64,000 bases of DNA, from contig CAMAPT010000005.1 of the NCBI GenBank assembly GCA_945860225.1, forward strand, positions 62,001-126,000. The letters run 5' to 3'. The stretch is from Chitinophaga pinensis (GTDB lineage: Bacteria > Bacteroidota > Bacteroidia > B-17B0 > Aurantibacillaceae). The first letter of the stretch is position 1. Each line of letters begins with the position of its first letter. The position numbers were made by a program, and so were the translations under genes. The notes under the pieces are model-generated. The model had not been told where the DNA came from. It saw nothing but the letters and a program-made list of their open reading frames with translations, and did not search any database. Below are positions 1 to 64,000 of this stretch, in pieces.

Positions 1-1980
1 TCCAATGATCCAAGTAGTTATACAGCAGCCTCTGCAATAGGTTCAGGAACGGCCTACGAAAATGATGCTAATGCTTATTGTGTTTATAAGGGTGATGGTA
101 CAAGCGCTACAGTTACTGGATTAACTCAAGGAGTTACTTATCATGTATTAGTATATACAGTTTACGACGCTTTAACTTGTTCAAGATATGAATATTCATC
201 CTCAGCTGTATCTTCAAAATTGATTCATGTTCCTGTGAAATATTATGTAAATAATACTTCTTTAACAGGAGATATTTATTGTACGGCAGTTGGTTCTTCT
301 ACAAATAATGGATTGTCACCATCTACTCCATTAAATTCTTTATCTACTGTTTTGTCAAATTATAGTGCCTCAATTAGTTATGGTGACAGTATTTTTGTAG
401 ATGCCGGAACTTATTCGGATGTCAATTTATCTAGCCCTAATGAAGGGGCGGTAATTATAGGTGCTGGATACGCTAAGACTAATTTTAATAACTCAGGTAC
501 AAATTATTTCATGCGAATTAACGATAATAATACAGTTTTGTCTTCCATGTCTATAAGTAATTTTAATGAAACGAGTGGCACAGGTCAAACATTGGGTATA
601 GAGTCAAATGTGACAGGCGTAAAAATAATAAACACGGTTATTTATTATGAAACTGGTTCAAATTTTGCCGCTGGTTATCCTATACAAGTGCAATCAGGAG
701 CGGAGGTAAGCTTTTCTGGTGGAGGAGCAGCGTGTACAAAAGGAGGAGGAACGAGTGCCGGAGGGGGTATAGGTGTAAATAGTGCGACTGTATCTGTTGA
801 AAATTATTTATTCTATGCTAATGAACAATCTTTTCAACATGGAGGCGCCATGAATATTAGTGGTGGTAATGTAACTGTTCGTAATACTGCTTTTAAATAC
901 AATAAGTTAGCATCAGATAAATTGGGGTCGGCAATGTATGTTACTGCAGGAACAGTAAATGTTTATGATTCTGATTTTTCTGATAACAGTACTGGTTTAA
1001 GTGCAGATATTCCGGGCGGTTCTATTTTAATAACAGGAGGTGCCGTCAGAATTACTCGTTCTAAAATCATGAATCATACACAAACAGGTAGTAGTAGATC
1101 AAAAGGAGCCGGCATAGCAGTTACTGGTGGTACAGTTACCATTGATTCTTGTTATTTCTCAGGTAACATCGGAAAAACTTCAGTCGCTACAGATGTCTAT
1201 GTCGAAGGTGGGGTTACTTTGGCTCGATATAACACATTTGCATCTTCATCGTTTCAAATTGGAAGAGGGGCTGGCACATTTACAATTGAGTATTCTGGTA
1301 ATCCGTCTTCTAATGGAACGATTACTAAAACAAATACGATAACCACAACTTATACCCCTAGTCCTTCTGTTCCAACTTATACCGGCTCTTGTTCATCTTC
1401 TATTTCATCTTTTACCATTTTACCTATTGAGTTAACTCAGTTTAATGGTGATTGCAGTGATGGACATGTTTTATTAACTTGGCAAACCGCCACCGAAAAA
1501 AACAATAAACTATTTACCATAGAGCGGTCGTTGAATGGAGTTGATTTTAACGTCATAGGTTCAGTAGCTGGTTCTGGCAATAGTTTGCAGTTACGCAATT
1601 ATAAATTTGTGGATGCCGATGATACAAATGGCATTGTTTATTATCGATTGAGCCAGGAAGATTACGATGGTAAACAAAGTCAATCCAACATCATCAGTGT
1701 TGATAAATCTTGTCAATCACCAGCAGAGCCGGAAATAGTTCTTTATCCAAATCCAACACAACAAAACGTGACCATCGACGTGAAGTTATTACGCTCGTCT
1801 CAGGTGGCAATAGAGGTGATGGATGCCATCGGTAGAACCGTTAAATCTATACAGATGAAGCGCTATGATGAGGGTATACAATCAATTGACATGAACTTAG
1901 ATGAAGTGGCAAAAGGTATTTATTTCTTAAATGTGGTGGTTAACGAACAGCGTTTCACACAAAAATTCGTAAAATTATAA
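1..1980 (+). CDS. T9SS-sorted beta-helix surface protein, 5'-truncated
   Basis: The frame is open from base 1 without a stop, so the gene begins upstream of the window; the TTG at 220 is internal and not a start. 659 residues are visible. The first 70 look like the end of a fibronectin-III-like domain (motif YHVLVYTV). A parallel beta-helix of the pectin-lyase type follows, with DSIFVDAGTY and repeated GGxVxI rungs such as SGGNVTV and TGGTVTI. From about 450 comes the usual Bacteroidota tail: a domain beginning PIELTQFNGDC, then LYPNPT and KGIYFLNV, ending QKFVKL. That is a type A T9SS C-terminal signal, so the protein should be exported across the outer membrane and anchored or released. Its ligand cannot be told. 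Confidence is high for the class and low for function. Confidence 0.9.
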   Translation, partial: SNDPSSYTAASAIGSGTAYENDANAYCVYKGDGTSATVTGLTQGVTYHVLVYTVYDALTCSRYEYSSSAVSSKLIHVPVKYYVNNTSLTGDIYCTAVGSSTNNGLSPSTPLNSLSTVLSNYSASISYGDSIFVDAGTYSDVNLSSPNEGAVIIGAGYAKTNFNNSGTNYFMRINDNNTVLSSMSISNFNETSGTGQTLGIESNVTGVKIINTVIYYETGSNFAAGYPIQVQSGAEVSFSGGGAACTKGGGTSAGGGIGVNSATVSVENYLFYANEQSFQHGGAMNISGGNVTVRNTAFKYNKLASDKLGSAMYVTAGTVNVYDSDFSDNSTGLSADIPGGSILITGGAVRITRSKIMNHTQTGSSRSKGAGIAVTGGTVTIDSCYFSGNIGKTSVATDVYVEGGVTLARYNTFASSSFQIGRGAGTFTIEYSGNPSSNGTITKTNTITTTYTPSPSVPTYTGSCSSSISSFTILPIELTQFNGDCSDGHVLLTWQTATEKNNKLFTIERSLNGVDFNVIGSVAGSGNSLQLRNYKFVDADDTNGIVYYRLSQEDYDGKQSQSNIISVDKSCQSPAEPEIVLYPNPTQQNVTIDVKLLRSSQVAIEVMDAIGRTVKSIQMKRYDEGIQSIDMNLDEVAKGIYFLNVVVNEQRFTQKFVKL

Positions 1981-2023
1981 TGCAATATTTTCGAATCAAA
2001 TTTCATTTATTTAAATAATTGGT

Positions 2024-2031
2024 TAATTTAG
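2024..2031 (+). promoter_or_regulatory. Candidate -7 promoter element for the ilv leader
   Basis: TAATTTAG matches the Bacteroidota -7 consensus TAnnTTTG at all but one fixed position. It would start transcription about 14 bases before the leader ATG at 2050. No clear -33 TTG lies at the usual distance, so this is a weak call resting mainly on its position. Confidence 0.3.
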
Positions 2032-2049
2032 TCGCGGAAAAAAAATTAA

Positions 2050-2097
2050 ATGTTAAATAATCAAGTAAATATTGTCGTTTGCATTATCGTCTTATAA
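2050..2097 (+). CDS. ilv operon leader peptide (attenuator peptide)
   Basis: This short frame reads MLNNQVNIVVCIIVL then TAA. Nine of its 15 residues are leucine, valine or isoleucine, including a dense block Ile-Val-Val-Cys-Ile-Ile-Val-Leu just before the stop. It lies 102 bases upstream of ilvE and 31 bases upstream of a GC-rich stem with a T run. Leader peptides of this make-up control ilv and leu operons by ribosome stalling when charged branched-chain tRNAs are scarce. The ATG follows an A-rich stretch with no strong Shine-Dalgarno, as is usual in Bacteroidota. Its role is inferred from composition and placement. Confidence 0.75.
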   Translation: MLNNQVNIVVCIIVL

Positions 2098-2100
2098 AAG

Positions 2101-2153
2101 GGAAGGATAGTGTTATGATAACAAATAGGCCTTCCAATTAGGAAGGCTTTTTT
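2101..2153 (+). promoter_or_regulatory. ilv transcription attenuator: antiterminator and intrinsic terminator
   Basis: The terminator is a perfect 7 bp stem, GCCTTCC (2129-2135) with GGAAGGC (2141-2147), loop AATTA, then six T (2148-2153). Upstream, GGAAGG (2101-2106) can pair perfectly with CCTTCC (2130-2135), the 5' arm of the terminator, so the two structures exclude each other. GGAAGG starts three bases after the leader stop codon. A ribosome finishing the leader would cover it and allow termination. One stalled at the Ile/Val codons (2071-2091) would leave it free and permit read-through into ilvE. A plain terminator for the gene ending at 1980 is the alternative, but it would not explain the leader. 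Confidence 0.75.
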
Positions 2154-2199
2154 ATTTTTACGACAATTAGTACTTTTAAAAAATCAAAATAAGTAACCT

Positions 2200-3069
2200 A
2201 TGTATTACAACGACAACACTGTCATTTTTTTCAATGGCCAATGGCTTAAAGCTCAAGATTTAAAGGTTAGTCCCTATGTTCAAACCCTTCATTATGGAAG
2301 TGGTGTGTTTGAGGGAATTCGTTCTTATGAAACACCCGATGGTACTCGTATATTTAAATCAGAAGAGCATTATAAAAGACTGTTGTATTCTGCTGAAAAA
2401 ATGCATTTGAAAGTGGATTATACAGCAGATGAATTCACCAAATTAACGTATGAGTTATTAAAACAAAATAATTTAGGAAATGCTTATATCCGTCCATTGA
2501 TTTTTGCCGGTGCTAATATGTCGTTAACACCTACCGATGAGGTACATGTTATGTTATGTGCATGGGAGTGGGGAAAATATTTGGGGAGTAAACTTTTAGA
2601 TTTAACGATTTCTTCTTACCAACGTCCGAATCCAAAATCTTGTCACGTAGATGCTAAAGTTACCGGTCATTATGTCAATTCTATTTTAGCTACTACAGAA
2701 GCGAAAAAAAACGGGTTTGACGAAGCGTTGTTATTAGATGCTCAAGGTCATGTAGCCGAAGGTCCGGGTGCTAATTTCTTTTATGAAAAAAACAAGGTGC
2801 TTTATACCCCACCATTAGGAAATATTTTGCCAGGAATTACTCGTGCCACAATCATCGAATTGTGTAAAGAATTAGACATAAAATTAGAAGAAACATACTT
2901 TACCCCGGAAGACGTAAAAGGCGCGGATAGTGCATTTTTTGTTGGCACAGCGGCAGAAGTAGTGGGGATATCTTCTATTGATAGAGTTCCATTTAAATTA
3001 AAGTGGGAAGATTCATTAGGATCTATTCTTCAAGCTAAATACATCAGACGAGTTGCCTTTAATGAATAA
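2200..3069 (+). CDS. ilvE: Branched-chain amino acid aminotransferase
   Basis: This 289-residue protein is a fold-type IV PLP aminotransferase catalysing the last step of isoleucine, valine and leucine synthesis (2-oxo acid plus glutamate). Visible motifs are HYGSGVFEGIR near the start, the PLP lysine Lys153 in DAKVTGHYVNS, EALLLD, and the cofactor phosphate region around NILPGITRATI. The length fits the short bacterial BCAT group. It is the first structural gene after the attenuator and is followed 69 bases later by ilvD on the same strand. The ATG at 2200 sits just ahead of the conserved YNDNTVIFFNG start. A D-amino-acid transaminase of the same fold is possible but unlikely in this operon. 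Confidence 0.95.
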   Translation: MYYNDNTVIFFNGQWLKAQDLKVSPYVQTLHYGSGVFEGIRSYETPDGTRIFKSEEHYKRLLYSAEKMHLKVDYTADEFTKLTYELLKQNNLGNAYIRPLIFAGANMSLTPTDEVHVMLCAWEWGKYLGSKLLDLTISSYQRPNPKSCHVDAKVTGHYVNSILATTEAKKNGFDEALLLDAQGHVAEGPGANFFYEKNKVLYTPPLGNILPGITRATIIELCKELDIKLEETYFTPEDVKGADSAFFVGTAAEVVGISSIDRVPFKLKWEDSLGSILQAKYIRRVAFNE

Positions 3070-3138
3070 CTCATTTTTGTTAAAAAATAAATCTGAATTT
3101 AAAATAACGCCCTTTCATAAGGATAAATATTAAAAATA

Positions 3139-4812
3139 ATGGAATTAAATCGTTACAGCAAAACAGTAACCCAAGATGAATCTCAGCCCGCTTCTCAAGC
3201 CATGTTATATGGTATTGGTTTAACGGAAGATGATATGAAAAAACCATTAGTTGGTATAGCCTCTACTTGGTATGAGGGAAATACGTGTAATATGCACCTC
3301 AATGGATTATCTAAATTCGTGAAAGAAGGTGTCATTGAAAATGGATTGGTCGGTTTGCAATTTAATACCATTGGTATTAGCGATGGGATTACAAACGGAA
3401 CTGATGGCATGCGTTATTCTTTGGTTTCACGAGAAATTATAGCTGATTCAGTTGAAGCGGTAACAGCGGCTCATTATTATGATGGTTTAATTACCATTGC
3501 AGGATGTGATAAAAATATGCCGGGTGTAGCTATGGCTATGATTCGTCTCAATAGACCTTCGATTATGGTTTATGGAGGAACGATAGCATCGGGTAATTAT
3601 AAAGGAAAAAAATTAAATATAGTTTCTGCTTTTGAGGCATTAGGTGAAAAATATGCGGGTAAAATAAGCGACGAAGATTATAAAGGTGTCATTAAAAATT
3701 CGTGCCCTGGTGCTGGTGCGTGTGGTGGAATGTATACTGCCAATACCATGTCATCTGCTATAGAGGCTTTGGGTTTAAGTTTACCTTATAGTTCATCTAA
3801 TCCTGCTTTAAGTCCTGAAAAAAAACAGGAATGCAAAGATACCGGTAAGTATTTAAAATTATTATTGGAGAAAGATATCAAACCTTCCGATATACTTTCT
3901 AAAAAATCATTTGAAAATGCATTTACTATTGTTGTGGCTTTAGGAGGTTCAACAAACGCCGTTTTGCATCTTTTAGCAATTGCTAAAACAGCTAATATCG
4001 ATTTTACATTAGATGATGTTGCACGTATCAATGAAAAAACGCCCGTTATTGCAGATTTAAAACCTAGTGGTAAATACATGATGGAAGATGTATTTGCGAT
4101 TGGTGGTGTACCTGCCGTTATGAAATTTTTATTAGATAAAGGTTTTTTACATGGTGATTGTTTAACCGTAACTGGTAAAACAATTCGTGAAAATTTGAAT
4201 GAATTACCAGGATTATTAAATGGTCAACAAGTTATATTTTCTCTTGAAAATGCAGTAAAAACGACAGGTCATTTGAGAGTTTTATACGGAAATTTGGCTC
4301 CAGAAGGTTCTGTGGCAAAAATTACAGGTAAAGAAGGCGAAATTTTTACTGGACCAGCCATTGTTTTTGAAAATGAATTTGATTGTATCCGAGGTATTCG
4401 CGAAGGTGAAGTAAAACCAGGGCAAGTAGTTGTTATCAGAAATGAAGGACCGAAAGGTGGCCCGGGTATGCCTGAAATGTTAAAGCCAACTTCGGCATTA
4501 ATTGGTGCAGGTTTAGGAAGCAGTGTGGCATTAATTACAGATGGCCGTTTTTCTGGAGGAACACATGGTTTTGTGGTTGGTCACGTTTGCCCTGAGGCGT
4601 TTGATGGAGGACCAATTGCTTTAGTTCAAAATGGAGATACCATTACGATAGATGCAGTGAACAATAAAATCAATATTCAGCTATCTGATGAAGAATTAAA
4701 TGAAAGAAGAAAAAATTGGGTTCAACCTGAACTGAAAGTGAAATTTGGTGTTTTGTATAAGTATGCTAAACAAGTAAGTTCTGCTAGTAAGGGATGTTTA
4801 ACAGATTTATAG
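3139..4812 (+). CDS. ilvD: Dihydroxy-acid dehydratase
   Basis: The enzyme is 557 residues, the usual length. It dehydrates 2,3-dihydroxy-isovalerate and 2,3-dihydroxy-3-methylvalerate to the 2-oxo acids used by IlvE. Iron-sulfur ligands expected for the family are visible as Cys50 (NTCNMH), Cys123 (AGCDKNMPG) and Cys195 ([14 protein letters not shown]). Near the C-terminus it has [12 protein letters not shown] and the [15 protein letters not shown] active-site segment. Three correctly placed cysteines suggest a [2Fe-2S] type. It lies between ilvE and ilvB; the 120 bases after it hold a degenerate extragenic repeat rather than a terminator. Confidence 0.96.
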
Positions 4813-4817
4813 TTTTC

Positions 4818-4920
4818 AATTGCACTCGAACTGACAAAAACTTGTCACATTGAGCGAAGTCGAAATGTAGATAAGAAAATGATGAATAAACAATAGTTCT
4901 CGACTACGCTCGAACTGACA
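4818..4920. repeat. Degenerate extragenic palindromic repeats between ilvD and ilvB
   Basis: Three related segments lie here. CACTCGAACTGACA (4823-4836) and CTACGCTCGAACTGACA (4904-4920) are direct copies. TGTCACATTGAGCGAAGTCGAA (4843-4864) is an inverted copy of the same unit. The form GTCA-n-TGAGCGAAGTCGAA and its complement is a familiar interspersed intergenic repeat in Bacteroidota genomes. The inverted copies can form an imperfect hairpin in the ilvD-ilvB mRNA. No T run follows, so it does not look like a terminator. Confidence 0.7.
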
Positions 4921-4932
4921 AAAAAGTAAAAC

Positions 4933-6642
4933 ATGAAAAAACACGCTAAGTATAATACAGAAGTAACAGGAGCTGAAGCTTTGATATTAGCTTTATTGGA
5001 TGAACAAGTAACGGATGTGTTTGGTTATCCGGGCGGCGCCATTATGCCTGTTTATGATGCGCTATATGACTATAGTGACCAATTAACTCATTATTTGGTT
5101 CGTCATGAACAGGGCGCTACACATGCAGCTCAAGGATACTCGAGAGTTTCCGGAAAAACGGGTGTTGTATTTGCTACTTCAGGACCAGGAGCTACTAATT
5201 TGATAACTGGAATTGCCGACGCGCAGATAGACTCGACGCCGATGGTTTGTATTACCGGACAAGTGGCTTCTCACTTATTAGGAACCGATGCTTTTCAAGA
5301 AACGGATGTCTTAGGCATTTCTATGCCGGTTACCAAATGGAATATTCAGGTTACAAAAGCTGAAGATATTGCCCCGGCTGTAGCTAAAGCATTTTTTATC
5401 GCAGCGTCTGGTCGTCCGGGCCCTGTTTTGGTAGATATTACGAAAGATGCACAGTTTGGAAAGACGATTTATAAATATGAAAAATGTGAAAGTGTTCGAA
5501 GTTATTTCCCTAGTCCGAAAGTAAATGAAACGGATGTAGAAAAAGCGGCAGAATTAATTAATAATGCTAAACGTCCTTATATTTTGTGTGGACATGGTGT
5601 ATTATTGTCAGGAGCTGAAAAAGCTTTACTCGAATTGGCTGAAAAAGGCGATATTCCAGTTGCTTCAACGTTATTAGGATTAGGAGCATTTCCTCCGCAG
5701 CATCCATTGTATGTTGGCTATTTAGGTATGCATGGTAATTATGGCCCAAATTTGTTGACGAATGAATGTGATTTGTTAATTGCTATTGGGATGCGTTTTG
5801 ATGACCGTGTTACAGGAAACGTTAGTAAATATGCAAAACAAGCCAAGGTCGTACATTTTGAAATTGACCCATCTGAAATTAATAAAATTATACCAGCCGA
5901 TGTCGCAGTATTAGGCGATGCTAAAGAATCTTTAGGGTTATTGTTGCCAAAAATAAAAGCAACGAAGCATACAGATTGGTTAAAACGTTTTGAAGATTGT
6001 AATGATATTGAATTTGAAAAAGTAATCAAACATGCCGTTGATCCGGATTCTAAGCAACTTCGTATGGCTGAGGTGATTGATAAATTTCACAAAATCAGTG
6101 AGGGTAATGCCATTGTTGCTACAGATGTTGGTCAACACCAAATGATTACATCGAGGTATTATAAGTTTAATAAACCGAATTTTTGTGTGACATCAGGAGG
6201 CTTGGGAACAATGGGTTTTGGATTACCCGCAGCCATTGGAGCTAAAGTAGCATTGCCAAACACAGAGGTGATTACCGTATTAGGTGATGGTGGATTTCAG
6301 ATGACCATACAAGAGCTTGGTACCATTATGCAAAGTAATATTGCCGTAAAAATTTTGGTACTTAATAATAACTTTTTAGGGATGGTAAGACAATGGCAAC
6401 AATTATTTTTTGATCGTCGTTATTCTTTTACAGAAATGAAAAACCCCGATTTCATAACCATTGCTAAAGGGTATGGAATAAAAGGAAAAAAAGTGACCGA
6501 GAGAAAAGATTTAAATGAGGCTCTGAAAGAAATGTATGAAGCAAAAGAAGCCTACTTATTAGAGGTCGTTGTGGAAAATGAAGAAAATGTATTCCCAATG
6601 GTACCTACGGGCGCTAGTGTAGCAGAAATACGATTGGAATAA
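4933..6642 (+). CDS. ilvB: Acetolactate synthase large (catalytic) subunit
   Basis: This 569-residue ThDP-dependent enzyme condenses pyruvate with pyruvate or 2-oxobutyrate, the committed step of valine and isoleucine synthesis. It has the PYR domain with catalytic Glu59 (RHEQGATHAAQGYSR), a central FAD/DHS-like domain, and the PP domain with the ThDP/metal motif GDGGFQ at 451-456 followed by VLNNNFLGMVRQWQQLFF. That segment, with the adjacent ilvN regulatory subunit gene 21-39 bases downstream, argues for a feedback-regulated anabolic synthase rather than a catabolic one. The ATG at 4933 leaves a short lead before GAEALILALLD. Confidence 0.96.
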   Translation: MKKHAKYNTEVTGAEALILALLDEQVTDVFGYPGGAIMPVYDALYDYSDQLTHYLVRHEQGATHAAQGYSRVSGKTGVVFATSGPGATNLITGIADAQIDSTPMVCITGQVASHLLGTDAFQETDVLGISMPVTKWNIQVTKAEDIAPAVAKAFFIAASGRPGPVLVDITKDAQFGKTIYKYEKCESVRSYFPSPKVNETDVEKAAELINNAKRPYILCGHGVLLSGAEKALLELAEKGDIPVASTLLGLGAFPPQHPLYVGYLGMHGNYGPNLLTNECDLLIAIGMRFDDRVTGNVSKYAKQAKVVHFEIDPSEINKIIPADVAVLGDAKESLGLLLPKIKATKHTDWLKRFEDCNDIEFEKVIKHAVDPDSKQLRMAEVIDKFHKISEGNAIVATDVGQHQMITSRYYKFNKPNFCVTSGGLGTMGFGLPAAIGAKVALPNTEVITVLGDGGFQMTIQELGTIMQSNIAVKILVLNNNFLGMVRQWQQLFFDRRYSFTEMKNPDFITIAKGYGIKGKKVTERKDLNEALKEMYEAKEAYLLEVVVENEENVFPMVPTGASVAEIRLE

Positions 6643-6681
6643 ATAAGATAATTTTACGGAACCTTGAATAAAAAAGACGAA

Positions 6682-7236
6682 ATGAATACGACATACACCA
6701 TATCTATATTTACGGAAGATATTATAGGATTACTATCTAGGGTAACTATTATTTTTACTCGCCGACATGTTAATATTGAAAGTATTACAGCCAGTGAAAG
6801 TGAATTAAAAGGAGTTTACAGATACACCATTGTGGTAACTGTTTCGGAAGAACAGGTAAAAAAGTTAGTTAAACAGATAGAAAAACAAGTAGAGGTTTTA
6901 AAAGCATTTTATCATGTTAATTCTGAAATTATTAGTCGTGAAATTGCTTTATATAAATTATCTGCTGAAGCTTTCAAAGAAAACGAATCATTCATGAACA
7001 TTATCAATGCTAATTATGCCAAAATTTTAAGCATAGCATCCGATTACATTGTGGTTGAAAAAACAGGTGATGAACGTGAAATTAAGCAATTGTTCAATGA
7101 TTTGGAAAAGTTTGGTATTTTGGAATTTGTACGAAGTGGACGAGTATGCATTACTAAGCCTCTTAAAACCCTAAATGCTTTTTTAATGGAATTAGAAAAT
7201 AACAGTAATACAACAATTAAACATTTTAATAAATAA
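6682..7236 (+). CDS. ilvN: Acetolactate synthase small (regulatory) subunit
   Basis: The product is 184 residues from the ATG at 6682. A TTG at 6664 would add six residues (MNKKDE), but the conserved fold begins at YTISIFTEDIIGLLSRVTIIF, so the ATG is preferred. Residues about 5-80 form an ACT domain that binds the feedback effector; the rest is the C-terminal ALS_ss_C-type domain (motif LSAEAFKENESFMNI, then DYIVVEKTGDEREI). It associates with IlvB to raise activity and give valine sensitivity. The ilvC start lies five bases after the stop, so translation is probably coupled. Confidence 0.93.
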   Translation: MNTTYTISIFTEDIIGLLSRVTIIFTRRHVNIESITASESELKGVYRYTIVVTVSEEQVKKLVKQIEKQVEVLKAFYHVNSEIISREIALYKLSAEAFKENESFMNIINANYAKILSIASDYIVVEKTGDEREIKQLFNDLEKFGILEFVRSGRVCITKPLKTLNAFLMELENNSNTTIKHFNK

Positions 7237-7241
7237 AAACT

Positions 7242-8279
7242 ATGGCACAAATTAATTTTGGTGGCGTTTTAGAAAACGTCGTAACACGCGAAGAATTTAC
7301 ATTAGATAAATCACGCGAAGTCTTGAAAAGTGAAACTGTAGCAGTAATCGGATACGGTGTTCAAGGTCCGGGCCAATCTTTAAATTTAAAAGATAATGGT
7401 ATTAACGTGATAGTTGGTCAACGTAAAGGTGGCAAAAGTTGGGATAAGGCCGTTGCCGACGGATGGGTTGAAGGAGTTAATTTATTCGAGATAGAAGAAG
7501 CATGTCGTCGCGCCACTATCATACAATATTTATTGTCAGATGCTGGGCAAATTGCTTCTTGGCCAGTTATTAAACCATACTTAACAACAGGAAAGGCATT
7601 ATATTTTTCTCACGGATTCGGAATTACTTTCCATGAAAAAACCGGTATTGTTCCTCCAACAGATGTAGATGTTATTTTGGTAGCACCAAAAGGTTCAGGA
7701 ACTTCATTGCGTCGTTTATTTGTTGAAGGTAAAGGTTTAAATTCTAGTTATGCCATTTATCAGGATGCAACAGGTAAGGCTAAAGATAGAGCATTAGCCT
7801 TAGGAATTGGTGTAGGCTCTGGTTATTTATTCGAAACTGATTTTAAGAAAGAAGTATATTCTGATTTAACTGGCGAGCGTGGTATATTAATGGGTGCATT
7901 AGCTGGATTGTTTGAAGCGCAATACTATGTTTTAAGAGAAAAAGGACATTCTCCTTCCGAAGCTTTTAATGAAACAGTTGAAGAATTAACACAAAGTTTA
8001 ATGCCGTTGGTAGCAGAAAATGGCATGGATTGGATGTTTGCAAATACGTCTGTAACCGCTCAACGTGGTGCGTTGGATTGGAAAGGTAAATTTAGAGATG
8101 CTGCAGCTCCTGTTTTTAAAGAGTTATATGAAAGTGTTGCTAGTGGTAAAGAAGCAGAAAGAGTTATTGCAGAAGGAAGTAAATCAGATTACAGAGCAAA
8201 ATTAGAACTAGAATTAAAAGAAATAAGAGAATCTGAATTATGGCAAGCTGGTGCTGCCGTAAGAAAACTTAGACCATAA
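7242..8279 (+). CDS. ilvC: Ketol-acid reductoisomerase, fungal-like type
   Basis: This 345-residue NADPH-dependent enzyme isomerises and reduces acetolactate or acetohydroxybutyrate. The nucleotide-binding loop is VIGYGVQGPGQ (36-46) with GQRKGG (59-64). SHGFG (123-127) lies by the active site, and Asp208 and Glu212 (SDLTGERGILMG) are the expected Mg ligands, with NETVEELTQSL further on. The wording (GQSLNLKDNG, SWDKAVADGW, ALYFSHGF, GHSPSEAFNETVEE, ending VRKLRP) is closer to what I recall of fungal mitochondrial Ilv5 than to the common bacterial form GYGSQGHAHALNLRDSG. The stop overlaps the ilvA start by one base (TAATG). Confidence 0.95.
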   Translation: MAQINFGGVLENVVTREEFTLDKSREVLKSETVAVIGYGVQGPGQSLNLKDNGINVIVGQRKGGKSWDKAVADGWVEGVNLFEIEEACRRATIIQYLLSDAGQIASWPVIKPYLTTGKALYFSHGFGITFHEKTGIVPPTDVDVILVAPKGSGTSLRRLFVEGKGLNSSYAIYQDATGKAKDRALALGIGVGSGYLFETDFKKEVYSDLTGERGILMGALAGLFEAQYYVLREKGHSPSEAFNETVEELTQSLMPLVAENGMDWMFANTSVTAQRGALDWKGKFRDAAAPVFKELYESVASGKEAERVIAEGSKSDYRAKLELELKEIRESELWQAGAAVRKLRP

Positions 8280-9520
8280 TGATAACTGTCGAACACATCA
8301 ACAAAGCCGCTCAAAATTTAGAAGGTGTTGCCTCTCATACACCTCTACAATACAATTTTCAATTGAGTGAAGAATTTGGTTGCAATGTTTATTTAAAACG
8401 CGAAGATTTACAAGTTGTACGCTCCTATAAAATTAGAGGAGCGTACAATAAAATCAGCTCCTTGAATGATATTGAAAAAAATGCCGGAGTTGTTTGTGCC
8501 AGTGCGGGAAATCATGCCCAGGGAGTTGCGTATTCGTGTCGTAAATTGAATATTAAAGGCACTATATTTATGCCAGCAACAACTCCCTCTCAAAAAATAT
8601 CTCAAGTAAAATTGTTTGGGAAAGAGTTTGTTGAAGTTGTTTTGGTTGGTGATACTTTTGATGATGCTTATAAGGCAGCTCTTGAGTTTTGTAATTCAAA
8701 GGGCGCCTCATTTGTGCATCCTTTTGATGACGAAAAAGTGATAGAAGGACAAGGAACAGTGGCAAAGGAAATTTTGGATGATGCAGATTTTGATATTGAT
8801 TTTTTGTTGGTGCCTATTGGTGGTGGTGGATTAGCAGCGGGTTGCGTGAGTTATTTTTCAGAAAAATACCCTCATACCAAAATTATAGGTGTAGAGCCTG
8901 AAGGTGCTCCTTCGATGAAAACTTCTATTCAAAATGGCGTAAATACAGAGCTTAAAGAAATTGACAAGTTTGTTGATGGGGCCGCTGTCAAAAAAGTAGG
9001 AGATAAGACTTTTGACATCTGTAGAAAATACCTTCACCAAATCATTTTGGTACCAGAAGGAAAAGTTTGCACAACTATTTTAAATCTTTATAATCAGCAG
9101 GCAATAGTTGTTGAACCTGCGGGAGCATTAACCATTGCCTCATTAAATTATTTAAAAGATCAGTTGGTAGGTAAGAATGTTGTGTGCGTAGTTAGTGGTA
9201 GTAATAACGACATCATGCGAACAGAGGAAATAAGGGAACGCTCTTTATTATTTGAAGGGTTAAAACATTTCTTTATTATTAGTTTCCCTCAGCGTGCCGG
9301 GGCTTTAAAAGAGTTTGTAGGAAATGTATTGGGACCTAACGATGACATTGTTCATTTTGAATATATGAAAAAAAATAATCGTGAAAACGGTCCAGCTTTA
9401 GTTGGTTTGGAGATTAAAGATCCCAAAGATTTAGAATTATTGAAAGGCAGGTTGTTGACATCAGGCTTTAAGTTTGAATACTTAAATAAAAATGATAATT
9501 TATTACAGTTCTTGATGTAA
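8279..9520 (+). CDS. ilvA: Threonine ammonia-lyase (biosynthetic threonine dehydratase)
   Basis: The enzyme is 413 residues and converts threonine to 2-oxobutyrate, feeding isoleucine synthesis. The catalytic domain has the PLP lysine Lys51 in RSYKIRGAYNKI, SAGNHAQGVAYS, the phosphate loop GGGGLAAG (181-188) and SGSNND. From about 325 there is one ACT-like regulatory domain (FFIISFPQRAGALKEF), the arrangement of the shorter isoleucine-sensitive form. Translation is coupled to ilvC by the TAATG overlap. A perfect 12 bp inverted repeat covers the codons around Lys51. It is the last gene of the operon and ends 30 bases from a convergent gene; no clear terminator was seen there. Confidence 0.94.
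   Translation: MITVEHINKAAQNLEGVASHTPLQYNFQLSEEFGCNVYLKREDLQVVRSYKIRGAYNKISSLNDIEKNAGVVCASAGNHAQGVAYSCRKLNIKGTIFMPATTPSQKISQVKLFGKEFVEVVLVGDTFDDAYKAALEFCNSKGASFVHPFDDEKVIEGQGTVAKEILDDADFDIDFLLVPIGGGGLAAGCVSYFSEKYPHTKIIGVEPEGAPSMKTSIQNGVNTELKEIDKFVDGAAVKKVGDKTFDICRKYLHQIILVPEGKVCTTILNLYNQQAIVVEPAGALTIASLNYLKDQLVGKNVVCVVSGSNNDIMRTEEIRERSLLFEGLKHFFIISFPQRAGALKEFVGNVLGPNDDIVHFEYMKKNNRENGPALVGLEIKDPKDLELLKGRLLTSGFKFEYLNKNDNLLQFLM
8415..8448 (+). repeat. 12 bp perfect inverted repeat inside ilvA
   Basis: TTGTACGCTCCT (8415-8426) and AGGAGCGTACAA (8437-8448) are exact complements separated by the ten-base loop ATAAAATTAG. The hairpin covers the codons around the PLP lysine. Part of the symmetry follows from the amino-acid sequence, but twelve perfect pairs in an AT-rich gene is more than expected by chance. 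Confidence 0.8.
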
Positions 9521-9550
9521 TAAAGAAAAGGTCGGAATAGATAATTCGGC

Positions 9551-10675
9551 TTATAAATTAAGCAGCTTTAATAGTGTGGCTGTTTTCGTGAAGTTTTCCA
9601 TAGAAACTACGGAACGTTTTCTAGCTTCAAAATCAGATAACGTAAATTCTTTCGAGAAAATCGTTTTAATTTGATGAATATATTCGTCGGGTGTATTTGT
9701 TATATAACAACTTTGCGATAAAGAAGTCCCAGTAAGCATAGCCTCGTTAGCAAAAACAAATCTACCTGAAAATAAAACATTCAATAATTTTAATTTTAAT
9801 CCCGTGCATTGGTAAGTATACAGACAATGTATGTGTGCATTTTCAATCAGTTTTTGCATTTCATTTGAACTGCAATTTTGTTTGAGTGAAATATGTGAGA
9901 AATTTTCAATTAATTCCACTAAATGATTCGGTGGATTTAAACCCGCAATGATAACAGGAAAAGATAGCTTGGAAAATACGTGTTTTATTAACCAAATGGC
10001 TGAATTATAATTTTCAGAAATCGCCAAATTCCCGTGGTATAAAATATAATCCCCTTTACCTAGTTTAATTTGAACAGTATCAAATTCGTGAAAGCTTGGT
10101 AGGTAAATGGATGGTGTGTTCGGATAAGTTTTTTTGAAATAATCTAAGTCTTTTTCTGAAACTGATAATATATGATCAGCAAAGGTGATTTGTTTTTCGA
10201 AGCGTTCGAGTTTAAAAGCTTCTAGTTTTAAGTATAATCTTTTAATTAAATTTTTTTCTCCGGCCGCTAATTCTCTATAATAATCGTGTTCAATATTACT
10301 GTGTCTAAATATTTTTTTTCGATTTTTAAGCGCAGGGTCATTGAGTAAAAAACAAGTGTGTAATACTTCAAACAAAATGGGATGAGTGTCTTGTAACAGA
10401 TTTTTTTTTAATTCATTACTGACTCTGGATGTGACATTAAATGGTAAAAAGGATAGTTGTTTTAAAAAGGACATGTTACGAGGGTAGTAGTACACTTTTT
10501 CACATAGTTTTTCCAGCTCCTGTGAGTTTTGTTTATCTCGGTATTGGAAACAATGAAGAATTATTTTTACCCCTTCTTGATTTAAACATCTTATGGTATG
10601 AAACACATCAATAACACCACCGTAATTAGCCGGATAAGGAACGTCGAATGAAATGATATGTAAGTACTTTTGCAC
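9551..10675 (-). CDS. Glycosyltransferase, GT-B fold (GT4-like)
   Basis: The 374-residue protein begins HIISFDVPYPANYGGVIDVFHTIRCLNQEG, the usual N-terminal donor/acceptor opening of GT-B glycosyltransferases. It continues with SVSEKDLDYFKK, YILYHGNLAISENYNSA at the start of the second Rossmann domain, and TGLKLKLLNVLFSGRFVFANEAM near the nucleotide-sugar site. No signal peptide is seen, so it is cytosolic or membrane-associated. The best start is GTG at 10675, since no ATG precedes the conserved opening. A -7 element TATATTTG ends six bases before this GTG. The acceptor and sugar are unknown. It is convergent with ilvA and 74 bases downstream of the alkD-like gene. Confidence 0.8.
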   Translation of the reverse strand: MQKYLHIISFDVPYPANYGGVIDVFHTIRCLNQEGVKIILHCFQYRDKQNSQELEKLCEKVYYYPRNMSFLKQLSFLPFNVTSRVSNELKKNLLQDTHPILFEVLHTCFLLNDPALKNRKKIFRHSNIEHDYYRELAAGEKNLIKRLYLKLEAFKLERFEKQITFADHILSVSEKDLDYFKKTYPNTPSIYLPSFHEFDTVQIKLGKGDYILYHGNLAISENYNSAIWLIKHVFSKLSFPVIIAGLNPPNHLVELIENFSHISLKQNCSSNEMQKLIENAHIHCLYTYQCTGLKLKLLNVLFSGRFVFANEAMLTGTSLSQSCYITNTPDEYIHQIKTIFSKEFTLSDFEARKRSVVSMENFTKTATLLKLLNL

Positions 10676-10680
10676 CTAAA

Positions 10681-10688
10681 CAAATATA
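10681..10688 (-). promoter_or_regulatory. Candidate -7 promoter element for the glycosyltransferase
   Basis: On the minus strand TATATTTG matches TAnnTTTG exactly. It ends at 10681, six bases before the G of the GTG start at 10675, so a transcript begun at the usual distance would have almost no leader. A TTG lies about 24 bases upstream, longer than usual spacing. Confidence 0.45.
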
Positions 10689-10749
10689 ATTTAAATAAGG
10701 AGCATATATATGCAACGAATCAAAAACAAATTGATTAAAGGGGGTTGAG

Positions 10750-11517
10750 TTATCGGTTATATTGCAATGATTTACGGTTTTTACGTAATTGTTTTAAAAG
10801 TTCTTTTTGAGAAGATGACATTTTTTCTGTGCAGGTGGTGAATGCAGTTGCGCTGATAGTGTGTATGTGTTGTTGAATCAGTTCGTAAGTTTCTGAAGGA
10901 TATACGTTATAACTTTCTCTTAGTGACCAACCCACCGCTTTTTGAACATAGTAAGAGTTATCTTTTAGCAATGTAGTAATGAGTCGGCGACCTAAATCAA
11001 ATTCAATATGTTCTGTTTTGGTTCGCGCGTAATAATAAAGCAAGATTAATGATTGTCTTCGTTCCCATTCGTTTTCAGAAGCATTCCAAGTATTCAAAAT
11101 GTTAATCATTTTGTTCTTTGTATGATTATTTTCTACTAATCGGGTTAAAAATTTAGATAAAGAATCTGAATGCGCCCAATTATCCACATGTTTTATCCAG
11201 TCAGGAAGTATGTTTAAATGAACCTCTGGTGAAAATGTTGAGAAATGTTTATCGAGAAATAAAAAAGCTTGGTTTTTTACTTCAAATACGTTACTGAGTT
11301 TGTAGATTTCACTATATAATTGGTAAATAGTTTCTGAGTTTTCGGAAGAAAAACTAAATCCTATTTTGTGAATTTTCGATTGTTCTTTCGCTAGATTCCC
11401 AAGTACGATAAGTTGTGTGCCAATATATTTTTTGAGTTTTTGAGCTTTATCTTTATCAACTAATGCTGTTGGTTTTAACGCTTCTTCAATTTCTGTAATA
11501 TATGATTTGACTTTCAT
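10750..11517 (-). CDS. AlkD-like DNA alkylation repair protein
   Basis: The product is 255 residues, built of alpha-helical HEAT-like repeats. It matches what I know of the AlkD family of 3-methyladenine/7-methylguanine glycosylases. DNWAHSD gives Trp114 and Asp118, at the place of the AlkD catalytic Trp/Asp pair. NEWERRQSLILLYYYA and QKAVGWSLRE (Trp197) follow, and the end has the ISATAFTTCTEKM segment seen after the HEAT repeats. Such enzymes remove positively charged alkylated bases without flipping them. It stands alone on the minus strand between a CapA-like gene (35 bases upstream) and a glycosyltransferase. The substrate is not settled by sequence. Confidence 0.82.
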   Translation of the reverse strand: MKVKSYITEIEEALKPTALVDKDKAQKLKKYIGTQLIVLGNLAKEQSKIHKIGFSFSSENSETIYQLYSEIYKLSNVFEVKNQAFLFLDKHFSTFSPEVHLNILPDWIKHVDNWAHSDSLSKFLTRLVENNHTKNKMINILNTWNASENEWERRQSLILLYYYARTKTEHIEFDLGRRLITTLLKDNSYYVQKAVGWSLRESYNVYPSETYELIQQHIHTISATAFTTCTEKMSSSQKELLKQLRKNRKSLQYNR

Positions 11518-11552
11518 CTCAAGGATACCAGGGTTAAATTAAACGAATGATT

Positions 11553-12785
11553 TTATTTAGATGAATGTAAATGGATTTGAGCATTATTTTTCGTAAATAT
11601 CATCTTCGTATCCTCAAAAGCCTCTTGCATTTTTTTTCTATGATTTTCTGAAATGAAGGAAGGGAGTTTAATAGAATCATAAGCCCATTGTGCAGGCAAT
11701 ATGATATGCATTTTTTTCGTTCCATCGCCTCTGTAAACCCATGTTGGCATGTACCAGGCATTCTTAAATTTCGTTATTTGCTTGGTGTGATTTTTTTGGA
11801 CAATTAATTTCAAAATCACTCCTGCGTCTGTATATCTCCAATATTGGTTTGAAAGGAAATTACCAAGCGAGTATGCGATAAATACGGAATCTTTATTTTG
11901 GGAAGAATAAGTTATTTGAGTTGGACCCACCATGTGGGGATGTGCACCAATTACCAATTTAGCACCGGCATCCATGGCCAATTGTACGGCTTTTTTTTGT
12001 TCTTTGGTAGGCTCAATCACATTTTCAACACCCATGTGAAAAAATACCAAAACAATATCTGCTCCCTTTTTTTTTGCTTGCTTGACGTCTTTAAAAATTT
12101 CAACTGAGTCTATCTTATTAAGCATATAATGATGTTCATTGCTTGGATAGGCTCCATTAGTCCCATATGTGTAATTCAGTAAACCTAATTTTATGCCTTT
12201 TTTTTCTATGATTCTGATAGAATCGTGGTCTTTTTGATTAAGGAACGTTCCGGCATATCCTAATTGATGTTGTTTGATGACTTCTATAGTTCGCATTAAC
12301 CCCGCTTCTCGTGTATCCATGCTATGATTATTAGCTGTTACTAAAAAATCAAATCCAGTGTTTTTTAGAGCAGTACAATAGGCATCCGGTGAATTAAAGG
12401 CTGGATATCCGGCATAGGGTTGAGAAGTGCCGGCAAATGTGGTCTCTAAGTTACCTATCGTTATATCTGCATTTTCAAGATATGGTTTGATGTATGTAAA
12501 AGTAGGATTGAAGTCGTATTCCCCGTTACTTAATCGGGCATTATTAGTTTGTGGTAAATGACACATCAAATCACCCACCAGATTAATAGATATTTCGGAA
12601 ATCGAATCTGCAGGAGGTGGTAAATAAGAAACTACTTTAATGGTGTCAAAATTTTCAATTGTAGTAATAGGTGTGTCGGTATCTTTTTTTTCTGTAATGT
12701 TTTTTTGAGGTGTTTTACAAGTAATTAAGAGAATAGCACAGAGTGTACTTGAAATTAAAAGATAAAAAATTAATTTTTTATTCAT
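11553..12785 (-). CDS. CapA-family lipoprotein (metallophosphatase-like)
   Basis: The product is 410 residues. A hydrophobic N-terminus ends in a possible lipobox at Cys23 (LLITC; Thr at -1 is atypical), pointing to the periplasmic or outer-membrane face. The CapA/PgsA domain is clear: VGDLM with GD at 71-72, GNLET (111-115), ANNHSMD (151-157), FFHMG (248-252), GAHPH (280-284) and YSLGNFL. These resemble calcineurin-like metallophosphoesterase motifs. Homologues are tied to poly-gamma-glutamate or capsule production, yet no pgs/cap partners are nearby, so its substrate is open. Its ATG overlaps the stop of a 25-codon basic frame by four bases (ATGA). Confidence 0.85.
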   Translation of the reverse strand: MNKKLIFYLLISSTLCAILLITCKTPQKNITEKKDTDTPITTIENFDTIKVVSYLPPPADSISEISINLVGDLMCHLPQTNNARLSNGEYDFNPTFTYIKPYLENADITIGNLETTFAGTSQPYAGYPAFNSPDAYCTALKNTGFDFLVTANNHSMDTREAGLMRTIEVIKQHQLGYAGTFLNQKDHDSIRIIEKKGIKLGLLNYTYGTNGAYPSNEHHYMLNKIDSVEIFKDVKQAKKKGADIVLVFFHMGVENVIEPTKEQKKAVQLAMDAGAKLVIGAHPHMVGPTQITYSSQNKDSVFIAYSLGNFLSNQYWRYTDAGVILKLIVQKNHTKQITKFKNAWYMPTWVYRGDGTKKMHIILPAQWAYDSIKLPSFISENHRKKMQEAFEDTKMIFTKNNAQIHLHSSK

Positions 12786-12859
12786 AACGTTTCACGGCTT
12801 TGCCTTTGCGACTTTTGAAATACTTTCTGGTTTAAACGTCGAATTTTTTGTTTTTGCAT
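12782..12859 (-). CDS. Possible 25-residue basic peptide overlapping the capA-like gene
   Basis: The frame starts at ATG 12859, reads MQKQKIRRLNQKVFQ then KSQRQSRETL, and ends in a TGA overlapping the downstream ATG as ATGA. The peptide is rich in Lys, Arg and Gln. The overlap would couple its translation to that of the lipoprotein gene, and an A/G-rich stretch (AAAGAGAAC) lies just before its start. I recognise no homologue, and at this length it may be chance. Confidence 0.3.
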   Translation of the reverse strand: MQKQKIRRLNQKVFQKSQRQSRETL

Positions 12860-12888
12860 AATTGTTCTCTTTTTTTAAATTCATTAAT

Positions 12889-13272
12889 TTAAAATAAATT
12901 CATTTGGCCACTATTATCTTCTTTTACTTTTTGCTTGTAAACTTTTTGATATGTTTGAATATTTTCAACTATCTCTTGGCGTTCTTCTGTCTTAGCAACT
13001 GCAGTTTCAATATCTGCAACAGCTAATTCAATTTCATTAGGGGTATCGGTTATTTCATTTTCCGCTTTATAAATACGAGCCTCAATTAATTGGCTTCGCC
13101 ATACTTCTAATAACTCTAAAGAATCTGTATTGTTTTTTTGCTCGGCTATTTCCATTTGAATATGAATTATATCTAAACGGTTTGATAGTTCTTTGTCAGG
13201 TAATCCTGCTAAAAACAATATGTTTGCTTCAGCATTATCAATAGCTTCTTTTAATCGCACATCTTTACTCAT
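12889..13272 (-). CDS. Small helical partner of the restriction-modification enzyme, with QMNLF tail
   Basis: The product is 127 residues and predicted mostly helical and acidic, with heptad-like stretches (AVADIETAVAKTEERQEIVENI). Its start overlaps the 3' end of the large restriction-modification gene by eight bases, so the two are translated together. I recognise no domain. The last five residues, QMNLF (123-127), fit the pentapeptide by which bacterial proteins bind the replication sliding clamp (QLSLF-like, Qx-x-LF). Binding to the DnaN clamp is an inference. It could be a specificity, stability or inhibitor subunit. Confidence 0.7.
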   Translation of the reverse strand: MSKDVRLKEAIDNAEANILFLAGLPDKELSNRLDIIHIQMEIAEQKNNTDSLELLEVWRSQLIEARIYKAENEITDTPNEIELAVADIETAVAKTEERQEIVENIQTYQKVYKQKVKEDNSGQMNLF

Positions 13273-16117
13273 TATTACCTCCTTCTGTAATGGCGATTTC
13301 TTCGGGAGTTAATTCATATAAATCATAAACTAATTGATTTATTTTTTCTTCGCTGTGCTCAATGCGTTGTTTAACTTGATCTATTTTTGTTTGAAGTTTT
13401 ATTTCTTTAATTTCTTCATTTAATTTTAAAAGTAAATCAACATGTTTTATTATTTCATTTTGGATTTCTTTTTTTGCAGCAATAAATGGTAACTGTTTTA
13501 CATTTATAGTTTTAACTTGTGCAAATGCTCTCCCTTCTTCGCTTACTGCTTTTGAATAATAATAATTTAATAACTTGGAATTAAAAATACCCAGGGCATA
13601 TTTTAAATTAATTGTAATATCATTTTTTGGAACTATAACATGTACAGTTTTATCGTTATGATATTTATTGAAATCCAATGTTCCAATCAAACTGCTTGAA
13701 GTTTGGCGATAAATTAATTTTGGGCTTCTTTCTAAAATCTCAGCTGAGAAACGAAAAGTATCATTTTCATCAAGAAATTTTTGATAATTATGTTTTAAAT
13801 ATTGCGTGGGCTCATTAATTGAATATCTATTAAAATTGCTACCTTTTAGGTAAGGTATATCTTTAGCATGTGCTTTAGAACCTTTGTAAAGAATTCTGCT
13901 ACCTATTGAATCACCTCTTTGTTTCCCTCTTCCTTCTGACCAGTAATTATAACCGACATCTTTAACCAAAAAATAATCATCAATTTTAGAATATTTATCA
14001 AGTTTTTGAATTATATCATCTTTATAAACATAAATTTCAGAATTAGATTTTATAGACGACTTAATTGTATTTAAATCGGATTTCATTATCCAATTCTTTC
14101 CAGGTTTTTCGTTTGTAATATTAAAAATACACGTAAATACATTTGCTGAACTGAAAATTAATTTATTTCCAAAATCAACAATTTCATTTATTTTATATTT
14201 ATTTAGTGATAATCTAAGATTTTTAAAATAATCCCCTCTAATAAAACTGTTAGGTGTAATCATTGAAAATTCTCCTTTTGGTTTCAAAAGATTTAAGCAT
14301 TTTGCAATAAATGCAACGTATAAATCATTATTTCTTTGGAAAACGGGATAATTTTGTTCAAGATATTTTTTTACTTCATCATTGAATACGATTACATAAG
14401 GAGGATTACCAATAACTACATCAAACCCGCCTTGTTTAAAAACACTTGAAAACTGCTTTTTCCATGAAAAAGGTTTAATTTTTTTTTCTTCACCAAAATC
14501 AATAGAAGAATCGTATATATCAGTATCAATTAAACTGTTTCCGTCTTTAATGTTTTCATCAAGATTAGGGAGTACACGGTCGTTTAAATTTAAAGTAATT
14601 GTTTTTACACTTGCTTCTGTTTCGCCCTCCATACATTTAAGTAGTAAACTTAATTTACTTACTTCAACAGCATTGGCATCTAAATCAACCCCATAAATAT
14701 TATTTACTAATATTTGTTTTTTTATTTTGGTTGTAAGTTTACCATCAGGAGTTAGAGGTAGTAAACTTCTTTCTTTTATTGTTTGATTTTTTTCTTTTGC
14801 AGCAACTCCCTTATCATCAATTATACTGGTTAGCCTTTTTTGCTCTTTGTAATAAAAGTCTAAGTGCCAATCTAGTAAATATTGGTAAGCACCAAGTAAA
14901 AAAGAGCCAGAGCCACAGGCAGGGTCAACGATTTTTATTTTTTCAACGTCTTCTGTTTTTTTGCCGTCAATTAATTTTCCTACGGTGTTTTTTACAATGT
15001 AATCTACAATATATTGTGGCGTGTAATATACGCCACCTGCCTTACGAACTTCGGGTTTTTCTTCGATTTTTACACCACGAGCGGGAGTAATTCGAATAAC
15101 CTTACCTAAAAATTGTTCGTAAGCATTACCTAAAATTTCAACAGGCATTACCGAAAATTCAAAATTACATTTAGGGTAATATAAATCTTCAACAACTGTT
15201 TTTATAACCTTATTATCAACTTTTAAAGTTTTGGTAATTCTATCTTTTTCAAAATCAAATAAACCACTGTTGTATTTATCATCAGCTTGTTGAAATAGAT
15301 TGAGCAAGTTTTTATAAGCATCGCCTTTTGATGCTGCTACTTGTAGTTGTCCGTATGGTTCAACGGAACGGTCTTCGCAAAAACGTAAGAATATTAAACG
15401 GTCAATAGTTTGTTGTACCGCATAATTTAATTCTTCGTCATTAATTTTTTTATTATTTAATGCAATACTTGTTGCTAAGTATTTACGCCATTGGTCTAGG
15501 CTTTCAACAAAGCGTTTGTCAAGTGTATCTGTACCTTTTTTGTTTGCACTAGCTTGAACAAATTTATCAAAGCGACCTTTTGTAACTGCTTCGTGTGAAA
15601 AGGTATCATATAAAAAATCAAATTCTTTTATATAATCTGCAAACCCAATATGTTTTAAACGTGCTACGGTTGCACTATCATTTAAGTTAGGAACTTTAGA
15701 GCAATCATAAACAATAAAGTCTTCAAAATTAGTAAGGATAGAAACGTGCGCTTGCGCACTACTACCATAACGACGTAATTGATAAGCAGATTCTTTATGT
15801 GTTTTAATTGCAACAGCAGGTTTTTTAGCTTCCACATAAAACAAACGTTTTTTTCCGCTTCCCGATAAGCGAAAGCCGTAATCGGGAGCTTTCGCTTTGC
15901 CACGAACTACAACTTTATCTTCGTAAATAACTTCACGGTATGCTTCGCTATCACCTTTTTCATTATCAATGTCCCAGCCCAAGGCTTTAAAGAAAGGATT
16001 AATAAAATCCTGCCTTGCCTTTTGTTCGTTATAGTCTGCTAAATGGTATTCTTTGCGGTGTTCGGCAAAACGCTCAACAAGTTTTTCTATAATGGCTTTA
16101 GCCTGTTCTCTGGACAT
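13265..16117 (-). CDS. Single-chain restriction-modification enzyme (Eco57I-like type IIG)
   Basis: The protein is 950 residues. An N-terminal nuclease domain of the HsdR_N type carries the PD-(D/E)xK triad Asp79, Glu96, Lys98 (PDYGFRL, then FYVEAKKP). A helical linker leads to an adenine methyltransferase with the SAM loop DPACGSG at 398-404 and the catalytic NPPY at 571-574. From about 740 there is a TaqI-like specificity domain (YLKGSNFNRYSINEPTQYL, IYRQTSSSLIGTLDF), then a C-terminal coiled coil ending LYELTPEEIAITEGG. One chain can thus cut, methylate and recognise DNA. All motifs look intact. The recognition site cannot be read from sequence. The gene next to it encodes a 127-residue partner. 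Confidence 0.9.
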   Translation of the reverse strand: MSREQAKAIIEKLVERFAEHRKEYHLADYNEQKARQDFINPFFKALGWDIDNEKGDSEAYREVIYEDKVVVRGKAKAPDYGFRLSGSGKKRLFYVEAKKPAVAIKTHKESAYQLRRYGSSAQAHVSILTNFEDFIVYDCSKVPNLNDSATVARLKHIGFADYIKEFDFLYDTFSHEAVTKGRFDKFVQASANKKGTDTLDKRFVESLDQWRKYLATSIALNNKKINDEELNYAVQQTIDRLIFLRFCEDRSVEPYGQLQVAASKGDAYKNLLNLFQQADDKYNSGLFDFEKDRITKTLKVDNKVIKTVVEDLYYPKCNFEFSVMPVEILGNAYEQFLGKVIRITPARGVKIEEKPEVRKAGGVYYTPQYIVDYIVKNTVGKLIDGKKTEDVEKIKIVDPACGSGSFLLGAYQYLLDWHLDFYYKEQKRLTSIIDDKGVAAKEKNQTIKERSLLPLTPDGKLTTKIKKQILVNNIYGVDLDANAVEVSKLSLLLKCMEGETEASVKTITLNLNDRVLPNLDENIKDGNSLIDTDIYDSSIDFGEEKKIKPFSWKKQFSSVFKQGGFDVVIGNPPYVIVFNDEVKKYLEQNYPVFQRNNDLYVAFIAKCLNLLKPKGEFSMITPNSFIRGDYFKNLRLSLNKYKINEIVDFGNKLIFSSANVFTCIFNITNEKPGKNWIMKSDLNTIKSSIKSNSEIYVYKDDIIQKLDKYSKIDDYFLVKDVGYNYWSEGRGKQRGDSIGSRILYKGSKAHAKDIPYLKGSNFNRYSINEPTQYLKHNYQKFLDENDTFRFSAEILERSPKLIYRQTSSSLIGTLDFNKYHNDKTVHVIVPKNDITINLKYALGIFNSKLLNYYYSKAVSEEGRAFAQVKTINVKQLPFIAAKKEIQNEIIKHVDLLLKLNEEIKEIKLQTKIDQVKQRIEHSEEKINQLVYDLYELTPEEIAITEGGNNE

Positions 16118-16546
16118 AAAAATGATAAAATCTGGATTTTAAATATACAATTTTAAGCGGTTTATGTGATGAGATTTTAAAAGGTTGTTAAAGGTATTGA
16201 AAAGTAGCAAACTAAAAAACAGCACACTTATGGCGCGCTTATAATTATTCAAGCACAAACGTAAACAAAATGCGAAGCACATCTTTTTTTGGACAAGAAT
16301 TTAGCTATTTGATTTTTTACCTATTTTTTATAAAATGCAAATATGTTGAGTTTGGGATAGCAAAAATGGATTTTTAAAACCCGCAAAAGAGCTTAGATAA
16401 GTAAAAACTAAAAACTATTTATATAACCTAAAACTGTTATTACTGAATCTGTTCTGCATCGAATAAAAATATTGTTTTGGATGTCGAAAAGTTAAAATGT
16501 CGCTGTAAAGTTTTTTTTCTGATGCATTGGCTGCATTAAAGATAAT
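16118..16546. other. Gene-free stretch upstream of the restriction-modification operon
   Basis: About 430 bases hold no open frame of note on either strand. Nearest the restriction gene is the inverted repeat AAAATC-TG-GATTTT (16127-16140), ten bases before its start, where an operator or stem could act. The rest is AT-rich with no tRNA-like, transposase-like or repeat structure that I can see. An island edge is possible, but nothing direct supports it. Confidence 0.5.
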
Positions 16547-17566
16547 TTATGATTTTAAATCATTTTCATACGCTTTACAAACAAAACTCATGGTATCTTT
16601 TAAAGGAATAAAGTGATAATCAAGTGTTCGTTTAATAAGACTAGAATCGTAGGTGTTTTTAGATAGAGCCCCCGAAATTATTGATTTGCTGAGTTGAGGT
16701 TCTTTACCTGTAAGCATAGCATATAATTTATCTATCCATTTCCCTATTTCTAAAAGTGTTTTACCGGCTTTTATGTAGGGTTCTTTTTTAGAAAATACTT
16801 GATGAGCTAAAGTTAAAATAACCTTGTAAGGATAATTACCTTCAGTAATAACAAATCGTTTGTTAAGGTGTTTTTTTTCTATTAGTTCTATCATGCAGTT
16901 TGCAACATCTCTTGCATCTACGGTGGCACTTAATCCATCGGTGAAAAATGCTGAACCATCATAACATCTTTTTATGAGTTTACCAGAGCTTTGTTCCCAA
17001 AATCCTGGACCTAAGATGATTCCCGGATTAACGATCACTGCTTTTAATCCTTCTTCAATACCTCTCCAAACTTCACGTTCTCCATTATATTTACTAATGG
17101 CGTAGTCGCTGGCTGTTGGTGATGATTTCCAATAAACCGATTCATTGATTTGATTCGAAATATCAGGATTTTGAAGAGTAGCGATAGAACTAACATGACA
17201 AAAATAGTTGATGTTTTTTTCCAAACAGGCATTCACTAAGTTGGCCGTTCCAATACTATTTATTTGGTGTAATTGTTTTTGATCTTTGCTATTAAATGAC
17301 ACCATTCCGGCACAGTGATATACAACATCAATTCCTTCTAAGGCATCTATTAAAGAGTAAATATCATTCAGATCTGCTTCAATCCATTTTATTTGATTAA
17401 ATAAGTAATCAGCATCAGAAGAATAGTATGAAAATAATTTTTTTGTTTTTTCAGTATCGCTACCAGCACGCTTAATAGCTACAACCGGTTTATTTAACTG
17501 TAATAAATGGAATGCGACATGCGCCCCTACTAATCCTGTTGCTCCTGTTATTAAGTTAATGCTCAT
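16547..17566 (-). CDS. NAD(P)-dependent epimerase/reductase (extended SDR)
   Basis: Starting at the ATG 17566 (MSINLITGATGLVG), the product is 339 residues. An in-frame start further up would overlap the preceding gene and add 47 unlikely residues. The Rossmann loop GATGLVG is at 8-14 and the catalytic Tyr155-x3-Lys159 sits in SDYAISKYNGE, with VSS at 125-127 before it. Overall it resembles the dihydroflavonol-4-reductase/NAD-epimerase branch of atypical extended SDRs. Such Bacteroidota proteins are often of unknown substrate. The ATG lies two bases after the stop of the PAP2-like membrane gene, so they are co-translated and perhaps act on a shared lipid or isoprenoid. Confidence 0.82.
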   Translation of the reverse strand: MSINLITGATGLVGAHVAFHLLQLNKPVVAIKRAGSDTEKTKKLFSYYSSDADYLFNQIKWIEADLNDIYSLIDALEGIDVVYHCAGMVSFNSKDQKQLHQINSIGTANLVNACLEKNINYFCHVSSIATLQNPDISNQINESVYWKSSPTASDYAISKYNGEREVWRGIEEGLKAVIVNPGIILGPGFWEQSSGKLIKRCYDGSAFFTDGLSATVDARDVANCMIELIEKKHLNKRFVITEGNYPYKVILTLAHQVFSKKEPYIKAGKTLLEIGKWIDKLYAMLTGKEPQLSKSIISGALSKNTYDSSLIKRTLDYHFIPLKDTMSFVCKAYENDLKS

Positions 17567-17568
17567 AT

Positions 17569-18201
17569 CTATAAAAAGATGAAAGTTTGAGCCATGAAAA
17601 ATAAGCAAAATTGCAAAACGAATCCAAAAAGAAATCCGACATAAACTTGGCTTGGTGTATGTGATCTCAGGAACAGACGAGCAAAACCGATAAATCCTGC
17701 AATGCATATTGCAATTGAAATTTCAGTTAACATAGGTATTTGTAAAAAATGACTGATAGCAACTAGAATTCCAATAACACCCCCAATTCCCATCATGTGC
17801 GCACTAATTTGCCACCATAAATTAATCACAGAGGTAAGTAAAATACAAACGGCCCCACCAAATATTAATAATTTTAAAGCAGGCCATACATTAAAGTCAT
17901 ATATCATATAAAACAATCCAAAATAACACATGGAAGTCATGATATAAGGGAATGTTCGTTCCGTGCGTTTTTCGATTTTTAGTGAAGAAACAAAATTTAA
18001 TTTATGTAACATCAGAAGGTTTAGCGCAGGAAGCAAAAGTGTAAAAGAAAAAATGGTTAAGGTTAATATAAGTTTTAGCCTAAGTGGTGTAAATAAAAAA
18101 TAAATAGAATCTGTTAATCCAAAAAATAAAATAAGGCATCCATAGGTAGCCATTAACAAGGGGTGAAATGCATAAGATAGGAAAACAGCTAATTTCTTCA
18201 T
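17569..18201 (-). CDS. PAP2-superfamily-like membrane protein
   Basis: The product is 210 residues from ATG 18201; a TTG four codons earlier is less likely. It has about six hydrophobic segments. The C-terminal half has the outline of lipid phosphatases of the PAP2 family: SAHMMGIGG near 135-145, then FARLFLRSHTPSQVYVGFLFG. The His of SAH and the His of RSHTPSQV stand where the catalytic histidines are expected. The first, arginine-rich PAP2 motif is only weakly recognisable (KIEKRTERTFPY), so activity is uncertain. It would act in the inner membrane on isoprenoid or phospholipid phosphates. It is co-translated with the epimerase gene. Confidence 0.65.
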   Translation of the reverse strand: MKKLAVFLSYAFHPLLMATYGCLILFFGLTDSIYFLFTPLRLKLILTLTIFSFTLLLPALNLLMLHKLNFVSSLKIEKRTERTFPYIMTSMCYFGLFYMIYDFNVWPALKLLIFGGAVCILLTSVINLWWQISAHMMGIGGVIGILVAISHFLQIPMLTEISIAICIAGFIGFARLFLRSHTPSQVYVGFLFGFVLQFCLFFMAQTFIFL

Positions 18202-18435
18202 TGCGAGTTGCAAAGTACATTAAATATCAGAAAAATCCCATAATAGTTACATGATAATTTTAGAGCTTTTGCCTTTTTTGTAAATCAGTAAAATAATTGC
18301 ACTTTTACTATTCAGTTAGATAGTTTATGAAAAATAGTTATGTCGCTAAAGTGCAAATACGAATGCAATGTGCTGAATAAGTTGAAGCGAAGGTAATATG
18401 GTATATCTTATAATAATTGAAAAATATAATCTCAA

Positions 18436-21132
18436 ATGAAGTATAAGTACGTTTGTTTTATTGTTTTATTCGCTGTTTTTTTAACAGCATGCTCGATTTT
18501 TAAGAAACAATCTCAAAGTCCTTCTGCGTATCAAGCGCCGGCAGAACCTTCAATCAATTTAGACACTATTAGTATATTTTCAGATGCGCCTGTTAAAAAA
18601 ACAGTTTATCAGGCTACCCACACAATAACAAATGACATCCTTCATACTAAATTATGGGTGAGTTTTGATTGGCAAAATGCTCAATTAATTGGTAAAGCAG
18701 AAATACAAGTGAAACCTTATTTCTATCCAACAAATAAGCTGTATTTAAATGCGCGTGGCATGGAAATTAAATCTGTTCATCTTTTAGAAAAACAAGTTAA
18801 GGATTTGCCAATTCAAAAAGGGACAAAATCAGTGGTTTATGAAACGACAACTATAGAAAAACCAGTAAAGTATAATTATGAAAATGATTCGATAAATATT
18901 ACGTTAGACAAAATATATACTTCAAAAGAGGCTTATACGGTTGTTGTTGAATACATAGCAAAACCTAATGATTTAAAACCTGGAGGAAGTGCGGCGATAA
19001 CGGAAGACAAAGGGTTGTATTTTATTAATCCAACTGGTAAAGAGTCGGGCAAAATGCCTCAAGTTTGGACACAAGGAGAAACACAAGCAAATTCTGCTTG
19101 GTTCCCAACTATTGATAACCCTACCGAAAAAATGACTAATGAAATTTATATGACTGTTGATGATAAATACACGACGTTATCAAACGGATTACTAGTAAAT
19201 TTTCAAAAAAATGCAGATGGTACACGAACAGACCATTGGGTGATGGATTTGCCACACGCGCCTTATTTAGTGATGATGGCAGTTGGTGAGTTTAAAAAAG
19301 TGATGGATGAATCATGGAATGGGAAGGAAATTTCCTATTACGTTGAAAAAGAATATGAACCGCATGCAAAAGCCATTTTTGGAAAGACAAAAAAAATGAT
19401 TGAGTTGTATTCTAATCTATTGGGAGTGCCTTATCCGTGGCAAAAATACTCGCAAATTGTGGTGAGAGATTTTGTAAGTGGGGCTATGGAAAATACATCG
19501 GCCACCTTGCATGGCGATTTTATGTGTTATCAAACCACACGCGAAACAATTGACGGTGTGAAAGGAGAAAGCGTTATAGCTCATGAGTTATTTCATCAGT
19601 GGTTTGGCGATTTAGCCAGTTGCGAAAGTTGGAGTCATTTAACGCTCAATGAATCTTTTGCTACATACGGAGAATATTTGTGGGAAGAATTTGAGTACGG
19701 AAGAGATGCGGCTGATGACCATCATGCACAATCGCGATTTGGCTATTATGTTCAATCTCAAGAAAAATTGGTTGATTTGGTGAGATTTGATTATGAAAAC
19801 AGGGAGGATATGTTTGATGCAGTTAGTTATAACAAGGGTGGGCAAATTCTTCACATGCTTAGGAAATATGTAGGTGATGATGCTTTTTTTGCTTCACTGA
19901 AAAGTTATTTGAAAAAAAATAAATTTAAAACGGCAGAAGCCCATGATTTACGCCTTGCTTTCGAAGAAACAACTGGAGAGGATTTAAATTGGTTTTTTAA
20001 TCAGTGGTATTTTTCCAAGGGACATCCGGAGCTAGAGGTTATTAAATCGTATGATGTAGGAAAAAAGAAATTGAAATTGGAAATTAATCAAAAACAAAAC
20101 ACAGCTATTGTTCCACTTTATAAATTACCAATAGATGTAGATATTTACTCTGAAGGAAAAAAAGAACGTCGTCGTATTTGGTTAAGTGAAACGAAGAATA
20201 CATTCATGTTTGATGTGCTTGGAGAACCTGATTTAGTAAATGTAGATGCCGAACGACAATTATTGGCCAAAATAAGTTATGTAAAAACTGCAAATGAATA
20301 TATTTTTCAATATAAAAATGCCGCTTTGTGGGGAGATAGAGCAGAAGCCATAAACTATTTTAAACAGCATCTTTCTGATACTACTATTTTTGAAATAGTT
20401 AAATTAATAGCCAAACAAGATAGCTGGCAAAAATTTAGGATAGATGCTATCAACGCCTTAGGTAAAATAGCTAAAGAAAAAAAATCAGAATTGATGCCAC
20501 TATTATTATCGATTGCGAAGCAGGATAGTAATACAAAAGTGAGAGCCGCCGCTATAAAAGTTTTAGCTGAAAATTACGAAAATCTGGAATTAAACGTTTT
20601 GTATGAAAATGCGCTTAATGAGCAGTCTTACGCCATTGTTTCTGAAGGTTTTAATGCGATTGTTAAGCTAAATCCTAAGTTAGCTATGCAAAAGGCTCTT
20701 TTTCTAGAAAATGAACCTTCAAAGGAAATCGTTTATTCAGTTGGGAGTTTATATGCTAAACATGGTAACGATTCTAATATTTATTATTTTAAGAAAGTTA
20801 AAAAACATTTTAACGGCTATGAGCTAATGACTTATGTAAGTTTATATGGTCAGTTTTTGAAACGCTGTACAATGCCACTAACTATGATAGAAGGCGCTAC
20901 CGATATTGCGAATATTGGAAACACAGATAATAAATATGTAAATTATACTTCAAAAAAAGTTTTGAAAGAGGATTTGCTTAATACATGGGAACAGAAAGAA
21001 AACGAACTCAAAGAAAAAATTGAAAACGCAAAAAAAAATAATATTGACACCTCTTTTATGTTAAAAGAATTAGAAGTCGTTTCTGATACAAAAAAACAAA
21101 TGTTGGATTTATATAACTCAATTAAAAAATAA
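18436..21132 (+). CDS. M1-family zinc aminopeptidase lipoprotein with HEAT-like C-terminus
   Basis: The product is 898 residues. The N-terminus ends in the lipobox LTAC (Cys19), so it is likely anchored at the periplasmic face of a membrane. M1 marks are GAMENTSAT (substrate-binding GAMEN) and the zinc site HELFH at 383-387 with the third ligand Glu in NESFATYGEYLWEE, the expected HExxH-x18-E spacing. From about 620 the chain becomes helical repeats (KFRIDAINALGKIAKEK, KVRAAAIKVLAENYE) of HEAT type, as in the C-terminal domain of M1 enzymes. It trims N-terminal residues from peptides. A second exported peptidase follows six bases on, suggesting a peptide-degrading pair. Confidence 0.93.
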   Translation: MKYKYVCFIVLFAVFLTACSIFKKQSQSPSAYQAPAEPSINLDTISIFSDAPVKKTVYQATHTITNDILHTKLWVSFDWQNAQLIGKAEIQVKPYFYPTNKLYLNARGMEIKSVHLLEKQVKDLPIQKGTKSVVYETTTIEKPVKYNYENDSINITLDKIYTSKEAYTVVVEYIAKPNDLKPGGSAAITEDKGLYFINPTGKESGKMPQVWTQGETQANSAWFPTIDNPTEKMTNEIYMTVDDKYTTLSNGLLVNFQKNADGTRTDHWVMDLPHAPYLVMMAVGEFKKVMDESWNGKEISYYVEKEYEPHAKAIFGKTKKMIELYSNLLGVPYPWQKYSQIVVRDFVSGAMENTSATLHGDFMCYQTTRETIDGVKGESVIAHELFHQWFGDLASCESWSHLTLNESFATYGEYLWEEFEYGRDAADDHHAQSRFGYYVQSQEKLVDLVRFDYENREDMFDAVSYNKGGQILHMLRKYVGDDAFFASLKSYLKKNKFKTAEAHDLRLAFEETTGEDLNWFFNQWYFSKGHPELEVIKSYDVGKKKLKLEINQKQNTAIVPLYKLPIDVDIYSEGKKERRRIWLSETKNTFMFDVLGEPDLVNVDAERQLLAKISYVKTANEYIFQYKNAALWGDRAEAINYFKQHLSDTTIFEIVKLIAKQDSWQKFRIDAINALGKIAKEKKSELMPLLLSIAKQDSNTKVRAAAIKVLAENYENLELNVLYENALNEQSYAIVSEGFNAIVKLNPKLAMQKALFLENEPSKEIVYSVGSLYAKHGNDSNIYYFKKVKKHFNGYELMTYVSLYGQFLKRCTMPLTMIEGATDIANIGNTDNKYVNYTSKKVLKEDLLNTWEQKENELKEKIENAKKNNIDTSFMLKELEVVSDTKKQMLDLYNSIKK

Positions 21133-21138
21133 AAAAGA

Positions 21139-23277
21139 ATGAAAAAAATTACAGTTTTAACGGGCCTATTTATTGCCAGTTTTTCTTTTGCTCAAGAAAA
21201 GCTATTAACCATTCAAGAGGCTTTATGGAAAGGAAGAACAGTTCTTGCACCAAAACGTTTACAATCATTAGCCTTCATTAATGGAACGGATAAGTATACT
21301 TACGTTATAAATGATGAATTATTAGTTGGTGACAACAAAACCGGTAAAGCACAATCAGTGCTGTCTCTGAAAGAAATGAATAGTAATTTAAAGATAGCCA
21401 AAAAGGACACATTGCCATCTTTAACAACAGTTTATTGGAAAAACAGAAGCCAATTTTATTTTTCAAATTCAAAAGGAGAGTTGATTTATGACTTAGATAA
21501 AAAAGTGATTTTTGACACTGATCGTTCATCTCAAGAAACAACGCTAGAGTCTTATGATAAGTCAAAAACAGGCGCGTATACTTTTTGTAAAAATGATAAT
21601 TTGTTTGTTGTAAAAGATGGTAAGGAAATACAAGTCACAACGGATGGTTCAAAAGACATTGTGTATACTGGTAAAAATGTTCATCAAAATGAATTTGGGA
21701 TTAATGGAGGCATCTTTTGGAGTCCTAATGGAAATTATTTAGCATTTTACAGAATGGATCAGAGCGATGTGACCGATTATCCGATTATCGATTGGAGTTC
21801 TCGCCCTGCAAAAAATGTCAATATTAAATATCCAATGGCTGGAAATAAAAGCCATTATGTGACCCTTGGTATTTATGATTTGAAAAAAAATCAAACCATT
21901 TATGTTAAAACAGAAGGTGATAAGGAACAATATTTAACCAATGTGGCTTGGAGTCCGGATGAAAAGCATATTTATATAGCAGTATTGAGTCGTACTCAAA
22001 ATGACATGAAGTTAAATGAGTATGAGGTATCAACAGGCCAATTCGTTAGAACCCTATTTGAAGAGCACGATGATAAATATACGGAGCCATTAAATCCAAT
22101 GTTATTTGTAAAAAATAACCCATCTCAGTTTATTTGGCAAAGTCGAAGAGACGGATTTAACCATTTTTATTTATATGACATTAGTGGTAAATTAATAAAG
22201 CAACTGACTAAAGGGAGTTGGGAAGTAAAAGCAGAAAATGGATTTGATGACAAAGGAGAACGTTTGTTTTTTCATGCCAATGAGCAAAGCCCTGTTAACC
22301 AAGATTTTTATAGTGTGAATTTGAAAAATGGTGTCATGACTCGTTTAACAAGCGGAAACGGTTTTCATACATGCATATTAGACGAAAAAGGAAACTATGT
22401 GATTGATAATTATAGTAATTCAACCACGCCACGAGAATATGCTCTTATAAATACGTTGAACAAAAAAAGCACGACTATTTTTAAAGCTGATAATCCAATA
22501 AAAGACTACAAATTAGGAAGCTGGAATTTATTTAGTATTAAAAATAACGATGGAATAGATTTGCATTGCAGGATATTCAAACCTATTAATTTTGATTCTA
22601 CTAAAAAATATCCTGTATTAATTTATTTATACAATGGACCTCATTCGCAGTTAGTAACAAACACTTGGATGGCTGGTGGTGAATTATGGTATCAGTACAT
22701 GGCTCAAAAAGGGTTTATTGTATTTACTTTAGATGGAAGAGGCACTTCATATAGAGGTCGTGCTTTTGAGCAAGCAACGCATCGACAATTAGGAACTAAA
22801 GAAATGGAAGATCAATTAAAAGGCGTTGAATACTTAAAGTCATTACCTTATGTAGATGCTTCAAGAATAGGAGTTCATGGTTGGAGTTTTGGCGGATTTG
22901 TGACAACGACTTTAATGACCCGTTCGCCCGAGACCTTTAAAGTTGGAGTTGCAGGTGGTCCGGTGATAGATTGGCAGTTTTATGAAATCATGTATACAGA
23001 ACGTTATATGGATTCACCTCAGGATAATAAAGAAGGATATGAAAAAAATAATTTATTGAATTATGTAGACAAATTAAAAGGAAAATTATTAATGATACAT
23101 GGCGCACAAGACCCGGTAGTGGTTTGGCAACATAGCATCATGTATCAAAAGAAAGCAGTTGATAAGGGTATTCAATTGGATTATTATTTATATCCCGGAC
23201 ATGAGCATAATGTTCTAGGTAAAGATAGAGCTCACCTGATGGAAAAGATTACAAATTATTTTATTGAAAATTTATAG
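21139..23277 (+). CDS. Dipeptidyl-peptidase IV-like serine peptidase (S9B)
   Basis: The product is 712 residues with a Sec signal peptide (ITVLTGLFIASFSFAQ). A beta-propeller of DPP IV type fills roughly residues 40-470 (GGIFWSPNGNYLAFYRMDQSDV, NVAWSPDEKHIYIAVL, FIWQSRRDGFNHFYLYD). The C-terminal alpha/beta hydrolase has Ser583 in GWSFGGF, Asp658 in GAQDPVV and His690 in GHEHNV as the catalytic triad. Such enzymes release dipeptides with Pro or Ala at position two in the periplasm. It begins six bases after the M1 peptidase gene and is probably in the same operon. A related S9 subfamily specificity cannot be excluded. Confidence 0.92.
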   Translation: MKKITVLTGLFIASFSFAQEKLLTIQEALWKGRTVLAPKRLQSLAFINGTDKYTYVINDELLVGDNKTGKAQSVLSLKEMNSNLKIAKKDTLPSLTTVYWKNRSQFYFSNSKGELIYDLDKKVIFDTDRSSQETTLESYDKSKTGAYTFCKNDNLFVVKDGKEIQVTTDGSKDIVYTGKNVHQNEFGINGGIFWSPNGNYLAFYRMDQSDVTDYPIIDWSSRPAKNVNIKYPMAGNKSHYVTLGIYDLKKNQTIYVKTEGDKEQYLTNVAWSPDEKHIYIAVLSRTQNDMKLNEYEVSTGQFVRTLFEEHDDKYTEPLNPMLFVKNNPSQFIWQSRRDGFNHFYLYDISGKLIKQLTKGSWEVKAENGFDDKGERLFFHANEQSPVNQDFYSVNLKNGVMTRLTSGNGFHTCILDEKGNYVIDNYSNSTTPREYALINTLNKKSTTIFKADNPIKDYKLGSWNLFSIKNNDGIDLHCRIFKPINFDSTKKYPVLIYLYNGPHSQLVTNTWMAGGELWYQYMAQKGFIVFTLDGRGTSYRGRAFEQATHRQLGTKEMEDQLKGVEYLKSLPYVDASRIGVHGWSFGGFVTTTLMTRSPETFKVGVAGGPVIDWQFYEIMYTERYMDSPQDNKEGYEKNNLLNYVDKLKGKLLMIHGAQDPVVVWQHSIMYQKKAVDKGIQLDYYLYPGHEHNVLGKDRAHLMEKITNYFIENL

Positions 23278-23364
23278 TTAAACGATTTGAGTTATTGGCA
23301 TTAGTCGAAAAATATTTAGGCAGACAAAAACATTTACTAATCAATCGATTTTGAAAATAAAATT

Positions 23365-24327
23365 GTGAAAATATACCTGATTTCAATTATCATTTCGTTA
23401 AGTTTTTCATTATTCTCGCAGATTGACAAGGACTTCGTTTTATATCATCAAACGTGTCGAAAGGCCGAAATTTTTTTTATTGATTCAAATTATACAAAGT
23501 GTTTTGTTACCTATGACAGCTTGTTCAAGGCATATGATTTTTTATTTCCAAGAGATTGTTTTACGGCTGGCCAGCTTGCGTTCAAAATTGGTAAAGATTC
23601 CCTTGCTGTTGAATTCCTGAAAAAGGGTGTACCTTTTGGTTTAAACGCAGACCTTATCTTTAAGACAAATCCTTCACTTTTAATAAGTAATGTCCAAAAG
23701 ACTAAATATTGGAAAAGTTACTTGGTAGACTTTTCCTATCTTCGACAACAATACATCAATCGAGTAGACTGGAAACTTAAAAAACAACTTTATCAAATGG
23801 TAGCCCTCGACCAAAAGTTGCGAATAAAAAATAATAAATGGTTCAACAGAATTTTTCGAAAAGGCCTTGAAAAGAAGTTTGATATTGTAAACAAAAGGCA
23901 TGTTAATTTTTTAGACTCTGTTTTCAAAACAAAAGGCTATCCAGGCATTTGGCTGACAGGCGTCGGTGACTCCACTGACATCGCATTTAATAACAACGTT
24001 AACTTATCCGAAATCTTTTCTGTTATTCTTTATCATCACGACGGTACTTACCTTAAATATGGTGACTTTCTGAAAAAGGAAATTGGGAATGGCCATATTC
24101 ATCCAAGAACCTACGCAATGGTTCGCGACTTTCAAGACCGCTTTTTAGTCAAGCATGAGAAAGATCAAAAAATGTATTACAATATTTGGTGGGAGGCTAA
24201 AAATTATAGTGAACATGAATTTGAGCAACATTGCCAAGTAATTGGTTGTCCGACAAAACAACATCTACGACAATTAAATAAAGTAGTTGGTAATGAAGTA
24301 GACATTTTTTGGACTCCTTTTCGTTGA
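23365..24327 (+). CDS. Secreted protein of unknown function (possibly DUF6624-like)
   Basis: The product is 320 residues from a GTG start; the hydrophobic signal MKIYLISIIISLSFSLFSQ follows at once, which supports the start. The middle contains MVALDQKLRIKNNKW and later HPRTYAMVRDFQDRF, resembling what I recall of DUF6624 proteins (conserved DQ-x-R), but this is tentative. The C-terminal 40 residues hold two cysteines (EQHCQVIGC). Nothing shows an enzyme activity. It lies between the DPP IV gene and the duplicated pepT leader and may belong to the accessory stretch. Confidence 0.6.
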   Translation: MKIYLISIIISLSFSLFSQIDKDFVLYHQTCRKAEIFFIDSNYTKCFVTYDSLFKAYDFLFPRDCFTAGQLAFKIGKDSLAVEFLKKGVPFGLNADLIFKTNPSLLISNVQKTKYWKSYLVDFSYLRQQYINRVDWKLKKQLYQMVALDQKLRIKNNKWFNRIFRKGLEKKFDIVNKRHVNFLDSVFKTKGYPGIWLTGVGDSTDIAFNNNVNLSEIFSVILYHHDGTYLKYGDFLKKEIGNGHIHPRTYAMVRDFQDRFLVKHEKDQKMYYNIWWEAKNYSEHEFEQHCQVIGCPTKQHLRQLNKVVGNEVDIFWTPFR

Positions 24328-24394
24328 CAATCGACAAGGAAATGCAAGAAAAATCTATGAGTAGCTTGCAACAATTAGCAGAGCCCTCGTTACA

Positions 24395-24428
24395 TTTTTT
24401 GCGCAGTAGAGGTTAAATGTTATATTTG
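24395..24428 (+). promoter_or_regulatory. Strong candidate promoter, probably the ancestral pepT promoter
   Basis: TTTTTTG (24395-24401) and TATATTTG (24421-24428) are separated by 19 bases, a full match to the Bacteroidota -33/-7 arrangement. Transcription would start near 24434 and run into the first repeat copy. A perfect inverted repeat CTTTAAT-ACG-ATTAAAG (24455-24471) lies just downstream and could be an operator or hairpin. Intact pepT now lies more than 1.8 kb further on. Confidence 0.65.
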
Positions 24429-24477
24429 GATTTAACAAAAAAACGGACGCTAGGCTTTAATACGATTAAAGATATGG

Positions 24478-24595
24478 CAACTTAATATTGAATATCAAAC
24501 TTTTAAAATATTAAACTTTCTAAATTTTTAGTTTAAAATGGATTTTACAAATTACACACATACCGTTACGGAACGATTCATTCGGTATGCTAAAA
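24478..24595 (+). repeat. Left copy of a 118 bp direct repeat (pepT 5' region)
   Basis: The segment matches 26215-26332 with five mismatches in 118 bases by my reading (24486, 24517, 24518, 24585, 24591). It covers about 60 bases upstream of pepT plus its first 19 codons. The two coding mismatches, CGG/CGC and GCT/GCC, are both synonymous. The copies flank a block of restriction-modification gene fragments. Confidence 0.95.
24538..24595 (+). pseudogene. pepT': Truncated 5' copy of pepT
   Basis: The first 19 codons of peptidase T ([19 protein letters not shown]) are present, and then the sequence switches to foreign DNA. In this frame a short chimera of 45 residues would end at TGA 24673-24675. 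No peptidase motif is included, so it cannot be functional. The complete gene lies 1.7 kb downstream. Confidence 0.92.
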
Positions 24596-25222
24596 AGCAT
24601 TTTAGAAGAATGGTACAACGAAAAAGTAATAGTGCTAAATTTGGAGTCACAATTCAAGAAGCTACTTTACTTTGAAGAACCAAAGAAAATTGTTGACCAT
24701 ATTGCCCGTGGCATTAATCCTCAAAACAATACCACAGAGCATATTTGGCCTGTGTTTAACTATTACAACAAATTTAGCAGCACCAAATATGTAAATGGTA
24801 ATACAATAAAAGATGTTTACCCAACCGAAAAAAGCCACGTAAATTATGTGGTAATGGATAGCGACTGGGAAGGGATTTGTGCTAAAACATTAGAAGAAAT
24901 TGAAACGGTAGAATGTTATGTAAAAAATCAGTTTCTTGGTTTTGCCATTCCTTATACTAAAGACGGTAAAGACCGACAATATTTTACCGACTTCATTGCT
25001 CGGGTAAAAAGCAAAGAAGGAACAATTAAGAATTTGATGATTGAAATAAGTGGAATGAGCAAAGACAAAGCAGAAAAAATATGGTTCGTAGAAAATCGTT
25101 GGATTCCTGCCGTAAATGCGTTGAAGGATAAATACGATTATCCCGAATGGCATTTTATTGAAGTGGTAAACGACATCCGAAACATCAAGAATCAATTAAT
25201 TGAAAAAATTCAGAGTTTATAA
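24587..25222 (+). pseudogene. 3' fragment of a type III-like restriction endonuclease (Res)
   Basis: The frame gives 211 residues, but the first ATG straddles the repeat junction, so it is not a native start. The sequence from [14 protein letters not shown] onward, with [28 protein letters not shown] and NLMIEISG, is what I recall as the C-terminal nuclease region of Res proteins of the BPTD_3080 type; D-x(n)-E in TDFIARV and LMIEISG fits a PD-(D/E)xK core. Family members are near 1000 residues with an N-terminal DEAD-like helicase, which is absent here. It is therefore a fragment, perhaps still expressed from the promoter at 24395. Its stop overlaps the next start by one base (TAATG). Confidence 0.75.
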
Positions 25223-26037
25223 TGGCAAAGAGTTCTAAAATAGAAGTAAAAGGAACCGTAATAACCATACTAAAAGATGGCGAACAAGATTTTATCTCTC
25301 TAACCGATATGCTGAAAGCCAAAGACGGTGATTTTTTCATCTCAGATTGGCTGAGAAATAGAAATACCGTTGAGTTTTTAGGTATTTGGGAGTCAGTTTA
25401 CAACCCAAATTTTAATTATGGCGAATTCGCCACAATTAAAAGTCAGGCAGGTTTAAACAGTTACAAAATCAGTGTGAAGGAATGGGTAGAAAAAACAAAC
25501 GCTATTGGACTACGAGCAACTGCCGGAAGATATGGCGGTACTTATGCACATGCTGATATTGCTTTTGAATTTGGTATGTGGATTAGTGCAGAGTTTAAAG
25601 TGTATCTCATCAAAGAATTTCAACGACTCAAAGCCGATGAAAATGACCGCCTGAAGTTAGAATGGAACCTGCAACGAACTTTGGCAAAAGTAAATTACTA
25701 CATACATACCGATGCTATCAAAGAAAATTTGATACCAAAGGAATTAAGCAAAAGCCAAACATCTTTTGTGTATGCAAATGAAGCTGATTTATTGAATGTT
25801 GCTTTATTTGGTATTACTGCCAAACAATGGCGTGATGCCAATCCAAAAGCTGATGGAAATATTAGAGATATGGCAACATTAGAACAATTGGTGGTGTTGA
25901 GCAATCTTGAAAGCATTAATGCAGTGCTTATTCATCAAGACATACAGCAAACAGAAAGACTCATGCAATTGAACAAAATTGCGATTACCCAAATGAAATC
26001 GTTGATAGGAAATAAAAATATTCAAAAATTAAAATAG
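25222..26037 (+). CDS. KilA-N domain protein
   Basis: The product is 271 residues and looks complete. The N-terminal half is a KilA-N domain, a phage- and plasmid-derived DNA-binding module: ISLTDMLKAKDGDFFISDWLRNRNTVEFLGIWE, then RYGGTYAHADIAFEFGMWISAEFKVYLIKEF. The C-terminal part is helical. KilA-N genes of this kind are often found within restriction-modification loci of Bacteroidota, where their role is unclear. Here it sits between a Res fragment and a methyltransferase fragment in the same orientation, overlapping the first by one base. It could bind DNA near the locus or be a passenger. Confidence 0.88.
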   Translation: MAKSSKIEVKGTVITILKDGEQDFISLTDMLKAKDGDFFISDWLRNRNTVEFLGIWESVYNPNFNYGEFATIKSQAGLNSYKISVKEWVEKTNAIGLRATAGRYGGTYAHADIAFEFGMWISAEFKVYLIKEFQRLKADENDRLKLEWNLQRTLAKVNYYIHTDAIKENLIPKELSKSQTSFVYANEADLLNVALFGITAKQWRDANPKADGNIRDMATLEQLVVLSNLESINAVLIHQDIQQTERLMQLNKIAITQMKSLIGNKNIQKLK

Positions 26038-26086
26038 AAAACCATTTTCTTGATGTCAGGCAAATGGTAGAAAAAATATACAGACA

Positions 26087-26191
26087 ATGGCGAAAAAAGT
26101 AGAATCAATAAAACACAAAACCGATACCCGTGCTTACATTCCGAGCAAGGAAGGAGCAGGTTACGAAGATGCTAATGCTAAATTCTTTTAG
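26087..26191 (+). pseudogene. 5' fragment of a DNA methyltransferase (Mod)
   Basis: A 34-codon frame beginning MAKKVESIKHKTDTRAYIPS resembles the N-terminus of site-specific methyltransferases that accompany Res proteins of this kind (recalled pattern: hKxDxRaxIPs/t). It ends after KFF at a TAG, about 25 bases before the right-hand repeat, with no methylase motif included. It appears to be the first few percent of the gene, cut off by the junction. The identification is from a short stretch and is moderate only. Confidence 0.5.
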
Positions 26192-26214
26192 CTCCAAACT
26201 AATAAAATACGTCC

Positions 26215-26332
26215 CAACTTAACATTGAATATCAAACTTTTAAAATATTAAACCCTCTAAATTTTTAGTTTAAAATGGATTTTACAAATTACACACATAC
26301 CGTTACGGAACGATTCATTCGCTATGCCAAAA
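26215..26332 (+). repeat. Right copy of the 118 bp direct repeat (pepT 5' region)
   Basis: This is the partner of 24478-24595, about 96% identical, and leads into the complete pepT. Immediately left of it is foreign sequence with the methyltransferase fragment. I see no TAnnTTTG promoter within this copy. Confidence 0.95.
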
Positions 26333-27528
26333 TAGATACACAGTCTAATCCTGACTCTCCAACATGTCCGAGTACGATGAAACAAAAAAACTTGGGCGCT
26401 TTGTTAGTAGATGAATTATTGGCAATGGGAATTAAAGATGCTGAATTAGATGAACATGGATATGTATATGCTACTATTCCATCTAATACAACGAAGCAAG
26501 TTCCGGTTATTTGTTTTTGCTCGCACATGGATACTTCGCCTGATTGTAGCGGAGAAAATGTGAATCCTATTATTCATAAAAATTACCAGGGCCAGGATAT
26601 TGTTCTTCCTAATGATACTACTCAAATTATTAAATTTTTGGAACACCCTGATTTAGCGGCACAAATTGGTCATGATATCATCACTACAGATGGAACAACA
26701 TTATTGGGCGCCGATAACAAGGCCGGTATTGCCGAAATTATGGATGCTGCCAATTTCTTGATGACTCATCCTGAAGTGAAGCATGGAGCAATTCGTATAT
26801 TATTTACTCCGGATGAAGAAATAGGAAGAGGAACGGATTATGTTAACATGGAGAAATTAGGAGCTCATTATGGTTATACAATGGACGGAGAATCTTTAGG
26901 TCACATAGAAAATGAGACGTTTAGTGCGGATAGTGTTACAATTATAATTAAAGGATTTCCAACACATCCTGGTTTTGCAAAAAATAAGATGCAACATGCC
27001 ATGAAAGTCGCATCAGAAATTATTTGTAAGCTTCCTAACGAAAAAACACCCGAAACAACAGAAAAGAAACAGCCTTTTATTCATCCTACTTCCATCAATG
27101 GAGGATTGGAGCAAGTTGAACTTCATTTTATTATTCGTGCATTCGATACCCATACATTAAATAGTTTGGAACAAGAGCTAGAGCAATTGACTCAATTGGT
27201 TTTGACCAATTACCCGAAATGTTCTTATGAATTTGTAGTTACCGAACAATATAGAAATATGAGGGAGGTATTAGATGCATTTCCTTTTGTGGTAGATTAT
27301 GCGTTAGAAGCCATCAAACGAACAGGAGTAAAGCCGGTTTTATCAAGTATAAGAGGAGGCACAGATGGTTCTCGTTTATCTTTTATGGGGTTACCTTGCC
27401 CAAATATTTATGCAGGAGAGCATGCTTTTCATAGTAAACAAGAGTGGGTGAGTATACATGACATGGAAAAAGCAACCCAAACAATTGTTCATTTAGCAGC
27501 TATTTGGGAGGAAAAAAGTGCGAACTAG
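26275..27528 (+). CDS. pepT: Peptidase T (tripeptide aminopeptidase)
   Basis: The product is 417 residues, normal for the family, and complete despite the 5' duplication. The M20 metallopeptidase signature is visible: SHMDTSPD with His84 and Asp86, GADNKAGIAE with the bridging Asp, TPDEEIGRG with the catalytic Glu pair, and the C-terminal ligand His in GEHAFHSKQEWVS after RGGTDGSRLSFMGLP. The enzyme removes N-terminal residues from tripeptides in the cytosol using two zinc ions. Its start and leader are duplicated at 24478-24595. The ancestral promoter probably lies at 24395-24428, so expression may now depend on read-through or on an unrecognised promoter. Confidence 0.95.
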   Translation: MDFTNYTHTVTERFIRYAKIDTQSNPDSPTCPSTMKQKNLGALLVDELLAMGIKDAELDEHGYVYATIPSNTTKQVPVICFCSHMDTSPDCSGENVNPIIHKNYQGQDIVLPNDTTQIIKFLEHPDLAAQIGHDIITTDGTTLLGADNKAGIAEIMDAANFLMTHPEVKHGAIRILFTPDEEIGRGTDYVNMEKLGAHYGYTMDGESLGHIENETFSADSVTIIIKGFPTHPGFAKNKMQHAMKVASEIICKLPNEKTPETTEKKQPFIHPTSINGGLEQVELHFIIRAFDTHTLNSLEQELEQLTQLVLTNYPKCSYEFVVTEQYRNMREVLDAFPFVVDYALEAIKRTGVKPVLSSIRGGTDGSRLSFMGLPCPNIYAGEHAFHSKQEWVSIHDMEKATQTIVHLAAIWEEKSAN

Positions 27529-27623
27529 GGCTTTCATCTATTTAGAGATTTTTCTGTGTGTCAAAATTATTTTAATTAATCCATTACAAAGATTATTTTT
27601 ATCTTTTTAAACTATAACATATC

Positions 27624-28898
27624 ATGTTACAACTTAGTTACATTCAAGAAAATAAAGAAGACGTTTTAAAGCGTTTAGCAATTAAAAATTTTAAAGATGC
27701 AGAAATAATTATCAATGCTATCATTGAATTGGATAACCACCGTAAGCTCACACAACGTCAGGCCGACGAAGTTAAGGCAGAAGCAAACGCTTTAGCCAAG
27801 CAAATCGGCGAGTTGATGAAATCCGGAAAAAAAGAGGAAGCAGAATTATTAAAAACTAAAACGGCAGATTTAAAGCAAAAAGAAAAACAGCTAGATGAAA
27901 CATTAAAACATATCGAACAAGATATTCATAGGCACTTGGTAACTGTCCCTAATTTACCAAATCTTTCTGTACCAGTTGGAAAAACACCCGAAGATAATGA
28001 AGTGGTTAATCAACATGGCATTATTCCTCAGTTATATGCCGGCGCCACTCCTCATTGGGAATTAACATCAAAATACGATTTAATTGATTTTGAACTCGGT
28101 GTAAAATTAACCGGAGCCGGTTTCCCTGTTTATAAAGGAAAAGGAGCAAGGTTGCAACGTGCTTTAATTAATTATTTTTTAGATAAAGCGACAGCTGCCG
28201 GCTATCATGAAGTACAACCGCCTATTTTAGTGAATGCCGATAGTGGTTATGGTACTGGTCAATTACCTGATAAAGAAGGGCAAATGTACCATTGTCAGGT
28301 TGATGATTTGTATTTAATTCCAACTGCTGAGGTTCCAATTACCAATATTTATAGGGACGTGATATTGAAAGAAACAGACTTGCCAATTAAAAATTGTGGT
28401 TATACACCTTGTTTCAGAAGAGAAGCAGGCAGTTATGGAAAAGATGTTCGTGGATTAAATCGTTTACATCAGTTTGATAAAGTTGAAATAGTTCAAATAG
28501 CTCATCCAACTCAATCGTATCAAATACTTGAAAATATGCGTGAGTTTGTAAGCAGTTTACTGCAAGAGCTAGAGTTGCCATATCGTACATTAAAATTATG
28601 TGGTGGAGATATGAGTTTTGGTTCGGCATTAACGTATGATTTGGAAGTATGGAGTGCTGCACAACAACGTTGGTTGGAGGTAAGTTCGGTTTCTAACTTT
28701 GAAACGTTTCAAACAAACCGTTTAAAATGTCGCTATAAGGACGCTAATGGCAAAACACAATTAGCTCATAGTTTAAATGGTAGTGCGTTAGCATTGCCTC
28801 GTATAGTGGCTTCTTTATTGGAAAATAATCAATCTGAATCTGGAATTAAAATCCCTAACGTATTAGTTCCTTATACTGGTTTTGATGTGATTGCTTAG
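27624..28898 (+). CDS. serS: Seryl-tRNA synthetase
   Basis: The product is 424 residues and charges tRNA-Ser in the cytosol. The N-terminal 110 residues form the tRNA-binding coiled coil (RQADEVKAEANALAKQIGEL, LLKTKTADLKQKEKQLDE). The class II core has TAEVPITNIYRD, motif 2 as FRREAGSYGKDVRGLNRLHQF and motif 3 as NGSALALPRIVASLLE. The ATG at 27624 gives the canonical start MLQLSYIQENKEDVLKRL. A strong bidirectional terminator follows within 25 bases. Nothing in the upstream 95 bases looks like a T-box or leader peptide. Confidence 0.97.
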   Translation: MLQLSYIQENKEDVLKRLAIKNFKDAEIIINAIIELDNHRKLTQRQADEVKAEANALAKQIGELMKSGKKEEAELLKTKTADLKQKEKQLDETLKHIEQDIHRHLVTVPNLPNLSVPVGKTPEDNEVVNQHGIIPQLYAGATPHWELTSKYDLIDFELGVKLTGAGFPVYKGKGARLQRALINYFLDKATAAGYHEVQPPILVNADSGYGTGQLPDKEGQMYHCQVDDLYLIPTAEVPITNIYRDVILKETDLPIKNCGYTPCFRREAGSYGKDVRGLNRLHQFDKVEIVQIAHPTQSYQILENMREFVSSLLQELELPYRTLKLCGGDMSFGSALTYDLEVWSAAQQRWLEVSSVSNFETFQTNRLKCRYKDANGKTQLAHSLNGSALALPRIVASLLENNQSESGIKIPNVLVPYTGFDVIA

Positions 28899-28921
28899 TT
28901 AATTGGTATATATGAAAGCAT

Positions 28922-28952
28922 AAAAAAACCTCGAATTTTCGAGGTTTTTTTT
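28922..28952. terminator. Bidirectional intrinsic terminator between serS and the glycan operon
   Basis: AAAAAAACCTCGAA (28922-28935) pairs with TTCGAGGTTTTTTT (28939-28952 and the bases just before), a nearly perfect stem with a tiny loop, A-rich on one side and T-rich on the other. It serves serS (plus) and the glycosyltransferase gene ending at 28964 (minus). Confidence 0.9.
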
Positions 28953-28963
28953 ATTTATTTTCA

Positions 28964-29893
28964 CTACTCAATAATTTTGTCAACCACATAAATCGGTCTG
29001 TTTCTGCTGGCTTCTAGATTTCGCCATACGTATTCACCAATAATACCTAACCCAATCATTTGAAAAGAGGATACAAATAAAATAACGACCATCATACTCG
29101 ACCAACCGGTAGGCTCTATATTGCCTGTAAATTTTAGAATGATAATAGCTAAACTATACATAAAGGCAATAAATCCAAGCATAATACCAGTAATGGATAT
29201 GAATTTTAAGGGAGCGTATGAAAAAGAAATAAATGAATCAATAAATAATTTTATTTTTTTTTGTAAAGTCCATCTCGATTTGCCAACTTCTCTTTTTTGT
29301 CTGGTATAAGGAATACAAACCATTTCGTAGTTTAACCATGCTAGCAAATAAAGTGTATTCGTGTTTTTTTCATTAATTTTTACAACTTCGTTTTTTAATT
29401 GTTTATCAAAGAAAACATAATCAAATCCGCCATCAGGAATGTTTTTTAGGGCAAATTTTTGAATGAGTTTGTGGTAAGTGTTTGAAAATGCTTTTTGAAA
29501 AAAAGACTCTTCTCGGTCTGCTCTGTTTCCCACAATTAGTTTTATACCATTTTTCCAATGAGCATACATTTTAACCATTAATTCTGGTGGGTCTTGTAAA
29601 TCTGCGGCAATTACAGAGCAACAGTCTCCAGTTGCATAATTCATTCCGGCTAGGATGGCATTGTAAGATCCAACATTCCCAGCGAGTTTAATCACTTTAA
29701 CTTTTCCGGGTTGTTCGTTTCTAAACTTTACAAGCTCTTCTAAGGTATTGTCTTTACTGCCATCATCCACCATCACATATTCAAAAGTCACATCATCATC
29801 AAATAAAAGCTCATTTTTTAATAAACGTTCTTTGGTGATAGGAATGTTTTCTTCATTAAAATAACAAGGGATAATAATGGATAATTTAGGCAT
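28964..29893 (-). CDS. GT2 family glycosyltransferase with two membrane segments (GtrB-like)
   Basis: The product is 309 residues. The GT-A core begins [14 protein letters not shown], with the metal/nucleotide motif [20 protein letters not shown] and the [12 protein letters not shown] segment. Two hydrophobic helices in the last 80 residues ([16 protein letters not shown] and [21 protein letters not shown]) mark the bactoprenol-phosphate glycosyltransferase group, which loads a sugar onto undecaprenyl phosphate at the inner membrane. Its start overlaps the aminotransferase gene by eight bases. It may load the amino sugar made by the neighbours; the actual donor is not known. Confidence 0.88.
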
Positions 29894-30989
29894 AATAGGA
29901 TTTTATGGTATTACACACGTAATCAATTTGTTCGTTTTCCATACCCGGAAAAATTGGTAATGATAGACAAGTGTCGGCAATTAAATTGGCAATTGGAAAA
30001 TCTGAAGCGTTGAAGTTTAAATCAGCATAAGCCTTTTGTTTGTGCGGTGGAACAGGGTAGTGAATGACTGTACCTACACCTTTTTCATGTAAAAATTTTT
30101 GCAATTCGTTTCTTTTTTCTGTTCTTATTACAAATAAGTGGTAGTTTGACGAACAATTTTCAGCTAAAGCTGGTAAAATGATATCTCCAACATTTTTAAG
30201 TTGTTGCATATAGTTATTAGCAATTGCAATACGTTGATTATTTTCGGCTTGAAGATTTTTAAGTTTTAAATCAAGAAAAGCTGCTTGTAATTCATCTAAT
30301 CGTGAATTAAATCCTTTTACTTCGTTATAATATTTTTCTTGTGAACCGTAGTTGCGAAGCGTTTTTACTTGTTTAGCAAGTTCTTCATGATTTGTTGTAA
30401 TTGCTCCTGCATCGCCTAAAGCTCCCATATTTTTTCCGGGATAAAAACTAGTACCATTTATATGACCAAAACTACCGGTTAATTTCCCTTTACAATAAGC
30501 ACCTTGCGCTTGAGCATTGTCTTCTACGACGAATAGATTATACTTGTCGGCTATGCCCATTATTTTATCTAGTTCGCAAGCCTGTCCATACAAGTTTACA
30601 GGCATAATAGCCTTTGTTTTTGACGTGATTTTTTCTTCGATGAGACTTGGGTTAATATTGTAAGTTTCCAGTTTTGGTTCTACAGGAATCACTTTAGCTC
30701 CTACATAAGAAACAGCTAACCAACTCGCAATATAAGTGTTTGATGGCACAATAACCTCATCTCCTTCGCCAATACCAAGCACTTTGAGTGATAAAATTAA
30801 GGCATCTAATCCGTTACCAACACCTACACAGTAATTTGTTGTATTAAAAGTTGCATAGTTTTTTTCGAACTCAAGTAATTGTGAACCCATGATAAACCAA
30901 CCTGAGTCAATCACTGATTTTAACTTTTCTTGTAAGCCTAATTCGTAGGCTTTGTTGATTTTCTTTAAATCTAAAAAAGGAACATTCAT
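29886..30989 (-). CDS. DegT/DnrJ-type sugar aminotransferase (FdtB/QdtB-like)
   Basis: The product is 367 residues, a PLP-dependent aminotransferase of the DegT/DnrJ/EryC1/StrS family. The PLP lysine is in [17 protein letters not shown], with [13 protein letters not shown] near the cofactor and [11 protein letters not shown] carrying the conserved Asp. Next to FdtA- and FdtC-like genes it most likely makes a dTDP-3-amino-3,6-dideoxyhexose from the 3-keto sugar. The opening [21 protein letters not shown] is typical. It overlaps the acetyltransferase gene by four bases (ATGA) and the GT2 gene by eight. Exact sugar configuration (Fuc3N or Qui3N) cannot be told. Confidence 0.9.
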
Positions 30990-31552
30990 ATGCTTGATTT
31001 TTCTAGGCCGTTAGCTTGTTCTATAAATACAATATTATTCGAATTAATCCATAAATTTTTGGATTCATCAAAAAAAAGTTTTTCACCAAATTCGTCAATC
31101 CAAGCCTTTTGTCGAGCCGGATTACCAAAGTACAATCCATGTGATTTAATGCTTTTGGTGATTACGCTACCAATTCCGGTCATGGCATAGTCTCCTACCG
31201 TCACGCCTGCTAATACAGTAGAATTTGCTCCTAAGGAAGCACCTTTTCCTATTTTTGTTTTAGTCGGCTCTTTAAACTGTTTACTTCTCGGATAAATATC
31301 GTTAGTAAATACTACGTTTGGACCAATAAAAGCATTATCCTCAATTTCAATACCTTCCCAAAGATAGACGCCTGCTTTTATGGTGACGTTATTCCCTATT
31401 TTTACGCCATTTTCTATAAAACAGTGCGAACAGATATTACAGTTTTCTCCAATTACGGCCTCTTCTAAAACAACTGAGTATTGCCATATTTTAGTGCCGG
31501 TACCAATGAAAGGGCTATTAACTTGGGATAAATCATGCTTAAAGTAGGACAT
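30986..31552 (-). CDS. Sugar N-acyltransferase, left-handed beta-helix (FdtC/QdtC-like)
   Basis: The product is 188 residues with hexapeptide repeats across most of its length ([60 protein letters not shown]), forming a trimeric left-handed beta-helix. This is the fold of dTDP-3-amino-3,6-dideoxyhexose 3-N-acetyltransferases, and the context between FdtA- and FdtB-like genes supports that role using acetyl-CoA. WbpD-like acetyltransferases have a similar pattern. It is co-translated with the aminotransferase by the ATGA overlap, and starts four bases after the FdtA-like gene ends. Confidence 0.85.
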
Positions 31553-31556
31553 GTGT

Positions 31557-31961
31557 TTACGTATTTTTTAATTTTTTAAAATCATCATAATTTCTGATGT
31601 AATCGCTTTCATTATATAATTCAGAGGCTAAAACCAATTGCACAGCGATATGACTATATTGCATGGTGTGCCAACAATATTTTGGTAAAAATAGGCCTTG
31701 ATGAGGAGACTCTAGTGAAAATACTTTTAAATCACCATTAGGCATCTCTGTATTCACCACAATTCTACCTAAAGTTGCAATTAAAATCATTTCTGTTTGA
31801 TGATGTGCATGACGTCCTCTGACAACATTATCAGGAGTATGGTAACTCCAAAATACACGTTTAACATCAAAAGGAATATTTTTTTGATTTTCGGCAATCG
31901 AAATATATCCGATATCCGGGCTACCTAGTTTTGGAAATTCTATAATATAAGGTTGATCCAT
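31557..31961 (-). CDS. dTDP-4-keto-6-deoxyhexose 3,4-ketoisomerase (FdtA/QdtA-like cupin)
   Basis: The product is 134 residues, the usual size. The cupin has VRGRHAHHQTEMILIATLGRIVV with the histidine cluster used in isomerisation, LESPHQGLFLPKYCWHTM, and the closing VLASELYNESDYIRNYDDF, all typical of the FdtA/WxcM group. It shifts the keto group of dTDP-4-keto-6-deoxyglucose from C4 to C3, giving the substrate for the neighbouring aminotransferase. RmlA and RmlB, needed for the precursor, are not in the window. FdtA and QdtA differ in the C4 epimer produced, and this cannot be settled by eye. Confidence 0.9.
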   Translation of the reverse strand: MDQPYIIEFPKLGSPDIGYISIAENQKNIPFDVKRVFWSYHTPDNVVRGRHAHHQTEMILIATLGRIVVNTEMPNGDLKVFSLESPHQGLFLPKYCWHTMQYSHIAVQLVLASELYNESDYIRNYDDFKKLKNT

Positions 31962-31984
31962 TTGGGTTAAAAATAGGTGTTTAT

Positions 31985-33529
31985 TTAAATATTTTTGTCA
32001 TTAAAAGTATCAATATTTCTGTAAATGAGTTTTGATTTTTTAAACATAAACCATAAAACGACTAGAATAAATATGCACACAAATAGGTGGATTTTATACA
32101 TGTAATTACTTACCCACGGACCTTGAAACATAAAGTAACGTTGTGCCGGAAATTTAGTGAAGATGGCAGAGGGAGTAAAATACGTAAGACCTGTTTTAAC
32201 CGCATTAATTTGGTACCAAAAATGAGATATTGCTAAACATATTATTGAAAATAATCCTGAAAAATAGATAGATATATTCCAATATTTATTCAGCGAAATA
32301 ATAGACAAGAAGGTTAAAAATGGGAAAAATGGAATAATTTGTCTGGATTCATTTCCTACACTGAAAAAAACAATAATGGTGTAAAAAAATAACATGCCAA
32401 ATCCAAGATTAAGAATTTCTTTTTTTACATCTTTTAAAATAAAAAATAAGAGTAGGGGCATAGCGCCAAAATAAAACGTATGGGATACTATAAAATTTAA
32501 AGGGTTTTTGACGACCTGATTAATAATATTAGTTAAATATTTATCTAATGTTAGATTAGCCTCAACTTTTGAACTGCATGAATTGATAATGAATTTTACA
32601 CAAATGAATAACGTGATAAATGAAAAAATATGAATTAATCGAAATGATTTTAAAAGTTGAGTCAACGTCATCTGTTCTGATTTGAAAAAATTTAAGAAGC
32701 ACAAATAAAGAATGGCTAGAAAAAATGAAAACAAAACAAATATTGTTTTCCCAGGATAAAATCTAAATCCTTGTTGGATAATATCAAACGAGTTGAAGTA
32801 ATAAAATTTAAACAAAAGAAAAACCAGAAATAAAGGTGTTGTAATGAGTAATAAGATCTGTATAGAATTATATTTTTCAAGAAATAAAATCAATTGGCTT
32901 TTATTATTTGAAAGCACAGAAGTTTTGTGTAATAATTTGGTTGGTGTTTTCTTAAAAAAAAGTAAAATAGAAAGCAGAATAAAGTTTGGAAAAATAAATG
33001 CGCCTAAAAACAGGGTAATCAAACAGATAATGCTTTTATCTTTTAGATAATAATACAAAAATATAATACTTAAGGTAAAACAAGGTATATCCATCAAAAT
33101 GGGGTAAAACATGCTTAATTTGAGTATTGGGAAACAGAAAAATAATGATGAAAATCCAATGATTTCAATCGTTGGTTTCAGTTTTAGTTCAGAAGATATT
33201 AAGAAATAATAAATGGCTCCTAATATGATACAAAATATGTTTAGGCATAAAAAAGCTTGTATAATATTTGATTCGGAGAAATAGATATTAAATATTTTGA
33301 AAATTGTATGTAATACTAATGGAATACCTATTCTCTGAAAATAATAATTATCAATGGTATGATTAGATAAATATTTGAATGCATTTGCAGTTAGATCGGC
33401 AAATATGACTCCATCAAATCCCAATCCACCATTTGCAAGTATTTTTTCTCCATAAAAACCCTTAATCAACAAGCAAATAAGAATAAGCATTAATATAATT
33501 CGATGTTTGTGTTTAAGGACAATATTCAT
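31985..33529 (-). CDS. Polytopic membrane protein, possible GT-C-type glycosyltransferase
   Basis: The product is 514 residues with about ten to twelve hydrophobic helices. An early loop holds GLGFDGVIFADLTANAF, with acidic residues before the second helix, and YFQRIGIPLVLHTIF follows. This layout recalls GT-C polyprenol-phosphate-sugar transferases, whose catalytic acidic residue lies in the first periplasmic loop, but I cannot name a family. It is in a run of same-strand genes for surface sugar synthesis, 23 bases after the DUF2079-like gene and 23 bases before the fdtA-like gene. Function is inferred from context. Confidence 0.6.
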   Translation of the reverse strand: MNIVLKHKHRIILMLILICLLIKGFYGEKILANGGLGFDGVIFADLTANAFKYLSNHTIDNYYFQRIGIPLVLHTIFKIFNIYFSESNIIQAFLCLNIFCIILGAIYYFLISSELKLKPTIEIIGFSSLFFCFPILKLSMFYPILMDIPCFTLSIIFLYYYLKDKSIICLITLFLGAFIFPNFILLSILLFFKKTPTKLLHKTSVLSNNKSQLILFLEKYNSIQILLLITTPLFLVFLLFKFYYFNSFDIIQQGFRFYPGKTIFVLFSFFLAILYLCFLNFFKSEQMTLTQLLKSFRLIHIFSFITLFICVKFIINSCSSKVEANLTLDKYLTNIINQVVKNPLNFIVSHTFYFGAMPLLLFFILKDVKKEILNLGFGMLFFYTIIVFFSVGNESRQIIPFFPFLTFLSIISLNKYWNISIYFSGLFSIICLAISHFWYQINAVKTGLTYFTPSAIFTKFPAQRYFMFQGPWVSNYMYKIHLFVCIFILVVLWFMFKKSKLIYRNIDTFNDKNI

Positions 33530-33552
33530 GCTTATTTATTACGGATATATAG

Positions 33553-35028
33553 TTATATGGCTTTTTTGAAAAGATAAATCCCTTTGGATGCCGATAGCGT
33601 TTGCCAATTTGCTGAATTTTTGAATTCTTGAATTTTATCGTCTAATTCTATTCCTCTCACAGGATAAGCATTTTCAGTTTTGGCTAATAATACATACTCA
33701 GCATCATGAATGTCCGGGAACTGATAAATATTATCTCTGAATGATAGATGAGGACAAAAAATATTGAGTGCACTTAAATTCGCTTTTGGAGGTATTAACT
33801 TCATTACACGTTTTATTTCACGTTTATCAAATTCACATTGGTAGTGTTCTTTGCTATAAAATGCAGAATTCGTTTTGTTGTAATATAACGAATCTCTTTT
33901 TTCAATTTTATCGAATGAGTTTTTTAAAGTCAGTAAACAAAAAATACTAGAAAATACAATCCATATTTTTTGATTTTTAAAATATTTTAATCCGTCGTAA
34001 AATCCAATAATGATAATTGGTGCAAGTTCTATAGAATAATGATAGTTTATTCCCCATTTACCGAAATCATTGTGAAACACTTTTTGGGCAATAATCGGAA
34101 TTAACATAATTATGTATTGAGGCTTAATAAGGAGCATCCAACCCCCTGCCAAAAGCATACAAGCATATAGTTCCCATTTAATACCATTTAATTCAGGCAT
34201 ATCTTTATAGGGATTAATAAATAAGGCTTTAAATATCTCTAACGGATTGTGAGTTAAATTGTAGAGTATTTCTTTTGAATTGTTTCCAAGTATATTGTAT
34301 TGAAAAGCATGATACCCATTTTTTGCCATTAAAGGATCCATGGCTGGCATTACCACTTTTATAATTAAAACAACGTAAATGATAGACGCGCCTCCTAAAA
34401 TTAGAGCCAAATTTCTTTTCGACGATTCTTTGTAATGCAAACAAGCCAATCCTGCACAAACAAATGCTAACCAAATCGGCATATTTTCTTTCCCAATAAC
34501 AATTAAAATGGCAAACAATATGGTCATTTTAATGTTTTTGGTGTCAAAATAATAAATAAACCAAGGAACAAGCATAGCTGATATAACATTGTCGTGATAG
34601 TCGAAGGCTAAGGCAGAATAAATCCCGAAAAATCCCAAAAAATGAATCATGGCAATTTCAGGTAAATAGGGTTGATTAAATCGATGATTCACAATTTTGT
34701 ATATTCCAACTGCTCCAAATAAAATAGAAATAATTTGTATATAAAGGAGAGTAGAAGTTCCAAAAATATAATGAAGTGGGGAAAGTAAGACAGTGTAGAG
34801 AGAGAAATGGTCTGCTAAAAAATTGGTAAATAAATTATGTAAATAGGGATAATGATTTTTATGTAAATGACCATATTGATGTAAACAATTACTATAAATT
34901 CCTAAATCAAATGCATAAGTTCTAAAATTATAATGGTTTACGAGTGAAATTAGGCAATATATAAAGCAAAAAAATAAAAGAATGTAGTTTTTAGGTTTTT
35001 TAAGTTCAGTAATAAGAATTGTTTTCAT
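33553..35028 (-). CDS. DUF2079 membrane protein
   Basis: The product is 491 residues with roughly ten membrane helices. The motif FDLGIYSNCLHQYGHLH followed by FLADHFSLYTVLLSPLHYIFGTS, then LLYIQIISILFGAVGIY, is characteristic of DUF2079 proteins, a group with GT-C-like topology. A soluble C-terminal part of about 100 residues follows the last helix (KLIPPKANLSALNIFCPHLSFRDNIYQFPD). It is the first gene of the minus-strand glycan operon. Transfer of a lipid-linked sugar to a surface polymer is a reasonable guess; no biochemical role is established for the family to my knowledge. Confidence 0.75.
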   Translation of the reverse strand: MKTILITELKKPKNYILLFFCFIYCLISLVNHYNFRTYAFDLGIYSNCLHQYGHLHKNHYPYLHNLFTNFLADHFSLYTVLLSPLHYIFGTSTLLYIQIISILFGAVGIYKIVNHRFNQPYLPEIAMIHFLGFFGIYSALAFDYHDNVISAMLVPWFIYYFDTKNIKMTILFAILIVIGKENMPIWLAFVCAGLACLHYKESSKRNLALILGGASIIYVVLIIKVVMPAMDPLMAKNGYHAFQYNILGNNSKEILYNLTHNPLEIFKALFINPYKDMPELNGIKWELYACMLLAGGWMLLIKPQYIIMLIPIIAQKVFHNDFGKWGINYHYSIELAPIIIIGFYDGLKYFKNQKIWIVFSSIFCLLTLKNSFDKIEKRDSLYYNKTNSAFYSKEHYQCEFDKREIKRVMKLIPPKANLSALNIFCPHLSFRDNIYQFPDIHDAEYVLLAKTENAYPVRGIELDDKIQEFKNSANWQTLSASKGIYLFKKAI

Positions 35029-35199
35029 TTTTAATATTTTGGAAATTTTAGTTTAATCCCAAATTGCTATCAGCACAGAATGACTAAAGTAAGCTTTTTT
35101 GTCATGATTTGAAAATGAAGTTTGTATTAACACTTTGTTACAATGTTTAAAAAGATTTTGAGACTTTATGAAAAAATGATGTATTCTTAAAAAATAAAT

Positions 35200-35207
35200 T
35201 ATTTTTG
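35200..35207 (+). promoter_or_regulatory. Candidate -7 promoter element for the lipoprotein gene
   Basis: TATTTTTG is an exact TAnnTTTG match 40 bases before the ATG at 35248. No TTG lies at the usual -33 distance; the nearest upstream TTTTG (35156-35160) is too far. The call is moderate only. Confidence 0.45.
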
Positions 35208-35247
35208 CCTCAAATTTTAAATTTCTCAACATAAAAATAATTTAATC

Positions 35248-35811
35248 ATGAAAAAAACATTATTCTTTATAGGTGTTTTGGCATTTAGTATTGCTTGTTT
35301 AACTTCTTGTGGAGATTCTTCTGAATCAAAAACAAAAATGACTACAATTTATACGTCTAATGCAACAGCTGAAGATACGCTTATCGATAACGTGACTAGA
35401 CTTTCGGGTATTGGGCATAACGGACAATTTGCATACAGAACAGATAGTTTGAAACAATATGCCGCAACAGCTATTTATCAAATTCATGACACTTTGATTA
35501 ATTCTGATTTGCGAGTTAATATTAATTATTGGGTTAAGGCTTCCAATCCTATAAAAGGAGATGGATTAGCTTTATCAATGCAAGATAATCAAACAACGTT
35601 TTTATGGAGAACTTTTGACTTGGCTAATTATGGAGCAAAATCAAATGAGTGGATAAATGTGTTTGATAGTATTGATATTCACGCTAATCAAGTATTGAAA
35701 TCGGGAATGTTTTTTAAGTTTTTTGGATTTAATGCCAATAAGCAAGCCATCATTGATTTTGATGATATTAATATTACTATCAAAAAAGTTGAAAATAATA
35801 CGGAAGATTAA
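35248..35811 (+). CDS. Lipoprotein of unknown function
   Basis: The product is 187 residues with a clear lipoprotein signal, MKKTLFFIGVLAFSIACLTSC, lipobox LTSC with Cys21. The mature part is predicted mainly beta, with VNINYWVKASNPIKGDGLALSM and KSGMFFKFFGFNANKQAIIDFDDINITIKKV. This looks like a jelly-roll resembling carbohydrate-binding modules, but no family is recognised. It stands alone between divergent and convergent minus-strand genes and has its own strong terminator at 35834-35869. Confidence 0.8.
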   Translation: MKKTLFFIGVLAFSIACLTSCGDSSESKTKMTTIYTSNATAEDTLIDNVTRLSGIGHNGQFAYRTDSLKQYAATAIYQIHDTLINSDLRVNINYWVKASNPIKGDGLALSMQDNQTTFLWRTFDLANYGAKSNEWINVFDSIDIHANQVLKSGMFFKFFGFNANKQAIIDFDDINITIKKVENNTED

Positions 35812-35833
35812 ATCGAATAGACTTAAAAATTCT

Positions 35834-35869
35834 AAAAGGGTCTGTCTCACTTTTGAGACAGACCCTTTT
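35834..35869. terminator. Bidirectional intrinsic terminator, 16 bp perfect stem
   Basis: AAAAGGGTCTGTCTCA (35834-35849) pairs exactly with TGAGACAGACCCTTTT (35854-35869) around the loop CTTT, followed by further T. It separates the lipoprotein gene (plus) from the acyltransferase gene ending at 35870 (minus). Confidence 0.95.
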
Positions 35870-36943
35870 TTATTTGAAATATTTTTTAAGGGAATTAAAC
35901 GGTTTTTCCACTAAAAAATAGCTTATTTCTGCAGTGATCCAAGTGAAAATAAAATACAGCATCCAAATAGTTGCTTTTTTTGAACTATGCAAATCTAAAG
36001 CAGGTGAGATGTAATCCCAAAAAGTAGGAATGGCAAATAAATGGAATAAATATAATCCATAAGAAATTTGCCCTAAATGGATTAAATATTTGTTTTCTAA
36101 AATAAATTTTCCGACAAATTGATAACCATTTCCCACTGCTCTTGCAATAATAACCGAAGAAAGAATGCAAAAAATGAATTCGTCGAATATAAATGTCATG
36201 GATGGAATTGGAAAATGATGAGTGATGATAAAGAAAGATAATAAGTAAAAGCCGATCATTAGCGGAGTAAGCCAAATTGGTTTTGAAATTTGATTGAAAA
36301 ACAATGTTTTTTCATGTTTGATATGGGCTAATAGAGCGCCAATTCCCAGTGCAAACATCACATTGTTAGTTAAATAACCGGCAGCCATCCATTTATCAGG
36401 CATAAATTGAATGTAGCAAATTTTTGAAATAATAGATAAAATAATGGTGGCCGAAATAAATTTCAGTAAATGTTTTTTGGGAGTTAATAATATACAAATA
36501 GGCCAAAAAATATAAAATTGTTCTTCAACAGCAAGAGACCAAAAATGGTTGAAATCGCCCACGTAACTGGTTGTATTAGCTTGCAAAATATTACTCGTAT
36601 AAGTTATTAAATAAGGGAAAATTTCGCGTGTATTTTTATAGTTTACAAAAAATAGAAACAGAATTAATAAATAGTAAATTGGAAATATTCTCAAGGTGCG
36701 TCTAAAGTAAAAATTCTTTAAAGCTTTCGATAAATTTGTGCTGCCGGTTTCTATTTGTGTTTTTTGTTTATATAAAATTTCTGTTATCAAAAAACCGCTC
36801 AATACGAAGAAGAAAATGACTCCATTACCCCAATGAAATGATTTTACAAACGCATTGCTAGTGTCCCATGCAATCCAATGTGCAATCATTACTAAAAGAA
36901 CTGAAAAGAAACGGAGAGCGTCAAGTTGTTTGTAATATTGCAT
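35870..36943 (-). CDS. Acyltransferase family 3 membrane protein (OafA-like)
   Basis: The product is 357 residues with about ten membrane helices. It opens YYKQLDALRFFSVLLVMIAHWI, the usual LDGLR-like motif with the catalytic histidine, and has FFFVLSGFLITEILYKQ, FYFRRTLRIFPIYYLLIL and HFWSLAVEEQFYIFWPICILL. This is the Acyl_transf_3/OafA family, which O-acetylates surface sugars across the inner membrane. There is no SGNH domain at the C-terminus. It lies downstream of kup on the same strand, 68 bases apart, and faces the glycan operon across the terminator; a role in decorating that polymer is plausible but not shown. Confidence 0.92.
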   Translation of the reverse strand: MQYYKQLDALRFFSVLLVMIAHWIAWDTSNAFVKSFHWGNGVIFFFVLSGFLITEILYKQKTQIETGSTNLSKALKNFYFRRTLRIFPIYYLLILFLFFVNYKNTREIFPYLITYTSNILQANTTSYVGDFNHFWSLAVEEQFYIFWPICILLTPKKHLLKFISATIILSIISKICYIQFMPDKWMAAGYLTNNVMFALGIGALLAHIKHEKTLFFNQISKPIWLTPLMIGFYLLSFFIITHHFPIPSMTFIFDEFIFCILSSVIIARAVGNGYQFVGKFILENKYLIHLGQISYGLYLFHLFAIPTFWDYISPALDLHSSKKATIWMLYFIFTWITAEISYFLVEKPFNSLKKYFK

Positions 36944-37011
36944 GTTTTTTAGGTATCAGTAAATAATACTTGAGCTGATATTTTAAAAATTTCAGTAATG
37001 GAAGTTAACCA

Positions 37012-38967
37012 TTAATAAATGCGTTGTAGATTGAGGTCTTTCGGAGGATTAATAATCATAGGAAATTTCTCAATTTTAACTGAACTACTATCTAATCCAA
37101 ACGCTTTTGCTTCACTTAAACTAAATTGTTTTAAAATAAAATAAGCATTTAAAATTATTTTTTCGAATAATGGTAAGTCGTTTTCGTAGGACAAGAATTT
37201 TTCGATAACAACAAATTTAAAATCACCTATAATATTATTTTTATTTAATGATTCATATCGGCTTGTAATATCAACCTCCTTGTTTTTCACTAAATCTTCC
37301 ACTACTTTCCTGAACATTAAGTTGACTCTAGGTGCTACTCTGAAGCCCAATCTGAAATCTACACGAATAATATCGTCGGCTGCTACATGGGTTACTTTAT
37401 AATCCATGCGATATGGTTCATCCATTACATCTACATGCACAAACCAATAAATATCAGCACGTTTTGGACGTTTTTGTAAAATAGAATAAATGATCTTAGA
37501 TTCAATTTCCTCCGGATTATTTGCTCCAGTCATATAAACTAAGTGGGTAGCGTATTTAGGTATAGATTCATCATTACTTAAATCCACTAATTTTTGTTGA
37601 TGTTCAGATAATTTTACGGTATCTGCATAGCGCTTACGTATATTTTTAGCTAAATACCATATGCTCATTACAGCCATTAATACTGAAGCTATCAGTAACG
37701 TTATCCACCCACCATGAGAAAATTTGCTCAAGTTAGCAGCCATAAATGAAAATTCAATAATGATATATAGGGTGATTATAAAATAGATTAAAATGACATT
37801 GAAACGTTTGATATGCATGTAAAAGTTCAATAAGGTAGTAGTCATTAACATGCATAATACAATTGCTAATCCATAGGCTGCTTCCATATTAATGGATTCG
37901 CGGAAATATAATACAACGCCAATGCATCCAGCTAATAAAAGCCAGTTTGTAGAAGGAATGTATAATTGTCCTTTTAAGTCCGAAGGGTATTTAACACGTA
38001 CTTTTGGCCATAAATTTAAACGCATAGCTTCATTAATTAAGCTGAAAGAACCACTAATTAATGCTTGTGAGGCAATAACCGCTGCAAAGGTTGCAATCGC
38101 AATTCCATAAGGTAAAAAGTTATCTGGCATGATGGCATAAAATGGGTTAGTTGATTTAAAAGAGGTTAAGCTTTGTCCTTCATGTGCGATTAACCACGCT
38201 CCTTGACCGAAATAATTTAGTACTAATGTGGTTTTTACAAAGATCCACGAAACACGAATATTTTCCTTTCCGCAATGACCTAAATCAGAATACAAAGCTT
38301 CGGCTCCGGTAGTACAAAGGAACACCGCACCCAAAATTAAATAACCGGATGGATGTATTTGAAGTAAATGGTAGGCATAATAAGGATTGAGCGAGGATAA
38401 TACTCCCCAGTTATTTGTCATTTGATAAATACCAAGGGATGCTAACATGACAAACCACAACATCATGAGAGGACCAAAAAATTTGCCAATAAAACTTGTT
38501 CCAAATTGCTGAATAAAAAATAAAGCGCATAAAATACCAATGACGATAGGTACGGTATCTAATTCCGAATTATATACTTTTAATCCTTCAATAGCTGATG
38601 AAACGGAAATGGGAGGTGTTATAATTCCGTCTGCCAATAATGCACTACCTCCAATAATGGCCGGAATTAGCAACCATTTAAATTTTGTTCGTTTTACTAA
38701 TGTATACAAAGAAAAAATACCTCCCTCGCCTTTATTATCTGCTCGGAGGGTTAAAATCACATATTTAATGGTTGTTTGAAGCGTTAAAGTCCAAAAAATA
38801 CAAGAAATTCCACCCTTAACAATATCGGCATTGATAGGGTCTTTGCCAACTATGGCACTCATTACATAAAGGGGAGATGTTCCAATATCTCCATAAATAA
38901 TACCAAGGGTAACAATAAGTCCTGCAAGAGTCACCTTGCTAGTTTGGTTGTGATTATGAGTGCTCAT
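37012..38967 (-). CDS. kup: Low-affinity potassium transporter Kup
   Basis: The product is 651 residues, usual for KUP/HAK/KT proteins, a potassium-proton symporter in the inner membrane. The N-terminal signature LGIIYGDIGTSPLYVMSAI is present, then about twelve membrane helices (VILTLRADNKGEGGIFSLYTL, GSALLADGIITPPISVSSAIEGL, GAVFLCTTGAEALYSDLGHCG). A cytoplasmic domain of about 170 residues closes it (HLVYMTGANNPEEIESKIIYSIL, FKFVVIEKFLS). It reads away from the adhesin gene at 39186. No c-di-AMP riboswitch-like structure was noticed upstream. Confidence 0.95.
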   Translation of the reverse strand: MSTHNHNQTSKVTLAGLIVTLGIIYGDIGTSPLYVMSAIVGKDPINADIVKGGISCIFWTLTLQTTIKYVILTLRADNKGEGGIFSLYTLVKRTKFKWLLIPAIIGGSALLADGIITPPISVSSAIEGLKVYNSELDTVPIVIGILCALFFIQQFGTSFIGKFFGPLMMLWFVMLASLGIYQMTNNWGVLSSLNPYYAYHLLQIHPSGYLILGAVFLCTTGAEALYSDLGHCGKENIRVSWIFVKTTLVLNYFGQGAWLIAHEGQSLTSFKSTNPFYAIMPDNFLPYGIAIATFAAVIASQALISGSFSLINEAMRLNLWPKVRVKYPSDLKGQLYIPSTNWLLLAGCIGVVLYFRESINMEAAYGLAIVLCMLMTTTLLNFYMHIKRFNVILIYFIITLYIIIEFSFMAANLSKFSHGGWITLLIASVLMAVMSIWYLAKNIRKRYADTVKLSEHQQKLVDLSNDESIPKYATHLVYMTGANNPEEIESKIIYSILQKRPKRADIYWFVHVDVMDEPYRMDYKVTHVAADDIIRVDFRLGFRVAPRVNLMFRKVVEDLVKNKEVDITSRYESLNKNNIIGDFKFVVIEKFLSYENDLPLFEKIILNAYFILKQFSLSEAKAFGLDSSSVKIEKFPMIINPPKDLNLQRIY

Positions 38968-39185
38968 CTAAATAGGATGTTAAAAGTTGTAAAATTACTA
39001 CTAATCCATTTCATAAAAATGATTTTTGACAAATAATTTTGACATTACTTGATAAGAATTCTATGATTATTTTGCGTGGAGTTCATCACATGTAGGTTAT
39101 TTTAACATCCGTTTAGAAATAAATTAATTACCTTTATTACTTTGTTTCGGATAAATTTATATGTAACTATTTATTGTTTTTTATA

Positions 39186-41897
39186 ATGCAAAAGTTTAAA
39201 TATTATTTATCTGTATTTTTTTGTTTTGGATTTTTTTTAAACTTGAGTGCAACCCATAATCGTGCGGGAGAAATTACTTATAAATGGGTTGGTCCTGGCT
39301 TATACACTTATCAAATAAAGATTACTACTTATACCAACATCTCTATTATCGGCGGTCAAACACCTGCAGATCGATGTGAGGATACATTATATTTTGGCGA
39401 CGGAACAAGAGCTGTCGTACTAAGAAGTAATGGCCCCATAGGTGCTTGTGCTCCCGCTACTGATGGTATTCCAATTAATTCAAATATAAAGTTAAATGAG
39501 TATGTGACTACTCATACTTATCCTGGCCCAGGGAATTATAAGCTTAGTATGGAAGATCCAAACAGAAATGCTGGTATTAATAATATTCCCAATTCGGTTA
39601 ATCAAGTATTTTATATTGAATCATTTTTAGTTATTCCTTTTTTTGGTTCTGGAAAAAACAGTTCACCTATCCTTAGTTTTCCTCCTATCGATAATGGATG
39701 TGCTGGAAAATGCTTTATTCATAATCCGGGAGCTTATGATGTAGATGGAGACAGTATATCATACGAACTCACAACTAGTAGAGGGCATTTAGGAGAAACT
39801 TGTCCAGGATATACTTATCCTGCTACGGGTGGAGGAAAATATGAAATAGATCCCGTTACAGGAACATTGATTTGGTGCACTCCTCAACTTCAGGACGAAT
39901 ACAATTTAGCAATTTTAATTAAAGAATGGCGAAAAGATGATGGAGGAGATTATTATTTAATTGGATATATTTTAAGAGACTTACAGGTAGATGTTGGTGT
40001 GTGTAACAATCATGAGCCTACTATAAAACCAATAACTGACACTTGTGTTGTAGCTGGAACTTCAATTACAAAATTGATTACAGCCACAGATCCTGATACT
40101 GATATTTTGACGATGGAAGCAAATGGCGGACCATTTGGTGCCATGTCTCCTATTGCAACATTTTCATCACCATCGGGATTAACGCCTATTTCCGGATTAC
40201 TAAAATGGAATACTACGTGTTCGCATATTAGAAAAGCCCCTTATCAGGTTACTGTGAAGGTTAAGGATAATGATCCGTACGTAAGCTTAGTAGATTTTAA
40301 AACATTTAATGTCACGGTTGTTCCACCGGCCCCATTGGCGTTAACTGCTAGTCCTGTCGGAACGAGTGTGTTTTTGAAATGGAAAAAATCAACTTGTAAT
40401 ACTATTACCGGAAATAAAATTGAAAAATACTGTATTTATAGAAAAACAGACTGTATTCCTTGGACTCATGGTATTTGTGAAGTTGGGATTCCGGAATATA
40501 CAGGGTTTAAAAAAGTTGGATGCACCTCCTCTATCAATGACACTTCCTTTATAGATAATGATAATTCCTATGGATTGGCGCATGGCGTAGCCTATAGTTA
40601 TTTGGTTGAAGCTATATATACAGATGGCGCAGAAAGTTATGCATCCAATCAGGTATGTGTTCAATTAAAGAGAGATGTGCCGATTATAATTAATGTAGAT
40701 GTTAAAGCTACTGCTTCAGACAATGGTTCGGTATTTGTCAGATGGCTCAAACCATTATTAGGTAACGATGCACTAGATACGATTTCAATTCAGGGGCCTT
40801 ACGAATTTAGATTGCTGCATTACAACAATCAAACAAACCAATACATTACCATTTATTCTGTATCAAAGTCTTTTTTTGCTTCATTTAATCAATTATCGGA
40901 TACCACATATATTCATCAAGGAGCTATAGGTAATTTTTTAAATACAAAAACTAGCCAACACACTTATAAGGTAGAGTTTTATGCCAATGGTCAATTTATA
41001 GGTAACGGTCAAAAGGCTTCGTCAGTATTTTTATCATCTGTATCGAGTGATAATAAAATACAATTAAGTTGGCAATGTCAAGTTCCTTGGAAAAATAACA
41101 TTTATTATATCTATCGGAAAAATCCCAATCAAAATTCATTTTTTCTGAAAGATAGTACCATTCAAATGACTTATACAGATACGGGTTTGGTTAATGGCGC
41201 TAGTTATTGTTATAAAATAGAGTCAAAGGGCCAATTTTCAGACCCTCAAATATTTCACCCTCTTTTTAATTTTTCGCAAGAAGTATGTGAAACTCCTAAA
41301 GACACAAAGCCCCCTTGTGCCCCTAAGCTACAAATACAGTCAGATTGCCAAACTTTAAATGTTATCTTGAAATGGAATAATCCAAATCATTCATGTAGCG
41401 ACGATGCTTTAAAATATCATATTTATTTTACGTCAACAGAAAGCGAAGAATTAACCAAGGTAGATTCAGTTATGTCGTTAAATGATACCGTTTTAGTGTT
41501 TGATCATTTAACATCGATAGCAGGTTGTTATGCTATTACAGCAATTGATTCATTTGCTAATGAAAGTTCATTTGGAACTAAGGTATGTATTGATAATTGC
41601 CCTGAATATGAATTGCCAAATGTAATTACCATTAATGATGATGGTGTTAATGAAATATTTAAACCTATAAAAAATAAATTTATTAAAGATATAGATTTTA
41701 AAATATATAACCGGTGGGGTAATTTAATTTTTGAAACAACTGATCCTTCGATTATGTGGGATGGAAAAGTGATGCAAACAAATCAATTGTGTTCACAAGG
41801 GACTTATTTTTACCATTGTCAAGTTAATGAAATTAGGTTAAGTGGTAAGGTATCCAAAAATCTGAAAGGATTTATACATGTATTTATAAATAAATAA
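39186..41897 (+). CDS. Large secreted adhesin-like protein with type B T9SS C-terminal domain
   Basis: From the ATG at 39186 the product is 903 residues; a TTG four codons earlier is less likely. A signal peptide (FKYYLSVFFCFGFFLNLSA) is followed by ATHNRAGEITYKWVGPGLYTYQI, a recurring N-terminal domain of large gliding-associated Bacteroidota proteins. The middle has repeated fibronectin-III-like modules (PPAPLALTASPVGTSVFLKWKK, VDVKATASDNGSVFVRWLKP, SSDNKIQLSWQCQVPWKNNIYYIYRK). The last 90 residues, LPNVITINDDGVNEIFKPI and IYNRWGNLIFET to GFIHVFINK, form the gliding-motility-associated (CHU_C, type B) sorting domain, which normally needs a PorP/SprF partner. None is adjacent; one lies at 62857. 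Confidence 0.92.
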   Translation: MQKFKYYLSVFFCFGFFLNLSATHNRAGEITYKWVGPGLYTYQIKITTYTNISIIGGQTPADRCEDTLYFGDGTRAVVLRSNGPIGACAPATDGIPINSNIKLNEYVTTHTYPGPGNYKLSMEDPNRNAGINNIPNSVNQVFYIESFLVIPFFGSGKNSSPILSFPPIDNGCAGKCFIHNPGAYDVDGDSISYELTTSRGHLGETCPGYTYPATGGGKYEIDPVTGTLIWCTPQLQDEYNLAILIKEWRKDDGGDYYLIGYILRDLQVDVGVCNNHEPTIKPITDTCVVAGTSITKLITATDPDTDILTMEANGGPFGAMSPIATFSSPSGLTPISGLLKWNTTCSHIRKAPYQVTVKVKDNDPYVSLVDFKTFNVTVVPPAPLALTASPVGTSVFLKWKKSTCNTITGNKIEKYCIYRKTDCIPWTHGICEVGIPEYTGFKKVGCTSSINDTSFIDNDNSYGLAHGVAYSYLVEAIYTDGAESYASNQVCVQLKRDVPIIINVDVKATASDNGSVFVRWLKPLLGNDALDTISIQGPYEFRLLHYNNQTNQYITIYSVSKSFFASFNQLSDTTYIHQGAIGNFLNTKTSQHTYKVEFYANGQFIGNGQKASSVFLSSVSSDNKIQLSWQCQVPWKNNIYYIYRKNPNQNSFFLKDSTIQMTYTDTGLVNGASYCYKIESKGQFSDPQIFHPLFNFSQEVCETPKDTKPPCAPKLQIQSDCQTLNVILKWNNPNHSCSDDALKYHIYFTSTESEELTKVDSVMSLNDTVLVFDHLTSIAGCYAITAIDSFANESSFGTKVCIDNCPEYELPNVITINDDGVNEIFKPIKNKFIKDIDFKIYNRWGNLIFETTDPSIMWDGKVMQTNQLCSQGTYFYHCQVNEIRLSGKVSKNLKGFIHVFINK

Positions 41898-41908
41898 AAA
41901 GCTTACTA

Positions 41909-42868
41909 GTGTCTAAACGTATTACGTTCATATTTTCTTTATTAGTTGGATATATTGTTTTGCAGTTTTTATGGTGGGAAATTTTATTAGTGAGACAATC
42001 TAATACAATCATTTCTCTGAAACAAGATTTAGTATCTCTGTCGTCCACTAATGATAAAATTATCTTAGAAGACATTGCAAAATTGCAGAAAAAAAAATCC
42101 AATCAAGTGTACATGATAGTTGGAGAAGGTACAGTATTTTTGTTGCTTCTTTTATTTGGGATACATAAAGTCAGAAAATCCATAAAAAAAGAAAGTGAAT
42201 TGGCTGAACAAAAAAGTAATTTTATTTCAAGTATTTCTCATGAATTAAAAACTCCCATAGCTGCTGTTAAACTTCAACTTCAAACATTACTTAAACATGA
42301 TTTAGAAAGGTCAAGACAAAAAGAATTACTCGACAGTGCGTTGACTGAAACGTCGAGGTTACATAAATTAGTAGATAATGTTTTGATGGCCAATCAGATT
42401 GACAATCAACACCTTCATGCACAAAAAGAACAATTAAATCTTAGCGAATTAATTGATTTAACTGCAAAACGTTATTTTTTAGCACAACTTGAAAAAAAAC
42501 AATTATTACTCCATCTCGAAAAAGATGTGACGTACTTTGGAGACAAAGAATTATTATCATCCATCATCATTAATTTAATTGAAAATGCTATTAAGTATTC
42601 TTTTGAACGTATTCATATACAAGTTACTTTGAAGAAAGAACATGAGCAATCTATTTTAGAGATTTCAGATCAAGGATGCGGAATTTTAGACGAGGAAAAA
42701 GAGACAGTTTTTTATAAATTTTATAGAAGTGGAAATGAAAACACTCGTAAAACAAAAGGAACAGGTATAGGATTATATATTGTAAAATATATATGTGATT
42801 TACATAACATCAATATCAGTATACAGCCTAATCATCCTCAAGGAAGTATTTTTAAATTAGTTTTTTAG
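41909..42868 (+). CDS. Membrane sensor histidine kinase
   Basis: The product is 319 residues from a GTG start 11 bases after the adhesin gene. Two membrane helices (about 8-26 and 69-86) frame a short 40-residue sensor loop. The HisKA domain has the phospho-acceptor His111 in SSISHELKTPIAAVK; the ATPase domain has IINLIENAIKYS (N box), DQGCGIL and GTGIGLYIVKYICDLH (G boxes). No response regulator gene is next to it. It is followed six bases later by a BtuF-like lipoprotein, which suggests operon membership and hints at sensing linked to metal or cofactor uptake; this last point is a guess. Confidence 0.92.
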   Translation: MSKRITFIFSLLVGYIVLQFLWWEILLVRQSNTIISLKQDLVSLSSTNDKIILEDIAKLQKKKSNQVYMIVGEGTVFLLLLLFGIHKVRKSIKKESELAEQKSNFISSISHELKTPIAAVKLQLQTLLKHDLERSRQKELLDSALTETSRLHKLVDNVLMANQIDNQHLHAQKEQLNLSELIDLTAKRYFLAQLEKKQLLLHLEKDVTYFGDKELLSSIIINLIENAIKYSFERIHIQVTLKKEHEQSILEISDQGCGILDEEKETVFYKFYRSGNENTRKTKGTGIGLYIVKYICDLHNINISIQPNHPQGSIFKLVF

Positions 42869-42874
42869 AGTACT

Positions 42875-44005
42875 ATGGATAAGATGTTTTTTATTTTACT
42901 GATTGTTTTCTCTGTTTTTTTTGGGTGTCAGTCGTCTGATGCGATTGAAGAAAAAATAGCGACATCATCTGTCAATCTTTCTTATGCGAAAAAATTCAGG
43001 ATAAAAAAAATGAATGACGCTACAATACTTGAGTTATTGGGTGATAAAAGCAACGCGAGAGTAACAGCTACATTTGTTTTATATAAAAATCAAAAACCAG
43101 CTTATGTCAAGGATGCTTACTATATTAAAATTCCGGTTAAAAAGGTCGCTAGTATGAGTTCTATATATACAACAATGTTATTTAAATTAAAGAGTGAACA
43201 ATCTGTTGTAGCTATTGATAATGCTGATTATTACACAAATCCTTTTATTCTTAATAAAGTTCAATCTCATGAAATAGTTGAATTATCAAGAGCCTCAGGT
43301 ATTAATTTGGAAAAAACATTAATGCTTAATCCCGACTTATTACTCACCTTTGGAATGGGAAATCCTAAAAGTGATGTTGACGAAAAATTAATGATAACAG
43401 GTATTCCAGTTGCAATTAGTATAGACCATTTAGAAGAAACACCATTGGCAAGAGCCGAATGGATTAAATTTTTTGCTTGTTTTTTTGATAAAGAAAAATT
43501 GGCAGATTCATTATTTAGGCAAACCGAGAAGAGATACATTCAGTTAAAATCTCTAACGCATCAGGTTATTAATAAACCAAAAGTATTAACAGAAATAAAA
43601 TACGGTGATGCCTGGTATATACCCTCTAGTAAAAGTTACGTGGCTCATTTAATAAATGATGCTGGTGGGGATTATTTTTGGAAAGATGATGCTAAATCCG
43701 GAAGCACTCCGTTATCATTTGAGATCGTATATACAAAAGCAAAAGATTGTGATGTATGGTTGAATTTGTATAACATAAATTCAAAAAAAGATCTAAAAAG
43801 TTTCGATGAGCGTTACGAGTTATTTAAAGCGTATCAAAAAAATCAATTGTATAATAACAACAAAATTCAAAATGCGTTTGGTTATAGTAATTATTGGGAA
43901 ACAGGAATGATTAATCCAGATGATGTATTAGCTGATTTGATAGCCATATTTTGGCCTGATAAATTGCCGAATCATCAGTTTACCTATTATAAAAAAATCG
44001 AATAA
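42875..44005 (+). CDS. BtuF-like substrate-binding lipoprotein (ABC uptake of siderophore, heme or cobalamin)
   Basis: The product is 376 residues with a lipoprotein signal (FILLIVFSVFFGC; Cys near residue 18). The periplasmic-binding fold of the TroA/BtuF class is visible: SEQSVVAIDNADYYTNPFI, HEIVELSRASGINLEKTLMLNPDLLLTFGM with the typical LxPDLV-like end, and ADSLFRQTEKRYIQLKSL for the long connecting helix. Such proteins pass metal chelates or vitamin B12 to an ABC importer, but no permease or ATPase gene is close. It is in the same orientation as the histidine kinase, separated by six bases. Confidence 0.85.
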   Translation: MDKMFFILLIVFSVFFGCQSSDAIEEKIATSSVNLSYAKKFRIKKMNDATILELLGDKSNARVTATFVLYKNQKPAYVKDAYYIKIPVKKVASMSSIYTTMLFKLKSEQSVVAIDNADYYTNPFILNKVQSHEIVELSRASGINLEKTLMLNPDLLLTFGMGNPKSDVDEKLMITGIPVAISIDHLEETPLARAEWIKFFACFFDKEKLADSLFRQTEKRYIQLKSLTHQVINKPKVLTEIKYGDAWYIPSSKSYVAHLINDAGGDYFWKDDAKSGSTPLSFEIVYTKAKDCDVWLNLYNINSKKDLKSFDERYELFKAYQKNQLYNNNKIQNAFGYSNYWETGMINPDDVLADLIAIFWPDKLPNHQFTYYKKIE

Positions 44006-44060
44006 AATCTTGTATCGAGTTATACATGTACTATCAAGTAAGCATTTGATGTGCAACTTA

Positions 44061-45479
44061 TTAAATTCGGATTCCAAATACACAAACATCATCTACTTGT
44101 TCTAAGGTACCTTTCCATTCATTAAATATTGTTTCAAGACTTAATTTTTGTTCGTTCGTGTTTTTATCTGATGATTCGATCAATATTTCTTCGAACATTT
44201 TTCGCATTAATTTTTTTCCTTTTGGGCCTCCAAATTGATCTGAATACCCATCTGTAAATAGATATATACAGTCATTTTCTTCTAGTTGCCTGGTTGTATT
44301 TGAATAGGGTAGAATGTCATTATTTAGGTTGCCAATAGCCTGTTTATTGGGTTTTAGAACCTCTAATTTTTTCTCACGAATCATATAAACCGGATTATTT
44401 GCACCCGAAAAAGCTAATTGTTTGTTTTGTATATCAATGGCAATTAAGGAAATATCCATTCCATCTCGTATTTGGTCGTCTCCGTAACTATTGTTAAGTC
44501 TTGTGATAATTTTTCGGTTCAAGAAATCAAGGGCTTCTGCTGGTGAATTAATGTCTTTTTCGCTAGCAGATTGGTGCAAGAAATTTGATCCTAATAAACT
44601 CATAAATGCTCCAGGAACACCATGCCCGGTGCAATCAGCTACAGCAATTAAAATATACTCTTTAGCTTCACCATGTTTAGGAGTGGTAATAATTTTTCTT
44701 GCCCAATAAAAATCACCACTTACTATATCACGTGGTTTGTATAAAATGAAATAGTTTGTATTAAAAAAACTATCTAATAAATTTTTGGGAGGCAATAAGG
44801 CTTCTTGTAAACGTTTGGCATATCTCAGACTACTTAGAATTTCGGCATTTTTCTCATCGACTTGTTCTTTTTGAAATTCAATTAATTTTTTGGATTGTTC
44901 TAATTCCAAACGGCTTTTGACTTCATTGAAAATTAATCGATATCGATTAATCACTAGGTAAACACAAAATATAGATACTGATAGCATTAAAAGGGCACCA
45001 TTAGTCAAAAATTGACCAATGCTTAATGGGCTATTAATAAGATAAAAACTTATATTGCTTATAATAGTTATTATCAACAAGTAAATCAACAACTTAAAAT
45101 CCCACAACACCAACATGCCTACGCCAATGAATAGAGCTACATAAGCAAAGGTATGCAATTGCATGTGTGGCAGATCCATAACACTCCACATATAGGCGTT
45201 TTGGATAGAAATACCTGCGGCAATAATAAAAACACAGGTGTAGATGTCAATTTGTAATTGTTTTCTTACAAGATAGGCAATTAAGCTCAAAAAGGAAACC
45301 CCGAGACGAAATCCTAAAAAAGGAAGTATATACGCAGGCAATACAAAATAATCGCTCACAAACCATAAGATATTAAACACTATACCGACCCAAAAAGCAA
45401 TATAATGAGCTCTTTCGGTAGTTTTGTAAACATGTTCTTTTACAACATGGTTAGGTATGGTGATTTCATCTGTTAGCAT
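44061..45479 (-). CDS. Membrane-bound SpoIIE/PP2C-type serine phosphatase (SiaA-like)
   Basis: The product is 472 residues. The N-terminal 180 residues have about six to seven membrane helices, then a short coiled coil (190-228). The phosphatase part has KPRDIVSGDFYWARK with Asp256 and VADCTGHGVPGAFMSLLG with Asp282 as metal ligands, then DGMDISLIAID, FSGANNPVYMI and FTDGYSDQFGG. It dephosphorylates anti-sigma-antagonist-like proteins in partner-switch systems. A SiaB-type kinase gene lies at 56250, which would oppose it, though the two are 11 kb apart. An 8 bp inverted repeat (45498-45523) precedes its start. Confidence 0.93.
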   Translation of the reverse strand: MLTDEITIPNHVVKEHVYKTTERAHYIAFWVGIVFNILWFVSDYFVLPAYILPFLGFRLGVSFLSLIAYLVRKQLQIDIYTCVFIIAAGISIQNAYMWSVMDLPHMQLHTFAYVALFIGVGMLVLWDFKLLIYLLIITIISNISFYLINSPLSIGQFLTNGALLMLSVSIFCVYLVINRYRLIFNEVKSRLELEQSKKLIEFQKEQVDEKNAEILSSLRYAKRLQEALLPPKNLLDSFFNTNYFILYKPRDIVSGDFYWARKIITTPKHGEAKEYILIAVADCTGHGVPGAFMSLLGSNFLHQSASEKDINSPAEALDFLNRKIITRLNNSYGDDQIRDGMDISLIAIDIQNKQLAFSGANNPVYMIREKKLEVLKPNKQAIGNLNNDILPYSNTTRQLEENDCIYLFTDGYSDQFGGPKGKKLMRKMFEEILIESSDKNTNEQKLSLETIFNEWKGTLEQVDDVCVFGIRI

Positions 45480-45497
45480 ACCCGGTTTACGAGATTA

Positions 45498-45523
45498 AAC
45501 CTATAAATAATAAAGTATAGGTT
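45498..45523. repeat. 8 bp inverted repeat between fbp and the phosphatase gene
   Basis: AACCTATA (45498-45505) and TATAGGTT (45516-45523) are exact complements around a ten-base loop. No T run follows on the minus strand, so a terminator for fbp is doubtful. An operator ahead of the phosphatase gene is possible. Confidence 0.4.
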
Positions 45524-45532
45524 GAATGTGTA

Positions 45533-46549
45533 TTATTGTGCTGAATGTACTTTAAATTTTTCCATAAATTCCATAGCCTTAGTCATCATATTGGTTGATC
45601 CCAAAAACAATGGCGTACGTTGGTGTAATTCAGAAATATCTAATTCCATAATGCGTTTATAACCATCTGTGGCAACGCCTCCTGCTTGTTCAATAATAAA
45701 GGCTAGTGGGTTACACTCATACAATAAACGTAATTTACCTTTTGGCGATTTAGTGGTAGTAGGATAAATATAAATACCACCTGTAATTAAATTACGGTGA
45801 ATGTCTGCTACACCAGAACCAATATAACGGCTAGAATAAGGTCTATGTGTTTCTTTATCTTCTTCTTGACAATACTTGATGTATTTTTTTACACCATCAG
45901 GAAAATGCAAATAATTACCTTCATTAATCGAGTAAGTTTTACCTTCTTTTGGCATTTGCATATTAGGGTGTGATAAACAAAATTCTCCAATGCTTGGGTC
46001 TAATGTAAAACCATTTACCCCTTTACCGGTAGTGTAAACGAGCATAGCTGATGAACCATAAATGATATAACCAGCGGCTACTTGTTCAGTTCCTCGTTGC
46101 ATAAAATCTTCGTGAGTTCCCGGTCCGCTTAAACTTACGCGACGGTAGATTGAAAAAATGGTACCAATCGATACATTTACATCAATGTTGGAAGATCCGT
46201 CTAATGGATCCATTGCTACTACGTAACGTGCATTTTTTGAAATTTCACTATCGATAGGGATAATATCTTCATTTTCTTCACTAGCAATTGCACAGCATTC
46301 TCCACCGGCTTTTAATGCAGCTATAAATTGTTCGTTCGCAAATATGTCTAGTTTTTTTACGCGTTCTCCTTGTACATTTGTGTCACCTGTTTCTCCTAAT
46401 ATTTCAACTAATCCAGCTTTTGTTACTTCACGATTTACAATTTTAGCGGCTATGCCAATATCTCTCAATAGTCTTGAAAGTTCGCCTTTTGCAAATGGAA
46501 AGTCATTTTGCTTTTCGATGATGAATTGACCTAAAGTTTTTACGTACAT
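45533..46549 (-). CDS. fbp: Fructose-1,6-bisphosphatase class I
   Basis: The product is 338 residues and hydrolyses fructose-1,6-bisphosphate in gluconeogenesis. The metal/active-site signature [13 protein letters not shown] (113-125) is present with the upstream acidic pair in IASEENED (88-95), and [30 protein letters not shown] near the C-terminus. A candidate promoter (TACCTTTG on the minus strand, 46614-46621) sits about 65 bases upstream. It is followed by the PP2C phosphatase gene on the same strand, 53 bases away. Confidence 0.97.
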
Positions 46550-46613
46550 GGTAGCTATGTTTAGAATTTATAAAATATATTAAATGATTAATTGTTGGTA
46601 TTTAGCAGGGCTA

Positions 46614-46621
46614 CAAAGGTA
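46614..46621 (-). promoter_or_regulatory. Candidate -7 promoter element for fbp
   Basis: On the minus strand TACCTTTG matches TAnnTTTG exactly. A TTTTG lies 14 bases upstream, somewhat short of usual spacing. The transcript leader would be near 60 bases. Confidence 0.5.
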
Positions 46622-46644
46622 ATTTATTATTAACACAAAAATAA

Positions 46645-46674
46645 AAAAGTGCTTCTTTAGATTGAAGCACTTTT
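46645..46674 (-). terminator. Intrinsic terminator after the 90-residue gene
   Basis: AAAAGTGCTTC (46645-46655) pairs with GAAGCACTTTT (46664-46674) around an eight-base loop, with extra T on the minus-strand exit side. It follows the small gene ending at 46692. Confidence 0.85.
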
Positions 46675-46691
46675 AAAGAAAAAATAGTTAT

Positions 46692-46964
46692 TTAGTTGCT
46701 GTAATCGTCTTTTAAGAATTCTCTCCAATCACCTAAATTGGAAATAACTTGAATTTGGCGATAATGGTAATGAAATTGTTCTTCATCTTCTTGAGCATTA
46801 AGGACTTTTAATCGGTACTTATCGAAATTTGCTAGCGCAAAATTTTCTTCAGCTGTCAAAGTTTTTCCGCTAAATTCCTTATCACGAAGGTCATTTATAC
46901 TTTCCGTACCACCAATGTCTTCTTTACTAAAAAAACGTTTTGTTATATCACCTCTTAAATCCAT
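46692..46964 (-). CDS. Small conserved-looking protein of unknown function
   Basis: The product is 90 residues from the ATG at 46964; a TTG one codon earlier is in frame but weaker. It has an acidic, probably helical sequence with SKEDIGGTESINDLRDKEFSGKTLTAEENFALANFDKYRL and ends LGDWREFLKDDYSN. No signal or domain is recognised. A good terminator at 46645-46674 and a near-match to the -7 element upstream (TACCTTCG) support a real gene. It diverges from the secreted protein at 47029. Confidence 0.7.
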   Translation of the reverse strand: MDLRGDITKRFFSKEDIGGTESINDLRDKEFSGKTLTAEENFALANFDKYRLKVLNAQEDEEQFHYHYRQIQVISNLGDWREFLKDDYSN

Positions 46965-47028
46965 CAATAACGAAGGTATAAAACAGATTAGTTATTTTCG
47001 TATTCTTAATTTGCTTGTTGCTAACAAT

Positions 47029-47637
47029 ATGATGTTAAAATTCAGAATAATTAGTTGTGTTTATTTTATTTTTTGTTTTTCTATAACTAAGGGTCAATCA
47101 AAACTCAGTCAATACGAAATGCGTTGGGCTCTTCGTTATCCAATTAATGCTTTAAAAATTAAAATTCATTTAAACGAAGCGATGGAAGTATATGAGTCAG
47201 TTAAAGCCTCTAATGTCCTCGGTTGTTTTGAAAATGGCGGAAAACTGGATGCTTTTCGACATTGTTATACAATGGCTTTTTTATCTAAGTATGTGAGTGT
47301 TCCTAAACTGAGAGCATTAGGGAAAGCTCACGAAAAGGGAAACGAAGCAAATTTTTACAAAAAACATCTTGAATTTGGGGAGCGAGCCGATAGTTTATCG
47401 TGTGAGATGGATTTACGGAATAATGAATTGGGTTTTTTGATAGGAAATAATTATCAAAAAGCTACAAAAGATGAATTAAAACAATACGTCATCGAACAAA
47501 TTAAGGCAGGAAAAGCTTGGTATCTTAGAAGAAATCAAAATAATGAGTATGTGTCTTGTAAAAATGACATCATTCGATTAGAAGAATACAAGAACAAATG
47601 GTTTATTCCAAAATGTTTAGTGAAAAGTAACGAATAA
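47029..47637 (+). CDS. Exported protein, DUF6973-like
   Basis: From ATG 47029 the product is 202 residues. In-frame starts further up overlap the divergent small gene and would bury the signal peptide MMLKFRIISCVYFIFCF inside the chain, so 47029 (or the adjacent ATG at 47032) is chosen. The core has GGKLDAFRHCYTMAFLSKYV and GKAHEKGNEANF, with His, Asp and Glu residues in a pattern I recall from DUF6973 proteins of Bacteroidota. Its function is unknown. A near-match promoter (TTAATTTG) lies 17 bases upstream. Confidence 0.75.
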   Translation: MMLKFRIISCVYFIFCFSITKGQSKLSQYEMRWALRYPINALKIKIHLNEAMEVYESVKASNVLGCFENGGKLDAFRHCYTMAFLSKYVSVPKLRALGKAHEKGNEANFYKKHLEFGERADSLSCEMDLRNNELGFLIGNNYQKATKDELKQYVIEQIKAGKAWYLRRNQNNEYVSCKNDIIRLEEYKNKWFIPKCLVKSNE

Positions 47638-47659
47638 ATGCTATTACATTATCGTAACA

Positions 47660-48670
47660 TTATTTTTGCACTTGAAAATTACCTGATTTTCTAATTTCAT
47701 GATGCTTATCTTCTATTAAATATAAGTAAATACCATTTGAAAAATGACTAGTGTTTATTTTTGTTTTCCCTAGCTGCATCAATTGATTAGTAACTAAATT
47801 ACCTGTTGCATCATAAATTGCTATTTTAAAAACGTCATTATTAGTTGAATTAAACTGAATGAAATCATTACATGGATTTGGAAAAACGGATAAATCAATG
47901 TTTGGTTGTTGTAATGAATGGATTCCAACAATGTCATAATCTTTTTGAACCGTTACTGTTTTTTGGTAAGTATTTCCAAATCCGGATGATAAGGTAAGTG
48001 TTTGAATGGAAAAAATTGGATTGCGTGATGAGGATGTTGAATAATAATCGTAATTAACAATGGTAAAGTTAATACCTCCGATGGAACTACCGGCGACTAA
48101 TTTCTGAACAGTTTTGATTTTTATAACATCGTTAAACGTTCTTGATGCCAAAATTAATGTTCCAGTTCCTATGGCGGTGGCAGTGCATGTTCCTGAAAAT
48201 GCTTGCGTAATAGGTAATGGACTAGTACTGCTTACAGAACCACTCGTAATGGATGAAACCGAATTTCCAGATGAAAATGGGTAGTTGGCAAAAATGGCAG
48301 GGTTGACATATTTAATTGTTAGATTATTTCCACCTACCGTCATATCCCCACCATAATATTTTAAATCGTTTGGACTAGATAAATAATAAGCTGAATTACT
48401 ATTTCCTCCCTTAACCGCAATGTTAGCTGGTGAAAAGGTTGAAGATGCGTAATTGGTTGTTGAATAAGTTATTGCAAGTGTGGATGTAGAGGCAGTGAAG
48501 TTCCAAGTTTGGTTTACTCCTTCGGCACCCGGATAAAAACTTGCTGAGTCTAAAACATATACTGTATAATCGGGGCTGCCAAAATGAGGTGCGTGATTGG
48601 TTTGGGTAAGTGTTTGTGCCGAAATGGTTACACTACATACAGTAAACCAAATTAATATAAATTTTTTCAT
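47660..48670 (-). CDS. Secreted protein with type A T9SS sorting tail
   Basis: The product is 336 residues with a Sec signal (KKFILIWFTVCSVTISAQ). The body is a Ser/Thr-rich beta protein: HAPHFGSPDYTVYVLDSASFYPG near the start and GTLILASRTFNDVIKIKTVQKLVAG in the middle, a pattern met in uncharacterised Bacteroidota secreted proteins. The last 80 residues, LSVFPNPCNDFIQF, KIAIYDATGNLV, HFSNGIYLYLIE, are a type A sorting domain, so it crosses the outer membrane by T9SS. Its role is not known. It is convergent with the gene ending at 47637. Confidence 0.88.
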   Translation of the reverse strand: MKKFILIWFTVCSVTISAQTLTQTNHAPHFGSPDYTVYVLDSASFYPGAEGVNQTWNFTASTSTLAITYSTTNYASSTFSPANIAVKGGNSNSAYYLSSPNDLKYYGGDMTVGGNNLTIKYVNPAIFANYPFSSGNSVSSITSGSVSSTSPLPITQAFSGTCTATAIGTGTLILASRTFNDVIKIKTVQKLVAGSSIGGINFTIVNYDYYSTSSSRNPIFSIQTLTLSSGFGNTYQKTVTVQKDYDIVGIHSLQQPNIDLSVFPNPCNDFIQFNSTNNDVFKIAIYDATGNLVTNQLMQLGKTKINTSHFSNGIYLYLIEDKHHEIRKSGNFQVQK

Positions 48671-48748
48671 GTGTGTTAATTAAATGCTTGTTTTTTGATT
48701 TAGTTGAGCGCTTCGTAACCGTACTGGCCGCAAATGCTTAATTTATAA

Positions 48749-50176
48749 TTAATTATGATTAGTTGTTGTACTTATTATTTTGTCTGGATTCAAAATTAAA
48801 TTTGGATCAAATAATCGTTTGATATTTTTCATTAATTCTAAGTGGTACTCAGGAAAAACAATAGGTAAGTAATTTTTTTGGACGAGGCCAACACCATGTT
48901 CGCCACTAATAGTTCCTCCTAGTTTTTTACATAATTCAAATATTTCAGTAATACCCTTTGGTAATTCTGTGTCCCATGCTTCATCAGATAATTCACCTTT
49001 TATAATATTGACATGTAAATTTCCATCTCCCGCGTGTCCATAGCACACGCTTTTAAACCCATATTTGCTTCCTATTTCTTTCACGCCTTTCAATAATACG
49101 GGGAGTTCTGCTCTTGGAACAACCGTATCTTCTTCTTTATAAACGGAATTGCTTTTAACGGCTTCTCCTACTTTTCGTCGAATTTTCCAAAGTGATGCTT
49201 TTTGTTCAGCACTATCTGCCATCAAAATCTCATCACAACCATGTTCAGTCATAATGTTACTGATGGTTTCACAATCATTGAATAATATGTCTAAATTGTT
49301 TCCATCTACCTCGATTAATAATAAAGCTTGCCATTCTTTCTTGATATTAAAATTAACGTCACCCGCATATTTAATACTCCAATCAATAGCATCTCGTTCC
49401 ATAAATTCCATGGCGCTTGGTGTAATTCCTGATCTAAAAGTCGCTCCTACAGCTTCGCAGGCTTTTTCAGCCGAAAAAAATGGGACTAACATTAGTAAAT
49501 CGTGTTTAGGTAATGGAATTAATTTAAATACAATTTTTGTGATAATACCTAATGTTCCCTCGCTTCCAACCATAAGATGAGTTAGATTATAACCGGTTGA
49601 ATATTTTAAAGTATTAGCTCCTGTCCAAATCACATCGCCATTTGGAAGAACCATCTCTATATTTAAGACGTAATCTCTTGTTGTTCCATATTTTACGGCT
49701 TTTGGCCCACCACTGCTATGAGCCACATTGCCACCAAGTGAACAACTTCCCCAGCTGGCAGGGTCGGGAGGATAAAATAAGCCAACTTTTTTTACTTCTT
49801 CCTGAAAAACGAAATTAATAACACCAGGTTCAACAATTGCCTGTAAATTACGTTCGTCAATATTCAAAATACGGTTAAAACGTTCCATGCTAATGACTAT
49901 CCCTCCGTAAATTGGTAGTGCTCCTCCGCTGAGGCCTGTACCGGATCCGCGAGCTGTTACAGGAATTTTATAAGTATTAGCTAATTTCATAATTTCTGAA
50001 ATTTGGCCGACTGTTTTTGGTTTTACAACCACTTCTGGTCTAAAAACAAAATCTTCTGTTTCGTCTTGACCATATTTTTCTAAATTATCATCATCTGTTA
50101 AAACATCATTTGTATCAACAATATTTTTTAAATGAATAAGAATATCTTGGTTGATTGGAGAGTAGATTGTTTCCAT
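48749..50176 (-). CDS. FAD-linked oxidase, GlcD/D-lactate dehydrogenase-like
   Basis: The product is 475 residues. The FAD-binding PCMH domain is clear: VVKPKTVGQISEIMKLANTY, TARGSGTGLSGGALP, PPDPASWGSCSLGGNVAHSSGGPKAVKYGTT. The C-terminal FAD-oxidase domain has CYGHAGDGNLHVNII and GTISGEHGVGLVQKNYL, where the His residues take part in oxidation of 2-hydroxy acids. D-lactate or glycolate is the likely substrate. No GlcE/GlcF partners or Fe-S domain are seen, so electrons may go to a quinone or another acceptor. It begins 22 bases after prmA ends and is probably co-transcribed. Confidence 0.92.
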   Translation of the reverse strand: METIYSPINQDILIHLKNIVDTNDVLTDDDNLEKYGQDETEDFVFRPEVVVKPKTVGQISEIMKLANTYKIPVTARGSGTGLSGGALPIYGGIVISMERFNRILNIDERNLQAIVEPGVINFVFQEEVKKVGLFYPPDPASWGSCSLGGNVAHSSGGPKAVKYGTTRDYVLNIEMVLPNGDVIWTGANTLKYSTGYNLTHLMVGSEGTLGIITKIVFKLIPLPKHDLLMLVPFFSAEKACEAVGATFRSGITPSAMEFMERDAIDWSIKYAGDVNFNIKKEWQALLLIEVDGNNLDILFNDCETISNIMTEHGCDEILMADSAEQKASLWKIRRKVGEAVKSNSVYKEEDTVVPRAELPVLLKGVKEIGSKYGFKSVCYGHAGDGNLHVNIIKGELSDEAWDTELPKGITEIFELCKKLGGTISGEHGVGLVQKNYLPIVFPEYHLELMKNIKRLFDPNLILNPDKIISTTTNHN

Positions 50177-50198
50177 CTGATATATATAGGGTAATAGA

Positions 50199-51023
50199 TT
50201 ATTTTTTCAATTTTATGACAGACCATTCATTTTTATAATAGCTGTCTAGAAAAGTAAACCCAATATGTTTAGCTAAATGAGTTAATTCTTCGACATCAGC
50301 TGTAAAAAAACCACTTAATAAAAGATGCCCATTTTTTTTAAGACAAGTAAAGTAGTTTGGTAAATCTTTTTTTAGCACATTTTTATTAATGTTGGCAAGA
50401 ATGATGTCAAAAGTTTCGTTGGATGGTAATATGGTAGCATCTCCTTTCTTGAATTCAATATCAGAGGCTTGATTAATAGTAGCATTTTCAATCGAATTTT
50501 CAATGCTCCAATCATCTATATCAATACCGATGATTTTTTTTGCCCCCAATTGTTTAGCTAAAATGGCTAAAATACCCGTACCGCATCCCATATCCAACAC
50601 ATAAGCATTTTCGAAAGGAACACTAAACATGGTTTTACTTACTAACCAAGTAGTATCATGATGACCTGTTCCAAAACTCATTTTAGGAGTAATGATGATA
50701 TCATGTTTGACGGTGTTGGATTTTGGATGAAAATGAGCCCTGATTCCTACTAAATCATCTACATAAACCGGATTGAAATTTTTTTCCCACTCTTCATTCC
50801 AATTTGTTTTTGGAATAATCATTCTAATGTAAGAAAAATTAAAATCATGAAAAATGAGGTCTTTTATTAAATCTTCATTATCAAATGTTTCCTGTATGTA
50901 TGCATCAAAACCGGACTCATTTTGAGTAAAGCTTTCAAATCCTAAATCGGCTAATAAAGCGATCAAAATATCTGAGCCTGGTTCAGGTGGATTTACAGTG
51001 AAAGAATATTGAATATAATTCAT
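50199..51023 (-). CDS. prmA: Ribosomal protein L11 methyltransferase
   Basis: The product is 274 residues. It has the N-terminal substrate-recognition domain (IQYSFTVNPPEPGSDILIALLADLGFESF) and a Rossmann methyltransferase: FGTGHHDTT (117-125), the SAM loop DMGCGTG (144-150), GIDIDDWSIENSIENATIN and ILANINKNVLKKDLP, the last being the NIN-type catalytic motif. It trimethylates lysines and the N-terminus of ribosomal protein L11. A candidate promoter (51063-51070, minus strand) gives it a transcript of its own. Confidence 0.95.
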   Translation of the reverse strand: MNYIQYSFTVNPPEPGSDILIALLADLGFESFTQNESGFDAYIQETFDNEDLIKDLIFHDFNFSYIRMIIPKTNWNEEWEKNFNPVYVDDLVGIRAHFHPKSNTVKHDIIITPKMSFGTGHHDTTWLVSKTMFSVPFENAYVLDMGCGTGILAILAKQLGAKKIIGIDIDDWSIENSIENATINQASDIEFKKGDATILPSNETFDIILANINKNVLKKDLPNYFTCLKKNGHLLLSGFFTADVEELTHLAKHIGFTFLDSYYKNEWSVIKLKK

Positions 51024-51062
51024 GTAGCTAGTTACGAATTAAATAATTAGGTTTTATAAGAA

Positions 51063-51070
51063 CAAAAGTA
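51063..51070 (-). promoter_or_regulatory. Candidate -7 promoter element for prmA
   Basis: On the minus strand TACTTTTG matches TAnnTTTG exactly, about 40 bases before the prmA ATG. No TTG is found at the usual -33 spacing. Confidence 0.4.
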
Positions 51071-51111
51071 AGTTTAAAAGCAATTGGATAAACTTTATAC
51101 CGATGTTATAA

Positions 51112-51870
51112 TTAAAAAGAAAAAATAATCTTACAAAAATCGTCAGCTTTTAGAGAAGCTCCTCCTATTAATCCTCCGTCTACATCAGGACATTTAAATA
51201 ATTCTTGTGCATTTTGGGCATTACAACTTCCACCATATAAGATAGAGATGTTGTCTGCCGTTGTTGCATCAAAAATACCCGACACAACTCCCCTTATAAA
51301 AGCATGCATTTCTTGCGCTTGTTCTGTTGTAGCTGTTTCTCCCGTGCCAATTGCCCACACTGGTTCGTAGGCAATTATGAATCGGTGAATCTCATCGGCT
51401 GAAAAAGCCGTTAATACATTTACTAATTGTTCGGTAATTACTTTAAAATGATTGTCTGCTTTTCTTTCATGAATAGTTTCGCCGATACATAAAATGGGTG
51501 ACAGATTATTTTTGAGTACTTCTTTTATTTTTAATATAAAGTCAGTATTGTTTTCCTTGAAGTACTGCCTTCTTTCGCTATGGCCAATTAATACGTATTT
51601 ACAACCTACAGAGCTTAACATATTGGCACTTATTTCTCCTGTAAATGCTCCATTTGAATGCGTGTGACAATTTTGCGCTCCTAAAAAAAAATTGTCTTTT
51701 TTTGTAAGTTGTGTATTGATGGTTTGTAAATAAGGAAAAGGAGGGATTATGATTTTAATGATTTCATCAAAATCATTTACTTGATTTAAAATCATTTCTA
51801 CCAACGTATCGGCTTCTTGAAATGATTTATTCATTTTCCAATTACCAGCAACTATTTTTTTTCTGCTCAT
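51112..51870 (-). CDS. tpiA: Triosephosphate isomerase
   Basis: The product is 252 residues, a TIM barrel interconverting dihydroxyacetone phosphate and glyceraldehyde-3-phosphate. Asn10 and Lys12 (AGNWKMNK), His97 (LIGHSERR) and Glu169 (AYEPVWAIGTG) form the active site; ILYGGSCNAQNAQELF and DGGLIGGASL bind the phosphate. Its ATG follows directly on the stop of the permease gene with no gap (TAAATG), which implies translational coupling to an unrelated transporter. Confidence 0.98.
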   Translation of the reverse strand: MSRKKIVAGNWKMNKSFQEADTLVEMILNQVNDFDEIIKIIIPPFPYLQTINTQLTKKDNFFLGAQNCHTHSNGAFTGEISANMLSSVGCKYVLIGHSERRQYFKENNTDFILKIKEVLKNNLSPILCIGETIHERKADNHFKVITEQLVNVLTAFSADEIHRFIIAYEPVWAIGTGETATTEQAQEMHAFIRGVVSGIFDATTADNISILYGGSCNAQNAQELFKCPDVDGGLIGGASLKADDFCKIIFSF

Positions 51871-52947
51871 TTATTTAACTCTAACGCGTGGGTCTAAAAT
51901 ACCGTAAGCAATATCAACAAATATATTAGTAACTACAAATATGGTTGCAAAAATTAGCGTTGCTCCCATTACTACAGGTAAATCGTTTTTTGTAAGTGCT
52001 TCGAATACTTCGTACCCAATGCCTTTCCAACTAAAAATGTATTCCACAAAAACAGCCCCTGCCATTAAACCTGCAAACCAACCTGAAATCGCCGTAACAA
52101 CTGGGTTCAATGCATTTTTTAGGGCATGTTTAACAATCACTGCAAAAGTAGATAGTCCTTTTGCTTTGGCGGTTCTAATATAGTCTTGCCCCATAACATC
52201 TAATAAAGAACTTCTCATTAATTGAACAACAATGGCTAAAGGCCTAATGCCAAGAGTTATGGCAGGTAATACTAAGTTTTTTAATTTCAATTTTTCACCT
52301 TCCCAAACATCAATATCATATAAACTTCCTGTAGGAGATAATCCGGTGTAATCTGACAATACATAACCAAATAGCCACGCAATGATTAAACCGACAAAAA
52401 ATGAGGGAGCTGCCATTCCTAATACCGCCAATACTAGTGACAGTTTATCGTAAAATGTATTTCGTTTTACAGCACTGATAATACCAAGTAAAATACCTAT
52501 GACAGATGCGATGATAATGGAGGTAAAAGCAAGGACAGCGGTTTCAGGTAAAGTTTCAGAAATAATATCGGAAACTCGTCTTTTTGTGATATAAGAACGT
52601 CTTAAATAGGGTAATTTTAAAACCACGGATTTATGGCTACTTATAGTAAACAAAGGCAACCAAGAATATTTTTCAGGATTTAAAAACCAATGACTATTGT
52701 TATTAAAATTATTATGAATGGAAACCGGACATAAATCATTCAGATACATGGCATATTGTTCCATAATAGGCTTGTCTGTACCTAAATCTTTATGAATTGC
52801 TTCAATAGCATCCTTATTAGCCCTTTGTCCAAGCATAATCGTTGCGGGATCGCCGGGTAGAACATTAAATAAAAAAAATATCACAGTTATGACACCGTAC
52901 AAAACCAAAATACCATATAATATTTTTTTAACTATGTACTTAATCAC
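51871..52947 (-). CDS. OppB/DppB-type ABC transporter permease
   Basis: The product is 358 residues with six membrane helices. It has VITVIFFLFNVLPGDPATIMLGQRA near the start, a longer than usual periplasmic loop (about residues 60-120), and the ATPase-contact loop GQDYIRTAKAKGLSTFAVIVKHALKNALNPV, ending DIAYGILDPRVRVK. This is the peptide/nickel permease type, DppB. A DppC partner, ATPases and a binding protein are not in the window, so it may pair with genes elsewhere. It is joined without a gap to tpiA. Confidence 0.9.
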   Translation of the reverse strand: MIKYIVKKILYGILVLYGVITVIFFLFNVLPGDPATIMLGQRANKDAIEAIHKDLGTDKPIMEQYAMYLNDLCPVSIHNNFNNNSHWFLNPEKYSWLPLFTISSHKSVVLKLPYLRRSYITKRRVSDIISETLPETAVLAFTSIIIASVIGILLGIISAVKRNTFYDKLSLVLAVLGMAAPSFFVGLIIAWLFGYVLSDYTGLSPTGSLYDIDVWEGEKLKLKNLVLPAITLGIRPLAIVVQLMRSSLLDVMGQDYIRTAKAKGLSTFAVIVKHALKNALNPVVTAISGWFAGLMAGAVFVEYIFSWKGIGYEVFEALTKNDLPVVMGATLIFATIFVVTNIFVDIAYGILDPRVRVK

Positions 52948-53116
52948 TACTTATGAATTTTTTAAAAATTGTCTATAATCTGCTATACTAAATAAAATAT
53001 TTCATTTACTGAAATATTTTAGCCAAAAAATATGAGATAAAGCAAAGGCGTAAAACGTAAATAGTATAATAGAATTCTTAAAGAACATTTGATGAGAAAA
53101 TAGTATCTACAAGCAA

Positions 53117-53149
53117 AAAAGCACCATAATTATATTTTATGGTGCTTTT
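53117..53149 (-). terminator. Intrinsic terminator of the repeat-rich T9SS gene
   Basis: AAAAGCACCATAA (53117-53129) pairs exactly with TTATGGTGCTTTT (53137-53149) around a seven-base loop, and on the minus strand six T follow. It lies 25 bases past the gene ending at 53174. Confidence 0.9.
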
Positions 53150-53173
53150 AAATATTTAAAAAAATGGTTGTAT

Positions 53174-55423
53174 TTATTTATCAATGATGATTTTATTGGT
53201 CAATAATTGATTAGAGGTTTTAATATGTAATGTATAAACACCATTTTCTAAGTAAGACACATTCAAAGGAATTTCTGTGGTTTCTATATTTTGTGATAAT
53301 ACTTTTTTTCCAAATACGTCGTATATTTCTATAGAAGCAAATGCTACAGGTAATTTAATGTAAAGATACCCTTTGTTAGGATTAGGATACAGTTGAATAG
53401 ATGCATCATTGGAAGATTGGATTCCAGTACAAGCACTTACTTCGATTTCACTTGCTATGGAATTACTGCATTGATTATTGTCGGTATAAGAGTATGTTAC
53501 GGTAAAAGTTCCTATCTCTGCAACTGAAGGATAAAAGGTGTCTAAATTAGTATGATTGCCGGAATAAGTTCCTCCTAAAGGCGTTCCTCCTATTAGTCCG
53601 ACACTTTGAGTATTGGAACATTGTAAATTAATTGCAGATAAATCTAATGAAACACTTGGTAAGGTATTAACTGTAACTGTAATTACGGCTTGACTTTCAC
53701 AAATATCAGAATTAGTGCCCACAACGGTAAATGTGGTAGTTGTTGTAGGTGAAACAGTTGCGCTGGAACTTACCTCATTAGTAGACCATATATAAGTAGA
53801 AGCTCCTTCGGCAGTTAAGGTTGCCGAATTACCCCAACAAATTTTATCTGTACTAGCTGTAACCGATAAAGTTGGCATAGTGACAACTGTTAATGTGATC
53901 GTAGCTTGATTTTCACAATTATCAGAATTAGTCCCGATTACGGTATAGGTTGTAGAGCTTGTTGGAGTAACTGTCACACTTGAGTTTGCATCATTTGTAG
54001 ACCAAGTGTATGTGTCAGCCCCTTCGGCTATTAACGTTGCTGAATTGCCCAAACAAATTTTATCTGTGTTAGCTGTAACTGATAAACTTGGTAAACTGTT
54101 AACGGTAACTGTAACAGTGGCTTGATTTTCACAATTATCAGAATTAGTCCCGATTACTGTATAGGTTGTAGAACTTGTAGGTGCAACTGTTACACTTGGA
54201 CCTGCCTCATTGGTAGACCAAGAATAGGTTGATGCTCCTTCGGCCATTAAGATTGCTGAATTACCCCAACATATTTTATCCGTACTAGCCGTAACTGATA
54301 AAGTTGGTAAACTATTAACAGTAACCGTAACCGTTTTAAAACTTTCGCAATTAAGGGTATTAGTTGCTATAATAGTATATGTTGTAGTTAAAGAGGGAGA
54401 TACTACAATGTTTGATGTTAATTCTCCTGTACTCCAGGTATATGAAGTGGCTCCTGAACTATTTAATGTTACGGAGTTTCCTATACAGATAGACTCTGAA
54501 TTAACTGAAATAGTTGGCGTAGGATTAATGGTGACAGAAACAATACCTGTATCCACGCCGCAGGCATTGCTGGCAATTAATTTATAAATACCAGTTCTAG
54601 GATTTCGTATCGTGGCATTTTTGGTTGAACGAGAATTAAAGGTGCCACTTCCTCTCCATGAATAAGTAAATGTAGGAGAACCTAAAACCGTTGGCAATAA
54701 TCTCAAGGTGTCATTTGAGCAAAGTGGAAGATTGTCAGCTATTGCAGATACGGTAGGTGAATGACAAGGTTCTATCATAGTTCCTTTAAACGTCACATCA
54801 TTTAGACTAAATGTGCCGGCATTGGTTTCACTATTCCAGGCATAAAATCTAAAAGTAATTGGGCTATTATGAAAACTGTTAGTTAATGTTACAGTACTTC
54901 CACTTTGAGTAGTAGTAGATGCATCGTAATTAAAGAAAAAGATATCATTTGCTACGACTGATAAATTGGTATTAGTTGTAACAGAAGCTGGTAAATTGGA
55001 AGCAAAATTATCGATACTTGATCTGACAGTATAATTCCTAATACCTGTTGCTGATCTTTGAACGGTCAATAAAATGGAGGTGATTTCTGCAGTGTAATTA
55101 GATGTTGGTGCTAAGGTAACTTCATAATATTTGTTTGGATCTAAATTCCCTGTCATTGTGGAATAGGTATCAACTCCGGTGGTAGCACCCAAAGGCCAAC
55201 GAGTGAAGCTAAAACGACCTGAATTAGTAGAATTGGCATTTGCAGTCGTTGTTCCGGCTGCACTAAATGAACCGCAACTTAGTCCAGTTACTGTTGGCGT
55301 TGTTGTTGGGTCGATAACGCCTGTGGACGGTGTAGTAGCTGCAAAAGTGTATTTAACTGAGAAAACTTGCGCCTTTACAAAAGTGCTAGCAAGAACAATT
55401 AATAAAAAAAGTTTTTTTTTCAT
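53174..55423 (-). CDS. T9SS-exported protein with tandem Ig-like repeats
   Basis: The product is 749 residues with a Sec signal (KKKLFLLIVLASTFVKAQ). Residues about 20-215 form a jelly-roll-like domain (TSNYTAEITSILLTVQRSATGIRNYTVRSS, TFRFYAW type). Then come Ig-like units: a divergent one at 303-371 and three close copies of 72 residues at 372-443, 444-515 and 516-587, each with DKIC-x-GNSA, TYxWST, TTYTVIGTNSDNCENQA. The end (LYPNPNKGYLYIKL, IEIYDVFGKKVLSQN, LENGVYTLHI) is a type A sorting domain. A good promoter lies at 55452-55485 and a terminator at 53117-53149. It is probably a surface adhesin or scaffold. Confidence 0.92.
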   Translation of the reverse strand: MKKKLFLLIVLASTFVKAQVFSVKYTFAATTPSTGVIDPTTTPTVTGLSCGSFSAAGTTTANANSTNSGRFSFTRWPLGATTGVDTYSTMTGNLDPNKYYEVTLAPTSNYTAEITSILLTVQRSATGIRNYTVRSSIDNFASNLPASVTTNTNLSVVANDIFFFNYDASTTTQSGSTVTLTNSFHNSPITFRFYAWNSETNAGTFSLNDVTFKGTMIEPCHSPTVSAIADNLPLCSNDTLRLLPTVLGSPTFTYSWRGSGTFNSRSTKNATIRNPRTGIYKLIASNACGVDTGIVSVTINPTPTISVNSESICIGNSVTLNSSGATSYTWSTGELTSNIVVSPSLTTTYTIIATNTLNCESFKTVTVTVNSLPTLSVTASTDKICWGNSAILMAEGASTYSWSTNEAGPSVTVAPTSSTTYTVIGTNSDNCENQATVTVTVNSLPSLSVTANTDKICLGNSATLIAEGADTYTWSTNDANSSVTVTPTSSTTYTVIGTNSDNCENQATITLTVVTMPTLSVTASTDKICWGNSATLTAEGASTYIWSTNEVSSSATVSPTTTTTFTVVGTNSDICESQAVITVTVNTLPSVSLDLSAINLQCSNTQSVGLIGGTPLGGTYSGNHTNLDTFYPSVAEIGTFTVTYSYTDNNQCSNSIASEIEVSACTGIQSSNDASIQLYPNPNKGYLYIKLPVAFASIEIYDVFGKKVLSQNIETTEIPLNVSYLENGVYTLHIKTSNQLLTNKIIIDK
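53663..54310 (-). repeat. Three in-frame tandem repeats of 216 bp
   Basis: The three units encode residues 372-587 of the T9SS protein. Long nucleotide stretches, for example around TCAGAATTAGT and CCAAGT in each unit, are near identical, so copy number could change by recombination. A fourth, diverged unit lies at 54311-54517. Confidence 0.85.
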
Positions 55424-55451
55424 TGTGTTTAACGATAATTTAAATGAGGCT

Positions 55452-55485
55452 CAAATGTATATATTTATTTTTATGATGGGCAAAA
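55452..55485 (-). promoter_or_regulatory. Candidate promoter of the repeat-rich T9SS gene
   Basis: On the minus strand TTTTG (55485-55481), 21 bases, then TACATTTG (55459-55452) follows the Bacteroidota -33/-7 pattern. The transcript leader would be near 25 bases before the ATG at 55423. Confidence 0.6.
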
Positions 55486-55623
55486 ACACATCAAATCGCA
55501 TAACATGCTTTACAAATCATTTGACAGTAAGGAGTAAATAAAAAACACAAAAAAGTTTTGTTTAATTACAGAAAACTGTAAATTAGTGCGAAATAAACAA
55601 ATTATCTTAGAAATAAAGTTTTT

Positions 55624-56241
55624 ATGCACGTAGCTATTGCCGGCAATATCGGTTCAGGAAAAACGACTTTAACATCATTGCTAGCCAAGCATTATAAATG
55701 GACTGCTCATTATGAGGATGCCGATGACAATCCATACCTGAACGACTTTTATGATGATATGCAACGTTGGTCTTTCAATTTGCAAGTTTATTTTTTGAAC
55801 TCACGTTTTAGCCAAGTTCAAGAAATTAGAAAAGGTAAGCAAAAAGTAGTTCAAGATAGAACGATCTATGAGGATGCGTATATTTTTGCTCCAAATTTGC
55901 ATGCTATGGGATTGATGACCACGCGTGATTATGAAAATTATCTTTCTTTATTCAAGTTGATGGATAGCTTGGTAAAAGCACCCGATTTAATTATTTATTT
56001 GAGAGCTTCTGTACCTACATTAGTTAAGCAGATTCAAAAACGAGGAAGAGATTACGAAAACTCTATTCGTTTGGACTATTTAAAAAGATTGAATGAGCGT
56101 TATGAGGCTTGGGTTACAACGTATGATGGGGGTAAATTATTAATTGTAGATATTGATGAAATTAATTTTTCTGAAAACAAAGAAGATTTTGGAAAAGTAA
56201 TTCGTTTGATTGATGCTGAAGTCAATGGTTTATTTAAATAA
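55624..56241 (+). CDS. Deoxynucleoside kinase
   Basis: The product is 205 residues of the dNK/dGK family. The P loop GNIGSGKT is at 7-14, YEDADDNPYLNDFYDD follows, then the catalytic/base-binding segment QDRTIYEDAYIFA and the LID region QKRGRDYENSIRLDYLKRLNERYEAW. It phosphorylates deoxynucleosides in the salvage pathway; purine or pyrimidine preference cannot be told from sequence by eye. The next gene (siaB-like) begins eight bases past its stop, with AAGG acting as a likely ribosome-binding site. Confidence 0.92.
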   Translation: MHVAIAGNIGSGKTTLTSLLAKHYKWTAHYEDADDNPYLNDFYDDMQRWSFNLQVYFLNSRFSQVQEIRKGKQKVVQDRTIYEDAYIFAPNLHAMGLMTTRDYENYLSLFKLMDSLVKAPDLIIYLRASVPTLVKQIQKRGRDYENSIRLDYLKRLNERYEAWVTTYDGGKLLIVDIDEINFSENKEDFGKVIRLIDAEVNGLFK

Positions 56242-56249
56242 GGTATTTT

Positions 56250-56825
56250 TTGAGTGATTTCTTACATAGCGAAAAAGAATTTGTATTTCAACAGTATCAA
56301 AAACTGTTGAATCAATACCAAAATGATGAAACTATTTTAGTGTCTCATTATGGTGAATTGTCTCAATCCGTTATTTCAAGTTTGGAGGAAAGTGTTGAGG
56401 AAAAAGTCGTTTCGATGCAGGTGTCTAAAGGCCCACTTAAAAAAATATTTTTCATTAGCGTCGAAACACTTCAAAATGTTTTAATTCACGGCGAAAAAAA
56501 TAATCAAGGCGAGCAGCACAATTTCTTTATACTAGTAAAAAATGGATCTGCTATTAATGTCATTTCGGCTAATTTAGTGGCTAATTCTTCTATACCAGCT
56601 CTTGAAAAACAAATAAGTATTATTAATTCTTTTGAGGATGAAAAAGGATTGAAATCATATTACCTAGAGCATTTGGAAAACAATACGCTTAGCGAAAAAG
56701 GTGGAGCGGGTCTTGGATTTATTACAATTGGCATGAAAAGTGGCAATAAATTAAAGGTAGATTTTCAGAAAATCAACGACCAATTTTCTTTATTCATTTT
56801 AATTTCTTCCGTTTCTTTAGGCTAA
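56250..56825 (+). CDS. SiaB-family serine kinase (GHKL ATPase, DUF6272-like)
   Basis: The product is 191 residues from a TTG start; AAGG lies six bases upstream and no ATG is available before the conserved start. The GHKL-type ATP site is reduced but visible: VETLQNVLIHGEKNN (N box) and GGAGLGFITIGMKSG (G box). This matches SiaB-type kinases, which phosphorylate a STAS-domain SiaC and are opposed by a SiaA PP2C phosphatase, as at 44061. No SiaC gene is seen in the window. Its last nine bases overlap the convergent amidohydrolase gene. Confidence 0.85.
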   Translation: MSDFLHSEKEFVFQQYQKLLNQYQNDETILVSHYGELSQSVISSLEESVEEKVVSMQVSKGPLKKIFFISVETLQNVLIHGEKNNQGEQHNFFILVKNGSAINVISANLVANSSIPALEKQISIINSFEDEKGLKSYYLEHLENNTLSEKGGAGLGFITIGMKSGNKLKVDFQKINDQFSLFILISSVSLG

Positions 56826-57977
56826 TTTTTTTACCGAAAAATCACCTATTGAGCCTTCAATTAAATTAATTCCACTGTTTTTCCCTTTTTTAAGTTGACC
56901 ATACTCTTGTTCGATTCCTAAAAATTTGGCGCCATTATAAGTAGCCGATTTCAATATGCTTTCTAACGAATAGTTGGGTAGAGATTGCAGTATCAAATTA
57001 ATTTCGGCAATGATAGAAAGTTGAGTATTACTTGCCAAGCTGTCTGTTCCTAAGGTTAATTCGCATAAATTAATATTAAGTAAGTTAAAATCAGGGAGTT
57101 TATTTTCAATGTACAAATTAGCATTTGGACATAAACACCAAAAAAGTTCCGAATGCCTATTTTTAATAAAACGGATATCTTGTTCGTTTGTAAAAGTGTT
57201 ATGTACTAATAGTGTTCGAACTTTCGGGTTAAAAATAGAACCGATGGATTGTAAGCTATTTTTGAAAGTTGGTTTAAAAAAATTTAATGAGATCCCAAGG
57301 ATGTCATATAATTTCAAATAATCACCTGTTTTAGAATTAAAAAACTCATTTTCTGCTTCACTTTCTTGATTATGGATGCTAGTAGGTAGGTTGTAAATAT
57401 TACAGTTTGTGAAAATTTTTTCAATTAAGGGTAATGAAGCACTATAAGGTGCATGCGGGGCTAACGACGCAGGAAGTTCGGAGCGTTTAAATTCTATAAG
57501 TAATTCTTGCCCTCCTTGAAACACTGAATCAGCTCGATCTGGATTTAAACCAATAAGCTCTAAAAACGTATGATAATATAAAGACGATTGTTCTTTAACT
57601 TTGATTGAATTTGTGTTATTACTGATGTCTCCTATAGCTACAATGCCTTGCAAGTTCATTTCTTTGTCGGCTTGTTGCATCATTTCTAATTGAAGTTCGT
57701 GAGATGCTTGATTTCTGTACTTGATAATGTCTAATCCAAAGTTAACAATTCCAGTATGTTTAGAAATCATTCCATTTAAATGACTTAATTCTAAATGGCA
57801 ATGCGAGTTAACAAAACCAGGACAAATAATACCATTAAAATATTCGATGAGATTTTTTTCAACCTCTTGGCTTGAAATTATATCACAAATAATGTTTTTT
57901 TCATCTAAGACTAATACGGTGCCTGGAGCTAAAAATTCTTTTCCGGAAAATATTTGAGGCGAACTTATAAAACGCAT
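56817..57977 (-). CDS. Amidohydrolase, aminofutalosine/adenosine deaminase-like
   Basis: From ATG 57977 the product is 386 residues; a TTG two codons earlier overlaps the promoter and is unlikely. It is a metal-dependent TIM-barrel amidohydrolase: GFVNSHCHLELSHL with His59 and His61, APHAPYSAS, SIHNQESEAENEFF, LLVHNTFT, CPNANLYI and LGTDSLASN with the catalytic Asp. The TRZ/ATZ subgroup includes S-adenosylhomocysteine and aminodeoxyfutalosine deaminases; the latter would serve menaquinone synthesis, but no mqn genes are near. The substrate is thus uncertain. The -7 element ends only three bases before the ATG. Confidence 0.85.
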   Translation of the reverse strand: MRFISSPQIFSGKEFLAPGTVLVLDEKNIICDIISSQEVEKNLIEYFNGIICPGFVNSHCHLELSHLNGMISKHTGIVNFGLDIIKYRNQASHELQLEMMQQADKEMNLQGIVAIGDISNNTNSIKVKEQSSLYYHTFLELIGLNPDRADSVFQGGQELLIEFKRSELPASLAPHAPYSASLPLIEKIFTNCNIYNLPTSIHNQESEAENEFFNSKTGDYLKLYDILGISLNFFKPTFKNSLQSIGSIFNPKVRTLLVHNTFTNEQDIRFIKNRHSELFWCLCPNANLYIENKLPDFNLLNINLCELTLGTDSLASNTQLSIIAEINLILQSLPNYSLESILKSATYNGAKFLGIEQEYGQLKKGKNSGINLIEGSIGDFSVKKLA

Positions 57978-57980
57978 AAC

Positions 57981-58010
57981 CAAATATAACTACTAATAAC
58001 GACACTTCAA
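57981..58010 (-). promoter_or_regulatory. Candidate promoter abutting the amidohydrolase start
   Basis: On the minus strand TTG (58010-58008), 19 bases, then TATATTTG (57988-57981) is a complete -33/-7 match. The ATG begins at 57977, so only three bases separate the -7 element from the start codon. A leaderless transcript is expected. Confidence 0.6.
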
Positions 58011-58131
58011 GTGTATTGTTTTAGGATACATTCATTGTGGCTGATAAAATGCTTAACAATAGCTTAACATTGATGCTGAGTTTATATTGAAATTAGTTTC
58101 ATTAATTTGCATTGATTAATAATTAATTAAC

Positions 58132-59367
58132 ATGAAAAACTCCTTTAATTTACTTTTTTTACTTTTTAGCTTAACATTTAGTTTAAATGCTCAAGATTCT
58201 TTAAAATTATCAAACAATCATGATACAGCCAAAGTTCCTGTTACCGTATCAAAGTCAAAATGGTTTGATAAAATTTCCATAAGAGGTTACACTCAAATCA
58301 GATACAACAGACTTTTAGAAAGCAATCCCGATTTTAAAAGTGAGCAAGGGGATAAGTCAATCGGTAATAACGGTGGTTTTTTTATCAGACGAATGCGTTT
58401 GATATTTTTCGGCCAATTAAATGAATATGTATATTTTTATATACAGCCTGATTTCGCCTCTTCTGCCTCTTCTAATGGGCTTCATTTTGGGCAATTACGT
58501 GATGCTTATTTTGATGTTTCTGTTGATAAAAACCGAGAATTCAGATTCAGAATCGGACAAAGTAAAGTTCCTTTTGGATTTGAAAATATGCAGTCTAGTC
58601 AAAATAGATTACCACTTGACCGGAATGATGCTTTAAATTCAGCAGTTTCAAATGAGCGTGATTTAGGTGTATTTTTTATGTATGCACCAAAAAAAATAAG
58701 AGAACGTTATTCTTCTCTTGTAAATGACGGTTACAAAGGATCTGGTGATTATGGTATTTTTTCGTTTGGAGCATATAATGGTCAAACAGCCAATAAGCCT
58801 GAAAATAACAATAACTTACACGTGTGTGGAAGAGTTACTTATCCTTTTTCTATCGGAAATCAAATTATTGAACCCTCAATTCAGATGTATTCGGGAATTT
58901 ATACATTATATAAGGATCAAATTTCATCTAAAGTAAATACATACAGCGATTTAAGTTATAAAGATGAAAGATATGCTGCTTCATTTGTTTTATATCCTAA
59001 ACCCTTTGGTATTCAAGCTGAATACAATATAGGTAAAGGACCTCAGTATGATTTCACTTCGGATTCAATTCTTACAAAAGATTTGAAAGGAGGATATATT
59101 ACATTGTCTTATTTGTTTAAACACAAAAGCCAACAAATTATACCGTTTATTCGAGCTACAACTTACAACGGAGGGAAAAAACACGAGCAAGATTCTAGGT
59201 CATACGAAGTAAATGAAATTGAAGGGGGTGTTGAATATCAGTTTAATAAACATTTTGAATTGACAGCTACTTGGCTTTATTCTGAAAAAACGACATCAGA
59301 TAAAGCAAAAGAAAATAATTTCCAAATAGGAAGTATGTTACGATTACAAGCACAATTGAATTTCTAA
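58132..59367 (+). CDS. Phosphate-selective porin (OprO/OprP-like)
   Basis: The product is 411 residues with a Sec signal (KNSFNLLFLLFSLTFSLNAQ). It shows the porin O/P pattern: ISIRGYTQIRYNRLLE, GGFFIRRMRLIFFGQLNEYVYFYIQPDFA, REFRFRIGQSKVPFGFENMQSSQNRLPLDRNDA, and a final strand ending LRLQAQLNF with a C-terminal Phe suited to outer-membrane insertion. It would let phosphate into the periplasm. The PiT transporter gene lies 66 bases downstream on the same strand, which supports phosphate as the substrate. Confidence 0.92.
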   Translation: MKNSFNLLFLLFSLTFSLNAQDSLKLSNNHDTAKVPVTVSKSKWFDKISIRGYTQIRYNRLLESNPDFKSEQGDKSIGNNGGFFIRRMRLIFFGQLNEYVYFYIQPDFASSASSNGLHFGQLRDAYFDVSVDKNREFRFRIGQSKVPFGFENMQSSQNRLPLDRNDALNSAVSNERDLGVFFMYAPKKIRERYSSLVNDGYKGSGDYGIFSFGAYNGQTANKPENNNNLHVCGRVTYPFSIGNQIIEPSIQMYSGIYTLYKDQISSKVNTYSDLSYKDERYAASFVLYPKPFGIQAEYNIGKGPQYDFTSDSILTKDLKGGYITLSYLFKHKSQQIIPFIRATTYNGGKKHEQDSRSYEVNEIEGGVEYQFNKHFELTATWLYSEKTTSDKAKENNFQIGSMLRLQAQLNF

Positions 59368-59433
59368 ATGCATTTAACGTTAATTTAACATACATTATCA
59401 TTTTAACTGATATTTTTACAAAAATTAAAAATT

Positions 59434-60828
59434 ATGGCAACTTCATTAATCATCTTTTTGGTACTGTGCATTGTTTTAGCCTGTACCTTCGAATTCGTAA
59501 ATGGTTTTCACGATACGGCTAATGCTGTGGCTACTGTTATTTATACAAATTCTATGAAGCCTACTGTGGCTGTGGTTTATAGTGGTATTCTTAATTTTAT
59601 AGGAGTTTTAACAGGTGGTATTGCTGTGGCAATGGGAATTGTGAATTTATTACCGATGGAAGTATTGGTAGACAGCAATGTATATCACGGTATCGCCATG
59701 ATATTGGCCTTATTATTATCAGCCATTATTTGGAATTTAGGAACTTGGTATTTCGGATTACCAGCCTCTAGTTCTCATACTTTGATAGGATCTATTTTAG
59801 GTATTGGTTTGTCATTTTATTTCTTGCCGGATAGTATAGGCGGCGGAGCTGTTAATTGGGACAAGGCTAAAGATACAGGTATGGCTTTATTAATTTCACC
59901 ATTAGCTGGTTTTTCAGTAGCTATTGCTATGATGTTTTTATTTAAACGTTTGGTTAAAAATGAGTTTATCTATAAAGAACCTATTCCCGGAAAAATGCCT
60001 CCTATTTGGGTTCGCATGTTATTGTGGTTAACGTGTGGTTTGGTAAGTTTTTTTCACGGACAAAATGATGGACAAAAAGGAGTTGGATTAGTGATGATGA
60101 TTTTAATTGCTATTTTACCAGGCTATTTTTCCTTAGATGGGAATGTTAACTTACAAAGCATTAATGCCAACGTAAATACCATAGAAGTTATGATGTCAAA
60201 AGCAGATACAACCATTTTATCCGGAAAGGAATTAAAACTTTATAGAGATTTATTTAAACATGGAGCACATTTTTCAGGTGAAATAACCGGAAAAACGAGA
60301 TCAGAAGAAATAGCTATGGGAAGCCGTTTTGATTTAAGAAAAGATATTGTTAAAATCACAAAAGGCGCAGAAAAAATAATCACTGGAGGGAACTTATCAT
60401 TATCCGCTAAAGAAATTCAAAGTTTAAAAGGAGAAATTAAATCGGCCAAAAAATTAGTTGAATACGCACCATCTTGGGTAATTATGATGATTTCTGTTTC
60501 ATTGGGTTTAGGAACAATGATTGGATGGAAACGTATTGTAAAAACAATTGGAGAGAAAATAGGGAAACAACACATGAGTTATGCGCAAGGAGCATCTGCC
60601 GAAATAGTTGCATCCATGGGCATAGGTGTAGCCACGGCTTACGGAGTACCAGTTAGTACTACTCACATGTTAAGTTCAGGTATTATGGGTAGTATGGTAG
60701 CTAAAAAAGGACTTAAAAATTTGCAACGTAATACGATAGTTAATATTGTTTTAGCTTGGGTACTGACTTTACCTGTTACTATTGTTTTATCGGGTGCTTT
60801 ATTCTTATTGTTTAGAGCAATTTTATAA
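59434..60828 (+). CDS. PiT-family inorganic phosphate transporter with long soluble insert
   Basis: The product is 464 residues. The two PiT signatures are present: GFHDTANAVATVIYTNSM (24-41) and FFHGQNDGQKGVGLV (206-220) in inverted-repeat halves, with PASSSHTLIG and PVSTTHMLSSGIMGSM. It moves phosphate with a cation across the inner membrane. Between the halves is a soluble, mostly helical stretch of about 110 residues (232-344: DTTILSGKELKLYRDLFK, RKDIVKITKGAEKIITGG), seen in some Bacteroidota homologues. It is likely co-transcribed with the upstream porin. Confidence 0.94.
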   Translation: MATSLIIFLVLCIVLACTFEFVNGFHDTANAVATVIYTNSMKPTVAVVYSGILNFIGVLTGGIAVAMGIVNLLPMEVLVDSNVYHGIAMILALLLSAIIWNLGTWYFGLPASSSHTLIGSILGIGLSFYFLPDSIGGGAVNWDKAKDTGMALLISPLAGFSVAIAMMFLFKRLVKNEFIYKEPIPGKMPPIWVRMLLWLTCGLVSFFHGQNDGQKGVGLVMMILIAILPGYFSLDGNVNLQSINANVNTIEVMMSKADTTILSGKELKLYRDLFKHGAHFSGEITGKTRSEEIAMGSRFDLRKDIVKITKGAEKIITGGNLSLSAKEIQSLKGEIKSAKKLVEYAPSWVIMMISVSLGLGTMIGWKRIVKTIGEKIGKQHMSYAQGASAEIVASMGIGVATAYGVPVSTTHMLSSGIMGSMVAKKGLKNLQRNTIVNIVLAWVLTLPVTIVLSGALFLLFRAIL

Positions 60829-60854
60829 ACTAAAACGTCTTGCTATTTAACTGT

Positions 60855-60884
60855 AAAAAAGCTGTCTTTATAGACAGCTTTTTT
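60855..60884. terminator. Bidirectional intrinsic terminator
   Basis: AAAAAAGCTGTCT (60855-60867) pairs exactly with AGACAGCTTTTTT (60872-60884) around TTAT. It ends the PiT transcript and the OmpA-family gene from the opposite strand. Confidence 0.92.
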
Positions 60885-62853
60885 AGTTTGCAAAATCAAC
60901 GAGCATAATTTGAATCTTACGTTCTCTGGCAGCAAAAGGACTATATATTGAGTTTTTAGTGTCTTTAAAATCATCACTGGTTTTGGTTGTCTTTAATTCT
61001 CCAATTTCTTCATATATGAAATGAATACTCCCTTCATTTGAATTAGCGTTATTGATGTACCGAATGAATTTTCCATTTTTATATTCCTTAAAATAATTTA
61101 TTAAACTACTGATGCGGCGTTTCGCAAGATTAATGTTGTAATCATTACTAGCCAAAGGGCTACAATAACCCTTTAAAGTAATATTTACTTTTTTTCCTTG
61201 CGATAAAGCTTCTTCGAGTAATGAGGAAAACTGATTTAGTTTTTTCATCCCTGCATCTAGGCTGTCTTCAAAAAAATGGTCAATGGCATTTATAGCCGAA
61301 TCTTTTCGTATTCCTTTTAGTCCTTTGCTATATTCTTGTAAATAATTCACAATAAGCAATGAGTATGCTTCGTATGTTTTTTTGTAATTTTTATTTGTTA
61401 TAATTTGTTTGGTTCGAGGTTCAGGTTCATCATTATGAAAGTATAATGTCAAGGGTGTTAATTCCTTCATTCGCTCAATGAGCGGTATAGAGGAGATAGC
61501 TGTATCAATGTTAGTTGATGTTTTTTTGGCGGAGATTGGAAAACTATATATATCATTACAACAGTTTGGTTTTTCCTCAAAAAAAGAACCTATTCTATTA
61601 GATGAAAGATACGCTCTGTCTTGTTTGGAGTTAATGCTATAATAAATGTCATTATAACTGCTATTAATAGGATAACCCATGTTTGCAGCGTCATTAAATG
61701 CATCGTTTTCATATTTAGAAAAAAAGATGTCGAAATTACCTAATCCTTTATGCCAGGTGCTACTAAAGTAAAGTGTTTGGTCATCTTTCGAAAACCAAGG
61801 TGTAATTTCGTCCTCTGAGGTATTTATATTTTTTCCTGCATTTATTGGTTTCTCAAAAGTGCCATCTTGTTTAGTGGTAACATACCAAATATCCATCCCT
61901 CCTTCACCATTCGGACGATTACTCGAAAAAAACAAAATTTCTTTGTTGTTTATTTTACTCAAGCAAGGCTGTGTGGTATTATAGCCGGTCATGTTAACGG
62001 GTGATGGTAATTTTTGAAAAGGAGTCCAATGCCCATTTTTAAAATCTGAGGTATATATATCACAACGATATTGACTAGAATTTAAAGAGCTGCATCTCGA
62101 TACAAATACTTTCGTGAAATTGGCATTGAAACTTGTGTTGGCATTATGTATGCCCTTTTCATTAAACAATGAATCCAATTCTTGCGCTTTTAAAAACTCA
62201 TTTTCTTTGTGAACGGATTTTTTTGCTAAATACAATTTATTGAATTGTTCATTAATCTCATCTTTTGAAGATAAATCAATTAAAGAGGAAAAATATAAAT
62301 TACTATCAAGTTCAAAAGGGGCATACTCACTAGAGGTTGTATTGATGGCACTATCTAAATGAAGAATGTTTATACCTAAAGGATGACTCACTAGCTCTTC
62401 TGCAAGAACACAAGCTTCCATTTCTTGTTTGGCTTTCAAAACTAAATGTTGCGTGTTTTGGTTTTTGACTGTCCGTTGTTTTTTGTAGTAACTTTCAAAC
62501 AATACTTTGGCATCTTTATATTTGCCTGTGTTTTTTAATAATGAGGCGATACAAAAAGGAACTTCTGGATAGGTTTTACCTTTGTCGGTATCAAGTACTT
62601 TTTTATACCAATACAAAGCGGGTGTAAAATCAAAATTGAGTCTGGAAGCCTCTGCATAAAAAAATTGATGGTTTATGTTTGCCGAATCAACTAATAAAAT
62701 TTGACGGTAATACTGAGATGCAGACGAGTAGTCTTTTTGCATCATTGCGTTTGCCCCTTGATTCAATAATTCCTTCATGTTTTGAGAAAACAATGTAGAT
62801 GTCATGAACAGCAACAACAGAACTAATTTATGTATGGTATTTAAGAAAAGCAT
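60883..62853 (-). CDS. OmpA-family protein with TPR and PD40 repeats (PorE-like)
   Basis: The product is 656 residues with a signal peptide (LVLLLLFMTSTLFSQ). TPR-like helices lie at about 25-125 (LLNQGANAMMQKDYSSASQYYRQIL, YWYKKVLDTDKGKTYPEVPF). Beta-propeller PD40 blades follow (ILFFSSNRPNGEGGMDIWYV, LYFSSTWHKGLGNFDIFFSK, AYLSSNRIG). At about 540-650 there is an OmpA domain (KVNITLKGYCSPLASNDYNINLAKRRISSLINYF) that binds peptidoglycan. This architecture is that of T9SS-associated periplasmic proteins like PorE. It starts four bases after the porP/sprF-like gene ends and is co-transcribed with it. Confidence 0.9.
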   Translation of the reverse strand: MLFLNTIHKLVLLLLFMTSTLFSQNMKELLNQGANAMMQKDYSSASQYYRQILLVDSANINHQFFYAEASRLNFDFTPALYWYKKVLDTDKGKTYPEVPFCIASLLKNTGKYKDAKVLFESYYKKQRTVKNQNTQHLVLKAKQEMEACVLAEELVSHPLGINILHLDSAINTTSSEYAPFELDSNLYFSSLIDLSSKDEINEQFNKLYLAKKSVHKENEFLKAQELDSLFNEKGIHNANTSFNANFTKVFVSRCSSLNSSQYRCDIYTSDFKNGHWTPFQKLPSPVNMTGYNTTQPCLSKINNKEILFFSSNRPNGEGGMDIWYVTTKQDGTFEKPINAGKNINTSEDEITPWFSKDDQTLYFSSTWHKGLGNFDIFFSKYENDAFNDAANMGYPINSSYNDIYYSINSKQDRAYLSSNRIGSFFEEKPNCCNDIYSFPISAKKTSTNIDTAISSIPLIERMKELTPLTLYFHNDEPEPRTKQIITNKNYKKTYEAYSLLIVNYLQEYSKGLKGIRKDSAINAIDHFFEDSLDAGMKKLNQFSSLLEEALSQGKKVNITLKGYCSPLASNDYNINLAKRRISSLINYFKEYKNGKFIRYINNANSNEGSIHFIYEEIGELKTTKTSDDFKDTKNSIYSPFAARERKIQIMLVDFAN

Positions 62854-62856
62854 ACG

Positions 62857-63894
62857 TTACATATAAATTGGGCAAATTCTTTTTTTTGGCATAAAAGGTA
62901 CCAGTTTTTTAAAAATATAGATTAGGTAAAATTCAATTCCTCCACGCCGAGAAGTCGCAGCAATAAAGGGGCTTGTATTAATGTCGTAACTAACACCAGT
63001 AGTTAGTGTTTTAATTTGATATCCCAATCTGATAATTACTGCATCTTTTGCTCTGCCGTATATTCCAATAGATGTTGATTGGTTATCTTTCATGTTAAGC
63101 CAATATTTCAGTTGAATGCCAGGATTAAATTCCTTGTATTTGCCTTGATAGGCGAATAATAATTCAGCAATTCCATCTAACCTTTCACTTAATGGATAAG
63201 AAAAATGTAGATAGTTGTGCAGTTTGGGATCTATTTTAATATTTAAATTATTTTGAAATGAAAGTTTTGGATTGGTAACATGGTGGAAGGATAATCCATA
63301 TTGGATGATGCCTCTTGGTTTAATCTGATATTGTATTAAGGAACCTGCATGAAAATCTAAAAAGGTTGAATTTGTTTTTTGGAAATTTTCGCCGGTGTTG
63401 TTTGATGCATTGTAACTATTATTTTGATATTGCTCATCAAATGTCATTTTATTGTAATTAAATCCTACGTTCGATATTCCAATCATTAAACCGTTCGTCC
63501 AAAGTAAGTTTGAGTCAGAATTTAAAGGATGAATATAAGAGGCCGAAGCATAAATCTGGTTGGTATTATAATGTGTAGTTCCTGATACATCATTATTGAA
63601 AATAAGACCAGCCCCGATGCAATCACTTTTCATTTTTTTGAGTTTAAATCTTGTGTCTCCGGAAAAAGAAAATGAAGAATAAGGAACTGGAACACTAGCC
63701 CATTGCCTACGGTAGATGGTATTTAACCGATAGTCTCCATCAAAAAGTCCAGTCAATGAAGGATTTAAATTGAAGACAGAACCATTGTATTGTGAAAAAT
63801 GAACATCTTGTCCAATCATCCAGTTGAAGTTAAATAATAAATATATTAACAGACAAGCGCCAAGCCAAGAGGTATATTGGGATAATTTGCTCAT
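62857..63894 (-). CDS. PorP/SprF family outer-membrane protein
   Basis: The product is 345 residues with a signal peptide (about 1-29) and an outer-membrane beta-barrel. The family hallmark is QDVHFSQYNGSVFNLNPSLTGLFDGDYRLNTIYRRQWASV, and the chain goes on with alternating hydrophobic strands. PorP/SprF proteins bind to PorK/PorN-type rings or help surface attachment of T9SS type B cargo such as SprB. It begins seven bases after the stop of the type B protein at 63902 and four bases before the OmpA-like gene, so the three likely work together. Confidence 0.92.
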   Translation of the reverse strand: MSKLSQYTSWLGACLLIYLLFNFNWMIGQDVHFSQYNGSVFNLNPSLTGLFDGDYRLNTIYRRQWASVPVPYSSFSFSGDTRFKLKKMKSDCIGAGLIFNNDVSGTTHYNTNQIYASASYIHPLNSDSNLLWTNGLMIGISNVGFNYNKMTFDEQYQNNSYNASNNTGENFQKTNSTFLDFHAGSLIQYQIKPRGIIQYGLSFHHVTNPKLSFQNNLNIKIDPKLHNYLHFSYPLSERLDGIAELLFAYQGKYKEFNPGIQLKYWLNMKDNQSTSIGIYGRAKDAVIIRLGYQIKTLTTGVSYDINTSPFIAATSRRGGIEFYLIYIFKKLVPFMPKKRICPIYM

Positions 63895-63901
63895 CTATAT
63901 T

Positions 63902-64000
63902 TTATCGTATTAATGTGACATTGCCTTTTTTAAATAACTCATCGCTCTGTTCGTCGCATTTTGCTTTTAGATAATACCCAAACACCCCTGGGTCTGCGGG
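63902..64000 (-). CDS. 3' end of a protein with type B T9SS C-terminal domain (partial)
   Basis: The last 32 codons are visible on the minus strand and run off the right edge. They read PADPGVFGYYLKAKCDEQ and, just before the stop, ELFKKGNVTLIR. That matches the end of the gliding-motility-associated (CHU_C) C-terminal domain. The gene lies seven bases before porP/sprF, the usual place for a SprB-like adhesin that needs SprF for secretion. Its size and domains are unknown. Confidence 0.85.
   Translation of the reverse strand, partial: PADPGVFGYYLKAKCDEQSDELFKKGNVTLIR

Follow-up and report, generated by a model that had tools for sequence, protein, structure and literature searches.

A putative ribosome-mediated attenuator upstream of the ilvE-D-B-N-C-A operon in Bacteroidota, with comparative support across the phylum

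The closest described systems are the attenuators of the enterobacterial ilvGMEDA, ilvBN (ivbL) and leuABCD operons of Escherichia coli and Salmonella, the features of which are used here for comparison. In these, a short leader rich in the amino acids produced by the operon is combined with helices 1:2, 2:3 and 3:4, and a terminator lies 5' of the first gene. An abstract by Vitreschak et al. from 2004 is said to mention candidate attenuators in Bacteroidetes/Chlorobi. Upstream frames controlling branched-chain genes, namely ilvBNC attenuators or uORFs, are likewise reported for Actinobacteria, another phylum with another operon (PMC1262725, PMC10272879), and in 2010 the authors of a Firmicutes case were aware of earlier examples from Proteobacteria and Actinobacteria only (PMC2965389). 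Within the phylum studied here, a work on Flavobacterium psychrophilum gives strong clues for the same proposed mechanism, leader-peptide attenuation upstream of amino-acid operons, and its main text presents no ilv case, covariation or distribution (PMC9723704). The preliminary description of the present locus knew of no Bacteroidota ilv case; this stands in so far as a literature search, mostly outside subscription journals, turned up no publication devoted to attenuation of ilv genes in this phylum, and has to be qualified by the earlier suggestion of attenuation before other amino-acid operons in F. psychrophilum.

The window, i.e., the whole 64 kb stretch of DNA that was analysed, contains a complete candidate attenuator at positions 2050–2156, the only one found before ilvE in the window (Table 1). 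The leader MLNNQVNIVVCIIVL, the translation of which is predicted, has Ile, Val or Leu at 9 of its 15 residues and is thus rich in codons for the amino acids that the operon produces. Between it and the first structural gene lies an intrinsic terminator with arms at 2129–2135 and 2141–2147, a loop of 5 nt and a T6 run at 2148–2153. It had been claimed that a 15-codon frame with nine Ile/Val/Leu residues, the GGAAGG and CCTTCC motifs, a perfect stem at 2129–2147 and a six-T run occur here, and all were found at the positions given; the downstream gene assignments also agree with NCBIfam, all on the + strand. A detector seeking an I/L/V-rich ATG frame, a terminator 5–60 nt beyond it and complementarity of arm 2 to arm 3 returned one site on both strands of the 64 kb, the ilv leader, and no site when applied to 960 kb of random sequence generated by a Markov-1 model from the dinucleotide frequencies of the window. 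Compared to the enterobacterial attenuators, the locus belongs to another phylum, precedes a different gene order and shares no sequence with them; it is predicted to have a very short, A-rich 5' UTR with no evident Shine-Dalgarno sequence, and its control codons are those of Ile and Val in a genus with no full match to leuA.

Table 1. Features of the predicted attenuator and the operon (positions in the window)
Feature	Position	Strand	Basis or remark
Predicted -7 promoter box TAATTTAG	2024–2031	+	5/6 against the Bacteroidota consensus TAnnTTTG; predicted transcript start a few nt further 3'
Leader peptide frame MLNNQVNIVVCIIVL	2050–2097	+	ATG at 2050, TAA at 2095–2097; Ile/Val core kept in 45/51 relatives
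Ile/Val control codons	2065–2091	+	Inside leader frame
Helix 1:2 (protector/pause hairpin)	2072–2121	+	Folding, synonymous recoding, cognate-pairing permutation
Arm 2, GGAAGG (antiterminator 5' arm)	2101–2106	+	Directly past leader stop
Helix 2:3 (antiterminator), GGAAGG/CCTTCC around small hairpin TGTTATGATAACA	2101–2135	+	Folding; covariation by permutation
Arm 3, CCTTCC	2130–2135	+	Read from sequence
Helix 3:4 (intrinsic terminator), GCCTTCC-AATTA-GGAAGGC + T6	2129–2153	+	Sequence and folding
ilvE, branched-chain aminotransferase, first operon gene	2200–3069	+	TIGR01122 above cut-off
Operon after ilvE	3139–9520	+	
ilvD	3139–4812	+	NCBIfam
ilvB (large subunit)	4933–6642	+	NCBIfam
ilvN (small subunit)	about 6682–7236	+	NCBIfam
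ilvC	7242–8279	+	NCBIfam
ilvA	8279–9520	+	NCBIfam

Folding of the leader region gave three helices. Helix 1:2, predicted at -15.2 kcal/mol in the fold of 2038–2126 (z -3.83, equalled by 0 of 200 shuffles), pairs the Ile/Val codons themselves, as arm 1, with bases past the leader stop; its overlap with the control codons was found in the window and in relatives and is weak in some members of the genus. Helix 2:3 was predicted at -11.2 kcal/mol (z -2.69) and helix 3:4 at -14.4 kcal/mol (z -3.98, fold of 2123–2156). That CCTTCC can pair with either arm had been proposed beforehand, and both of the latter helices do fold and exclude one another. With helix 1:2 included, all three helices are mutually exclusive, so the region has the full four-arm architecture. 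The earlier scheme, with its 2:3 and 3:4 switch, is retained in that respect; it was incomplete in overlooking helix 1:2, with which an untranslated leader should also terminate, and in overlooking the -7 box.

Since a MAFFT alignment of the genus moves the terminator arm of the window by one column, permutations of cognate pairing were used in place of base-pair counts. Cognate arms 2 and 3 pair with a mean of -13.4 kcal/mol among 54 attenuators, against -8.8 (sd 0.37) when permuted, and with -14.3 against -9.1 kcal/mol (sd 0.65) among 20 representative loci, where none of 100,000 permutations was as good; examples of such pairs are GGAAGG/CCTTCC, GAAAGG/CCTTTC and GTTGATACAG/CTGTGTCAAT. The antiterminator is in this way supported by covariation as well as being exclusive with the terminator. 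For arms 1 and 2 the cognate value was reached by 0 of 20,000 permutations (54 attenuators) and by 2 of 20,000 (representatives). When leaders were compared to synonymous recodings drawn from ilvE codon usage, 26 of 54 folded better at p 0.05; the combined p was 6e-10 for 21 representatives and, with recoding from pooled leader codon usage, 4e-9 (9 of 21 folding better), all of these p values being inflated by the relatedness of the loci. The leader in the window gave p 0.033 with ilvE usage, and its helix 1:2 was not significant with leader usage (p 0.30), which counts against it.

Taken with the comparative data given below, these features make it very probable that a classical ribosome-mediated transcription attenuator controls ilvE-D-B-N-C-A according to the charging of tRNA-Ile and tRNA-Val. 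In the proposed mechanism, RNA polymerase would start a few bases 5' of the leader ATG. With ample Ile and Val, a ribosome at the stop (2095–2097) would cover arm 2 (2101–2106), leaving 3:4 (2129–2153) to terminate transcription. With either amino acid scarce, the ribosome would stall at 2065–2089 and keep helix 1:2 open, so that arms 2 and 3 could form the 2:3 antiterminator and polymerase could read into ilvE. If the leader were left untranslated, helix 1:2 would sequester arm 2 and the terminator would form.

To model this scheme, a ribosome footprint was masked at each codon in turn and the nascent RNA was folded as far as 2140. With the ribosome at codons 2065–2086 (up to 2089 if the footprint was shorter), the probability of 2:3 was 0.9–1.0; it was near 0 for a ribosome at the stop or on the sense codon preceding it, and 0–0.12 for one on the initial codons, a position in which 1:2 forms. 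Across the 54 attenuators, I/L/V codons are enriched at permissive positions (455 of 892) relative to non-permissive positions (29 of 160; p 2e-15). In the window, the model has arm 2 covered when the ribosome sits at the stop and free when it sits at the control codons, and in 38 of 54 attenuators the stop is closed while three or more I/L/V codons are permissive. The modelling also gave results against the attenuator reading: 2:3 stays open with the ribosome at the stop in 16 of 54 attenuators, with no ribosome the model gives 2:3 a probability of 0.31, and in the full-length equilibrium 3:4 outcompetes 2:3, so antitermination must be kinetic, as is assumed for classical attenuators.

A scan for IlvE yielded 60 loci, of which 51 relatives had usable upstream DNA. 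In a test set beforehand on whether the frame is conserved along with the terminator, both were present together in 45 of these 51, from many Bacteroidota clades, as an ATG-started Ile/Val-rich frame ending shortly 5' of a terminator. Six relatives were not called. In L056 the unit is evident and begins with TTG; in L061 what seems to be the end of a terminator lies at the limit of the sequence analysed; and in L059, L065 and L066 an upstream coding sequence (leuB by inspection) adjoins ilvE, which is therefore internal to an operon there. In the close relative L051, no leader was found in the 181 nt of upstream sequence covered, which counts against the attenuator reading. Within the genus, the covariance model R1 matched, with E values of about 1e-12 or better, 9 of 9 genomes that have the orthologous ilvE; of the 11 genomes without this ilvE, it matched 0 below 7e-4. 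Upstream of ilvD, 21 forward matches were found in 60 loci from the phylum and none in their reverse complements; at least five further units there (L166, L169, L171, L172, L197) are visible by eye and went undetected by the detector. The ribosome-mediated reading put forward in the preliminary description was thus supported in all comparative tests run, with stalling and read-through as its predicted steps.

Several other arrangements were observed. Upstream of ilvD in some other members of the phylum, candidate units of a terminator and a longer, less Ile-rich leader occur at L105:1263–1424, L108:1240–1437 and L122:1185–1421. An ilvE resembling those of Bacteroidota (54% identical), along with a corresponding Ile/Val attenuator, occurs in a MAG labelled as Gammaproteobacteria (L085, JAJRQG010000100.1), which represents a misbinned contig or gene transfer. 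Pairs of attenuators in tandem, both members having an Ile/Val leader and a terminator of their own, precede ilvE in L048, L050, L052, L053, L089, L070, L071, L081–L084 and L086, and tandem attenuators also occur in G105, G127 and G123 (L178, L187, L189). Such tandem gates could provide steeper or two-signal control. A tandem arrangement as such is not new, having been described with two short frames for Salmonella mgtCBR (PMC3641672).

With few exceptions, the relatives checked have the TAnnTTTG box 4–21 nt 5' of their leader ATG (40 nt in L058), so the transcript is predicted to start before the leader, and thus upstream of 2100 as the attenuation reading demands. The box scores 6/6 in most relatives and 5/6 in the window, the latter counting against. 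By this prediction, which rests on a consensus box, the transcript would begin very near the leader start with a very short 5' UTR. A further motif, CAGACTTACTAAA, lies upstream of the -7 box of ilv leaders of relatives at L040:3782, L041:3781, L042:143, L043:2757, L045:2002, L048:3679, L050:3681 and L089:3662; it also precedes a few other genes of the genus, is missing at the window promoter and is possibly the binding site of a regulator. In loci of the Cyclobacteriaceae type (L067–L069, L072, L078, L087, L091), partly palindromic CTAACnnnCGTTnGTTA-like sequences resembling TetR-type operators occur 5' of the leader and a second time directly 5' of ilvE.

The leader residues follow the products of the operon. 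No full match to leuA was found in the genus, the same model detecting leuA in 14 of 14 control genomes, so the operon makes Ile and Val only. The median Leu share of leaders is 0.60 for loci with a same-strand leuA no more than 13.5 kb downstream, 0.12 for those with leuA elsewhere and 0.0 for those without leuA (Mann-Whitney p 2e-5 for Leu share against near-downstream leuA, relatedness left in). Of the Val codons in the leaders of the 54 attenuators, 53% are GTC, most often within GTCATTATT, against 7% in ilvE. Helix 1:2 accounts for part of this excess, and the choice of a scarce codon may account for the remainder; scarce-codon choice only could be proposed for the GTC/ATT bias, yet recoding with leader usage leaves a structural signal. 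About half of the genus (among G000–G019) is without this ilvE, hisG and leuA, sought as possible sites of sister attenuators, are both absent from the genome of the window, and members of the genus appear to differ in amino-acid auxotrophy.

Three other explanations of the locus were weighed. The hairpin might simply terminate the upstream gene, with the short frame arising by chance: a same-strand gene for a T9SS secreted protein ends at 1980, about 150–170 nt before the terminator, and short Ile-rich frames are common in AT-rich DNA. This is very improbable, as the leader-terminator unit travels with ilvE while the sequence upstream of it varies, a promoter box sits between the upstream gene and the leader, the arms covary, and the detector was blank on the random sequence and on reverse complements. 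An effect of the leader mainly on ilvE translation, through reinitiation or sequestration, is given just as little credence. In several phyla, Bacteroidetes among them, a leader peptide lying a short distance away can increase translation (PMC4833913), but here a full intrinsic terminator with its T-run is conserved, and the distance from leader stop to ilvE (102 nt in the window and >200 nt in several relatives) is too long and too variable for either route.

A ribosome-independent RNA switch that binds a small molecule or protein, with the frame incidental, is only marginally less improbable. It would fit nucleotide conservation above the needs of the peptide (the GTC excess, 53% against 7%) and leaders structured past coding needs; helix 1:2, however, accounts for the extra structure, the frame and its Ile/Val identity are kept among clades with widely different RNA sequence, and the leader amino acids track operon content. 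Rfam gave no amino-acid leader family (Phe_leader, Thr_leader or others) at the gathering threshold and no curated T-box or riboswitch match. The best sub-threshold match was Phe_leader (RF01859) with 28.5 bits over 2062–2156 against a gathering score of 55; a shared leader-plus-terminator shape probably explains it, as the amino acid and operon differ.

The attenuation mechanism itself is classical. Judging from sequence comparison, the present analysis extends it by phylum-wide support, by the prediction of a very short 5' UTR and by the occurrence of tandem copies in several clades. On the comparative sequence evidence, the attenuator is conserved in much of a phylum in which such regulation has hardly been described. 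It offers a ready-made Ile/Val sensor, and its covariance model can annotate a regulator absent from Rfam. Bacteroidota have their own promoter type and make little use of Shine-Dalgarno sequences. A broader proposal, which we consider evenly poised between true and false, is that they control Ile/Val synthesis by an ancestral attenuator on a nearly leaderless, Shine-Dalgarno-free transcript, often as a tandem two-step gate. As attenuation needs a ribosome that keeps pace with RNA polymerase, a conserved attenuator is genetic evidence for transcription-translation coupling in Bacteroidota and, if the broader proposal holds, this coupling would be tight from the first codons in this phylum.

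Follow-up and report, generated by a model that had tools for sequence, protein, structure and literature searches.

Restriction-modification enzymes of the MmeI family methylate one strand of asymmetric sites, and one daughter ends fully unmethylated; the review passage that describes this calls it unclear how such MmeI-site daughters are distinguished from foreign DNA (PMC4081073), and according to a passage of another review, how systems acting at asymmetric sites cope in vivo with a passing fork is mostly obscure (PMC12707154). The locus described here raises the question of whether a small protein, encoded by a gene overlapping that of a single-chain restriction-modification enzyme and ending in a clamp-binding-like pentapeptide, could tie such an enzyme to the replication machinery. 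The window, i.e. the whole stretch of DNA that was analysed, comprises 64,000 nt of Chitinophaga pinensis (GCA_945860225.1, contig CAMAPT010000005.1, positions 62,001-126,000).

The enzyme and its classification

The enzyme gene and the parts of its product have the following window coordinates:

13265..16117, minus strand: type IIG restriction-modification enzyme, 950 aa (ORF, Pfam, PADLOC, motif alignment)
15824..15883, minus strand: nuclease active-site stretch D79...E96-x-K98 (HSDR_N match; aligned residues)
14906..14926, minus strand: methylase motif DPACGSG, enzyme residues 398-404 (read in the sequence; alignment)
14396..14407, minus strand: methylase catalytic motif NPPY, enzyme residues 571-574 (read in the sequence; alignment)
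13487..13855, minus strand: TaqI_C-like specificity domain, enzyme residues 755-877 (Pfam)
13283..13471, minus strand: enzyme C-terminal helices, residues 883-945 (AlphaFold2: 883-905, 909-933, 938-945)

The protein joins a nuclease, a gamma-class N6-adenine methylase and a single TaqI-like specificity domain in one chain, and Pfam, PADLOC and the motifs together place it among the type IIG enzymes, whose defining traits are one polypeptide carrying a nuclease, a gamma-class methylase and a specificity domain, and AdoMet-stimulated cleavage that falls a fixed distance away from the site. It scored above the Pfam cut-off for HSDR_N, Eco57I, N6_Mtase and TaqI_C, and its best PADLOC model was REase_MTase_IIG (E 2.5e-185). 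D79, E96, K98, DPACGSG and NPPY were invariant in all 14 aligned enzymes of the clade described below, and the ORF, Pfam and this 14-row alignment thus bear out the earlier note on this DNA, which had described a 950-residue single-chain enzyme with intact nuclease and methylase motifs. The AlphaFold2 model of the enzyme was poor overall (mean pLDDT 55.3), with the C-terminal helices mostly well scored; in this model, residues 883-945 are a possible docking site for the partner. The approximately 430 bases upstream of the enzyme (window 16118-16546) hold no listed ORF of at least 60 aa.

Assignment to the MmeI family or to the BREX PglX methylases was rejected because of the scores, MmeI_Mtase reaching only 55.9 bits vs 146.7 bits for Eco57I, with no further MmeI domain listed, and BREX_1_MTaseX reaching 147 bits against a curated cut-off of 500. 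A Pfam scan of seven genes flanking the enzyme found no BREX genes, six being otherwise named and one unmatched. We also considered whether the enzyme carries a clamp motif of its own. An internal QISLF-like stretch (EASIKQQISLF) is present in the methylase region of many enzyme relatives; it was not counted, because the window enzyme does not have it and because it lies within a conserved part of the methylase. None of the C-termini inspected among the relatives ended in a clamp motif.

The overlapping partner gene

The partner and its parts are as follows:

12889..13272, minus strand: 127-aa partner protein (ORF; homologues)
13057..13266, minus strand: partner helical domain, residues 3-72 (AlphaFold2 helices 3-12, 14-22, 26-45, 49-72)
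12907..12957, minus strand: variable partner linker, residues 106-122 (low AlphaFold2 confidence; alignment)
12892..12906, minus strand: clamp-binding-like motif QMNLF, partner residues 123-127 (alignments)

The two genes lie on the same strand and overlap by 8 nt (13265-13272), the partner ATG (13272-13270) falling within the final codons of the enzyme gene; ORF coordinates, strand and AlphaFold2 helices therefore agree with the overlap by a 127-residue helical protein that had been reported earlier. In the AlphaFold2 model the partner is helical (mean pLDDT 72.8), with a block pLDDT of 72-93 in the helical domain, in which L29, Q39, A43, A65, R66 and K69 are conserved in a 17-row alignment. 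Residues 106-127 have a pLDDT under 50 and the linker is variable, as is expected of the flexible tail of a beta-clamp ligand, and by this prediction tail and linker are likely disordered. Searches of Pfam, NCBIfam, PADLOC, PHROGs and PDB sequences with the partner gave nothing below E 0.01, and its fold had no PDB match at E <= 0.001 with Foldseek. Between the partner and a PGA_cap gene there is a basic open frame of 25 residues (window 12782-12859, minus strand), the stop of which, read by eye, overlaps the start of the PGA_cap gene.

Conservation of the C-terminal motif

Scanning 84,980 species genomes for matches to the enzyme yielded 79 loci (L028-L106), most records with close matches being labelled Bacteroidetes. 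The partner was then compared with the reading frames of L001-L106, where L001 stands for the window, and besides the window 16 full-length and 4 short homologues were kept; L002 (E 0.0019) and L064 (E 0.035) were dropped as weak matches, and the partner profile did not recover the L002 genome match. A class-level search with this 17-row profile gave matches in 19 of 395 genomes (24 rows), and in a phylum-level sample the only genome with a match (1 of 395) was the window's own. The class-level rows comprised the window, eight repeats of earlier loci (L166, L168, L169, L170, L173, L175, L176, L184), nine new intact partners (L167, L171, L172, L174, L177, L178, L179, L181, L185), four rows for three broken genes (L180; L183/L188; L186) and two short forms (L182, L187), which brings the distinct intact full-length proteins to 26. 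No partner relatives were found in viral contigs, and the plasmid search returned only weak Bradyrhizobium matches, mostly to IS66 genes.

The earlier note had taken conservation of the terminal Q-x-x-L-F in homologues as the check on its proposal, and Q and F were kept in all 26 of these proteins (17/17 in the first alignment). The form Q[LM]x[LM]F fits 24 of the 26, the exceptions being QFDLF (L178) and QTSLF (L179), and the commonest is QLSLF, several homologues having DDSQLSLF; one residue follows the motif in L062 and three in L181. The family thus has the Q-phi-x-[LM]-[FL] pattern of beta-clamp ligands, for which QLxLF is the best form, and its members mostly carry the published clamp-binding consensus. 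Mean top-residue frequency is 0.92 over residues 123-127 vs 0.42 over linker residues 104-122 (17-row alignment), and no block of the partner is conserved as well as the motif. Its codons vary (e.g. the second position is written with five different leucine codons and with ATG), which points to conservation at the protein level. Common descent may explain part of the pattern, the other 16 aligned partners being 41-64% identical to the window protein. In the broken genes L183 and L186, QLSLF can still be read, either downstream of the stop or by shifting to the adjoining frame.

Chance occurrence was assessed with the pattern Q[LMIF]x[LF]F directly followed by a stop. The window's own 2.9-Mb genome contains 62 DNA matches, 49 with a true stop, and among these 49 only the partner is an ORF of at least 60 aa. 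L001-L106 contain 1,125 reading frames of at least 100 aa, 20 of which match the partner at a loose cut-off; 18 of the 20 carry the motif (the window counted twice), which leaves the weakly matching L002 and L064. Among the remaining 1,105 frames, a single one ends in the motif, namely a Y1 (IS200-like) transposase (L062:58-519, plus strand) with the ending QLSLFE, on a contig that also holds a tailed partner; by its sequence, this is a candidate second C-terminal clamp motif.

In the cited passages of PMC11139829, the clamp-binding consensus is QL(S/D)LF with QLxLF binding strongest, natural sites mostly have negative flanks and can form C-terminal tails, and E. coli Pol III alpha has an internal QADMF. 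On the host side, the DnaN of this genome is 27% identical to E. coli K-12 DnaN over 344 aligned columns, and of the ten subsite-I residues, taken from a passage of a review, six are identical (R152, T172, H175, L177, P242, V247); the changes are M at L155, A at G174, K at R176 and A at R246, the last read off the printed alignment. The host DnaE carries an internal QASLF, 241 residues before its end.

Association of partner and enzyme

A tree of 106 enzyme N-terminal regions (treekit, quick, mixture off, SH-aLRT) placed the tailed partners in one clade with support 100 (23 of 106 rows). In 21 of these rows an intact tailed partner adjoins or lies near the enzyme, L208 has a frameshifted partner and L033 is cut by the contig end. 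Over the 21 clade rows and those 55 rows outside it whose downstream sequence extends 1.4 kb or more (2.5 kb or more in 44 of them), the tailed-partner state changes once on the tree. Partner distances correlated with those of enzyme residues 1-560 (Spearman 0.73, permutation p 0.001); the correlation was weak for the C-terminal helices (0.31, p 0.09) and absent for residues 601-880, which include the specificity domain (0.01, p 0.45; 14 pairs throughout); mean enzyme identity over the same regions is 0.78, 0.66 and 0.29, respectively. Since the partner tracks residues 1-560 and not 601-880, partner and catalytic core are inherited together, and specificity is swapped independently of them.

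In 8 of 16 loci with a tailed partner (L028, L031, L032, L034, L037, L041, L062, L098), one to three other genes stand between enzyme and partner, and both are kept. The intervening genes include PDDEXK_3, HEPN_AbiU2-like, Trypco2, DUF559 (twice), RES, Bro-N and Y1_Tnp, the others being unmatched. Across these eight loci the junction is a hot spot at which unrelated genes insert, and the DUF559 gene inserted in L028 begins with MSNDISIQQ, resembling the start of the partner, as if it had entered at the partner 5' end.

Several homologues count against a tether. Most enzymes of the family on the tree are without a tailed partner. Six short homologues (L043, L047, L052, L088, L182, L187) end before the tail, the first four of them beside enzymes outside the tailed clade, and L042 encodes a distant 126-aa homologue without the motif. 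Most of the short forms lie directly behind enzymes outside the clade, L043 with decayed tandem copies. An enzyme match (E <= 1e-40) was found in 12 of 18 genomes with a partner match, the window's own left out, and in none of G592, G494, G697, G453, G466 and G627. No enzyme was found near L174/L190 or L179/L192, and only a 49-aa enzyme-like end near L177/L196; L172 and L178 are close to contig ends. Both deviant motifs, QFDLF and QTSLF, come from enzyme-less genomes (G494 and G592), which fits relaxed selection, although the likewise enzyme-less G466 keeps QLGLF. In G525 (67% complete), the partner that accompanies an enzyme is frameshifted (L186), and a different contig carries an intact partner with no enzyme nearby (L174/L190).

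Proposed role and alternative explanations

The reading that we put forward, with about even chances of being right, is that the partner serves the type IIG enzyme as its own clamp-tethering subunit and so enables remethylation behind the fork. The helical N-terminal domain would bind a conserved part of the enzyme, the disordered tail would dock its motif into the hydrophobic pocket of DnaN, and clamps that the replication fork leaves in its wake would thus retain the enzyme, allowing it to remethylate asymmetric sites before its nuclease can act. A one-strand modifier would need such a tether, since replication yields one daughter duplex with no methylation at all, and the single specificity domain and single methylase suggest that this enzyme faces the same fork problem as the MmeI family. 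By rough estimates, the tail very probably binds DnaN and the partner probably binds the enzyme; whether maintenance is the main purpose of the tether is, again roughly estimated, evenly balanced. What the earlier note had proposed as a dedicated clamp-tethering subunit has gained partial support: the genes, the conserved motif and a host with a suitable clamp and polymerase are shown, and the single clade and co-inheritance with the catalytic core supply a link to the enzyme, while clamp binding, enzyme binding and the choice between a methylase and a nuclease role, together with the asymmetric site and maintenance, are what we infer.

A real tether might serve restriction instead, positioning the nuclease on replicating, clamp-carrying DNA to survey phage or plasmid molecules that are copied by means of the host clamp. 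With both activities in one polypeptide a tether would move both, and some of these loci also contain defence-type genes (PDDEXK_3, HEPN_AbiU2-like, Bro-N); keeping a nuclease at the fork of its own cell would, however, be hazardous unless methylation were faster, and we consider this explanation rather unlikely. Another possibility, which we regard as distinctly unlikely, is that the partner binds DnaN without being an enzyme subunit and shares no more than the operon with it, acting on the clamp independently as a regulator or an inhibitor of growth. SocB of Caulobacter, which acts on DnaN via a clamp-binding motif (cited passage of PMC9690074), would be the precedent, and three partners without an intact enzyme nearby would fit. 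The confinement to one enzyme clade, the correlation with the enzyme core and the overlapping genes speak against it. Of the three enzyme-less homologues, moreover, two belong to genomes that gave no enzyme match, and one of these two has a deviant motif, as would be expected of relics.

It is improbable that something other than clamp binding conserves the pentapeptide, for instance a contact with the enzyme or with a different replication protein: its sequence and setting match the published clamp consensus, as given in the cited part of PMC11139829, and the host DnaE has its QASLF. The tail-less homologues beside enzymes do favour this idea, and they imply that no function shared by the entire family depends on the tail. 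The same tail-less forms, and a small overlapping downstream gene, would also suit an ordinary regulator of enzyme activity (e.g. one delaying cleavage) for which clamp contact is minor, yet the motif is better conserved than any other block of the partner, and this we think very improbable. If the tethering of the enzyme by its partner is true, a five-residue clamp motif on a small adaptor would be a physical answer to how an unmethylated daughter is marked as self, and the adaptor reading can be probed by single substitutions in the motif.

Comparison with known systems

No bacterial restriction-modification system with a clamp-binding subunit was found described in searches of an open-access library, subscription papers and preprints being outside this scope, and by word counts the terms methylase, methyltransferase and restriction are absent from PMC2705854. 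The earlier statement that no case is described for this family agrees with these searches, which do not span all published work.

One parallel in function is eukaryotic. DNMT1 on PCNA is a precedent for clamp-tied methylation, a clamp-held methylase remethylating new DNA (cited passage of PMC9690074), and the likeness holds if the tether reading is right. In DNMT1 the methylase itself binds the clamp and there is no nuclease, and the proteins are unrelated to those of the window. We suggest tentatively, and with somewhat less than even confidence, that the window encodes a bacterial counterpart, in which a restriction-modification adaptor holds a methylase-nuclease on the replication clamp and a one-strand modifier thereby survives host replication. 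Among bacterial beta-clamp ligands, Pol II and Pol IV have the motif at the end of a tail, as the partner does (cited part of PMC11139829), although these are polymerases and the partner is a small protein without a recognised enzyme domain. The Y1 transposases of the IS200/IS605 type are mobile-DNA proteins thought to be directed to the fork through DnaN, as is proposed for the partner; they are transposases and not restriction-modification partners, and the consensus motif is not conserved among them (cited passage of PMC6006769). With the type IIG enzymes (PADLOC REase_MTase_IIG, PDLC03604; Eco57I-like), the window enzyme shares a nuclease, a gamma-class adenine methylase and a C-terminal specificity domain in one chain, and unlike them the window system adds a separate, small and conserved partner gene with a clamp-binding-like tail.
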